Below are positions 1 through 44,044 of a stretch of 44,044 nucleotides of DNA, piece after piece. The notes under the pieces are model-generated. The model was not told the origin of the DNA. It searched no databases and saw only the letters and a program-made list of their open reading frames with translations. This DNA is from Embleya scabrispora DSM 41855 (GTDB lineage Bacteria > Actinomycetota > Actinomycetes > Streptomycetales > Streptomycetaceae), in contig NZ_KB889670.1 of the NCBI RefSeq assembly GCF_000372745.1, positions 82,480-126,523 on the forward strand. The letters are read 5' to 3'. Both the position numbers and the translations under genes were made by a program. The first letter of the stretch is position 1, and each line of letters opens with the position of its first letter.

Positions 1-783
1 CGCGCCGTTGAGGGACTGGTTGCCGGGCGCGGCCAGATTCCCGATCCGCGAGGTGCTGAAGATCGCGTCGGTCCAGAACGTCGTCGACGCGGCCGGCCAC
101 AACACGTGGGCCAGACCCGTACACGCCGCGAACGACGCGCCCGCCCGCACCGCGTCGCGGCGCCGGCCGGTGACCCACAGATAGGGCACGAACAGCAGCG
201 GCGTCAGCTTGATCGCCGACGCCACCCCGATCAGCACCCCGCGCACCGGACGCGGCATCAGATCGAGCGCGTCCACGAACGCCAACACCACCAGGAACAC
301 ACTGACCTGACCGAAGCGCAGATTGCTCTGAACCGGCGCCGACACCAACAGGACCGCGGCCGCCACGAGCGTCAACGCGACATGACGACGCCGCCCCACG
401 ATCCCCCGCCGCGCGGTGAACGCGGCCGCGATCGAGACCACCGCGACCACCGTGGCAACAAGCCACACCACCCGCGCGACCGGCTCGGACACCCACCTCA
501 GCGGCCACAACGCCGCGAGCGCGAACGGCGGATACGTGAACGGATCACCGTTCTCCGCCACGTACTCGTACAGCGGCACCCCGTTACCCACCGCCCGCAC
601 CGCGCCGATGTACACGTGCAGGTCCATCTGCCGGTCCCACGACGGCAGATGCCACGCCGACCACAACGACCACACCACCGCGACCACGAAGCACAAGGCC
701 GCCGCGGATAACGCGAGAACCCGCGTCGACCGCGACCGGCCCGCACCGACAATGCCCGGCGCATCCATCCCGTCACCATTCAT
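1..783 (-). CDS. GT87-family membrane glycosyltransferase (partial, C-terminus beyond the left edge)
   Basis: The frame is open from an ATG at 781-783 down to base 1, giving the first 261 residues. Residues about 22-44 form a first membrane helix. It is followed by an outside loop with DLHVYIGAV, holding the Asp expected in this family, and by the DPFTYPPF motif. More hydrophobic helices follow, then APVQSNLRFGQVSVF, the RGVLIGVASAIKLTPLLF segment and GNQSLNG. This order is typical of the DUF2029/GT87 alpha-mannosyltransferases of actinobacteria, which use polyprenyl-phosphate mannose at the outer face of the membrane. The exact acceptor cannot be told. A second ATG five codons in could also serve as start. 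The downstream part is outside the window, so integrity is unknown. Confidence 0.85.
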   Translation of the reverse strand, partial: MNGDGMDAPGIVGAGRSRSTRVLALSAAALCFVVAVVWSLWSAWHLPSWDRQMDLHVYIGAVRAVGNGVPLYEYVAENGDPFTYPPFALAALWPLRWVSEPVARVVWLVATVVAVVSIAAAFTARRGIVGRRRHVALTLVAAAVLLVSAPVQSNLRFGQVSVFLVVLAFVDALDLMPRPVRGVLIGVASAIKLTPLLFVPYLWVTGRRRDAVRAGASFAACTGLAHVLWPAASTTFWTDAIFSTSRIGNLAAPGNQSLNGA

Positions 784-879
784 GACACCGGATTCTGCCG
801 CCACCGCACCCCACCGCCCACGCGGGGTGACGGGTCGTCAGGCCCGGTGCCCGCAGGGGGTGGACGAGCGAAGCAGAAC

Positions 880-936
880 CCGTAGCCGGGGTCGAGCGGA
901 AGAGGCCCTTCCCGGGTGAAGAGTCGAAGGCTACGG
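880..936 (-). terminator. possible hairpin terminator after rph
   Basis: An 8-bp perfect inverted repeat (CCGTAGCC at 880-887 and GGCTACGG at 929-936) has a second short match (TCGA/TCGA) inside it. It lies just past the stop codon of the leftward rph gene. There is no T run, so it would be an actinomycete-type stem without U tail. The assignment is weak. Confidence 0.3.
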
Positions 937-959
937 ATGGGGCTTGTCGGTGCGGTCGG

Positions 960-3575
960 TCAAGGCAGGATCTCGACGTACCCGTCGGTTCCGTGCACGC
1001 GGATCCGCTGCCCGTCCCGGATCAGCCGGGTGGCCTGCTCCACGCCCACGACGGCCGGCAAGCCGTACTCCCGGGCGATCACCGCGCCATGGGTCATCAG
1101 GCCGCCGACCTCCGTCACCAGGCCCGCGACTCCGACGAACAGTGGCGACCAACTGGGGTCCGTGAAGGTCGTGACCAGGATGTCGCCCGCTTCGAGATCG
1201 GCCTGCGCCATGTCGAGGATGACGCGGGCTCGTCCCTCGATGGTCCCGGCGGAAACCGGCAGGCCGATCAGGGCGCCGGCCGGAACGTCGTCGCGCCGAT
1301 ACGCCCCGGTGACGGCCTCACCGTCCGATGTGAGCACCCGGGGCGGTGTGAGCGCGTGGTACGACCGGAACGCGTCCTTGCGCCGCCGGATGAGCCGGTC
1401 ATCCACCCGGTTCGAGCGCGCGACGTCGTGGAGTTCCTGGAACGTGAGGTAGAAGATGTCCTCCTTCTCGGTGAGCACGCCGGCCTGCACGAGGCGCTCG
1501 GCCTCCTCCAGCAGGGCCTGCTTGTAGACGAAGTAGCGGCTGATGATGCCGTATTTGGGGTACTCCCGGTACCCGACGAAGGTTCGGACCCGGTCGATCA
1601 TCCGTTTGGCCTCGTCGGCCTTCCGGTCCCCGTCCGGCAGGGCCCGCAAGCGTGACAGTACGTCCTGTTCCTTCTCCCGCGCCTTCCGCCGCCCCTGCTC
1701 GAAGCGCCGCTCGGCGGCGCCCGGCTCGAAGTTCCTGATGTTGTCGAGGATCACCGGCACGAGCGTGGTGGGGCGCTCGCGCCAACGTGGCCTCGTGATG
1801 TCGATCTCGCCGACGCAGCGCATGCCGTACCGGTCGAGGTAGTCCTCGATCGCGTGGCGCGCTTCGGTCCCGCCCGCGAGCTTCGCCAGCTCGTCCGGAA
1901 AGCCCTCGTCCGGGAAGCCCTCGTCGTCCCGGACGTCCTGCAGGAACGCCACCACCTCCGACCACGGGCGGATCACGTCCGCGACGTCGAGCAGCGCCAA
2001 TCCCATCTCCGACGTGACGTTGTCGGGGGCGGACAGCGTGAGCGTGTCAGCCGCGTTCTTCTCGCCCAGCCACTCCCGCAGCTTGTCGTTGAGCCACCAT
2101 GTGGCCTCCATCCCCGCCATGATCGCCCGCATGCTCAGCGGGTCGCCGAGGACTCGCTTGTGCTCCTCGAATGCCTCCAGCAGGAAGGCGAACAGCGCCG
2201 GTCCGGTCTTCGTCCGGATGTCGCGCTCCAGGGTGGCGATGGACACCCGGCTGCGCTCGATCAGCTCGGCCACGATGGCCGGATCGGTCTCGATCGGGGC
2301 GGACGCATCACCGGCCGGCGGCCCGTCGGGACCCGGGTCAGGGAGCGACGGGACGAAATCGTCGCGGTCGAGGACGGTCTCCAGAGCGTCCCTGATCAGC
2401 GGATCACCTCTCCCCAGGACGTCCAGGAGCCCGGCGCGGCTCGCGGGTGAGGCCAGGCGCCGGGTGACGTCGACGAACAACCTTCCGCCGGCCTGGTGCA
2501 TCGGCACCATGGCCGTCAGCTGCCACATCGAGAGCCCCAGGGGCTTCATGGGGTCGGTCATCATCTGCCCATGACCAACGGAGACGTAGACGTGATTCTC
2601 CCGGTCGCCGGTCTCGGGGATGGGGAACAGCGTCGTGATCGGGCGGCTCTGAACGATCCGGAAGCCGTCGTCGACCAGGCACCATTCGATGTCCTGCGGG
2701 CGGCCGAAGTGCGCTTCGATCCGTCGCCCGAGCCCCACGAGCCGCACGACCTGCGCATCCGTCAGAGCCGGCTGCTCCTGCCGCTGCGAGTCGATCGCCA
2801 CTTCCCGCGTACCGCCGGCCGGCAGGGCGTGAACGGCGCGCTGTTTGGAGGCGATCGCCTTGGCGACGACCTCGCCGTCTCGCACCGTGAAGACGTCCGG
2901 GTTGACCAGGCCGGACACCAGAGCCTCGCCGAGGCCCAAGCCGGCGTCCACGGTGGCGATCCTCCGGTTGCCCGTGACGGGGTCGGCCGTGAACAGGATG
3001 CCGGCCGCCTGCGCAAAGACCATCCGCTGCACGACCACTGCCATGTGGACCGTACGGTGGTCGATGCCGTTCCGCCGGCGGTAGGTCACGGCCCTTTCGG
3101 TGAACAGCGAGGCCCAGCACCGACTGACGTGCCGAAGGACCGCCGTCGGCCCCACGACGTTCAGGTACGTGTCCTGCTGGCCGGCGAAGGAGGCCGTCGG
3201 CAGGTCCTCCGCCGTCGCGCTGGATCGGACGGCAAAGGCGGCTTGCTCGCCAAACCGGGCGAGCGCGCGGGTGATCGCCGCCGCGAGATCGCCCGGGATG
3301 GCGATCGCTTCGACGGTCCGACGAATCTGCGCGCTGAGCGTGCGGATCGCCTCCCGGTCATCCGGGTCCGCGCGCGACAACCGGTCGAGCCGATCGTCGA
3401 TCGACGGCGCCTGCGCGATGATCCGCCGGAAGGCGTCCGTCGTCACGCAAAAGCCGGCCGGCACGCGGACGCCTTCGATCCGCGAAAGCGCGCCCAAGTG
3501 CGCGCCCTTGCCGCCGACGACCGCGACCTGCGTCTCGTCAACCTCTTGAAGATCCCACACGTACTGCTCGATCAT
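960..3575 (-). CDS. rph: rifamycin-inactivating phosphotransferase Rph
   Basis: This 871-residue cytosolic enzyme is expected to transfer the beta-phosphate of ATP to the C21 hydroxyl of rifamycins, releasing AMP and phosphate and inactivating the drug. The N-terminal PEP-synthase-like ATP-grasp domain (about 1-320) begins MIEQYVWDLQEVD and carries VVGGKGAHLG, AVRSSATAEDLPTASFAGQQDTYLNV and the ADPVTGN stretch. A rifamycin-binding middle domain follows the characteristic QMMTDPMKPLGLS segment. The C-terminal swivelling domain holds the phospho-carrier His near residue 829 in LMTHGAVIAREYGLPAVVG. Length matches the family (about 860-870). The frame is open 54 codons further upstream, but the ATG at 3573-3575 matches the family N-terminus and follows GGGGG. 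The usual SVGHQQMMTD reads SVGHGQMMTD here. A RAE lies 315 nt upstream, consistent with rifamycin induction. Confidence 0.95.
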   Translation of the reverse strand: MIEQYVWDLQEVDETQVAVVGGKGAHLGALSRIEGVRVPAGFCVTTDAFRRIIAQAPSIDDRLDRLSRADPDDREAIRTLSAQIRRTVEAIAIPGDLAAAITRALARFGEQAAFAVRSSATAEDLPTASFAGQQDTYLNVVGPTAVLRHVSRCWASLFTERAVTYRRRNGIDHRTVHMAVVVQRMVFAQAAGILFTADPVTGNRRIATVDAGLGLGEALVSGLVNPDVFTVRDGEVVAKAIASKQRAVHALPAGGTREVAIDSQRQEQPALTDAQVVRLVGLGRRIEAHFGRPQDIEWCLVDDGFRIVQSRPITTLFPIPETGDRENHVYVSVGHGQMMTDPMKPLGLSMWQLTAMVPMHQAGGRLFVDVTRRLASPASRAGLLDVLGRGDPLIRDALETVLDRDDFVPSLPDPGPDGPPAGDASAPIETDPAIVAELIERSRVSIATLERDIRTKTGPALFAFLLEAFEEHKRVLGDPLSMRAIMAGMEATWWLNDKLREWLGEKNAADTLTLSAPDNVTSEMGLALLDVADVIRPWSEVVAFLQDVRDDEGFPDEGFPDELAKLAGGTEARHAIEDYLDRYGMRCVGEIDITRPRWRERPTTLVPVILDNIRNFEPGAAERRFEQGRRKAREKEQDVLSRLRALPDGDRKADEAKRMIDRVRTFVGYREYPKYGIISRYFVYKQALLEEAERLVQAGVLTEKEDIFYLTFQELHDVARSNRVDDRLIRRRKDAFRSYHALTPPRVLTSDGEAVTGAYRRDDVPAGALIGLPVSAGTIEGRARVILDMAQADLEAGDILVTTFTDPSWSPLFVGVAGLVTEVGGLMTHGAVIAREYGLPAVVGVEQATRLIRDGQRIRVHGTDGYVEILP

Positions 3576-3889
3576 CGCGATACCCCCAAGGCAGTCGTGT
3601 CCCGTCGCACCGCACCGGCCGATCGAATCACCGGCGCCACCGGCTCCGTCGAACCTCTCGTCGGGCACGTCCCCGTCTCTGCCCGCCCTCCCTCGGACGA
3701 GTCGCCCGACCGCTCCGCCCGGTCGGGCGGCGCGCACCCCCGCACCACCGCCCCGAGCGCTCGCGACCGAACTGCCGGTCCCACCACCGGTTCGACGTCA
3801 CCGCGCCCCCCATCCGTCGACAACACACGCACGTCGTGCCCCCATTTCCGCAGGCTGTGGCCTCGGCCGACGATTTTGCGCCACCACCC

Positions 3890-3908
3890 GGGTCTTGCCG
3901 CAAGCCCC
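3890..3908 (-). promoter_or_regulatory. rifamycin-associated element (RAE) upstream of rph
   Basis: On the minus strand the site reads GGGGCTTGCGGCAAGACCC, a 19-bp inverted repeat with arms of nine bases differing at one position. It agrees, from memory, with the RAE described upstream of rifamycin-resistance genes in actinomycetes (rph and helR types) and tied to rifamycin induction. It lies 315 nt before the rph start codon. The minus-strand sequence just before it contains TATAGC, a possible -10 box. The rest of the leader (3576-3889) shows no gene I can support. Confidence 0.75.
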
Positions 3909-3930
3909 CCGGTGCGCTATACGTTGAGAC

Positions 3931-3956
3931 AGGCAAGGAGAGGCATCTCCTTGCCT
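3931..3956. repeat. perfect 11-bp hairpin beside the RAE
   Basis: AGGCAAGGAGA (3931-3941) and TCTCCTTGCCT (3946-3956) are exact reverse complements around the loop GGCA. It lies 22 bp from the RAE in the region where the rph promoter should be. In the plus direction it is followed by TTTGCCTTTTG, so it could end rightward transcripts, but no rightward gene ends here. It may be an operator or a transcript structure. Confidence 0.6.
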
Positions 3957-4147
3957 TTGCCTTTTGCCGTGCAATGCAACCGACGAGCTTCTCGCGAAGC
4001 GTTGGCACGCCGCGTACGGCGGCGACGCCGTCGTCAAGCGCCGGGTGGCCGACTCGTCGGTCGCCGGCCCGGCCCGACTCGGCAGCACCGGCGTCGACGA
4101 AGCGCCCTGCCGGTCGAGCATGTCGCGGCCGTCCCGACTGGTCCCGA

Positions 4148-4282
4148 CTACACGTCCACGGCGGGCCACTTGTGCTTCTTGCCCCCGGCGTGCGTTCCGA
4201 ACAACGCCCCGTACAGCAGAACCCGTTGCCCGCTGTCGAGCCCCGTGAGAGCATCAAGGTTCAACGGTCCGTCTCCTTTCAT
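4148..4282 (-). CDS. small unknown ORF, 44 residues, divergent from the oxygenase pair
   Basis: I do not recognise this product. From ATG at 4280-4282 it begins MKGDGPLNLDALTG and ends GGKKHKWPAVDV. Third codon positions are mostly G or C through the second half, unlike an accidental frame. An alternative TTG start at 4262-4264 lies 8 nt after AAAGGAGA, the best ribosome site here, and would give 38 residues. The start region sits inside the left arm of a long palindrome, so its expression is probably linked to that of the divergent oxygenase genes. The middle is hydrophobic (RVLLYGALFGT) and the end basic. It could be a short regulatory or substrate peptide, or the tail of a decayed gene. 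There is no homology evidence beyond what can be read by eye. Confidence 0.35.
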   Translation of the reverse strand: MKGDGPLNLDALTGLDSGQRVLLYGALFGTHAGGKKHKWPAVDV

Positions 4283-4320
4283 TTACGCTTCGCAACGCAA
4301 ATGAAAGAGTACGGGCCGTT
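4263..4320. repeat. 58-bp imperfect palindrome in a divergent leader region
   Basis: Arms 4263-4287 and 4296-4320 match at 20 of 25 positions around an 8-nt centre. The core CTTTCATTTRCG is repeated inverted with one difference. Each arm, read outward, contains ATGAAAG, then an AG-rich ribosome-site-like stretch, then CGGNCCGTTG. The left arm starts the 44-residue leftward ORF. The right arm could start a 12-residue rightward peptide (ATG at 4301, stop 4337-4339) just before the oxygenase genes. It may be a regulator site, an RNA hairpin or an inverted duplication of a leader. Confidence 0.8.
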
Positions 4321-4377
4321 GCCATGTCCACGGTTTTGAGCAATCCATCGAGATCCGCGAATGGCAGGAACCGTTTG

Positions 4378-5607
4378 ATGTACACCACAGAGCCGGCAGA
4401 AGCCCGCATCGAGGATGCGAGCAACATTTTGGTTGCGCCTTCGATGTTGCAAGATAATGACTTGATCAGGGACTTCTTCGGGTCCACGATCACGGCAGAG
4501 GACCTTGCTTCTGGTTCGCCCAACCTCGCGCATAAGACCGTCTACCTGTGTGGCGATATATCCGGGATCACCGGCCGCCAACTGCATGAGGCCGCCCGGG
4601 TATTCGTTATCCGGGAGCTATCACACGGTTACCACGAGGACGCCGACGAACCTTGGACCCTCGTCGACATCGGCCGAGTTCCCATCCGCGTACACGGCAT
4701 CGGCGTGTACTACCGCCGCTTCTTCGGGCTCGACGCCGATCACTTCGGGCGGATCCGTGCGGAGCACGCGTTCCAGTCCCTGACGGAGTCCACCAAGCCT
4801 GGAACAGCCCATCGCAGCGGAATCTACCTGACGCCCGTCACACGAAACGGTGGCGAACTACATTTCCGCCTGCTCCGGTGCTCCACGAATCTCTCGGGGC
4901 CGACCGAGGGCTTTCGCCCGACCGACACGCGCATCGTCGAGGCTCTGAACCGCGAGGCCGCCGACGTCTTCCGGGACCAGGCGCCGCTGAATCACGTCCT
5001 CGCTCAGATCTACCACAACACCCTTGCCACGGCCGAGCGCAAGCAGTCCAAGGCCAAGATCTCGGCTCATGCCGACAAGACCAAGGACATGCCCGTCAAT
5101 GGCATCATGGCCTTCTGCACCTTCTATGACCGGCTCGACAAGCTGCGGCCCCTGGCCGAAGACGCCTTCGACTACGGCGTGAAGGGTGCCAGTGGGCTGA
5201 CCAGAATCCACTTTCGCCTCAAGGAGCCGGCCGAAGAATGCGACGGGCGCGCGCTCCCGCCGCAGTTCACCCTGACTCTCTATCCCGGCTCCGTATTCTT
5301 CATGCCGCTGTCCACCAACCGCCTGTATACGCACGAAATCCGTCCCTCGACATTGGACGCCGAGTTGCTCCCGACCCGCCTGGGATACGTGGTGCGCTGT
5401 TCGAGCGCCGAAGCCGTTCACAAGAACGGCCACACGTTCCTCAAAACGGCCGGAGATTTGGTGAAGCTGGGGCCACCCACACCGGCCGGTATGAACGAGC
5501 TGCGCAGGCTGTACGCCGAGGAGAACAGGACCTCGTCCTTCATCGATTACGGCGACGAATTCCTCTTCAGTATGAACACGGGAGACTACGTTGCCCCCCG
5601 AGCCTAG
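4378..5607 (+). CDS. putative 2OG-Fe(II) oxygenase-like protein A (first of a coupled pair)
   Basis: A 409-residue protein of unknown substrate. The last half shows an oxygenase-like metal triad: HAD (HxD) in KISAHADKTKDMPVNG, a distal His 88 residues later in STNRLYTHEIRPS, and an Arg about 20 residues on in GYVVRCSS that could bind 2-oxoglutarate. The SVFFMPLSTNR strand before the distal His resembles AlkB-fold proteins. The first about 200 residues have no motif I know. ATG at 4378 is chosen because AGGAA lies 7-8 nt upstream. ATG at 4324 would add 18 residues but has no clear ribosome site and abuts the palindrome. The stop overlaps the start of the next gene, so the two are probably coupled in translation. 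G+C is visibly lower than in flanking genes, suggesting transfer. Confidence 0.6.
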   Translation: MYTTEPAEARIEDASNILVAPSMLQDNDLIRDFFGSTITAEDLASGSPNLAHKTVYLCGDISGITGRQLHEAARVFVIRELSHGYHEDADEPWTLVDIGRVPIRVHGIGVYYRRFFGLDADHFGRIRAEHAFQSLTESTKPGTAHRSGIYLTPVTRNGGELHFRLLRCSTNLSGPTEGFRPTDTRIVEALNREAADVFRDQAPLNHVLAQIYHNTLATAERKQSKAKISAHADKTKDMPVNGIMAFCTFYDRLDKLRPLAEDAFDYGVKGASGLTRIHFRLKEPAEECDGRALPPQFTLTLYPGSVFFMPLSTNRLYTHEIRPSTLDAELLPTRLGYVVRCSSAEAVHKNGHTFLKTAGDLVKLGPPTPAGMNELRRLYAEENRTSSFIDYGDEFLFSMNTGDYVAPRA

Positions 5608-6364
5608 AATCTCGGATGAGATCCTCTCGTGCGCTTTGTCAACCGAGGAGAACCTCTTTGCGGAGCTGTCCGCTTCGGCTCGCTTGGAAGACATAGGAAA
5701 AGGCCGACGAGGCGCCACGCTTACCAAGATCGACGAGGCGGGTGGTGTGCCTCTCGTGCGTACAACCACTCGATACAGCAGACCGACGCAGCATTTCCGG
5801 GCGGTGCACGAACGGCTGGCGCAACAGATTCAAGAACGTGCGGCGCTTCCGGTCGGCTTCAACAACGCTCTCATCGAGAGCTACACGAACGCTTACACAA
5901 CCATGGGCAGCCATTCCGACCAAGCCCTCGATCTGGCCCACGAGTCGTTTATCGCCGTCTTCTCCTGTTACCAACATCCCGAGGCGAGCCCGCCGAGGAA
6001 GCTGATCTTCGAATCAAAGGGGTCCGGTGGCGAGAAGTTCGAGATCCCCCTCGCCCACAACAGTATCGTCGTGTTTTCCGTCGACTCGAATCGGCGACTC
6101 AGGCACAAAATCGTATTGGAAACACCCGCCGTCCGGACGGTGGACAATCAATGGTTGGGTGTAACCTTTCGAACGTCAAAGACCTTCGTTCGGTTTCGCG
6201 ACGGATATGTATACCTCCCGCAAGGTGCGCGCCTCATGTCGGCCGACGACGAGCAGAGGCACGAGTTTTACCAACTACGGCGCCGTGAGAACAATGAAAC
6301 GGACTTCATCTACCCCCTGCTGACGTACACCATCAGCGAGAGCGATCTGATGCCGCCTGTCTGA
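5591..6364 (+). CDS. AlkB-fold 2OG-Fe(II) oxygenase-like protein B (second of a coupled pair)
   Basis: A 257-residue protein starting at TTG 5591. GGGAG lies about 7 nt upstream and the gene overlaps the previous one by 17 nt. No in-frame ATG fits as well. The motifs are clearer than in its partner: HSD in TTMGSHSDQALDL, the AlkB-like strand HNSIVVFSVDSNRRLRHKI with the distal His, and an Arg 22 residues later in GVTFRTSK. NRRLRHKI here and NRLYTHEI in protein A align, so the two look like diverged duplicates. Such enzymes couple decarboxylation of 2-oxoglutarate to oxidation or demethylation of nucleic acids, peptides or small molecules, and the substrate cannot be read from sequence. Bases 6061-6120 are 30/60 G+C by my count, low for this window. 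Confidence 0.7.
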   Translation: MPPEPRISDEILSCALSTEENLFAELSASARLEDIGKGRRGATLTKIDEAGGVPLVRTTTRYSRPTQHFRAVHERLAQQIQERAALPVGFNNALIESYTNAYTTMGSHSDQALDLAHESFIAVFSCYQHPEASPPRKLIFESKGSGGEKFEIPLAHNSIVVFSVDSNRRLRHKIVLETPAVRTVDNQWLGVTFRTSKTFVRFRDGYVYLPQGARLMSADDEQRHEFYQLRRRENNETDFIYPLLTYTISESDLMPPV

Positions 6365-6864
6365 TCCCCTGTGGGGGGCGGAGGGGTTGTGATCGCGACT
6401 CGCCGCGGCGTCTGGGGCACGACCATCCGTCGCCGTTCGGATGAAAGGAGGCGCCTTTCGGTCATCCGATCGGTTGGAAGGGGAAGCGGCACCCCGGACG
6501 CCGATTCCACGGGCCTCAGCGTCGACCCCCTGGCCTACAAAGGCCACGAAGCAGTCCTCGCACAGAGCGTCGGCGCCGTGAGCCACGGCATCCTCCTGCC
6601 CGTCGTCCCCCCGCCCCCGGCCTGACACCCACCGCTTCCGGTGATGTGTTCGGTGCGTGAGGTGCCGCTCGGTAGTGCGTGGCCGGCGGACACCACAGCC
6701 GACGCTGGTCCGCGCGGGTGATCGTCCGCGCCTTCCATGGTGAACCGGGTAGTTGCTGCCGTGGGGTCCGGAGGAACCGGATCTCACGGCGCCCGGTGCC
6801 GCTGCCGCGGACAACGTGCACCCGACCGGCCGCCACACGGGACACACGACGAAAGGACACCGAC
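6365..6864. other. no supported gene; short coding-like frame near 6492-6625
   Basis: No gene can be supported in these 500 bases. One plus-strand frame ending at a TGA at 6623-6625 looks coding in its last 45 codons, with nearly all third positions G or C. It encodes GLSVDPLAYKGHEAVLAQ followed by SVGAVSHG and a proline-rich end (LPVVPPPPA). It has no start codon with a ribosome site: a perfect AAAGGAGG at 6443-6450 is followed by no ATG or GTG at the right distance. It may be a remnant or a small peptide with an unusual start. Confidence 0.3.
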
Positions 6865-7065
6865 ATGGTCGACGTCAACGACTTCGCCGAGATCCTCAAG
6901 GAAGATGACCGCGTGTACAAGTGGTTCCAGGGCCGCTCCCTGCCGGAACGTACACAGATGACCGCCGAGTGGCAGGCAGGCGGCGGCAACGCCCCCGAGG
7001 ACATCGTCGAGGCACACGGCGGCCCGCGCAGCAGGGGCAGGGACGCCATCCCCGACATCCACTAG
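6865..7065 (+). CDS. small hypothetical protein, 66 residues
   Basis: ATG at 6865 lies 7 nt after GAAAGGA (6851-6857), a good ribosome site, although the frame stays open upstream. The product is hydrophilic and acidic at the start (MVDVNDFAEILKEDDRVYKWFQ), has no membrane segment or signal, and ends GRDAIPDIH. I do not recognise a family. It stands alone between the oxygenase pair and leftward genes, and its role is unknown. Confidence 0.6.
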   Translation: MVDVNDFAEILKEDDRVYKWFQGRSLPERTQMTAEWQAGGGNAPEDIVEAHGGPRSRGRDAIPDIH

Positions 7066-7192
7066 CCCCGGCCCGTCCGCCAAGGGCGAATACGTGAACC
7101 GGCCCTCGGCAGCCCCTTGTTCGGCCCGCTGAACGGGACCGGCACCGCAATCGGCGGACTCCGGTGATCCTCGGGTCGTCCCTCCGACGACT

Positions 7193-7584
7193 TCAGGTGA
7201 TCCGGAGTTCGACCTCGGCGGGGCGACCGCCGTGCATGGTTTCCGGTGGGGGTGGGGGCGGACCGAACGACGCTTCCCCGATGTCGGGCAGTTCCGAGCT
7301 GGGCGCGGCCCGGTTCTCCGCCGACAGCGATTCGGGCGCGCCGAACGGGCCGCCCGTGCGCGAACTCCGTGCCGTCGGCGGCGACCCCGCCCACCGGCGT
7401 GCGGTAGCAGTCGATCTGCGTTGGTCCGCGGCGCCCGACCCGCGGCCTCCTCGCGCGGCGGCCCGGTCGCCCGACGCACCAGTGCGCCGATGTCCTCCGG
7501 GGCGGCTGCGCGCGCTTTGTCGTACGCGGCGACGGCCTGAGGGTCGACAGCCGTGGAAGGCCCTGCGTCGGGCAGGACGGACAC
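7193..7584 (-). pseudogene. frameshifted unknown gene downstream of the LysM gene
   Basis: Three minus-strand frames in turn carry coding-like sequence with GC-rich third positions. From GTG at 7582-7584 the product starts SVLPDAGPSTAVDPQAVAAYDKARAAAPED. Near 7435 the signal passes to a frame reading TQIDCYRTPVGGVAADGTEFAHG. Near 7345 it passes to a third reading FGAPESLSAENRAAPSSELPDIGE and ending AEVELRIT at a TGA at 7193-7195. Joined, this is about 129 residues with a proline run near the end. It begins 19 bp after the LysM gene on the same strand. Two frameshifts mean either a dead gene or sequence errors. The family is unknown. Confidence 0.35.
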
Positions 7585-7603
7585 GGCTGCGACCCGGGTG
7601 TCT

Positions 7604-8044
7604 TCAGTCGCCTTCGTTGTCGAAGTAGGGAACCCGGAGCTTCGTCCAGGACGTCAGGCCCGGGATGCCGTCCGCGTCCGAACCCTGGTAGCCGAGCTTG
7701 CGCTGCCACATCGCGTAGGACTCCCGGGCGGTCTTCGTCCACAGCGACGTCGGCTCCTCCGGAGGAAGCCAGGCCGAGCAGTACTCCTGGATCAGGCGGA
7801 TCCCCATCGATCTGATGATCGGGTCGTCCCGCGTGCTCGTGAAAAAGCCGGCACCGGGGAACGGTACGTAGCTCTCACTCGACTGCGGACCGGCGACCAG
7901 CAGGTCCAGCCCGATCGGGATCCGGTCCCGATCGGCGATGTGGTTCCACTCGACGAGTTGGTCGACGGTGGTCCCGAACCTCGCGGCTATCGCGGAGAGC
8001 GTGTCGCCCTTGACAACTGTGTAGTGCGTGATTTGTGTCTTCAT
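7604..8044 (-). CDS. LysM and peptidoglycan-binding domain protein
   Basis: A 146-residue protein. Residues about 7-50 are a LysM repeat (THYTVVKGDTLSAIAARFGTT, then the usual NH and IPIGLDLLV positions), which binds N-acetylglucosamine-containing glycans. Residues about 75-140 resemble the actinobacterial peptidoglycan-binding type domain (SYAMWQRKLGYQGSDADGIPG, then TSWTKL). No signal peptide or membrane helix is visible, which is odd for a cell-wall binder. It may leave the cell by another route or be part of a phage-like structure. ATG at 8042-8044 follows GGAAA closely. It is followed on the same strand by the frameshifted unknown gene. Catalytic residues of a hydrolase are not seen. Confidence 0.85.
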   Translation of the reverse strand: MKTQITHYTVVKGDTLSAIAARFGTTVDQLVEWNHIADRDRIPIGLDLLVAGPQSSESYVPFPGAGFFTSTRDDPIIRSMGIRLIQEYCSAWLPPEEPTSLWTKTARESYAMWQRKLGYQGSDADGIPGLTSWTKLRVPYFDNEGD

Positions 8045-8325
8045 ATTTCCACGCTAGAACAGGCCGATCCATCGTGCGCGGTGACGAGTTGTCCGGCTCG
8101 GGAGGCTCGGCCGGCGCGCGAGGGCGGGTCGGCGGCAGATGTCGGGACCGCGCCGCAGCCCGAGGGCGCGCGACGTCGCGCTGTGCCGTGCCGACCGCGC
8201 TGTGCATCCGAGGTGCCGCGCTTTGACTCACGCGCAGGACGCGGACGTGGGCCGAGGTGATGATCCGGGTCTTCCATCACGCCTGTGGGGTTTCTCGCTG
8301 GTTGACCATTCCGGTGTCCCGTACC

Positions 8326-8529
8326 CGGGGCGGGGTGCGCCGGCACACACGCGCCGGGGTCATCGCCGAGACGGCCGGGGTGTCCGAGCGCACGATGCGG
8401 CGGTGGCTGCGCCAGGCACGCGGGGGTCTCGAAGCGCGTTCCCGGAAGAACGGGGTCACGCTCTCCGACGCGTTGTGGGCCGAAATCGCCCGTGTGGATG
8501 GGAACGTCTCCGCCGTGCGCCGGGCGTGA
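8326..8529 (+). pseudogene. transposase/integrase N-terminal remnant
   Basis: The frame contains a helix-turn-helix resembling the first domain of DDE-type integrase/transposase proteins: VIAETAGVSERTMRRWLRQAR, then TLSDALWAEIARVDGNVSAVRR. In those proteins this is followed by a His-rich step and a catalytic domain, but here a stop comes directly after, and no catalytic DDE part is seen. No flanking inverted repeats were found. It is probably the scar of an old insertion. An alternative is a stand-alone small DNA-binding protein. Confidence 0.4.
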
Positions 8530-8613
8530 CGCCGAAACGGCATGCCGCGGGCACACTTGCCGACGTTCGGAGACGACTCGGCGGACGACATCGGAGGCTC
8601 TGGCCGCGCCCGC

Positions 8614-11346
8614 TCAGGCGCTCGTGGGCGGCAGCTCCACGAGTGCGTCGCGTAGCGCTGCTCGTGAGCTGATGCCGAGCTTCGGAAACAGGTTGTACAG
8701 GTGGGTGCTTACCGTGCGGGGGGAGAGGTAGAGCCGTTCGCCGATCTGCTTGTTCGTGAGCCCTGCGGCGGCGAGCGTGGCGATCTCGCGTTCCTGCGGG
8801 GTCAGCGGGGCGGTCGGCCCGGGGGTCGGGTGGGTGGTGGGTATGCCGCTTGCGCGGAGTTCGGCGCGTGCGCGTGCCGTCCAGGGGGCGGCGCCGAGGC
8901 GTTCGAAGGTGTCGAGGGCATTGGTGAGTTGGAGCCGGGCCTCGGAGGTGGACCTTGCTCGGCGGAGGCGTTCGGCGTAGGCGAGCCGGATCCGTGCCTG
9001 CGCGAACGGCCAGCGGCTTGCTCCCGGGGTCGCGAGCGCGGTGTCGAACGCCTCGCGGAACGACGCGGCCGGGGCGGTCATCCCCGTTACGCCGGCCGCG
9101 ACCATGGCGAGCCGAGGCGAGAGGTCGGCGACACCTGAGCGATGGATGTCGGCGACGTGCGCGCTCGCCGCCGCCGTCCGTCCGGCCCGGACGGCCGCCT
9201 CGACGAGGTCGAGGAGAACCCACAGCGCCGCGGGTTTGTAGGCGGGCACCGTCCCCGGCGAGCAGATCTCGACCGCGTGATGGTAGGCGGTCTCGAACTC
9301 CCCGTTGCTCAGCGCGTCGACGGCCTTCGCGTGCGCGGCGAGCTGAAGCACGAAGGCGATGCGGTTCGGCGCCCCCCAGGCCACCAGTTCGTCGGCGAGA
9401 TGCCGGACGGTCTCGCGATCGCCGCGGGCGGCGGCGACCATCGCTCGGTCGTACTGCAGGAAGCCGCCGAGCAGCCGGTAGTGGTGCCGCGTCGTGACGG
9501 CGAGTCCCTCTTCGGTCAGCCGTTGGACGCCGTCCCAGTCGCCGCTCAGCACGCCGTCGAAACCCAGGAGCACGAAAGCCTTGATCGCCGCTGCGATCGC
9601 GCCGCCGCCGCGGCCGTGTTCGACCACCCGCCACAGCGTGCTGCGGCAGCCGGCGATCCGGTCCACGTACAGCGCCGCGATGCCCAGCCGCACCGCGTGG
9701 GCGTGGTCGGCCTGCCCGCCGATGCCGGCTATCGCCTCGTCGAGCAGCGGGAGTGACGGCCCTGCCCGTCGTGTGGGCTCGAGGTACGTGTTGCCCAGCA
9801 GGTCCAGGATCTCCGGGGGCTCGACGCCGAGTCGATCGAGGACCGCCCAGTAGTCGTCCGCCAGCTCGGCGCGGGACCCGAAGGAGCAGTTCGCCTGCAG
9901 GACGTAGACGATCTCGCTGAGCGGCGCGTCCCAAGCCGCGCTCGGCCGGCAGGCGTTGCGCAACGCGCCGAGCAGCAGCCGGTGGATGGTGTCGACGTCG
10001 CCGCCGCTGTTCACCATGTAGGAGGCGGCGGCGACGGCGGCCGCCACCGTGTGGCCTTGCCCGCCGCGTTCGGCGAGGAGTGCCCGCGGGTCGGTGAGAT
10101 CCCCGGTGATGTCGGCGCCGAGGTAGGTCGCGAACATGGCGCGGCGGTGATGGTCGTCGGGTTCCGGGCTCAGTTCGGCGGCGCGTAGTAGCAGACCGAT
10201 GGCGCCGACCGGGTCGCCGCGTCCCTTGGTCCTCAGCGCGGCTTCTTCGAGCAGTTGCGCGATCTGTTCGTCCGGCGACGACGCCGCCTCCGCCAGATGC
10301 CATGCGCGCCGCTCGGAGCCCGCCGGGTGCCGTTCCGCCAGCCGCCGGTGCGCCCCGCGCCGTTCTTCTTCGGTCGACAGCTCGACGACCGCGGAACGGG
10401 TGAGCGGATGCCGGAACCGGATGCCGCGGGTGACCGGATGAATGCGGATCAGCCGGGCGCGCTCGGCCGGTTCGAGCTCGCCGACCGAGATCGCGGGGAA
10501 CAGCTCGCCGGTCCCGTCGAGCGCCGCGAGGAGCAGGTGGGCGCGCGTGTCGGCGGGGAGCGCCTCGATCCGCCGGGCGAAGGTCAGTCGCAACCGTCGG
10601 CCGACCGGCGTGCGGCCGAGCGGAGGTTCCGCGGCGGTCGGGCCGACGTGTGCCGGAAGCTCGATCAGCGCCAGCGGGTTGCCCTGAGCCTCGGTGATCA
10701 CCTGCCGCGCCGCGCGCGGTGGCAGCTCGGGGAACGCCTCGGCGAGGAGTACCGCAGCGTCGTCGTCGTCGAGCGGTCCGATGGCGATCTCCGCCAGTCC
10801 CGCGTCCTCGAACACGCTGCCCTCACCTGTCCGCACGACGCCGAGCAGGCCGATGCGCGAGCCGCCCAGCCGCCGCGCGAGGATGGCGAACAGGGTGGCG
10901 CTCGCGCGATCGAGCCACTGCAGGTCGTCGACCACCACCAGCACGGCGTCCCGGCCGGCGGCATCGGACAGCAGAGCGAGTAGCGCGTTCGTCAGCGCGA
11001 GCCGGTCGGGCGCGGGCCCCTGCGCGAGGCCCACGGCGACGTCGATCGCGCGTCGGGCATCGGCTGGCAGCACGGCCGGTTCGGCGGCAAGCGGAGCGAC
11101 CAGCTGATGCAGCCCGGCGAAGCTCACCTGCGCCTCGAACTCGACGCCGGACACGCGCAGGACGCGCATGCCGAGCCTGGCAGCGTGGGCAGTCGCAGCA
11201 TCCAGGAGCGACGTCTTGCCCACGCCCGCCTCGCCGACGACGAGCAGGGAGCCGCCGTCCGTCGCCACGGCGTCGACGAAGCCGTGCAACACGCCCAGTT
11301 CGCGCTCACGCCCCACGAGTCGACTGCCCCACATCCACCCCGGCAC
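8614..11346 (-). CDS. LAL-type LuxR-family ATP-binding transcriptional regulator
   Basis: 910 residues from GTG at 11346, or 906 from ATG at 11334, where VGREREL starts the domain. Walker A is at residues 38-46 (GEAGVGKTS) and a Walker B-like VLVVVDDLQWLD lies near 130-145, forming an AAA/STAND ATPase. A long helical, TPR-like middle follows. The C-terminal LuxR helix-turn-helix (about 845-905) reads LTPQEREIATLAAAGLTNKQIGERLYLSPRTVSTHLYNLFPKLG in pieces typical of the family. Large ATP-binding LuxR proteins act as effector-responsive activators of catabolic or antibiotic genes in actinomycetes. It is transcribed away from the alpha/beta hydrolase at 11776, with 429 bp between them, so it may control that gene. 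The ligand is unknown. Confidence 0.93.
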   Translation of the reverse strand: MPGWMWGSRLVGRERELGVLHGFVDAVATDGGSLLVVGEAGVGKTSLLDAATAHAARLGMRVLRVSGVEFEAQVSFAGLHQLVAPLAAEPAVLPADARRAIDVAVGLAQGPAPDRLALTNALLALLSDAAGRDAVLVVVDDLQWLDRASATLFAILARRLGGSRIGLLGVVRTGEGSVFEDAGLAEIAIGPLDDDDAAVLLAEAFPELPPRAARQVITEAQGNPLALIELPAHVGPTAAEPPLGRTPVGRRLRLTFARRIEALPADTRAHLLLAALDGTGELFPAISVGELEPAERARLIRIHPVTRGIRFRHPLTRSAVVELSTEEERRGAHRRLAERHPAGSERRAWHLAEAASSPDEQIAQLLEEAALRTKGRGDPVGAIGLLLRAAELSPEPDDHHRRAMFATYLGADITGDLTDPRALLAERGGQGHTVAAAVAAASYMVNSGGDVDTIHRLLLGALRNACRPSAAWDAPLSEIVYVLQANCSFGSRAELADDYWAVLDRLGVEPPEILDLLGNTYLEPTRRAGPSLPLLDEAIAGIGGQADHAHAVRLGIAALYVDRIAGCRSTLWRVVEHGRGGGAIAAAIKAFVLLGFDGVLSGDWDGVQRLTEEGLAVTTRHHYRLLGGFLQYDRAMVAAARGDRETVRHLADELVAWGAPNRIAFVLQLAAHAKAVDALSNGEFETAYHHAVEICSPGTVPAYKPAALWVLLDLVEAAVRAGRTAAASAHVADIHRSGVADLSPRLAMVAAGVTGMTAPAASFREAFDTALATPGASRWPFAQARIRLAYAERLRRARSTSEARLQLTNALDTFERLGAAPWTARARAELRASGIPTTHPTPGPTAPLTPQEREIATLAAAGLTNKQIGERLYLSPRTVSTHLYNLFPKLGISSRAALRDALVELPPTSA

Positions 11347-11775
11347 GTCGCGACTCTACCGGGCGCCCGCAGCCGTCGACACCGGCGCGAGGGCCCGCGG
11401 CCGCGGACCCGTCAGGCCCGCCAGACTCGCCGAAGCCAGTCGTCCGATCGGTTCGCCGCGCCCGTCAAGTCCGTAGCGTCGCTCACGTCCACCGGGTCCG
11501 GGCGGAGCCGCGCCTCATCGCCGGCGTCGTCGCGGGCGCGGAGCGCCGGCCCTTCGCCCCGGCACGCGTCCACCTCCACCAAGGGTGAACGGCCATGACG
11601 CAGCAAAGCACCGGCTCAAGGACCGCCGCCACCTCGCCGCCGCGGCGGAGACCCGGCTCCGTGACGCGACCTGCCGCGGAACTACGTCATTTGACGGGGG
11701 CGCCGGAACCGGCGGCATTCCTACAGTGCTCGGCACGGGCCGCGGATTCCGGCTCGGACAACCCGGGAGGAAACG
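11347..11775. other. divergent intergenic region, LAL regulator / hydrolase
   Basis: 429 bp without a convincing gene. It should hold the promoters of both flanking genes. A TTGACG hexamer at 11691-11696 (plus strand) is the best -35-like sequence, but no -10 box lies at a good distance. The strong GGAGG of the hydrolase lies at its right end. Confidence 0.4.
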
Positions 11776-12468
11776 ATGAGCGACAACGCGCCGCGCAGGA
11801 GTGTCGTGCTCGTCCACGGAGGCTTCGTGGACGGCTCGGGATGGCAGGGTGTGTACGAGGCCCTCAAGGACGACGGCTACACCGTGGCCGTCGTGCAGAA
11901 CCCCACACTGTCGCTGGAAGGCGACGTGGCCGCCACCCGGCAGGTGATCGACGCCCAGCCGGGTCCGGTCACCCTGGTCGGCCACTCCTACGGCGGGGTG
12001 GTGATCACCGAGGCCGGGAACCACGAGAAGGTGACGGCGCTGGCCTACATCGCCGCGTTCGCCCCCGACAAGAGCGAGTCCGTGAACACGCTGATCGCCG
12101 ACCCGCCGCCCGGTGCCGCGGTCCCGCCGATCCTGCCGCCGAGCGAGGGCTTCCTGCTCCTGGACCGCGACAGGTTCGCGGAGTCCTTCGCCGGTGATCT
12201 CCCGCTCGCGCAGGCCGAGTTCATGGCCGACTCGCAGGTCCCCTGGGGCCTGGACGCGGCCGGCGGCGCGGTCTCCACGCCGGCCTGGCGGACCAAGCCC
12301 TCCTGGTACCTGGTGGCCACCGACGACCGCATGATCCCGCCGCCCGCCCAGCACGCGATGGCCGAGCGCATCGGTGCCCGGACCGTCGAGGTGGCCGGCA
12401 GCCACGCGATCTACGTCTCGCAGCCCGCCGCCGTCGCCGACCTGATCAAGCAGGCCGCCGGCGGCTGA
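11776..12468 (+). CDS. alpha/beta hydrolase (cytosolic)
   Basis: A 230-residue protein without signal peptide. HGGFVDGSGW gives the oxyanion region, GHSYGG near residue 75 the nucleophile elbow with Ser, and GSHAIYVSQP near 213 the catalytic His. This belongs to the small alpha/beta hydrolase group often annotated as esterase or salicylate-esterase-like. The substrate is unknown. ATG at 11776 follows GGGAGGAAACG, a strong ribosome site. It is strikingly similar to the exported hydrolase at 12683 (same HGGF, GHSYGG, AAFxPD and AWRT..SW/Y steps), so the two look like tandem paralogues. It diverges from the LAL regulator. Confidence 0.92.
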   Translation: MSDNAPRRSVVLVHGGFVDGSGWQGVYEALKDDGYTVAVVQNPTLSLEGDVAATRQVIDAQPGPVTLVGHSYGGVVITEAGNHEKVTALAYIAAFAPDKSESVNTLIADPPPGAAVPPILPPSEGFLLLDRDRFAESFAGDLPLAQAEFMADSQVPWGLDAAGGAVSTPAWRTKPSWYLVATDDRMIPPPAQHAMAERIGARTVEVAGSHAIYVSQPAAVADLIKQAAGG

Positions 12469-12493
12469 CCGCACCCGAACCACGCACCTCGCC

Positions 12494-12547
12494 GGCGCCC
12501 GCCATCCCGTTCGCCACCGGACCGGGCGGCGGGCGCCGAACGTCCCG
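12494..12547 (+). terminator. possible hairpin after first hydrolase
   Basis: GGCGCCCGCC (12494-12503) and GGCGGGCGCC (12538-12547) form a perfect 10-bp stem with a 34-nt loop, 25 bp past the stop codon. There is no T run. It may separate the two hydrolase transcripts. Confidence 0.35.
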
Positions 12548-12682
12548 CCGCCGGATCCGCGCCACCCTCCCCGGCGGGCCGGCCCCGAATCCCGTCGGCC
12601 TCGGCCCGTCGCAGCGCGGCAGCCGCCGCACACCCGCGTCCGGGCCGGTCGCCGATCACCCCGTCACCGGAGGAACACCATC

Positions 12683-13531
12683 GTGAAGTCCCCGCGCAGC
12701 CGCCGGAAGCTCGCCCTCGGCGCTGCGGCGTTCACCCTCGCCGGTGCCGCCGCGTTCGCCACCCTGCCCCCCGCGGCCGCGGCTGCCGACGGCGACCGCC
12801 ACGGCCCCCGCCCGCCCAAGCCCACCATCGTGCTCGTGCACGGCGGCTTCGCCGACGCCTCCAACTGGAACGGCGTCATCTCCCGGCTGCACAAGGACGG
12901 GTATCCGGTCATCGCCCCGGCCAACCCGCTGCGCGGCATACCCACCGACGCCACCTACATCGCAAGCGTGCTCACGTCGATCCAGGGCCCGATCGTGTTG
13001 GTCGGCCACTCCTACGGCGGCGCCGTCATCACCAACGCCGCCGCGGGCAACCCGAACGTCAAGGCTCTCGTCTACGTCGCCGCGTTCGTTCCCGACACCG
13101 GCGAGAAGCTGGGCGACATCATCAACCGCTACCCCGGCAGCGAAATCCAGGCCGCCACACGGCAGGTGCCCTTCACCAATCCCGACGGCACCACCGGGAC
13201 CGACCTCTACATCCGGGCCGACCGGCTGCGCGACGTCTTCGCCGCCGACCTGTCGAAGAAGGAGACCCAGCTGATGGCCGCCGAGCAACGGCCGTTCAGC
13301 GCCTCCGCCTTCGGCGACGCAACCACCGCGGCCGCCTGGCGCACCATCCCCTCCTACGGCGTGGTCGCCGGCGCCGACAAGGCGATCCCGGCAGCCGTGG
13401 AGCGGTGGGAGTACCAGCGGGCCGGCGCGCGCCGGGTCGTCGAAGTCCGCGACGCCTCCCACGTCGTCATGATCAGCCACCCCGATGTCGTCGAACGCCT
13501 CATCGAGCAGGCCGCCACCGACACACGCTGA
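12683..13531 (+). CDS. secreted alpha/beta hydrolase
   Basis: A 282-residue protein from GTG at 12683, 9 nt after GGAGG (12669-12673). Residues 1-35 are a signal peptide: basic MKSPRSRRK, a hydrophobic alanine-rich core and an AAAA cleavage region before DGDRHG. The mature part has HGGFADASNW, the nucleophile elbow GHSYGG, and DASHVVMISHP with the catalytic His. It is an exported relative of the hydrolase at 11776, with an insertion between the central segments (FTNPDGTTGTDLYIR). The substrate is unknown and probably a small ester or amide. It lies 214 bp after its paralogue on the same strand and may be co-expressed. Confidence 0.92.
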   Translation: MKSPRSRRKLALGAAAFTLAGAAAFATLPPAAAAADGDRHGPRPPKPTIVLVHGGFADASNWNGVISRLHKDGYPVIAPANPLRGIPTDATYIASVLTSIQGPIVLVGHSYGGAVITNAAAGNPNVKALVYVAAFVPDTGEKLGDIINRYPGSEIQAATRQVPFTNPDGTTGTDLYIRADRLRDVFAADLSKKETQLMAAEQRPFSASAFGDATTAAAWRTIPSYGVVAGADKAIPAAVERWEYQRAGARRVVEVRDASHVVMISHPDVVERLIEQAATDTR

Positions 13532-13550
13532 TCCCCGGCAGTGCCGGCAG

Positions 13551-13591
13551 GCCAGGCGTACGCCGGCGGGGTTCGTCGGCGTACGCCTGGC
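13551..13591. terminator. bidirectional hairpin between convergent hydrolase genes
   Basis: GCCAGGCGTACGCCG (13551-13565) pairs perfectly with 13577-13591 around an 11-nt loop. This 15-bp stem lies 19 bp after the stop of the exported hydrolase, between convergent genes, so it can end transcripts from either side. It has no T run. Confidence 0.7.
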
Positions 13592-13759
13592 GCGCAGTCG
13601 CCACCACGGAGTCACCCGTGCCTCTGCCGCGCCGGACAGCGGCCGTCCTGCCCCTCGTCCCCTTCTGCGCCCCTGGCCTGCTCGACGACCTCGTGGACAC
13701 CGCGGTGGCCGGGTGGGGCCCGGACGGATCCGAGGCCGCACCCAACCCCCGGGCCCGGG

Positions 13760-14587
13760 TCAGTTCTTGAGGAACTCGATGAGGTCCTTGTTGAACTTCT
13801 CCTTGTCGCCCGGGACGAGGGCGATGCCGTGGGAGCCGCCCGGGTAGACCTTCAGGGTTGCGTTGGGGATGATCTTCGCGCTCTTGCGGCCGGTGGCGTC
13901 GATGGGCACCACCTGGTCGTCGTCGCCGTGGACGACGAGCGTGGGCACGTCGAACTTCTTCAGGTCCTCGTGGAAGTCCGTATTGGCGAAGGCGTCGACG
14001 CACGCGACGCCGCCCTGGATGGTCTCGGCCATGGCCATGTACCAGAACGCGTCCTTGTTGCCCTGGGTCGCCTTGGTGCCGTCGCGGTTCGCGGAGAAGA
14101 ACCCGACTGCGGTGTCCTTCCAGAACTGCGAACGCTCGGCGATGATCCCCTTCTTGAGGTCGTCGAAGACGGACTGGGGCACGCCCTCCGGGTTGTCCGG
14201 GCCCTGGAGCATGAGCGGCGGGATCGCGGAGAGCAACACCGTCGACTTGACCCGGCTCGTGCCGTGGCGCCCGATGTACCGGGCGAGTTCGCCGCCGCCC
14301 ATCGAGTGCGCGACGAGAGTGACGTCGCGCAGGTCCAATCGGGTGATGAGATCGTTGAGGTCGTCGGCGAAGGTGTCGAAGTCGTAGCCGTCGAACACCG
14401 GCGTCGAGCGGCCGTGACCGCGACGGTCGTGGGCGATGCCGCGGAATCCGGCGTCGGCGACGGCCTTCAGTTGGTCCTGCCAGGCGTCGCCGTTGAGCGG
14501 CCAGCCGTGGATGAACACCACAGGGCGGCCGCTGCCCCAGTCCTTGTAGAAGATCTCGACACCGTCACGCGTGGTTACCGTGGGCAT
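13760..14587 (-). CDS. alpha/beta hydrolase, non-haem chloroperoxidase/arylesterase type
   Basis: A 275-residue cytosolic protein with the full set of motifs: FIHGWPLNGDAW, DRRGHGRS, the nucleophile elbow HSMGGGELARYIGRHG (Ser near 97), Asp in VVHGDDDQVVP, and His in GGSHG near residue 257. This matches the cofactor-free haloperoxidase/arylesterase group, in which the same serine enzyme hydrolyses esters and can form peracids. The true substrate is unknown. ATG at 14585-14587 follows AAGGA on the minus strand. It is not closely similar to the two hydrolases upstream. It has its own promoter region, shared with the divergent gene at 14866. Confidence 0.95.
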   Translation of the reverse strand: MPTVTTRDGVEIFYKDWGSGRPVVFIHGWPLNGDAWQDQLKAVADAGFRGIAHDRRGHGRSTPVFDGYDFDTFADDLNDLITRLDLRDVTLVAHSMGGGELARYIGRHGTSRVKSTVLLSAIPPLMLQGPDNPEGVPQSVFDDLKKGIIAERSQFWKDTAVGFFSANRDGTKATQGNKDAFWYMAMAETIQGGVACVDAFANTDFHEDLKKFDVPTLVVHGDDDQVVPIDATGRKSAKIIPNATLKVYPGGSHGIALVPGDKEKFNKDLIEFLKN

Positions 14588-14865
14588 GCTGGAATCCTTC
14601 CGGTGGCTGCCGGCGGAGCGGGCGTCGGCCCGCTCCGCCGGGCGCGTATCACATGACGGGGGCGGACAAACATCGTCGGGACACTCACGCCGTCACCCCG
14701 CTCGAATCCCACCCCGACGATCCGGGACGCGACGAGGCCGCACGGGGCCGCGGCGCGCCGCGTCCCCGTGCGGCATTCACCCGGGCTCCTTTAGGCTCGT
14801 AGGTGGAGGAAAGTCGTCGGTTGGCCGTCCGAGGCCTTTCCGACGCCCGCGACGGGAGGCCCCGC

Positions 14866-15492
14866 ATGACGACCGCCCGCGACCTGATGATCACTGCCAT
14901 CGACGAGTCGCCGAACGGTTCGATCGCGCAGGGCGAACTCTCGCTCGCGCTCGCCGGCGCCGAACTCGTCGACCTGTTGGCCGCCGGGACGATCACCCTG
15001 GACGACGACGTCATCGTCCCGAGCCCCGACGCCCTCACCCCCGGCGGCACCCCGCCATTCGACGAGCCGCTGCTCACCCGGGCTGCCATGGCATTGCGCC
15101 GGCACAAGCCGTACGAGTCCGTCGAGGACTGGCTGTGGCGCCGCGGCCGCGACCTGGCTGCCGCCTACGCGGCGGCCCTCGCCGCCGAAGACCAACTCAC
15201 GCGGCAGCACCGCCGCCGGCGACCGGGGAGGGCAGGAAAAGTCGTCGTGGCCGACTCGGCAGACCACCGGAGCGCACAGAATCGCTGGACGGCGCAGGAG
15301 CCGGTTCTCGTGGCGCTGGCCACCATGGCGGGCGCTCTCGACAAGGACCGGGCAACCCCGGTGGATCCTGCGGGCGGCCCGGTCGGCACAATCCTCGCCG
15401 CGGTCGACGACGCGGCCACCGAACTCGAAGCCGTCCGCCGGCGGCGCGCGATCGAACAAGCCGCCTACGACAACGTCTGGCGCGCGCCGTGA
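14866..15492 (+). CDS. GPP34 (Golgi phosphoprotein 3-like) family protein
   Basis: A 208-residue protein. ATG at 14866 lies 6 nt after GGGAGG (14854-14859); the frame is open upstream but lacks a better start. The start (DLMITAIDES, then GELSLALAGAELVDLLAAGTITLDDD) and the later RRRRAIEQAAYDNVW end fit the GPP34 domain proteins that are abundant in actinomycetes. Eukaryotic GPP34 proteins bind phosphoinositides, and the bacterial role is not established. The middle (KPYESVEDWLWRRGRDLAAAYAAAL) is helical. It stands alone with a short intergenic region after it. A membrane segment is not seen. Confidence 0.75.
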   Translation: MTTARDLMITAIDESPNGSIAQGELSLALAGAELVDLLAAGTITLDDDVIVPSPDALTPGGTPPFDEPLLTRAAMALRRHKPYESVEDWLWRRGRDLAAAYAAALAAEDQLTRQHRRRRPGRAGKVVVADSADHRSAQNRWTAQEPVLVALATMAGALDKDRATPVDPAGGPVGTILAAVDDAATELEAVRRRRAIEQAAYDNVWRAP

Positions 15493-15701
15493 GGGTGCCA
15501 CGGCGTTTCCCTCTGCGATAAGAGGCGTGCGGCACCGGTGTCGGAGCGGTTCCTCCAGCGGCCGCAGCGCGGCCGGACCACGCCACCGTGCCCGCCGGCG
15601 CAGGCCCGGACGGTTGAACGCTCCTCACGCGAAACGCGGCGATCCACAGTCGACGGCGGTGCGATTGGGCGCCGTGCGCCTTGCCCGGCGGTCCGCGGTC
15701 G

Positions 15702-15884
15702 TCATGGTCGCGCCGGGGATACCGGTGTCGCGAATCCGGGGGACGGGCCGTCGTAGTGGTAGAGGTTGGGCTGGATGCCGGTGTCGTCGGGGCCGGGGGT
15801 CGGACGCCCGTCGTCGTCGGAACATCCCGCCAGGACGAACACGGCGGCCACCACGGTGAGGGCGACCATACGCGGAAGAGTCAC
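15702..15884 (-). CDS. small putative lipoprotein
   Basis: 60 residues from GTG at 15884, or 55 from the ATG five codons in. The start is a lipoprotein signal: short basic end, hydrophobic VALTVVAAVFV and the lipobox LAGC, followed by an acidic SDDDG. The mature part is only about 40 residues, rich in Pro, Asp and Gly, with a TGIQPNLYHYDGP segment. No ribosome site is clear. It would be anchored on the outer face of the membrane. Function is unknown. Confidence 0.6.
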   Translation of the reverse strand: MTLPRMVALTVVAAVFVLAGCSDDDGRPTPGPDDTGIQPNLYHYDGPSPGFATPVSPARP

Positions 15885-16159
15885 GTGCCGACGCTACCGG
15901 CGCGCGGACGCGGGCGCGCCGGAGTCCGGCAGGGAGCGGCGAGCGCACGCGGAGCCGTCCCGGACGGCCCCGGCGCCGCGATCACATCCTGAGGTTCCGA
16001 GGCGAAACCGCAATCCACACAAGGTCCTTCGGCACGGGGCGTTTACGGGAGGTTCGGGGCCGGTGTGCTCGCGTGGCGCTGCCGGAACAACGCGAATTCT
16101 GTTCGGGTTGCGGTCCCGGCGGTGGTGATGCGAGCGGCCCCCCGGGGACGGCGGGCGGC

Positions 16160-17158
16160 TCATGCCTCGTAGGCGAGCGCACTCTGTAGATGGAAGTCCG
16201 CGACGTCGAGCATCCACTCCCGGTTCGGGAAGTCGCCCTCAGCGATGCGAAGCGGGCCGCCGACCAGATCCAGGTGCATGACGTACTGGTAGTACTCGAC
16301 GCGCCGCGGGTCGAGGTTCGGGTTGCGGAGCGCCTCGTAGTGCGGGCCGAACCGCATCCGCATCCAGCAGTGCTCCACTTCGATGTCGCTGTACATCAGG
16401 CCCTCGATGTCGATGATGACCGGCTCCCCGTCCGGCCCGACGAGCGTGTGCCCCGCGCAGAGCTCGCCGTGGACCACGCCGAACTCTGCGCGCGGTTCGA
16501 GTGCGGCGTGCAGCGTGCGGAGCTTCTCCTCCAACATCGCCTCGCCTTGGGCCGCTCGGGCGTCGCGGGGCACGGCGGTGGCGATGTTCACCAGTGCGCG
16601 CTCCAGGTATGCCTGCTCGCAGGTCGTGTCCGGCGGGGCGCCTCCGCCGTCGATCCACGCCACCCGCCCGAACGCCGGCGCGCGGTAGGCGTGCATGTAC
16701 CCAAGCATGTCCGAGAGTTGGGCGAGCGTTCGCCGGCCGGCGTCCGGATCGCGTTCCAGCAGCGCCTCCAGCGTTCCGCCGCGGACGTCCTCCGTGACGG
16801 CGATGTCGGCCGGGTACAGATTCTTGCTGCGGTCGGCGAGCACGAGCCGCGGCGAACGAGCTCCGATCGCTTCGAGCCGATGGGTGGCACCCGCGAAGAA
16901 TTCGATGCCGGAGGCGTGGGCGAATGGGTTCGACGGGTCGTCGTGGCCATCCGGAAGCAGCCCGTCCCAGTAGTCCTCGTCGGCGTTCCAGACATAGACG
17001 ATCGTGCTCATGCCGTCGTCCAGTGTGACGCGGTAGACGCCCTTCTTGGTGCCGTTGGGCAGGCGGTCGACGGCGACGATACGGCGGTCGGTGCCGAAGA
17101 CCTCCCGCATCACCGGCGTCAGGTTCTCGGCATCGGCGAACTTCCGTGCAGCGGTCAT
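16160..17158 (-). CDS. APH-fold phosphotransferase-like protein with altered catalytic motif
   Basis: 332 residues of the aminoglycoside phosphotransferase/choline kinase fold. The N-lobe has VDRLPNGTKKGVYRVTLDDG. The catalytic loop reads VVHGELCAGHTLV (His230, Glu232, His237), where active enzymes have HxD and a following Asn. The metal-binding step is VIIDIEG with Asp250. A subfamily with HGEL and a following His is known to me among actinobacterial APH-like proteins, so the change is probably ancestral rather than damage. Such proteins may phosphorylate a small molecule in another way or be catalytically weak. No antibiotic substrate can be claimed. It lies alone, divergent from the alcohol dehydrogenase at 17592. 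Confidence 0.8.
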   Translation of the reverse strand: MTAARKFADAENLTPVMREVFGTDRRIVAVDRLPNGTKKGVYRVTLDDGMSTIVYVWNADEDYWDGLLPDGHDDPSNPFAHASGIEFFAGATHRLEAIGARSPRLVLADRSKNLYPADIAVTEDVRGGTLEALLERDPDAGRRTLAQLSDMLGYMHAYRAPAFGRVAWIDGGGAPPDTTCEQAYLERALVNIATAVPRDARAAQGEAMLEEKLRTLHAALEPRAEFGVVHGELCAGHTLVGPDGEPVIIDIEGLMYSDIEVEHCWMRMRFGPHYEALRNPNLDPRRVEYYQYVMHLDLVGGPLRIAEGDFPNREWMLDVADFHLQSALAYEA

Positions 17159-17591
17159 CTCCGGTCCCCCTCTGGAGCGCCTACGTCGATTCCCCGCCGG
17201 CGGTTGCCGGCCCCCGTAGACGTCGACGCACCAGCATAGATGTCAGCCTGTTGACCGCAGCCTTGATCCGCGTGCCGCCGGTCCGGAGGGTCTTCGGAAC
17301 AGCGGCGCTCCCGGCCGATGTCCCGGCGCTCATCGCGTTCGTTGGTTCCACGCGTGCAGCGCGCGCAGGAGAACGCCATGAGCTCGGGCCTGGGCGAAGC
17401 CGATGCCTCGGTTGCCTCGGCCGTGAGCAAGGCGCCACGCGGCCTGCTGTGAGCGCCGCGCGGCGGGACCTTCGGCCCTGTCGAGGCGTCACTCGGCCCT
17501 GTGATTCGTGGCCTGCGCGGGCGACGGTTGGAAGTGAACGGCGATCAGTGGCCTGTCGGGCCCGGTTCTCCTACGGTTTGGGGCGAAGGAC
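17159..17591. other. 433-bp divergent intergenic region
   Basis: It lies between the APH-like gene and the alcohol dehydrogenase gene. No reading frame has a ribosome site and coding-type codon use, and no clear promoter boxes or large repeats were seen by eye. Confidence 0.4.
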
Positions 17592-18629
17592 ATGAGCGTC
17601 GACATTTCTCCGAGTGGGCGCCGCGCGGGGCGCGCCTGGGCCGTGACCCGCCCCGGGCCGATCGACACTCACCCTCTCGCGCTCGTCGAACGCGAGCCGG
17701 CGGAGCCCGGGCCGGGGGAAATCCTGGTGCGAGTGGAGGCATGCGGTGTCTGCCGAACGGACCTGCACCTTGCGGAGGGCGATCTGGCGCCGCACAGAGC
17801 GAGCACCGTCCCCGGACACGAAGTCGTCGGCGAGGTCGAGTTCGTCGGCGTGGGCGCGACGCGCTTCGCACCCGGCGACCGGGTAGGCGTCGCGTGGCTG
17901 CGCCACACCTGTGGGAGATGCCGCTACTGCCGGGCCGGTGCCGAGAATCTGTGCCCCGACTCGACGTATACGGGCTGGGACGCGGACGGCGGGTTCGCCG
18001 ACCGGGTTCTGGCACGCGAGGACTACGCCTACGCACTGCCCGCCGGTCGCGACGCCGGGCATTTGGCGCCGCTGTTGTGCGCGGGCATCATCGGCTACCG
18101 GGCGCTGCTGCGCGCCGATCTGCCGCCCGGGGGCAGGCTGGGTATCTACGGCTTCGGCGCGTCGGCTCACCTCACCGCGCAGGTGGCGCTGGCGCGAGGT
18201 GCGTCCGTGCACGTCATGACCCGGTCCGAACAGGCCCGCCGCCTGGCCCTGGAACTCGGCGCCGCCTCCGCCGGGGACACCTACGACACACCGCCCGAAC
18301 CGCTGGACTCCGCCATCGTGTTCGCCCCGGTCGGCGAGATCGTGCCGACGGCCCTCGCGGCGCTCGATCGAGCCGGAACCGTGGCCGTCGCGGGCATTCA
18401 CCTGACCGACATTCCGCCGCTGAACTACCAACGGCACCTGTTCCACGAACGCAACCTGCGCAGCGTCACCGCCAACACGCGGCACGACGGCACCGAGTTT
18501 CTTCGCTTGGCGAGCGAGATCGACCTTCGGGTGAAGACGACGCGCTACCCGATGAGTCGTGCCGACCGAGCCCTCGCGGACCTCGCCGCCGACCACGTCC
18601 GCGGCGCAGCAGTTCTGATGGCCGATTGA
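17592..18629 (+). CDS. zinc-dependent alcohol dehydrogenase (AdhA type)
   Basis: 345 residues. Catalytic zinc ligands are Cys54 ([10 protein letters not shown]), His76 with Glu77 (VPGHEVVG) and a later Cys in [13 protein letters not shown]. Structural zinc is held by Cys107, 110, 113 and 121 ([15 protein letters not shown]). The Rossmann site is [16 protein letters not shown], typical of the AdhA group of medium-chain dehydrogenases, which oxidise primary alcohols or reduce aldehydes with NAD(P). ATG at 17592 follows GGGGCGAAGGAC. It lies before the fucosidase on the same strand, but 280 bp separate them, so a role in fucose or lactaldehyde metabolism is only a guess. Confidence 0.93.
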
Positions 18630-18907
18630 TCACGTGAGCGAGGACGGATGCCGACATCGACCGTCCCGCTCGGGACGCACATGGCGTTCGGCGCCGTCCA
18701 CGACGCCGGCGCCGTCCGTCGCCACCCGAGCAGAGCGCTCCCGCAGGCATGGTGGACCTGTATCGAGAGAGCCGATCTATCTTTCGTCGATATGCCCATT
18801 ATCAGGGCATTGCATGGGTCGCACTCTTGTCAGAGCAGTCATAACCAGGAATATTGATCCTACCTTTCCTGATCATGCTCCGGCTCGGCCCTGCCCAAGG
18901 ATTTCGC

Positions 18908-20299
18908 ATGTCTGCATCCACCCCCGGTCACGACGATCCCGTTCGCCCGCTTCCCGGCTGGTTCGACGACGCCAAGCTCGGGGTGATGATCACGTGGGGG
19001 TTGTACTCGGTGCCGGCGTGGGCGCCGCTGGACGATCGACTGGTCCGGTTGCTCGCCGAGCACGGCGACGGGGCGGACCGGGATCGCTCCTACCATGCCG
19101 AGGCGGACGCGGACGGGTTCGATCCGATCGTGACCACGAGCTACAGCGAGTGGTACCTGAACTCGGTGTCCGTGCCGGGCAGTCCCACCTGGCACCACCA
19201 CCGGGAGACCTATGGGGACCGGACCTACGCCGACTTCCGCGGCGATTTCGCCGCGGCCGTGGAGCAGTGGTCGCCCGAGCCCTGGGCGGAGTTGTGCGCC
19301 GCGGCCGGCGCGCGGTACGTCGTCCCGCTCGCCAAGCACCACGACGGCTTCCTGATGTGGCCCAGCAGCACGCCCAACCCGCACCGGCCCGACTGGGCCC
19401 TGGAGCGCGACGTACTGGGCGAGTTCCGGGAAGCCGTCCGGGTGCGCGGGATGCGATTCGGGATCTACTACTCCGGCGGCATCGACTGGACCTTCGCCAA
19501 CCTGCCGATCCTGCGCGCCGACGACGTGGCCCGCGCGGTGCCGCACTCGCCGGAGTACGCCGCCTACGCCGACGCGCACTGGCGTGAACTGGTCGAGCGC
19601 TACGAGCCCGCCGTGCTGTGGAACGACATCGGCTATCCGCCGGCCGCCGAGCCGGAAAAGCTCTTCGCGGACTACCGCCGGGCCGTTCCCGACGGCGTGG
19701 TCAACGAGCGCTTCTACGCCGGCACGCCCGACTTCGTGACGCCCGAGTACGCGACCCGCGCCACCTCGGGCGGCACCAAATGGGAGACCGTGCGCGGGGT
19801 CGGGCTGTCCTTCGGGTACAACCGCCAAGAGGACGCGTCGTGGACCACGTCGGGGCCGGACCTGGTCGAACTGCTGGTGGATGTGGTGAGCAAGGGCGGC
19901 AATCTGCTCCTGGGCATCGGTCCCGATGCGGCCGGTCGCATCTCGCCGGAACAGGACGCGGCGTTGCGCGAGCTGGGGGCCTGGCTCGCGGTCAACGGTG
20001 ACGCGGTGTACGGGAGCCGTTCCTGGCACGTTGCGGAAGATCGGACGGCTGAGGGTCTGCGGGTGCGCTACACCGAGCGGGACGGCGACCTGTACGTGAC
20101 CTTCCTGGACCGCCCGAGCGCCGGTGTCTCGGCGCCCGAGCGGCTTGCGGGCGCCGCTGACGCCGGCTGTGTGTGGCTCGGCGGGGACGGCACCGTGGGC
20201 ACCCTCGGTAGCCTGGCGGGCTTGCCGGTGCCGCCCGTTCGGGACGGCGTGCCCGAGCCGGCGGTGTTGCGGATCAGCCCGGCGCCCGAGCCGATGTGA
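18908..20299 (+). CDS. GH29 alpha-L-fucosidase (intracellular)
   Basis: 463 residues from ATG at 18908, 7 nt after AAGGA. No signal peptide is present, so it should act inside the cell on imported fucosides. GH29 landmarks appear in order: WFDDAKLGVMITWGLYSVPAWAP, YSEWYLNS, VVPLAKHHDGFLMWPS (143-152), RFGIYYSGGIDW, and VLWNDIGYP with Asp240 as the expected nucleophile. GYNRQEDASW and NLLLGIGPDAAGRI follow. The acid/base residue cannot be placed with certainty. A small C-terminal beta domain begins near residue 380. It lies upstream of the GntR regulator and fucose catabolic genes, which fits release of L-fucose for the pathway that follows. Confidence 0.92.
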   Translation: MSASTPGHDDPVRPLPGWFDDAKLGVMITWGLYSVPAWAPLDDRLVRLLAEHGDGADRDRSYHAEADADGFDPIVTTSYSEWYLNSVSVPGSPTWHHHRETYGDRTYADFRGDFAAAVEQWSPEPWAELCAAAGARYVVPLAKHHDGFLMWPSSTPNPHRPDWALERDVLGEFREAVRVRGMRFGIYYSGGIDWTFANLPILRADDVARAVPHSPEYAAYADAHWRELVERYEPAVLWNDIGYPPAAEPEKLFADYRRAVPDGVVNERFYAGTPDFVTPEYATRATSGGTKWETVRGVGLSFGYNRQEDASWTTSGPDLVELLVDVVSKGGNLLLGIGPDAAGRISPEQDAALRELGAWLAVNGDAVYGSRSWHVAEDRTAEGLRVRYTERDGDLYVTFLDRPSAGVSAPERLAGAADAGCVWLGGDGTVGTLGSLAGLPVPPVRDGVPEPAVLRISPAPEPM

Positions 20300-20323
20300 T
20301 CGCGAACGCGCGTCGAGCGGACC

Positions 20324-20350
20324 GGCCGGTGGGTGGCGACCCGACCGGCC
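20324..20350 (+). terminator. terminator after the fucosidase
   Basis: GGCCGGTGGGT (20324-20334) pairs with ACCC-G-ACCGGCC (20339-20350) with one bulged base and a GGCG loop. A T-rich TGTCTTCTTGTTC follows. It lies 25 bp after the fucosidase stop and before the regulator's own leader. Confidence 0.5.
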
Positions 20351-20381
20351 TGTCTTCTTGTTCACCGGGCCGTCATACTGG

Positions 20382-20399
20382 AAGTCATCGGACCTCTGG
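20382..20399. promoter_or_regulatory. candidate operator before the GntR regulator gene
   Basis: AAGTCATCGGACCTCTGG shares CATCGGA and TCTGG at the same spacing with the site before the fuconate dehydratase gene. It lies 14 bp before the regulator's start codon and overlaps its ribosome site region, where bound protein could repress its own gene. Binding is inferred. Confidence 0.4.
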
Positions 20400-20412
20400 A
20401 AGGATCATCGGC

Positions 20413-21084
20413 ATGGCTGTGACGGACGAGGCCATCGACAGGATCAAGGAGATGATCGTCTCCGGCGAGCTTCGGCCCGGCGACAAGCTTCCGAAAGAGG
20501 CGGACCTGGCCACCAAACTGGGGCTGTCGCGCAACTCGCTGCGCGAGGCGGTCAAGGCGTTGTCGCTGATCCAGATCCTGGACGTGCGGCAGGGCGACGG
20601 CACGTATGTGACGAGTCTGGAACCCGGTCTGTTGATGGGCGCGATCGCGTTCGTCGTGGACTTCCACCACGACAAGAGCGTGCTCGACTTCCTCCAGGTC
20701 AGACGGATCCTGGAACCGGCCGCGACCGCGCTCGCCGCGGCCCGGATCGATGCTGTGGGGATCGCCGAGCTGCGCGGCCTCGCGCAGGTCGACGAGCCGC
20801 ATCCCACCACCGAGCAACTGATCGAGCAGGACCTGCGCTTCCACCAGGCGATCGCGGGCTTCAGCGGCAATCTCGTGCTGTGCTCGCTGCTGGACTCGCT
20901 GTCCAGTCCCACGATGCGCGCCCGGGTCTGGCGCGGTCTGACCCAGAGCGACTCGTGGGAGCGTACGGTGCGCGAGCACCAGGCGATCGTGGACGCACTG
21001 GAGAGCGGCGACGCGGAGGCCGCGCGGGCGTGGTCGACGGCGCACATCGCGGGTGTCGAGCAGTGGCTGCGCAAGGTGGCCTGA
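20413..21084 (+). CDS. GntR/FadR-subfamily transcriptional regulator of the fucose locus
   Basis: 223 residues from ATG at 20413, after GGAAGGA. The N-terminal winged helix (about 1-68) has IKEMIVSGELRPGDKLPKEADLATKLGLSRNSLREAVKAL and GDGTYV. The C-terminal FCD domain (about 85-215) is helical, with the metal-binding-type residues D..H (EQDLRFHQAI) and later His (TVREHQAIVDAL, TAHIAGVEQW). FCD regulators usually bind a sugar acid or organic acid and release DNA. L-fuconate or a keto-deoxy derivative is the likely effector here. It sits between the fucosidase and the dehydratase operon. Related 18-bp sites before its own gene, the dehydratase operon and the transporter operon suggest its regulon. 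Confidence 0.93.
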   Translation: MAVTDEAIDRIKEMIVSGELRPGDKLPKEADLATKLGLSRNSLREAVKALSLIQILDVRQGDGTYVTSLEPGLLMGAIAFVVDFHHDKSVLDFLQVRRILEPAATALAAARIDAVGIAELRGLAQVDEPHPTTEQLIEQDLRFHQAIAGFSGNLVLCSLLDSLSSPTMRARVWRGLTQSDSWERTVREHQAIVDALESGDAEAARAWSTAHIAGVEQWLRKVA

Positions 21085-21118
21085 CGCGCGGTCCGGCGGG
21101 CCCGCCGGACCGCGCGTC

Positions 21119-21573
21119 AGGTGGCTCAGCAGGTACTCGACCAGGCACGCCCTGGGAAAGCATGTCGGCCGTCGTGCCGGTTCGTCGGAGCGTGCCGTTG
21201 ACGCTCAGGACGAGGGCCGGCGCCTGCGGATCGGGCACCTCGTCGGCGGTGGCCGGCCACGGGCCGAGCGGGTCGAAGGCCGGGCCCTCATGAACACGAT
21301 CGGCTCGATCGGTATCCCGGCGCCGGTCTCGCGCGTGTGGTCGTGGTAGTTCAGGCCCAAGCACACGATCTTCCCGGATCGGGCGAGCGGCGGGCCGTAG
21401 TGCGGGCCGATCGCGTCCAGGAGCGGCAGGCTCGCCGGTTCAGGTGGACGGACCGGTCCGCGAGCGGCGCGGTGTCGATGTCCTCGGCCATTCCCGACAG
21501 GTCGCGCAGGATCCCGTCGGCACCCGGGAGGGCCGGGCGTTCACAACCGGAAGGGCTGCACGGACCGCTTCAC
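21119..21573 (-). pseudogene. decayed fumarylacetoacetate-hydrolase-family gene (2,4-diketo-3-deoxy-L-fuconate hydrolase)
   Basis: A proper start survives: AGGAGA (minus strand of 21579-21584) followed by GTG at 21571-21573. After about ten codons a TGA stops the frame. Further fragments continue in other frames: ALPGADGILRDLSG, then PLLDAIGPHYGPPLARSGKIVCLG with LNYHDHTRETGAGIPIEPIVFM, then AFDPLGPWPATADEVPDPQ with LSVNGTLRRTGTTADM, then LVEYLLSHL. Between the VFM and AFDPLGPW pieces roughly 100 residues normally holding the metal-binding acids are missing, and the C-terminus is gone. Intact enzymes of this type split 2,4-diketo-3-deoxy-L-fuconate into pyruvate and lactate. The gene is divergent from the dehydratase operon, sharing its promoter region. 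Confidence 0.8.
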
Positions 21574-21730
21574 ATCGGTCTCCTGGGGTGATTGTGTCTT
21601 GCCTCATCGAATGAGTCATCCGACGTATAGGTCATGATAGACGGTCGAAGTATGTGGAATATGACTTACTTTGCCCATTCGATGGAGATATTGATCCGAT
21701 GAATGCTGGACGCGTGCACGCCAACCACGG

Positions 21731-21748
21731 TATACATCGGATGTCTGG
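21731..21748. promoter_or_regulatory. candidate operator before the fuconate dehydratase operon
   Basis: TATACATCGGATGTCTGG contains the perfect 11-bp palindrome ACATCGGATGT (21734-21744), 97 bp before the dehydratase start. The same 18 bases recur with two changes before the transporter operon. A weaker relative (AGTCATCCGACGT at 21614-21626) lies on the side facing the decayed hydrolase gene. The rest of the 271-bp divergent region (21574-21844) is AT-richer than its surroundings and should hold both promoters. Confidence 0.5.
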
Positions 21749-21844
21749 GGTCTCCGGGCCCAGCCCGTCCCGGACACCCCGCCACAGGGAACCCACCCCG
21801 TTCGCGGCGGCCGGGCCGCACGGCCGACAACCGAGGAGCCACAC

Positions 21845-23248
21845 GTGACCCCGCAGCACCCGAACGGCGTGAGCCGGCCCGCCCCACCCGAACGGCCCAC
21901 GACACCGACCCGACCCGTCGTCACCGAACTCGTGACCACCGACATCCGCTTCCCGACCTCCCGGGACCTGGACGGCTCGGACGCGATGAACCCGGACCCG
22001 GACTACTCCGCCGCATACGTCGTCCTGCGCACCGACGCCGCCGACCCGCACGAGGGACACGGCTTCTCGTTCACCATCGGGCGCGGCAACGACGTACAGG
22101 TCGCCGCGATCGACGCGCTGCGTCCGTACGTGGTCGGCCGGCCGCTGGACGAGCTGCTCGACGACCTGGGCGCGTTCTCCCGGTCCCTGGTCGGCGACAG
22201 CCAGTTCCGCTGGCTGGGCCCGGAGAAGGGCATCATGCACATGGCCATCTCCGCGGTCGTCAACGCCGCGTGGGATCTCAGGGCCAAACGCGCGGGCAAG
22301 CCGCTGTGGCAACTGCTCGCCGACCTGACGCCGGAGGAGATCGTCGACCTCGTCGACTTCCGCTACCTCGGCGACGCGCTCACCCGCGAGGACGCGCTGG
22401 CGATCCTGCGCCGCGCCGAGCCGACCCGCGCCGAGCGGGCCGAAGCGCTGCGCCGCACCGGGTATCCCGCGTACACGACCTCGCCCGGGTGGCTGGGCTA
22501 CGACGACGACAAGCTCGCCCGGTTGTGCCGCGAGGCGGTCGCCGAGGGCTTCACCCAGATCAAGCTCAAGGTCGGCGCCGATCTGGCCGACGACGTCCGG
22601 CGCTGTCGGATCGCCCGGGAGAGCGTCGGCCCGGACATCCGCATAGCGGTGGACGCCAACCAGCGTTGGGACGTGGACGAGGCGATCGTCTGGATGCGCT
22701 CGCTGGCCCCGTTCGATCCGCACTGGATCGAGGAGCCCACCAGCCCGGACGAGGTGTTGGGCCACGCGGCGATCCGCAGGGCGATCGCCCCGATCAAGGT
22801 CGCCACCGGCGAGCACGTGCAGAACCGGATCGTCTTCAAGCAGTTGCTCCAGGCCGAGGCGATCGACTTCGTACAGATCGACGCGTGCCGGGTCGGCGGT
22901 GTGAACGAGAACATCGCGATCCTGCTGCTCGCCGCCAAATTCGGCGTCCCGGTATGCCCGCACGCCGGCGGCGTCGGCCTGTGCGAACTGGTCCAGCATC
23001 TGTCGATGTTCGACTACGTCGCGGTCGGCGGCCGGATCGAGGACCGGGTGATCGAGTACGTCGACCACCTGCACGAGCACTTCCTTGCCCCGGTCGTGAT
23101 CGCCGACGGAAACTACCGGGCGCCGTCCGCACCCGGTTTCTCGTCCACCATGAACCCCGCCTCGATCGCTCGATTCCGCTACCCGGACGGCGAGTTCTGG
23201 GCTGCCGATCGCGCCGCACAGGCGCCTGTCGTGAAGGTGTCCGCATGA
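21845..23248 (+). CDS. L-fuconate dehydratase (enolase superfamily)
   Basis: 467 residues from GTG at 21845, 7 nt after GAGGAG. It removes water from L-fuconate to give 2-keto-3-deoxy-L-fuconate in the cytosol. The signature [29 protein letters not shown] in pieces is diagnostic. Mandelate-racemase-type residues are seen: Lys240/Lys242 (IKLKVG), Asp270 (AVDANQ), Glu296-297 (WIEEPT), Glu323 (ATGEH) and His373 ([11 protein letters not shown]). A 24-residue Pro/Thr-rich N-terminal extension precedes the usual start of the family. It is the first gene of an operon with the SDR (4-bp overlap). Its leader holds the candidate GntR operator. Confidence 0.96.
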
Positions 23249-24087
23249 GCAAGCCGGCCGGCCCGACCAACCCGTCCGCCTCGTCAAGCCCGTCCGCCTC
23301 GTCCCCGGCCTCCGCGCCGGCCTCGCCGTCGACCGGAGACTTCACCGGCCTGCGCGCCCTGGTCACCGGCGGCGCGTCCGGCATCGGGCTGGCCACCGCC
23401 CGGATGCTGACCGCCCGCGGCGCGACCGTGGCCGTGCTCGACCGCGATCCGACCGCGGTGGCCGGCGACCCCGACCTGTCCCCGTTCACCGCGGACATCA
23501 CCGACGACGCCTCGGTCACCGCGGCCGTCCGGGACGCCACCGCGCTGCTCGGCGGCCTGGACATCCTGGTCAACAACGCCGGCATCGGCGCGGCCGGCAC
23601 CGTCGCCGACAACGAAGACGGCGAGTGGCACCGGGTGTTGGACGTCAACGTCGTCGGCCTGGTCCGGGTCACCCGCGCCGCGCTGCCGCACCTGCGGGCA
23701 TCGGCGCACGCGGCGATCGTCAACACGTGCTCGATCGCCGCGACCGCGGGTCTGCCGCAGCGCGCGCTCTACTCCGCCTCCAAGGGCGCGGTGCTGGCGC
23801 TGACCCTGGCGATGGCGGCCGACCACGTCCGCGAGGGCATCCGGGTGAACTGCGTCAACCCCGGCACCGCCGACACTCCGTGGGTCGGCCGGCTGCTGAA
23901 TGCCGCCGACGACCCGGCGCGCGAGCGGGCGGCCCTCGACGCCCGCCAGCCGATGGGCCGGCTCGTCGACGCCGACGAGGTCGCCTTCGCGATCTGCTCG
24001 CTGGCGAGCCCCCTGGCGGCCTCCACCACCGGCACCTCGCTCGCCGTCGACGGCGGCATGCAGGGACTGCGGCTGCGGCCGGAATAA
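23245..24087 (+). CDS. SDR oxidoreductase, probable 2-keto-3-deoxy-L-fuconate dehydrogenase
   Basis: 280 residues. The ATG overlaps the dehydratase stop (ATGA at 23245-23248), implying coupled translation. Residues 1-30 are an unusual Ser/Pro/Ala-rich tail with no counterpart in most SDRs. The classical short-chain fold follows: TGGASGIG (41-48), VLDRD for cofactor choice, NNAG (110-113), catalytic Ser in NTCSIA (about 163), and YSASK (Tyr176, Lys180). The position after fuconate dehydratase predicts NAD-dependent oxidation of 2-keto-3-deoxy-L-fuconate to the 2,4-diketo acid, but substrate is inferred from context. The next enzyme, the diketo acid hydrolase, is a pseudogene nearby. Confidence 0.92.
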
Positions 24088-24180
24088 CCCGATCACGACC
24101 GGGATCCGGAGTCGAGGGAGGCGAACGCATCGTGTGCGCCCTCGACTCCGCGGTCTTTGTTCAGCAAGGGAGTATCGTTC

Positions 24181-25125
24181 GTGGACACCAACCGCATCGG
24201 CAATACGCCCGTCGTCGTGAGCTCGATCGGTCTCGGGGCGGCGGCGCTCGGGAATCTGTACACCGCGACCGACGACGAACAGGCGCACACGACCGTCGAG
24301 GCCGCGTGGGCCGCCGGGATCCGCTACTTCGACACCGCGCCGCACTACGGGGTGGGCCTGGCCGAGACCCGGCTCGGGGCCGCGCTGCGCGGGCGCCCGC
24401 GCAGCGCGTACACGATCTCGACCAAGGTCGGCCGGCTGCTCGTCGACGACCCGGCCGCGCCCACCGCCGCGGACGGATTCGTCGACACGCCGCGCCGGCG
24501 ACGCGTGCGCGACTACACCGCGGACGGCGTGCGACGCAGTCTCGAATCCAGCCTGGAACGCCTGGGGTTGGACCGGATCGACATCGCGCTCGTGCACGAC
24601 CCCGACGAACACTGGGAGCAGGCCGCGCACGAGGCGGTACCCGCGCTCGTGGCACTGCGCGAGCAGGGTGTCGTGGGCGCGATCGGAGTCGGCATGAACC
24701 AGTCCACGATGCTCGATCGCTTCGTCGCCGAAACCGACGTGGACTGTGTGTTGCTCGCCGGCCGGTACACCCTGCTCGACCGCAGCGGCGGCGCGTTGCT
24801 CGATCACTGCGCGAAGCGCGGCGTTTCGGTGCTGGCGGGCGGCGTGTACAACAGCGGTCTGCTCGCCGATCCGCGTCCCGGCGCCCACTTCGACTACGCG
24901 CCGGCCGACGCCGACCTGCTCGCCCGCGCCCTGCGGTTGCAGGCGATCTGCGCGCGCCACGACGTCCCCCTGCGCGCCGCGGCGATCGGCTTCGCCGCCG
25001 CGCACCCCGCGGTCGCCACGGTCCTGGTCGGCGCCCGCAGCCCCGAGGAGGCGGCCGACGCGGCCGCGATGGGCGGGTGGGATGTCCCGGCGGCCCTGTG
25101 GGCCGAACTCGCCGCCGTGACCTGA
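24181..25125 (+). CDS. aldo/keto reductase, probable L-fucose dehydrogenase
   Basis: 314 residues from GTG at 24181, 7 nt after AAGGGAG; an upstream in-frame extension is not used. The AKR tetrad is seen: Asp51 and Tyr56 (YFDTAPHYGVGLAE), Lys82 (STKVGRLL) and His139 (ALVHDPD). The family of D-threo-aldose 1-dehydrogenases oxidises L-fucose at C1 to L-fucono-lactone, the entry step of the pathway of which this locus holds steps two and three. No separate fuconolactonase is seen in the window, so the lactone must open spontaneously or through an enzyme encoded elsewhere. The gene lies 93 bp after the SDR and ahead of a strong terminator, so it probably ends this operon. Confidence 0.93.
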   Translation: MDTNRIGNTPVVVSSIGLGAAALGNLYTATDDEQAHTTVEAAWAAGIRYFDTAPHYGVGLAETRLGAALRGRPRSAYTISTKVGRLLVDDPAAPTAADGFVDTPRRRRVRDYTADGVRRSLESSLERLGLDRIDIALVHDPDEHWEQAAHEAVPALVALREQGVVGAIGVGMNQSTMLDRFVAETDVDCVLLAGRYTLLDRSGGALLDHCAKRGVSVLAGGVYNSGLLADPRPGAHFDYAPADADLLARALRLQAICARHDVPLRAAAIGFAAAHPAVATVLVGARSPEEAADAAAMGGWDVPAALWAELAAVT

Positions 25126-25162
25126 GACGCGACTCGCCCCGCACTGGGGCAGGGCGAGCCGA

Positions 25163-25197
25163 GGGCCCGTTTCCCGACCGGGAAACGGGCCCTTTTT
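25163..25197 (+). terminator. strong rho-independent terminator of the fucose operon
   Basis: GGGCCCGTTTCCC (25163-25175) and its exact complement at 25180-25192 form a 13-bp stem with loop GACC and a TTTTT tail at 25193-25197, 37 bp after the aldo/keto reductase stop. Confidence 0.95.
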
Positions 25198-25308
25198 GTC
25201 GTGTAGTTGCGTAATTGCGTAGTTCTGTTGTCACTTCATGTTGTCGCATCGCTGCGTCGCCGCTTCGGTTTGTCGTCGCGTCGTCGCGTCGCGCGCACGT
25301 GCCGACAA

Positions 25309-25345
25309 GAGAGCCCGGCCGTACGCGAAGTACGGCCGGGCTCTC
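25309..25345 (-). terminator. hairpin terminator of the minus-strand transporter/hydrolase operon
   Basis: GAGAGCCCGGCCGTAC (25309-25324) pairs perfectly with 25330-25345 around a 5-nt loop. In the leftward direction it follows the secreted hydrolase stop by 21 bp and continues into TTGT. With the terminator at 25163 it insulates the two convergent fucose operons. Confidence 0.85.
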
Positions 25346-25366
25346 GGGTGACGGCGGGTCCGGGTG

Positions 25367-27652
25367 CTACTTGGTCACGTACGCCGCGTCGAACTGGAGG
25401 TAGCTGCCTCCGGTCTTGGTGAGTGTGACGGTGTGCGGGCCCGAGGTCGGGAACTTCGCCGAGTACACCTTCTGTCGGGCCGCGTACGACCCGCCGTTGT
25501 CGGTGGTGGCCATCCCGGCCGCGACGCCGTCGAGGGTGACGTCGGCGGTCGCGTAGCCGTCACCCATCGGGGCCAGTACGTCGACGGCGCTGCCGGTGAA
25601 CGTGATCGTGACCGAGTCGCCGTTCGTCGAGCTCCAGGTCACGTCGTCGCCGTGGTCGCCGCCGCCGCGATTGCCGGAATGTGTCCAAGCGCCCTGGTAG
25701 GAGACCCCCGAGTCGGTGTCGTTGAGCGCCATCGGGCCCTCGATCATCCGGGCGCCGTCGATCGTGAGCCGCACGCCGGAGACCTTGACCAGTTTGACGG
25801 TGTGTGTGCCCGGCGCCAGGTGGCGTGCCGCGTACAGCACGGACTGCGGTCGAGGCCACCAGGAGAAGCCGTCCAGCCGTTGGACGAGCGCACCGTCGAG
25901 GTACACGTCGTACTCGCCGCCCAGCAGGTTGCGCGGGCCCAGGACGTCGGCGGCTGTGCCGGTGAACGTGTACGTGACCGAGCTGCCGTTCGCGGTCGCC
26001 GCCTGCACGTCGTCGCCGAGATCACCGGTCCAGGAGTTGCTCGTGTACTTCCACGCGCCGTCCCAGGTGAAGCCGGGCGTGTCCTGGTCGACGGGCTCGG
26101 CGTCGATGCGTTCGGCGTTGCCGCGCAGGGCCTGGCGCACGTCGTTGAGGATCGAGAGGGATTGCTCGGAGACCTTGCCGTCCTCGTACATCATCAGGTT
26201 GAAGCTGAGCGGGACCTTGCGTGAGGCGGCGTCCAGCGCCCAGTCGACGGCCTGCTTGGCGGAGAAGTTCGGGCCGCCGATCTTTTGGCCGCGCAGGTGG
26301 ATGCCCCAGTCGTCCTCCATCCGGAACATCGCGTGCTGGAGCAGGCCCTTCTGTGGACCGGACCGGAAGATGCCGTTGCCGCCGACCGGCGCGCTGCCGT
26401 CGATCGGCTCGCCGTGCACCTCCTCGGCGAAGTAGGTGTCCTGGAAGTCGGTGTAGCGGGGCAGGATCCACGAGTTCCAGGAGACCATGCGCGCCGGGTT
26501 GCCGGTGCGCGCGATCTTCTCCAACTCCTCGAACGGGGCCGGGTAGTAGATCAGACCGTCGTCGAAGAAGAAGCCGTCGAGCTTCTTGCCGTAGCGGTTG
26601 CCGATGTCCGCGACGACCTGCTTCCAGTTGTTCAGCAGCGTGCTGCGGTCGCCGGTGCCGGTGGTGTAGAAGGTGTTCGGGAACTTCTGGGTGGGCCACC
26701 AGGCCGCGTCCTCGGTGCCCAGGTGGTAGTACAGCGTGAAGCCCAGGCCCTCGGCGTGCAGCGCGTCGGCGATCTCGCCGATCAGGTCCCGCTCGGCGGT
26801 GAGATCGCCGTTGCCGACGATCCTGTCGATCGCCGCGTTCGGGCCGTCGACGTGGTAACCCCACCAGCTGTACGACCAGATCACGTAGCCCGCGCCGGTG
26901 CCTTTGACCATCTTCACGAAGGCCGGCACGTCGAAGTCGGCGGCCTGGCGGTTCAGCGACTTGGCCGGCCCGCCGTTCTCCGGGAAGCCCCACGAGCCGT
27001 ACTGGAACATCAGGCCGTAGCCCGCCGACGCGAAGTCGGAGGTGTTCGCGCGGGCGGCGGCGATCCGTGCCTCGCGCGCCGGGCGGTCCTTCTCCCGAAC
27101 CAGTTCGAGCGACTTGACCTGCGCGTCGCCCGCGAGCGTCGCGGTGCGACCGAGCACGATCGTCGACGTCCCGGACGGCAGCGCGAGCTTGCCCGCGTCC
27201 ACGCGCGCCCACCCGCCGGCGGGCTGGGCGAAGCCGGTCGCCGCGGCCGAACCGCGCACGCCGATCTTGAACGTCTGGCCCGGTGCCGCGTTGACCATCC
27301 CGGTGATCCGGTACACGTCGCCCTTGGGCACGGTCACGGTCCACGCGAGGTAGTCGTCCGAGGTCTTGAAGTTCTCGACCCAGAAGTTCTTCCTGGTGTC
27401 GGGGGCGAACACGGACATCGAGGGCGTGCGCTCGGCGGCCGTACCCATCAGGGTCGTGACGTTGTCCGTGACCGCCTTCTGGTCGACCGGCAGCGGGACC
27501 TGTCCCGCCTGCGGGACGGCGTCCGGTGCTGCGGCCGGCGCCGATTCGGCCGGCCGGGGTGTGCGCGCCGCCTGTGCGGCGGGCGCGACGACCACCAGCG
27601 GCGCGCACATGGCCGCGGTGGTCGCCAGGATGGTGCACCATCGTCTCAACAT
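25367..27652 (-). CDS. secreted GH29-like glycoside hydrolase with two C-terminal beta-sandwich modules
   Basis: 761 residues. A signal peptide (1-28: MLRRWC, hydrophobic core, AAQA) is followed by a Pro/Ala linker and an N-terminal beta domain (about 60-190). The catalytic barrel (about 200-525) includes YGLMFQYGSWGFPENGG, YVIWSYSWWGYHVDGPN, FTLYYHLG and KLDGFFFDDGLIYYP, where the acidic pair is the likely nucleophile region. It resembles GH29 and divergent fucosidase-like enzymes, and I am less sure of the family than for the intracellular one. Two homologous modules follow (about 535-645 and 655-760), each starting with a GAWxxxxNxxxGDxGDDV pattern and ending in an HTVxLxK strand. They look like carbohydrate-binding sandwiches. 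It probably frees fucose or fucosylated pieces outside the cell. Confidence 0.82.
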   Translation of the reverse strand: MLRRWCTILATTAAMCAPLVVVAPAAQAARTPRPAESAPAAAPDAVPQAGQVPLPVDQKAVTDNVTTLMGTAAERTPSMSVFAPDTRKNFWVENFKTSDDYLAWTVTVPKGDVYRITGMVNAAPGQTFKIGVRGSAAATGFAQPAGGWARVDAGKLALPSGTSTIVLGRTATLAGDAQVKSLELVREKDRPAREARIAAARANTSDFASAGYGLMFQYGSWGFPENGGPAKSLNRQAADFDVPAFVKMVKGTGAGYVIWSYSWWGYHVDGPNAAIDRIVGNGDLTAERDLIGEIADALHAEGLGFTLYYHLGTEDAAWWPTQKFPNTFYTTGTGDRSTLLNNWKQVVADIGNRYGKKLDGFFFDDGLIYYPAPFEELEKIARTGNPARMVSWNSWILPRYTDFQDTYFAEEVHGEPIDGSAPVGGNGIFRSGPQKGLLQHAMFRMEDDWGIHLRGQKIGGPNFSAKQAVDWALDAASRKVPLSFNLMMYEDGKVSEQSLSILNDVRQALRGNAERIDAEPVDQDTPGFTWDGAWKYTSNSWTGDLGDDVQAATANGSSVTYTFTGTAADVLGPRNLLGGEYDVYLDGALVQRLDGFSWWPRPQSVLYAARHLAPGTHTVKLVKVSGVRLTIDGARMIEGPMALNDTDSGVSYQGAWTHSGNRGGGDHGDDVTWSSTNGDSVTITFTGSAVDVLAPMGDGYATADVTLDGVAAGMATTDNGGSYAARQKVYSAKFPTSGPHTVTLTKTGGSYLQFDAAYVTK

Positions 27653-27729
27653 CGGTCAAGACTCCTTGCTTGTCGCCGGGAGGGTGCTGATGGATCGGCG
27701 CCGTCGCGGCCAGGCGACGGCGCCGTACA

Positions 27730-27767
27730 CGAATGCCCGGCGGTACGGGCGTACGGCCGGGCATTCG
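27730..27767 (-). terminator. hairpin between the ABC ATPase and secreted hydrolase genes
   Basis: CGAATGCCCGGC (27730-27741) pairs exactly with 27756-27767; the 14-nt centre itself has GTACG/CGTAC complementarity, making a long stem. It lies 25 bp after the ATPase stop and 77 bp before the hydrolase start, so it may set lower expression of the hydrolase. Confidence 0.7.
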
Positions 27768-27791
27768 CGGGTTCGGGGTGGGGGCGTCCGG

Positions 27792-28910
27792 TCAGCGCAG
27801 GGCAGCCCCGGATTCGGCGTCGAACAGGTGGATCCGCGCGGGGTCCAGGGCCAGTTCGACCTTCGCGTCCGCGACCACGGCGCTCTCGGCCGGGAAGCGG
27901 CAGGCGATCGGCGCACCGGCCGAGGTCGCGTCGCCGCGTATCGCGCCGAGGGTGACGTAGACGTTCTTCTCCGCGCCCAGTGCCTCGACGTACTCGACGA
28001 TCGCCGGGATCCGCACATGCCTGGCGGTGTCCCCGAGGATCGACGCGTCCAGCAGGTGCTCGGGCCGCACGCCGACGGTGACCGGCCCCTCCGGATACCC
28101 GCGCTCGGCGGCGGGCAACGGCACGTCCACGCCGCCGAGTACCACCTCGGTGCCGCCCTTGCCGGTGCGCAGCCGCGCCTCGACCAGGTTCATCGGCGGC
28201 GTGCCCATGAACGACGCGACGAAGGTGTTCGCGGGGGAGCGGTAGATCTCGTCGGGCGTGCCGATCTGCTGGAGACGACCCTCCTTGAGCACGGCGACCC
28301 GGTGGCCCATGGTCATCGCCTCGACCTGATCGTGCGTCACGTAGACCATCGTGGTGCCGACCCGGCGCTGCAGGCGGGCGATCTCGCCGCGCATCTGCAC
28401 GCGCAGCTTGGCGTCCAGGTTCGACAGCGGCTCGTCCATCAGGAACAGCGCGGCGTCACGGATGATCGCCCGGCCCATCGCGACGCGCTGGCGCTGGCCG
28501 CCGGAGAGCTGGCCGGGCTTGCGGTCGAGGTAGTCGGTCAGCTCCAGCATGGCCGCCACCTCGCGCACCCGGCGGTCGATCTCGTCCTTGGGCCGCTTGG
28601 CCAGGCGCAGCGGGTAGGCGATGTTGCGGGCCACCGTGTAGTGCGGGTAGAGCGCGTAGTTCTGGAACACCATCGCGATGTCGCGGTCGCCCGGGTGCAC
28701 GTCGTTGACGACGCGGTCGCCGATGCGCAGTTCGCCGCCGGTGATCGATTCCAGGCCCGCGATCATCCGCAGCAGGGTGGACTTGCCGCAGCCCGAGGGG
28801 CCGACCAGGACCAGGAACTCGCCGTCGGCGATGTCCAGATCCATGCCGTGCACCGCGACGTGCCCGTTCGGGTAGGTCTTGGACACCTGGTCCAACATCA
28901 CCTGGGCCAT
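27792..28910 (-). CDS. sugar ABC transporter ATP-binding protein (UgpC/MsiK type)
   Basis: 372 residues. Walker A GPSGCGKSTLLRMIAGLE (about 36-53), Q-loop MVFQNYALYPHYTV, signature LSGGQRQRVAMGRAI, Walker B LFLMDEPLSNLDA and switch His in YVTHDQ are all present. A C-terminal regulatory beta domain (about 240-372) with VGVRPEHL is typical of MalK/UgpC/MsiK ATPases that energise CUT1 sugar importers. In many Streptomyces one MsiK serves several importers, so finding a dedicated copy beside the permeases is of note. ATG at 28910 follows GGAG. It is the fourth gene in the SBP-permease-permease-ATPase order and lies 49 bp after the second permease. Confidence 0.96.
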   Translation of the reverse strand: MAQVMLDQVSKTYPNGHVAVHGMDLDIADGEFLVLVGPSGCGKSTLLRMIAGLESITGGELRIGDRVVNDVHPGDRDIAMVFQNYALYPHYTVARNIAYPLRLAKRPKDEIDRRVREVAAMLELTDYLDRKPGQLSGGQRQRVAMGRAIIRDAALFLMDEPLSNLDAKLRVQMRGEIARLQRRVGTTMVYVTHDQVEAMTMGHRVAVLKEGRLQQIGTPDEIYRSPANTFVASFMGTPPMNLVEARLRTGKGGTEVVLGGVDVPLPAAERGYPEGPVTVGVRPEHLLDASILGDTARHVRIPAIVEYVEALGAEKNVYVTLGAIRGDATSAGAPIACRFPAESAVVADAKVELALDPARIHLFDAESGAALR

Positions 28911-28959
28911 GAGTGCTCCAACGTGCAGAAGGGGTGGTGGGCGATCGAGGCGGGCATGC

Positions 28960-29796
28960 TCATTCCTTGACCCCGCCGCTGGTCAGGCCCGCGGTGATGA
29001 AGCGCAGGCCGAAGACGACGAGCAGCAGCGCGGGGACGGCGAGCAGCACCAGCGAGGCGTTGTACTTGCCGATGTCCGAGGGGCTGGTCGCCAGGTACTG
29101 CTGGAAGGACTGCACCGCCTTCGCGGCGGTCGTGTACTTCTCGTCGGTGAACAGCAGGCTCGGGAACAGGAAGTCCTGGAGCGACCACATGACGCACAGG
29201 ATGGAGAGGTTGACCAACGCGGGCCGGCACAGCGGCAGATAGACCGTGCGAAAGACCTGCCAGTGCCCGGCCCGGTCCATCCGCGCCGCCTCGATCAGCG
29301 AATCGGGGATGTTGTCGCCGAAGTTGCGCAGCAGCAGCACCGCGAACGGCAGGGTCAGCGCCGCCTCGGGCAGCGCGACGCCCAGGTAGTTGTCGAACAG
29401 GCCCGCCTCGCGGATCGTGTAGTACAGCGGCACCAGGATCGCGGTCCCGGGCACCGCCAGACACAACACGATGCCGTAGTACAGCGCCTCCTTGCCGCGG
29501 AAGTGCAGCTTGGAGAAGGCGTATCCGGCGAGCGCGCCGACGCTGACCACGATGCCGGCGTGCAGCACGGCGATGATGAAGGAGTTCAGGTAGGTGTCGT
29601 AGATCGTGACGTCGCCGACCGGGTCGGTGAACAGCGCGGTGTAGTTGCCCGTCCCGCCGCCTTCGAGGGATCGCTTGATCGCGGCGTAGATCGGGAAGAG
29701 CCAGATCGCGCCCATCAGCAGCAGCATGCCCTGGAGGATCCGGCGGTCGCGCTTGCGACCGGTGAGTACGCGCATGGCGTCGCTGGTCTCGGCCAC
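28960..29796 (-). CDS. carbohydrate ABC transporter permease (MalG-like)
   Basis: 278 residues with about six membrane helices (first near 24-40, last near 245-268). The EAA loop reads EAARMDRAGHWQVFRTVYLPLCRPAL, which docks on the ATPase. GTG at 29796 is preceded by GAGGAG inside the end of the previous gene, and only 3 bp separate the two, so translation is probably coupled. It forms the membrane channel with the permease upstream. The locus context suggests a fucoside or fuco-oligosaccharide as cargo, but the protein itself does not show this. Confidence 0.94.
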   Translation of the reverse strand: MAETSDAMRVLTGRKRDRRILQGMLLLMGAIWLFPIYAAIKRSLEGGGTGNYTALFTDPVGDVTIYDTYLNSFIIAVLHAGIVVSVGALAGYAFSKLHFRGKEALYYGIVLCLAVPGTAILVPLYYTIREAGLFDNYLGVALPEAALTLPFAVLLLRNFGDNIPDSLIEAARMDRAGHWQVFRTVYLPLCRPALVNLSILCVMWSLQDFLFPSLLFTDEKYTTAAKAVQSFQQYLATSPSDIGKYNASLVLLAVPALLLVVFGLRFITAGLTSGGVKE

Positions 29797-29799
29797 GGT

Positions 29800-30807
29800 C
29801 TACTCCTCGGACTTTCCGGTGAAACGGAGCTGGATCGCGGACAACAGGAGCGCGAGCAGCAGGACGACCACGGCGGCGGCCGACGCGTAGCCGACCCGGG
29901 GACCGGGCGAGGTCGCGTAGTTGTACACGTAGGTGCCGGAGATCTCGGTGCCGCCGGCCGGTCCGCCCTTGGTCGAGAAGAAGACGATCTCGAAGGCGCG
30001 GAAGGACATCAGCAGGATCGAGACGACCACCGTCTTGTGGGTGGTGCGCATCAGCGGGAAGAGCATCGTGCGCAGCAACTGCCAGAACGAGGCGCCGTCC
30101 AGGACCGCGGCCTCCAGGAGGGAGGTGTTCAGCGCGCTCAGGTCGGCGGTGTAGTACATGATCGGCAGGCCGACCAGGTAGACGAAGATGCCGATGACCA
30201 CGGCGTACGCCAGGCCCGGTTCGGTCAGCCAGTGGCCGGCCAAGAAGTCCAGGTGGGCGCTGCGCAGCGTCTCGTTGAGCGTGCCGTAGCGGTTCTCCAT
30301 CATGCCGCCGAACACCGAGGCGACCAGTGCGACCGGCATCAGCGAGGGGACCAGGAACACCGCGTAGAAGACCTTGCGGCCGCGCATGCCCGTGCTCAGC
30401 ACGACGGCCAGGAAGAAGCCCAGGGTCAGTGCGCCGGCGACGGCGGCGGCGGCGAACACGACGTTGTTCAGCAGCGCCCGGATGAACCGGTCGTCGGTGA
30501 ACAGCAGTCGATAGTTCTCCAGTCCGACCGACTCCGGGTCCAGGAAGGACAGGTCGGTGCGCTGGAGGCTGGTGCGGGCCAGGAATACGAAGCCGAAGAC
30601 GTAGAACACGAGGTAGAAGGCGAGGAGCGGGAGGAGGAACAGCAGCGCCGTGCGCATCATCCCCCGCTGCTGCGGGCCGTCGATCCGCTTGGTCTTGCGT
30701 GTGCGACCGGCTTTGCCTGCGCGGCGCAGGCCGGGCAGGCGGCGGGGGGCCGCCGGCCCGGCCCCGGCTGACGCGGTGCCGGCCGGGCCCGGGGCGGTGG
30801 TGGTCAT
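29800..30807 (-). CDS. carbohydrate ABC transporter permease (MalF-like)
   Basis: 335 residues. A 45-residue cytoplasmic tail rich in Ala, Pro, Gly, Arg and Lys precedes the first helix (ALLFLLPLLAFYLVFYVFGFVF), followed by about five more. The EAA loop is EAAVLDGASFWQLLRTMLFPLMRTT. ATG at 30805-30807 has AAGGA about 9 nt upstream. It pairs with the permease encoded downstream, and substrate comes from the lipoprotein encoded upstream. Between the binding-protein gene and this gene lie 99 bp. Confidence 0.94.
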   Translation of the reverse strand: MTTTAPGPAGTASAGAGPAAPRRLPGLRRAGKAGRTRKTKRIDGPQQRGMMRTALLFLLPLLAFYLVFYVFGFVFLARTSLQRTDLSFLDPESVGLENYRLLFTDDRFIRALLNNVVFAAAAVAGALTLGFFLAVVLSTGMRGRKVFYAVFLVPSLMPVALVASVFGGMMENRYGTLNETLRSAHLDFLAGHWLTEPGLAYAVVIGIFVYLVGLPIMYYTADLSALNTSLLEAAVLDGASFWQLLRTMLFPLMRTTHKTVVVSILLMSFRAFEIVFFSTKGGPAGGTEISGTYVYNYATSPGPRVGYASAAAVVVLLLALLLSAIQLRFTGKSEE

Positions 30808-30906
30808 GATGGGCGTCCTTGCCGATCGGGGGCGGTGCGGCGGCGTGCCGGCCGGGGGAGGGCGGCGTGTTCCACGCGCATGCTTGGGGTGCGCCGGGTG
30901 GTGCGG

Positions 30907-32220
30907 CTACTTGCTGTAGCGGCCGCTCGTGAACTCCTCCTGGAGCTTCTTCGCCTCGGAGGAGGGGTCGGAGCCCTGGATGACCTTCTTGACCGTGTCG
31001 CCGGCGACCACGGTGAAGTCGCTCATGTTGTTGCGCTCGCCGACGGAGGAGTCCACGAGCTGCTGGAGCGCGGTGTAGCCGGTCTTCGCGGTCTCGGTGG
31101 ACAGCACGTCCGGCGCGAGTGCGAAGTCCTTCTTGCTCGGGAACAGGCCCAGGTCCGCGCCCCATACGGAGACGCCGTCGCCGACGGTCAGGAACTTGAG
31201 CAGCTCGGCCGCCTCCTTGGGGTGCTTGGAGTTCTTCGGGACGGCCAGGCCGGTCTCGATGAAGCCGCGCAGCGAGGGGGTCGCGGTCGGATTCAGCACG
31301 GGCAGGGCGGCGGCGCCGACGTCCTTGATGTCGATCTTGTTGGCGCTGCGGTAGCCGGGGGAGAGCATGCCCGCGTCCCAGGTGCCGCCCACGTAGAACG
31401 CCGACTTGCCGGACGCGAACAGCTCGGTGGCGCGCGTGCCGGTCAGGTCGAGGGTGTCCTTGCTGAGAGTGCCGTCCTTGTACAGGCCCGCGTAGTCGCG
31501 CAGCGCGCCGACGTACGCCTCGTTGTCCCAGCGGCCCTTGCCGTAGCGGATGTCGTTGAACAGCGTGGGTGTGGTCTGCCCGGCCACGGTGAGCGCGACC
31601 TCGTCCTGGAACCACGAGTCGCCGGCCATCACGACCGGGATGCTGTCCGGTGCGGTCGCCTTGACCTTGGTGACGGCCTCTTTGAGCTCGGCCATGGTCC
31701 TGGGCACGGTGGTGACGCCGGCCCGGTCGAGCATGTCCTTGTTGTAGAACATCGCGGCCGAGCCGAGGCGGCCCATCGGGATGAAGTAGAGCTTGCCGTC
31801 CTTGACCAGCTTCCGGCTCTGGTCGAGGGCCTTCGGCGCGAGTTGGTTCAGTACCTCGTCACCGATGCCCAGGTCGGCGATCGGGGTCAGCTTGGCGTGC
31901 AACTGCTCGGCCATCGCGGAGGTCTGCACGCCGACCAGGTCGAGCTTCTGACCGCTGTTCAGCGCCAGCGGAAGCTTCTTCTGGTAGTCGGAGTTCGTGC
32001 TGAGCTGGAGGTCGACCTTGATGTTCGGGTTCGCGGCCTCGAATGCGGCGATGGTCTTCTTGAGGGTCGCATCGGTCGGGAACCAGGTCGAGTACTTGAG
32101 GGTGACCTTGCCGCCGGTCGAGGACGACGCGCCGTCGTTGCCACATGCCGAGGCCAGCATGGCGAAGGCCGCGACACCCGCCACCGTGGTGGCGAACCGC
32201 CGTATCCCTGAGCTCTTCAT
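30907..32220 (-). CDS. sugar-binding lipoprotein of the ABC transporter
   Basis: 437 residues. The frame is open upstream, but ATG at 32218-32220 starts a clear lipoprotein signal (MKSSGIRRF, hydrophobic core, lipobox LASAC with Cys26) after GGAG. The mature part is a family 1 extracellular solute-binding protein: TLKYSTWFPTDATLKKTIAAFEAANPNIKVDLQ, then FYNKDMLDRAGV and PRTMAELKEAVTKVKA. It captures the sugar outside the membrane and hands it to the two permeases. As first gene of the operon its 5' region carries the candidate GntR operator at 32361. The exact sugar is not shown by the sequence, and fucosides are implied by the neighbours. Confidence 0.94.
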   Translation of the reverse strand: MKSSGIRRFATTVAGVAAFAMLASACGNDGASSSTGGKVTLKYSTWFPTDATLKKTIAAFEAANPNIKVDLQLSTNSDYQKKLPLALNSGQKLDLVGVQTSAMAEQLHAKLTPIADLGIGDEVLNQLAPKALDQSRKLVKDGKLYFIPMGRLGSAAMFYNKDMLDRAGVTTVPRTMAELKEAVTKVKATAPDSIPVVMAGDSWFQDEVALTVAGQTTPTLFNDIRYGKGRWDNEAYVGALRDYAGLYKDGTLSKDTLDLTGTRATELFASGKSAFYVGGTWDAGMLSPGYRSANKIDIKDVGAAALPVLNPTATPSLRGFIETGLAVPKNSKHPKEAAELLKFLTVGDGVSVWGADLGLFPSKKDFALAPDVLSTETAKTGYTALQQLVDSSVGERNNMSDFTVVAGDTVKKVIQGSDPSSEAKKLQEEFTSGRYSK

Positions 32221-32360
32221 GGTTCTCCGTAAGTTGTTGGACGGCTCGCGGCTCGGACCGACCCCGTGATCGAGCCGCACAGGTCACCTTTTGAGGCACC
32301 TGCGGAGGGATGTGAGGGTTTGCGGGTCACCCTGCAGGCGACCCGCGGTGGGCTGGAGCT

Positions 32361-32378
32361 TATACATCCGATCTCTGG
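32361..32378. promoter_or_regulatory. candidate operator before the transporter operon
   Basis: TATACATCCGATCTCTGG differs from the site before the dehydratase operon (21731) at two of 18 positions. It lies 141 bp before the binding-protein start, on the expected promoter side. The following stretch 32379-32708 holds no gene I can support. Confidence 0.5.
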
Positions 32379-32708
32379 CCGCACAAGGGTTACGGAGCGC
32401 TGCGGCCGACTCGATACCTCGGGTCCCGTTTCGCGGGCAATTCTGGCCCCGACGGTGCTACCACTTGCGGTTTTTGGCGACGAGATGCACGGTTCCGGAT
32501 CGGGGGTGCAGTCGTCGGTTCTGTACTGACGGCGACACATACATCGGCTCTTTGTGATGCAGCGGAGTGTGTGTCGCGGTGTGAAGCGGAACGGGCCCGG
32601 GGGGCGTCACAGGCTCCGGATCGCGGGTGGGTCGCCTCCTCGCCATCGGCCGGTGGCGCCGACCGGTCGTCTCCTCCACCGGAGTGCCCGCGCGACGACA
32701 AGAACGGC

Positions 32709-32925
32709 CTACTGCGATCGGCTCCGCAATCTGCGCAGGACGTCGCGGACCGCGACGGTGTCGGTGTGGTCGGGGCCGAGGAGGCGCTGGCTCTCGGCCG
32801 GAATCCGTTCGGCTCGTGTGGTGGCTCCTCCGCCGCTGAACCGCGTCGAGTTCGGCGGAAACCGGGTTCCTGCGACGAGCTTCAGGGCGTGGATCGCTCG
32901 TTCTGCGTTGTCAGACGTCTCGGTT
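32709..32925 (-). pseudogene. remnant of a tetratricopeptide-repeat protein, C-terminal end
   Basis: A minus-strand frame ending at TAG 32709-32711 reads NAERAIHALKLVAG, then TTRAERIPAESQRLLGPDHTDTVAVRDVLRRLRS. The LLGPDHxDT pattern is the hallmark of TPR_10/12 repeats in actinobacterial regulators. No start codon or upstream repeats are found, so only the tail of a larger gene remains. It overlaps no intact gene. Confidence 0.45.
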
Positions 32926-32975
32926 GGCGTGCGACCAGGGCGAACTTCGTGCTGGTCGCGGGTGCGTGCCTCGGC

Positions 32976-33152
32976 GAGCTTCCGGCGACGTACATCACGT
33001 GCCTGCTCGACGGCGCCGAGCCGCGCGAGGAGGTGGCCCGGCTACTGGAGAGCGATCAGTGGCGGCTGGTCGAGATGGACACCGGCCACTGGCCGATGTT
33101 CTCCCAGCCGGACGAACCGGCGCGGATTCTCCTCGACACGGCCGGTCGGTGA
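32976..33152 (+). pseudogene. remnant of an alpha/beta hydrolase, C-terminal end
   Basis: The plus frame reads ELPATYITCLLDGAEP, then VARLLESDQWRLVEMD and TGHWPMFSQPDEPARILLD before a stop. GHWPMFSxPDE holds the catalytic His of a common alpha/beta hydrolase group. The nucleophile and lid parts are absent upstream, where the frame has no coding character. It is a leftover fragment, not an active gene. The 227 bases between it and the NRPS stop hold nothing I can support. Confidence 0.6.
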
Positions 33153-33379
33153 CCGCGGTTCGACGGGGTCGCGGGCACAACGCGCCGGTTCGACGGCTAC
33201 AACCGACCACGTCGAAGCGAACCTGCCGTGGCGCGTGGCCCGGCCGGCCGTCCGCCCGGCGGGTGGTCACGCACCGGGACCACGAGGACGAGTGTTCGAC
33301 GGGGACGTCGGCGTTGCGCGACCGCGAAAGCGAACGTCCCCGCCCACAACACTGGGTCGGCAGGGCCCACCGGGGCTTC

Positions 33380-36300
33380 TCACTCGCCGGTGACCACGCG
33401 GGACACCTCCTCCGCGCGGTCCTTGACGAAGTAGTGCCCCGCGCCGTCGATCACGTGCAAGGTCACGTCCCGGGCGTAGTGCTCCCAGGCACGGTAGCCC
33501 GTCGCGTAGCCGTCGGTGAGCGGGTCATCGCTGCCCATCAGGGCCCGCACCGGGGTGCGCAGCCGCTCCCAGCCCGTCGCAGTCTCGCGCTGGAACCGTG
33601 CGGCCTCGACCATGTCGTGGCGTACGACGGTCAGGACACGGTGCCGGTCCGTGTCGTCCAGGGCTCCGGAGAAGCCGCCCACCGCGTGCAGTCCGGCGTA
33701 GAGCCGCTCGTCCGCCACGTCCGCCGGCTGGTCGTCGGCCGCGTCGCCCTGCGGGAACGCGGCTCCCAGGACGATCCGTGAAGGGGCGGCGCCGCAGTCC
33801 TCGAGGAGGCGGGCGACTCGGACGGTGAGGAGCGTGCCCGCGCAGTGCCCGTAGAGCGTGTACTCGCCGCGCACGGTCTGCGCGATCTCCTTCGCCAGCA
33901 GCTCGGCGGTCTCGGCCCAGGGCCGCAGTGGCTCGTCGGGGCGCACCGGGTCGTGTCCGGGCAGCTCGACGGCCCAGAGATCGGCGTGTTCGAAAAGCTC
34001 CCGGGCGAGGGCCTGGTAGGCGGTGGCGTTGCCGCCGCCGTACGGGACGCAGACGACGGTGTGCTCGGGGTCTGTCCCGTCCTTGCGCTCGGGGGTCAGG
34101 CGGTGCAACAGCCCGGATGCGTCTGCCGACGAGGCCAGACACGCGGCCAGTCGACGGGGCGTGGGGTTCTTGAAGACCTCGACCACGGGCAGCCCCCGGC
34201 CGATGGCACGGGCCAAGGCGACCGCCTTGAACGAGTCTCCTCCGGCGTCGAAGAAGTCGTCGTCGACGCCCACGCCATCCTGGTCGAGGTCCAGGACGCG
34301 GCTCCACGCACGGACGACGTGCAGCTCCAGAGCCCCGGAGGGCCTGGCGACAGCGGGGCCCGACACGGTGCGCGCGGGCGCGGGCAGGGCCGCGTGGTCC
34401 AGTTTGCCGTTGCCGGTCAGCGGGATGGAATCCAGCGACACGAAGGCGGCGGGGACCATGTGGTCGGGCAGCACCCTGCGCAACTCGGCGCGTAGCACGG
34501 CCGGTTCGGGCAGACCATCGGAGCCGGCCCGGACCACGTACGCGATCAGCGCCTTGTCTCCCGCCGCGTCGACGCGCACGGCGACCCGTGCGTCGGCCAC
34601 GTCGGCACGCGCGAGGAGCGCCGCCTCGACCTCGCCGGGTTCGATACGGAACCCGCGAAGCTTGATCTGGTCGTCCGAGCGCCCGATGTACTCCAGTTGT
34701 CCCCACCGCGTCCAGCGGGCCAGGTCGCCGGAGCGGTAGAGGCGGCTGCCGGGCGGTCCGTACGGGTCGGCGACGAACCGCGCCGCGGTCAGCCCCGGAC
34801 GGTTCAGATAGCCACGGGACAGCTGGCCTCCGCCTACGTACAGCTCCCCCACGACCCCTGCGGGTACGGCACGCAGTGCCCCGTCCAGCAGGCGCACGTC
34901 CAGTCCGGGCAGGCCGGTGCCGATCGCGCTGCCCGCGCCGCTGTGCACGAGCGCGGGGTCGAGCGGGCCGTGGGTGACGTGCACGGTGGTCTCCGTGATG
35001 CCGTACATGTTCACCAACCGCGGCGCGTCGGCGGGGTGCCGCTCGTACCACTCGGCGAGACGCGCCAGGTCCAACGCCTCGCCACCGAACACCAGTGTGC
35101 GCAGGGCCAGTCGGCGACCCATCTCGGGGCTCTCCCGGTCCGCGCGGATCAGCTGATGGAAGGCCGACGGGGTCTGATTGAGCACCGTCACCCCCTCGCG
35201 CACGAGCAGCGCGAGGAAGTCGTCCGGCGACCGGCCGATCTCATACGGGACCGTCACGAGGCGCCCGCCGTGGAGCAGCGGCCCCCACAGCTCCCACACC
35301 GAGAAGTCGAAGGCGGGCGAGTGGAACATCGTCCACACGTCGTCGGCGCCGAAGTCGAACAGGTCCCGGGTATGGGTCATCAGGCTGAGTACGTTGCGGT
35401 GTGTGACCAGGACGCCCTTGGGACGGCCCGTGGAGCCCGAGGTGTAGATGACGTAGGCCACATCGTCGGGGTTGTGGGTGCCGCGCTCGTCCGCGTCCGG
35501 GTCGTGGCCCGGCAACGCGGCGAGCGCCGCGTCGGTGCCGGGGCTGTCGATGACCACGGATGGCGTCCCTGACGGCAATCGGTCGGTGAACGAGGCGTCG
35601 GTGACGACGAGTTCGGGGCTTGCGTCGGTGAGCGTGTACGCGATGCGGTCAACCGGGTGGCCCGGGTCGACCGGCACGTACGCGGCGCCGGTCTTCAGGA
35701 CCGCGAGAAGCGCGACGACCAGTTCGGCCGAGCGGGGCAGCGCCACGGCCACCAGTCGGCCCGGCCCCACGCCGCGCCCGCGCAGCAGGCGGGCCAAGCG
35801 GTTCGCGGCGGCGTTCAGCTCCGCGTAGTCGAGCGTCCGTGCTCCCCCGGTGACAGCGGGCCGCCGCGGGTGCGCCGCCGCCGTCGCCTCGAAAGCCCGC
35901 GCGACCGTCAGGTTGGGGACGGGGCCGCCGAGGCCGCCCGCGCGCGACCAGTCGCTCAGGCGCAGCCGCTCCTGCGGTTCCAGTACGTCCACCGCGCCGA
36001 CGCGCTGCGCGGGATCGGCCACGAGCTGTTCCACGACCCGCACGAAGCGGTCGGCGAGGCGTTCGGCCGTGTCCCGGTCGAAGAGGTCGGTGGCGTATTC
36101 GAGGTGGCCGACGATGCCCTGCCCCGCCATCTCGGCGAGGTTGAAGAACAGGTCGAACTTGGCGACCCGGCCGCGCAGCGGCTCGAAGCCCACCCGCAGC
36201 CCGGGCAGCACGAAGTCCTCACGAGTGAAGTTCTGCCAGGCGAGCACCACTTGCACCAGCGGCGAATAGGACGTCGAGCGCTCGGGGTTGAGGACCTCCA

Positions 36301-39300
36301 CCAGGCGCTCGAAGGGCACGTCCTGATGGTCGTACGCGTCCAGCGACTTGCCGCGCACCTGATCGAGCAGGTCCAGGAACCCGGGGTTGCCCACCACCCG
36401 GGCACGCAGGACCCAGGTGTTGACGAAGAAGCCGATCAGCTCGGCGAGGTTGTCGTCGGTGCGGTTGGCGATGGGGGAACCGATGGCGATGTCGTCACCG
36501 GAGCCCAGCGCGTGCAGCAGGACGGCGAGCGCGGACTGGAACACCATGGACGCGGTGGCACCGCGGCTGCGGGCCAGCTCCTCGACGGCAGCGGCCGTGC
36601 GCGGGTCGATGGCGAACTCCACCACGTCGCCCCGGTGGCTCGCGACGAGAGGGCGAGGACGGTCGGTGGGCAGCTGAAGAGGCTGCGGCAGACCCGCAAG
36701 CTCCCCCTTCCAGTAGTCGATCTGTGTGGCCAGGAGGCTGTCGGGGTCGTCGTCGGAGCCGAGCAGCTCATGCTGCCACAGCGTGTAGTCGGCGTACTGT
36801 ACGGGCAGTTCGCGCCGGCGCGGCGCCTCGCCGCGCAGGCGGGCGGTGTAGGCGGCGGACAGGTCCCGGGCCAGCGGCGCGAACGACTCTCCGTCGGCGG
36901 CAATGTGATGAATCATCAGGAGGAGGACGTGTTCCTCGGCGGCGAGGCGCAGGAGCGTGGCGTGGATCGGGATCCGCGAGGCCAGGTCGACGGGGCGGGC
37001 CGCCGCCGAGGCCAGGACCTCGCGCAGGTCCTGCGGCGCGACATCGACGACGGGCAGGTCGATGGTCAGCTCCGCGGCGTCCAGGACGTACTGGCGGGGC
37101 TCGCCCGCGGCGTCCTCGGGAAACAGGGTGCGCAGGCTCTCGTGGCGCGTCACCACGTCGCGAAGTGCCTCGGCGAGCGCGGCCGCGTCGAGCCGGCCGG
37201 TCAAGCGCAGCGGGAACGGCGCGTGGTACGTGCTCGATCCGCCCTCGAACTTGTCCAGGAACCACAGGCGGCGCTGCGCGAAGGAGAGCGGAACGGTCTC
37301 CGGGCGCGGTGCGGCACGCCGCAGCGGGGTGCGGGTGCGGGGGTCGTGCGGCAGGTGCTCCACGAGTTCGACGACCTTGGGGGCCGCGAACAGGACGCGC
37401 AGCGGCAGCTCGATGCCGAGGACGGAGCGGACCCTGCCAGCCAGACGTGTCGCCAGCAGGGAGTGGCCGCCCAGGTCGAAGAAGTCGTCGTCGATACCGA
37501 CCCGGTCCAGACCGAGCACCTCGGCGAACAGCCCGCAGAGCAACTCCTCCAGCGGGGTACGCGGGGCCCGCCCGGTGGCCGTCGGCGCGAAGTCGGGGAC
37601 GGGCAGGGCCCGCTGGTCCAGCTTTCCGTTGGGTGTCAGGGGCAGTGAGGCGACGGCGATGACGGCGGCAGGGACCAGGTGGGCGGGCAGTCGCTCGCCG
37701 AGCCGGCCGCGGAGCGAGCCGACGAGCACGCCGATGCGGGACGCGCCGGACGGGTCGGTGGCCAGTTCCCGATCGGGGCGTGCGGTGGACGCGGGGTACC
37801 GGGCGATGGCCCTCCGGCCGCGCGGGAGGAGCACGGCGTCGAAGCGTTCGGCGCCTGTCGCCGAGCCGGTGAGCCGGGCGGTCAGGGTGCGCTCCGCCGC
37901 CCAGGCCCACAGGTCGTGCGGATCGAGGGCCCTGCCGGTGGCGTCCGGGTGCCCGGCAGCGGGACTGGATGGGCTCCCGGCCGTGGGACCGGTCAGCCCC
38001 AGCTCCGCCGCCAGTGCCGCCTCACTGCTGAGCCGGGCGTTGGGGATGCCCGTGACGATCAGCGCACCCTCGCCGTCGCGGGTGCGCCACAGCCGGTCCA
38101 GGTCGTCGAGGCCCACTGCCTCCGCGCCCCACGGCACGCGCGGAGCGTCGTCGAGGGCGAGGGCGCCGTCGTCAGCCGAAACCGGGCGCAGGACGACGTC
38201 GTAGCGGTGCCGGGTGAGTTCGTTGTGGACGCGGCCAGGTTTGAGCCCGACGTCCACGCTCGCGACGCCGTGCCGCTGCGCCCAACGCGTGAACCACTCG
38301 GGGTCCAGGGCAAGTTCGGGTTCGAGGAGCACCGCGCGCTGTACCGCGGCGCGGGCCGCCGCCGGGGAGTCGTCCGGGTGCCGGGCGCGGTGTGCTCCGG
38401 CGCGGAACAGCCACAGCGTGGCCAGGTTGCGCACGTCGCCGACGAGGATCCGTCCGCCCGGCGCGAGCAGCGGCAGCGCCTGTGCGAGCACCCGGTCCAG
38501 GTAGTCGGCGTCGGGGAAGTACTGCGCGACGGAGTTGAGTACGACGACGTCGAAGTGGCCGTGTGGCAGGCCCGTGACGTCGTCGGCCGCCTGGTGGTGC
38601 AGCGTGCACCGGTCGGCGTACCCGGCCTGCTCGACCTCGTCACCAAGCCGTTCGATGACCTCGGCGGACAGGTCGGTACCCCAGTACTCGGCGACCCGCC
38701 CGATGATCGACGACATCAACAGGCCGGAACCGACCCCGAGTTCGAGCACCCGGCGCGGCTCATCCGCAGTAATCCGATCCACCGTCGCGGCCCGCCACTC
38801 CCGCATGTCGGACAGCGGGATCGGCCGGCCCGTGTAGCTGGAGTCCCAGCCCGAGAAGTCCTGCCCCCACGGGGCGCGCGCGTTGGCGTAGATCCGGTCG
38901 TAGATCTGCTCCCAGGCTTCGATCCGCTGTTCCTCGTCGATGGCGGGGGGAAGGTCGGCGCCGGGCACCACGTACCCGACCAGGCGACGCTCGCCGGTCC
39001 TGTCCGCGACGATCGTCACGGCGGCCTGCGCGACGCCGGGGTGGGCGCTGAGGGCGGCCTCGACCTCCCCCGGTTCGACGCGGAAGCCGTTGACCTTCAC
39101 CTGGGAGTCGGCGCGGCCACGGAAGTCGAGCTGCCCGTCGGGGGTACGGACGACGATGTCACCGGTACGGTACATGCGCTCCCCCGCGGGCCCGAACGGG
39201 CAGGCCACGAAAGACCGGGCGGACCGAGCGGCGCGCCCGAGGTAGCCACGGGCCAGGCCGGTGCCCGCGAGATACAGCTCGCCGGGGACTCCGGGCAGGA

Positions 39301-42300
39301 CGGGCCTGAGGGCCGTGTCCAGGACGTAGGCGCGGGTGTTGCCCTTCGGCCGGCCGATGGGCAGCGCGTTGGGCACACCCGCGGCGGCGGGGACGGGGTG
39401 GTAAATGGAGAAGCTGGTGGTCTCGGTGGGTCCGTACACGTTGACGATCTCGATGCCGGGGCAGGCGGCGACGACCCGGGCCACAGCGGTCGGGGACAGC
39501 ACGTCGCCGCCGACCAGAACCTCGCGCAAGCCCGCGAAGCTCTCCGGCTCGCTCTCGGCCACCACCTTGAACAGGCCCGCCGTGAAGCACGCGACCGTCA
39601 CCCCCCGAGCGGCGACGAGACCGGCGAGCGTGGTGATGTCCAGGCGGCCCGGCGGGGCGAGGACGAGGGTGCCGGCGCGCAGCAGCGGGGTCCACAGCTC
39701 GTAGGTGGAGGCGTCGAAGGCCTGCGCGCAGTGCATGAGGACCCGCTCGTGCGCGCCGTTCGCGAAGCGGCGGTCCAGAGCGAGGCTCGCCACGGCGCGG
39801 TGCGTGACGGCGACGCCTTTCGGGGTGCCGGTGGAGCCGGATGTGTACATCACGTACGCCAGCTGGTCGGGATGGTGCCGCAGTTGCGGGGCGCGATCGG
39901 CGGAGCGTGCGATCTCCTGCTCGACGGCGGGCTCGTCGATGACCAGGAACGGGCAGATGTCCGGCGGGAGTTCGGCGGCGAGCCGGGTGTCGGTGAGGAC
40001 GAGGGCGGGTGCGGCGTCGCGCAGCATGAACGCGAGCCGTTCGGCCGGGTAGTCCGGGTCGAGGGGCACATAGACACCCCCGGCCTTCAGGATCGCGAGC
40101 GTGGCGACGATCAGGTCGGCGGAGCGCGGCAGCGACAGCCCGACCGGCGCGTCCCGGCCCACGCCTCGTGTGGCGATGACCTGGGCGAGCCGGTTGGAGC
40201 GGGTCTCCAGCTCGGCGTAGGTGAGCTGCGGTTCGCCGTCGACGACGGCGATCGCGTCCGGGGTCTCGGCGGCCCGCTCGGTGAACAGCTCGTCGAGGGT
40301 GGCCTCCCGCAATGCTGTCGCGGTGTCGTTCCAGTCGGTCAGGAGCTGCTCGCGGACCGCGCCGGTGACGATGTCGATCGCGCCGACCGGCGTGTCGAGG
40401 TCTTCGGTGAGACGGCGCAGGATCCTCTCGTACGCGGCAACGATGTCGGCCACGCGCTCGCGGTCGAAGAGGTGGTTCTGGTACTGGACGGCCACCTTCA
40501 AGTGCGGTTCGGCGAGGGCGACGACCGCCATCGGGTAGTGGACACCACTGAGCGGGCTCAGGCCGGTGATCCGCATCCCGGCGGCCGACGTCGCCTCGCT
40601 GATGGCCACGCTGTCGACGGGATACGACTCCAGGACCACCATCGTGTCGAACAGGGCGCTCAGGCCGAGGTCCTGCTGGATGTCGAGAAGCCCGTGGTGC
40701 TGGTGGTCCAACAGGGAGCCCTGTCGGCGGTGCAGTCCGGTCAGGATGTCGCGCAGCGTCCGGCCGGGGGCGCAGTCGACGCGCACCGGAAGCGAGTTGA
40801 TGAACAGGCCCACCATCGAGTCGACCTCGGGCAGCTCGGGCGGCCGTCCGGAGACGGTGGTACCGAAGACCACGTCCTGACGCCCGGTCAGCCCGGCCAG
40901 GAGCACCGCCCAGGCGCCCTGCAGCAGCGTGCTGGGGGTGACCCCCAGTTCGGTCGCCGTCAAGGCGAGGTCGCGCGCCGCCTGCGGCGCCAGGGGCACC
41001 TCGATCAGCCCGCTCCCCGCACTGTGTCCGTCCGCGGGCGCGTCGGGGACCAGCAGGGTGGGCTCCTCGATCCCGGCCAGTTCCCCGGCCCAGGCGTCGG
41101 CCGCCGCCTGCTGATCCTGCCGCGCGAGCCAGGACAGGAAGTCGCGGTAGCTGCGCACCGCAGGCAGCGCCGTGCCGTCGCCCGCCGTCGCGTACAGATG
41201 CGGCAGCTCCTTCATCAGGAGCGGCAACGACCAGCCGTCGAGCAGTATGTGATGGACCGTCAGAACCAGTTCCCAGCGATCCGCCGCCAGCTTGACCAGG
41301 GAGAGCCGCAGCAGCGGTGGCGCCGCCGGATCGAAGTACGCGCTGTGGTCGGCGGCCAGGAACCGCTTCAACTCCTCGTCCCGCCGCGGCGCGTCCAGCG
41401 CGCTCAAGTCCAGGTGACACCAGGGCAGTTCCACCCGTCGCGGCACTACTTGGCGCCACTCTCCCGAGCTGTTCTGGGTGTACGCCGCGCCGAGGTTCGG
41501 ATGCCGGTCGAGCCAGGCCTGCCCGGCCGCGCGCATGCGCTCCGGCTCCACCTCGCCGGACAGGTGGAAGGCCAGCTGCATGTGGTACGCGTCGAAGGAC
41601 GCGGTGCTGGTGAGCATGGTGTGGAACAGCAGACCGGACTGCATCGGGGTCAACGGCCAGACGTCCATCAGCCGTCCGTACCGCGCTTCCCAGGCGTCCA
41701 GTTCGGCCTGGTCGATGTCGACGAGAGCGGTGTCGGACGGGGTCAGCCCGCCCGCGTCGGGGCGGGTGCTGTGGTCGGCGAGTGCTTCCAGCGCCGTGCG
41801 CCACAGGTCCGTCACGTCCTGTACGTCACGGTGGGACAGCAGGTACTCGGGGTAGCCGATCCTGGCCTTGAGGCAGGGACCCTGGGGTGATTCGTCGACG
41901 TACGCGTTGATGTCCAATGAGGCGAGCGCGGGCATGTCCGGGTCGGGCTCGGGGATGAGGCCCGTGGTGCCCGCGCTCGGCGTGAAGCCGAGGCCGTGCA
42001 GGTCGTCGGGCATGTTCCCGGCCGCGGCGAGGTGACCCAGGTAGTTGAAGGCGATCTGCCCGGTGGAGTGCCACCGCAGGGCTTCGCCGGTCTCGGCGTT
42101 GAGGTGGCGCAGCAGCCCGTACCCGATGCCCTTGTCCGGGATGCCCGCGAGCTGTTCCTTGACGGCCTTGACGGCGGCTCCGGCGGGGGTTCCGCCCGCG
42201 AGCGCTTCGTCCAGGTCGACCCCGTGCACGTCGAGGCGGACGGGGAACATGCCGGTGAGCCAGCCCACGGTCCGGGACAGGTCGGCGCCCGGCACAGCCG

Positions 42301-44044
42301 ACTCCTCCCGACCGTGGCCCTCGACCCGCAGCAGGAGCGAGGTCTCGGCGATGCCCCGCCGCTTGCGCCACTCGGCCACTGCCAGCGCGAGCGCGGTGAG
42401 CAGACCGACGTCGACACCGCTGCGGAACGCGGTGGGCAGGGTGGTGAGCAGCGCCCGCGTGAGGGGTGCTGGCAGTTCCAGGTGTACGTACCGGACCGTG
42501 GACGTCACATCGACGGCCGGGTCGAAGGGGCGTGGGCCCAGATCGGGGTCGGGTCCCGCGACAACGCGTCGCCACAGGGCGAGTTCGCCGGTGCGCCGGG
42601 GCGAAGCCGCCTCCTCGGTGAGGGCGTGCGCCCAGCGGCGTACCGAGGTGGCGACCTCGGCGAGGCGCGGAGTTCGGCCGTCGCGGACCTGCTGCCAGGC
42701 GGCGGCCAGGTCCGGGAGCAGGATGCGCCAGGAGACGCCGTCGACGACGAGGTGCTGCAGGACGATGCTCAGCCGGCCCGCGGTCCGCGGGCCCGCATCG
42801 AACCACACGAACCGGGCCATCACCCCGGCCGCCGGGGCCAGCCGGTCGGCCGCGTCATCCAGTTCCTTCCGCGCCCGGTCGAACCAGTCCTCGCCCCAAT
42901 CGCCGTCGACGGGGACACGGCGGATGAGCCCCGCCGCATCGACGGCGCCGGGCAGGGCCACGTCGAGCCCCGTCACCTCTTCGCCGTTCACCAGGGTCGA
43001 GCGCAAAACGTCGTGCCGGTCGATGACCGCGGCCAGTGTCGCGACCAGACCGGCCTCGTCGATCCCGACGGGCAGATCGACCGTCATCGTCATGGCGAAC
43101 CGGTCGTGGCCGCCACCCAGTTGCAGCACGTGGTGAGCCACCGGGAGAAGCGGCGTGAAGCCCACACCTCCACCCGCCAATTCGGCGAGCACCGGTGCCT
43201 GCCGCGCGTCGCCGGCCGCCTCGGCGAGTTCGGCCACGGTGCGGCATTCGAAGATTTGCCTGGGTGTGACCTCGACGCCCTGTGCCCTGGCCCGCGAGAC
43301 GACCTGGATCGAGCGGATGCTGTCGCCGCCGATGGCAAAGAAGTCGTCTTCGACGCCGACCTGTTCCAGGCCGAGCACCTCCGCGTACACCCCGGCGAGC
43401 ACCTTCTCGACGGGAGTACCCGGGGCGCGGTAAGTGCCTACGGTGAACTCCGGTTCGGGCAAGGCCCTGTGGTCCAGCTTGCCGTTCGGGGTCAGCGGGA
43501 CCCGGTCGATCAACACGAACGCCGACGGCACCATGAACTCGGGCAGCCTGCCGGCCGCGAATCGGCGCAGCTCTCGCGGCGACACGGTCCCCACCAGGTC
43601 CACGTCCAGCTCACCGAGGCTATCCACGGCGCCGAGGCCGGACGGGCTGACGCCAACGGGCACCGCGTAGCCCACCAGCCGCCGCTCGCCGGTACGGTCC
43701 GCACTGACGGTGACCACGGCCTGTGCGATGCCCGGGTGTGCGGTGAGGACGGCCTCGATCTCGCCGGGCTCGATGCGGAAGCCGCGGATCTTGACCTGGT
43801 CGTCGTTGCGGCCGAGGTATTCGAGCTGGCCGTCGTTGCCGCGGCGCACCACGTCGCCGGTGCGGTACATGCGCGAGCCCGCCGGGCCGTAGGGGTCGGC
43901 CACGAAGGTGCCCGCGGTCTGGCCCAGGCGGTGCACGTAGCCGCGGGCCAGGCTCGGGCCCGCCACGTACAGCTCGCCGGGAGAGCCCGGCGGGACCGGG
44001 GCCAACCGCCCGTCGAGCACGTACACGCGGCTGTCGGTGACGGC
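33380..44044 (-). CDS. nonribosomal peptide synthetase, last three modules (partial, N-terminus beyond the right edge)
   Basis: 3554 residues in frame to the edge; numbering starts at GTG 44026, which is not the true start. Order: end of an A domain (1-200), PCP (Ser236), E domain (about 290-750, QHLVVDG 424-430), C domain (about 785-1230, HHILLDG 925-931), A domain (about 1240-2140) with an inserted N-methyltransferase (about 1690-2060, LELGVGSG 1762-1769), PCP (Ser2189), C domain (about 2240-2690, HHIAADG 2373-2379), A domain (about 2705-3215), PCP (Ser3265) and thioesterase (about 3320-3548, GHCAG, Cys3395). By motif position the last A domain reads DFWNVGMVHK, the threonine code. The methylating A domain reads about DAYCLGVSFK, which I cannot assign. 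The product should end D-residue, N-methyl residue, Thr. No tailoring genes are inside the window. Confidence 0.97.

Follow-up and report, generated by a model that had tools for sequence, protein, structure and literature searches.

A putative ObiF-type release module at the end of a multimodular nonribosomal peptide synthetase in Embleya scabrispora

The stretch of DNA that we analysed (the window; 44,044 nucleotides, G000:C109:82480-126523) comes from a contig that ends at position 127540, and its nonribosomal peptide synthetase (NRPS) gene runs off that end. The open reading frame (33380..44026, minus strand) encodes 3548 amino acids counted from the first GTG in the window and stays open up to the end of C109 (3893 amino acids); it is a partial gene, encoding the C-terminal 3548 residues of a larger NRPS. 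The N-terminal part, C1-A1-T1-C2 plus part of A2, is found on contig C147, which has ambiguous bases within C2 and whose last 485 bp are identical to the end of C109. Subject to the join between C147 and C109, the full line reads C1-A1-T1-C2-A2-T2-E2-C3-A3(MT)-T3-C4-A4-T4-TE, that is, four modules. The features within the window are collected in Table 1; we take the domain that follows T2 to be of the epimerisation type from its place and its motif.

Table 1. Features of the NRPS gene within the window, from the C-terminal end of the protein towards the contig end
Feature	Position	Strand	Basis
Thioesterase domain TE, residues 3323-3548, GHCAG, Cys3395/Asp3501/His3531	33383..34060	-	Pfam and alignment
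Cys3395 codon, presumed nucleophile	33842..33844	-	Aligned with ObiF1 Cys1146
Asp3501 codon, triad Asp at position II	33524..33526	-	Aligned with ObiF1 Asp1254
His3531 codon	33434..33436	-	Aligned with ObiF1 His1284
Carrier domain T4 (GGDSFKA)	34097..34309, approximate	-	Aligned with ObiF1 PCP
Adenylation domain A4, code DFWNVGMVH (Thr type)	34337..35914, approximate	-	Pfam, alignment, tree
Condensation domain C4 (HHIAADG)	35957..37309, approximate	-	Pfam and motif
Carrier domain T3 (GGHSLLA)	37346..37549, approximate	-	Pfam and motif
Adenylation domain A3 with inserted (N-)methyltransferase, code DAYCLGVSF	37577..40309, approximate	-	Pfam, alignment
Condensation domain C3 (HHILLDG)	40352..41659, approximate	-	Pfam and motif
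Epimerisation-type domain E2 (QHLVVDG)	41747..43174, approximate	-	Pfam reports Condensation
Carrier domain T2 (GGDSIRS)	43211..43414, approximate	-	Pfam and motif
A2, C-terminal part; gene runs past the window to the contig end and onto C147	43457..44044	-	

To judge by eye, the genes that flank the NRPS within the window (for a sugar ABC transporter and for fucosidase-like and dehydratase-like proteins) have no evident link with it. Also by eye, a 925-residue ORF at 960-3737 resembles phosphoenolpyruvate-synthase-like antibiotic phosphotransferases, and two adjacent genes at 4324-6364 (427 and 257 residues) are perhaps dioxygenase-like; the GC content of 62% at 4001-6000 is below that of most of the window. 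A short plus-strand ORF at 32571-33152 has no Pfam match, but its end resembles the C-terminus of an alpha/beta hydrolase (TGHWPMF), and it is perhaps a gene remnant.

Pfam assigns residues 3323-3543 to Thioesterase, with a whole-protein E-value of 4.1e-23. A sequence-only reading of this DNA had named Cys3395, in GHCAG, as the nucleophile and regarded the Asp and His partners as kept, and the alignment with ObiF1 bears this out: the triad Asp is the second Asp of GSDDPLT, in register with Asp1254 of ObiF1, and His3531 aligns with His1284. Position I holds an Ala rather than an Asp, the triad Asp being at position II. The features of the EntF type (Ser nucleophile, Asp at position I) are thus absent, as is the Gln-Cys-Asn motif of SulM, here His-Cys-Ala, and the domain is fused to T4 rather than free-standing as type II thioesterases (TEs) are. 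All three triad residues matter in ObiF1, a Leu at position I is harmful there, and the C1146S variant yields the hydroxy acid only, so the Cys matters for ring closure in that enzyme (PMC6668435, in excerpt). Among NRPS TEs with a solved structure, those that carry the triad Asp at position II are ObiF1 and SulM, and both close four-membered rings (PMC11298585, in excerpt).

The same arrangement (H-C-A, Asp II, Ala or Gly at position I) is found in 10 of 10 TEs that either follow a Thr-type A domain or, for G002, are included by orthology. The column of ObiF1 Arg1190 is more variable among these 10, with Val in our TE, Trp in six and Arg in one, a lone C-A-T-TE protein of G201 (L133/L120), the alignment of the lid being uncertain. 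Changing Arg1190 to Ala in ObiF1 causes an approximately 10-fold loss; we regard this residue as helpful in ObiF1 but do not take it as family-defining. The span from position I to Asp II is 79-88 residues, compared with 77-79 in type II TEs, and since a short span is common to the latter, it does not single out ring closure.

By sequence, ObiF1 (PDB 6N8E) is the closest relative among the solved structures. For the PCP-TE portion, ObiF1 is the best match (E 8e-44) and SulM the next (2e-19), and in this search ObiF1 scores 153.5 bits, versus 29.7 for valinomycin Vlm2 and 29.2 for surfactin. The complete A-T-TE block matches ObiF1 with 670 bits over query residues 8-843 of 849, versus 419 for DhbF and 349 for EntF; linear gramicidin synthetase reaches 656 bits, but by summing several stretches. 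An AlphaFold model of the TE (pLDDT 89.7) gave a similar picture by Foldseek E-value, with ObiF1 first and SulM in the next four places, whereas the TM-score favours SulM (0.83, rmsd 2.9) over ObiF1 (0.71, rmsd 7.8, multidomain chain). With ObiF1 our protein shares the A-PCP-TE ancestry, the GHCAG Cys, Asp II, a small position I residue and an A domain that falls in the Thr-type clade and would take a beta-hydroxy amino acid; unlike ObiF1, a single C-A-PCP-TE-MLP module with a dihydroxybenzoyl cap and an aromatic residue, it belongs to a four-module line with a Thr code and stops at the TE, with no fused MLP. With the TE of SulM (sulfazecin; PDB 8W2C/8W2D) it shares the Cys nucleophile and Asp at position II, but SulM combines Gln-Cys-Asn with a Dap residue (PMC11298585, in excerpt), whereas ours combines His-Cys-Ala with a Thr-type code. 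A by-eye reading of the genes of the window and of C147 recognised no sulfotransferase gene, a SulM-type trait.

By alignment, the specificity code of A4 is DFWNVGMVH, which by convention we take to be a Thr code, as had also been proposed from the sequence alone. In a quick A-domain tree, from which four long A domains were dropped, A4 clusters with DFWNIGMVH domains of Bacillus and Flavobacterium (support 99) and also with the A domain of ObiF1 (94 for the inner group), which falls inside the Thr-type clade even though its own code in the same alignment is DAWGCGMIN. We therefore predict from code and clade that A4 selects Thr. L-Thr is not accepted by ObiF1 itself (PMC6668435, in excerpt).

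We surveyed related modules by searching the family (16 of 394 genomes at E <= 1e-55, our own included), genus g9 (14 of 392 at 1e-60) and the phylum (2 of 396 at 1e-40, our own included), with five candidates scored per genome; we read g9 as Streptomyces, the genus to which the named relatives in these groups (L040, L052) belong. A search of a plasmid collection returned matches only below 60% identity. Scripts that look for simple motifs identified the codes and the Ser- or Cys-TE modules, and one extracted code is misaligned. Among the 52 Cys-TE modules, one of which (L118, Mucilaginibacter) lies outside the superfamily studied, the terminal code is of the Thr type in nine (our own, that of G001 and seven with DFWSVGMVH), the frameshifted terminal A domain of the G002 assembly being left out. 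The others are DMYNFGLIH (15), DFTKIGHVG (8), DLTKIAHVS (4), DVWHVSLVD/DVWHISLVD (6; presumably Ser-like), DMGEIGSVD/DMGEIGAVD (6; presumably Orn-like) and four single codes, including the Gly-like DILQVGVIW (L047). Thr-type codes account for 9 of the 24 readable GHCAG modules, the remaining 15 being DMYNFGLIH, and for none of the 27 other Cys-TE modules of the superfamily. A Thr code precedes one of 38 modules scored as Ser-TE, a few of whose motifs are doubtful, and 13 of the 270 A domains read in the loci examined, the nine Cys-TE ones included, have Thr-like codes. The nine Thr-type modules are of one A-domain lineage and so are not independent events.

The Cys that had been singled out because most NRPS TEs carry Ser is indeed present, but it is not rare in this setting: four further Cys-TEs of this superfamily are embedded in NRPSs of the same genome. 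These (L003, L002, L004 and L013, on C105, C107 and C180) carry GHCLG or GHCGVG and follow what we take to be Orn-, Asp- and Ser-like codes; in the two that were examined to the end (on C105 and C107), the protein continues in frame after the TE into a stretch that resembles an MFS transporter. Cys-TEs of the superfamily also follow Gly-, Orn- and Asp-like codes, and a general rule that a Cys-TE means a beta-lactone was therefore rejected. The earlier proposal that this Cys-TE, placed after a Thr module, may form a beta-lactone is supported, but through the Thr-type A4 and the ancestry that the A-T-TE block as a whole shares with ObiF1; the Cys alone is weak evidence.

A phylogeny of the TE against ObiF-type and ordinary TEs, which had been suggested as a check, placed it with ObiF1. 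In the full TE tree (81 rows), 56 NRPS-embedded TEs, ObiF1 and SulM (58 rows) are split at 100/100 from a 23-row group of type II-like TEs, with their Ser nucleophiles, and the second TEs of two tandem-TE proteins; ObiF1 here joins SulM and L146 (83/72, long branches). A TE-only tree of 46 rows, with SulM, L146, the type II group and 10 DMYNFGLIH rows dropped, separates ObiF1 and the GHCAG TEs (18 rows) from the 28 others at 100/99. Within it, the Thr and DMYNFGLIH TEs together form a clade (95/94), and the position of our TE is nearer the DMYNFGLIH group (88/85), with the other Thr TEs further away. The Thr TEs alone form no clade in the best TE-only tree, but such a clade is not rejected (p-AU 0.325 without ObiF1); forcing them together with ObiF1 costs 12.7 log units and is likewise neither rejected nor shown (p-AU 0.121). 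In the A-T-TE tree (43 rows, with 10 of 15 DMYNFGLIH rows and G002 dropped), ObiF1 groups with the nine Thr modules at 98/98, and the nine alone at 96/93; the 98/98 support derives partly from the A domain. Macrocyclising Ser-TEs were compared by sequence score instead of in the trees, and matched far more weakly than ObiF1.

These trees bear on plain hydrolysis, in which the Cys-TE would release a linear peptide acid ending in Thr. Hydrolysis is a default chemistry of TEs, one Cys-TE of the superfamily (L047) follows a Gly-like code and could not form a beta-lactone, and the Asp II triad is common to type II TEs such as RifR (PMC6668435, in excerpt). The MFS-fused and Gly-code Cys-TEs, however, fall among the 28 rows across the 100/99 branch from our TE, and the smallest supported TE clade that holds our TE contains, where readable, only the Thr-type code and a code nearest to the Cys type (DMYNFGLIH), both of which would imply a terminal residue with a beta nucleophile. 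We thus consider hydrolysis improbable, if somewhat less so than the other alternatives below.

Judged from sequence, A4-T4-TE has the features that we take as defining for an ObiF-type release module, placed on a multimodular line, and the TE likely works like ObiF because of its homology, triad layout and fitting terminal residue. On balance, we lean towards release of a short, acylated peptide in the form of a threonine beta-lactone. A4 would load L-Thr on T4, as its code and clade suggest, and C4 would join the upstream N-acyl tripeptide (acyl-X1-D-X2-N-methyl-X3) to it. By homology, the peptidyl-Thr would then pass from the T4 thiol to Cys3395, where His3531 and Asp3501 would activate the Thr beta-hydroxyl for attack on the Cys thioester, and the peptide would leave as a 3-amino-4-methyl-oxetan-2-one, that is, a C-terminal Thr beta-lactone. 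The domains, motifs, ancestry and gene neighbourhood behind this scheme are observed; the substrate and its transfer, the acyl cap, the identity of X1-X3 and the ring closure are all inferred.

Thr could instead serve a larger ring, either with its hydroxyl used between chains, in the style of enterobactin and bacillibactin, or with another side chain closing a macrolactone. The g9 relatives share the C-A(Thr)-T-TE layout of EntF and DhbF, the latter of which also uses Thr, and several lie near genes that by eye resemble salicylate synthases. Two of these Thr-type relatives were compared with ObiF1 and EntF: L133 (G201), a lone C-A-T-TE adjoining a SARP-like regulator, and L135 (G311), a C-A-T-TE that is part of a larger locus. 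In each case the match to ObiF1 spans almost the full length and is much better than that to EntF (986 versus 546 bits and 901 versus 503 bits). In EntF, the triad Asp occupies position I (PMC6668435, in excerpt), unlike in our TE, and the sequence scores of EntF, like those of DhbF, are far lower; we regard an oligolactone or macrolactone as unlikely. The salicylate synthase-like genes are in the G234/G792 and G311/VRA16 loci, which in places also have AMP-ligase-, tryptophan-halogenase- or SbnA/SbnB-like genes (all named by eye). With such genes nearby, some Thr-type lines may end in an aryl-capped Thr, on a plan near that of obafluorin.

The genes divergent from the NRPS on C147 encode LeuA-like (420 residues), fused LeuD-LeuC-like (661 residues) and LeuB-like (350 residues) proteins, all with clear NCBIfam matches under the curated cut-offs (the LeuDC-like protein was scanned as its G001 copy). 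An orthologous NRPS is present in two of three congeneric genomes (TE 87-88% identical), adjoined in both by the LeuA- and LeuDC-like genes. The LeuA-like gene and the NRPS occur in the same three of four genomes, the fourth, G003, being a draft of 1650 contigs. A LeuA-, fused LeuDC- and LeuB-like set beside an NRPS recalls the HphA/HphCD/HphB homologation set of the anabaenopeptins; the active site of our LeuA-like protein differs, by eye, from the residues listed for HphA, and it fits neither isopropylmalate synthase nor homocitrate synthase (PMC12961565, in excerpt). The probable role of the three genes is to provide one of the upstream modules with a chain-extended building block.

The same genes could alternatively be the source of any four-membered ring, as in the belactosin and cystargolide pathways, which use LeuA-like genes, with the NRPS as a carrier only. 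In all three genomes where the NRPS was found, the LeuA- and LeuDC-like genes lie next to it in divergent orientation. The set resembles one for keto-acid chain extension, however, and the line ends in a Thr-type module. Moreover, although our product would likewise be a peptide with a beta-lactone warhead, the belactosins and cystargolides are made warhead first, by standalone ligases rather than an NRPS (PMC11427300, in excerpt); the term isopropylmalate is absent from that paper. A ring made by these genes seems very unlikely to us.

The orthologous lines differ in length, the G001 NRPS having three A domains and ours four modules. The border between the two arrangements falls inside an A domain (A2 of G000 versus the A1 region of G001), which suggests that a module was lost or gained by recombination within A domains.

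What would be new in our preferred reading, release of the peptide as a Thr beta-lactone, is that a release module of the obafluorin type sits on a multimodular line. As a class, beta-lactones react with proteases, synthetases and hydrolases by acylating their Ser, Cys or Thr nucleophiles. In the two kinds of beta-lactone system considered here, the ring is either carried by a single N-acyl amino acid (obafluorin; PMC6668435, in excerpt) or made before the peptide (belactosins and cystargolides; PMC11427300, in excerpt); if the peptide is instead built first and the ring closed at release, this would be a programmable route to peptide beta-lactones. More tentatively, and with rather less confidence than for this one line, we suggest that a family of actinomycete NRPSs of one, three or four modules may use an ObiF-related A-T-TE block as a portable cassette that arms a peptide or acyl amino acid with a Thr beta-lactone at release, and that the sister DMYNFGLIH TEs (15 loci) may form beta-thiolactones. 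The family offers several small proteins for testing, including the lone C-A-T-TE with an Arg at the Arg1190 column.

We know of no product for any member of this actinomycete group. Among the titles and abstract openings of the open-licence literature seen, there was no report of an NRPS-made peptidyl Thr beta-lactone. Obafluorin inhibits ThrRS, according to literature seen in part, and a second ThrRS was considered as a resistance clue but rejected as widespread irrespective of the NRPS: it occurs in all four genomes of the genus, including one without the NRPS, in one of the six g9 genomes that have a Thr-type relative and, at E <= 1e-100, in 30 of 61 genomes of g9 overall. A second proteasome beta subunit was found in none of the four genomes.

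The DMYNFGLIH modules belong to a conserved locus (L136-L141, L040 and others; 15 hits) in g9 and one named Streptomyces, which ends in a C-A-T-TE with a GHCAG Cys-TE. Their A domain groups with that of the Cys-type code DLYNLSLIW (100 and 99; two rows in the trees), which we also take to be the nearest code, and their C domain has HHxxxDG and no cyclisation motif in the two proteins checked; a beta-thiolactone is a conceivable product of these lines. The tandem-TE proteins L130 and L157 (G198, G780) carry a GHCAGAS Cys-TE followed by a second TE in the same protein, with no A domain found upstream within the stretch examined.
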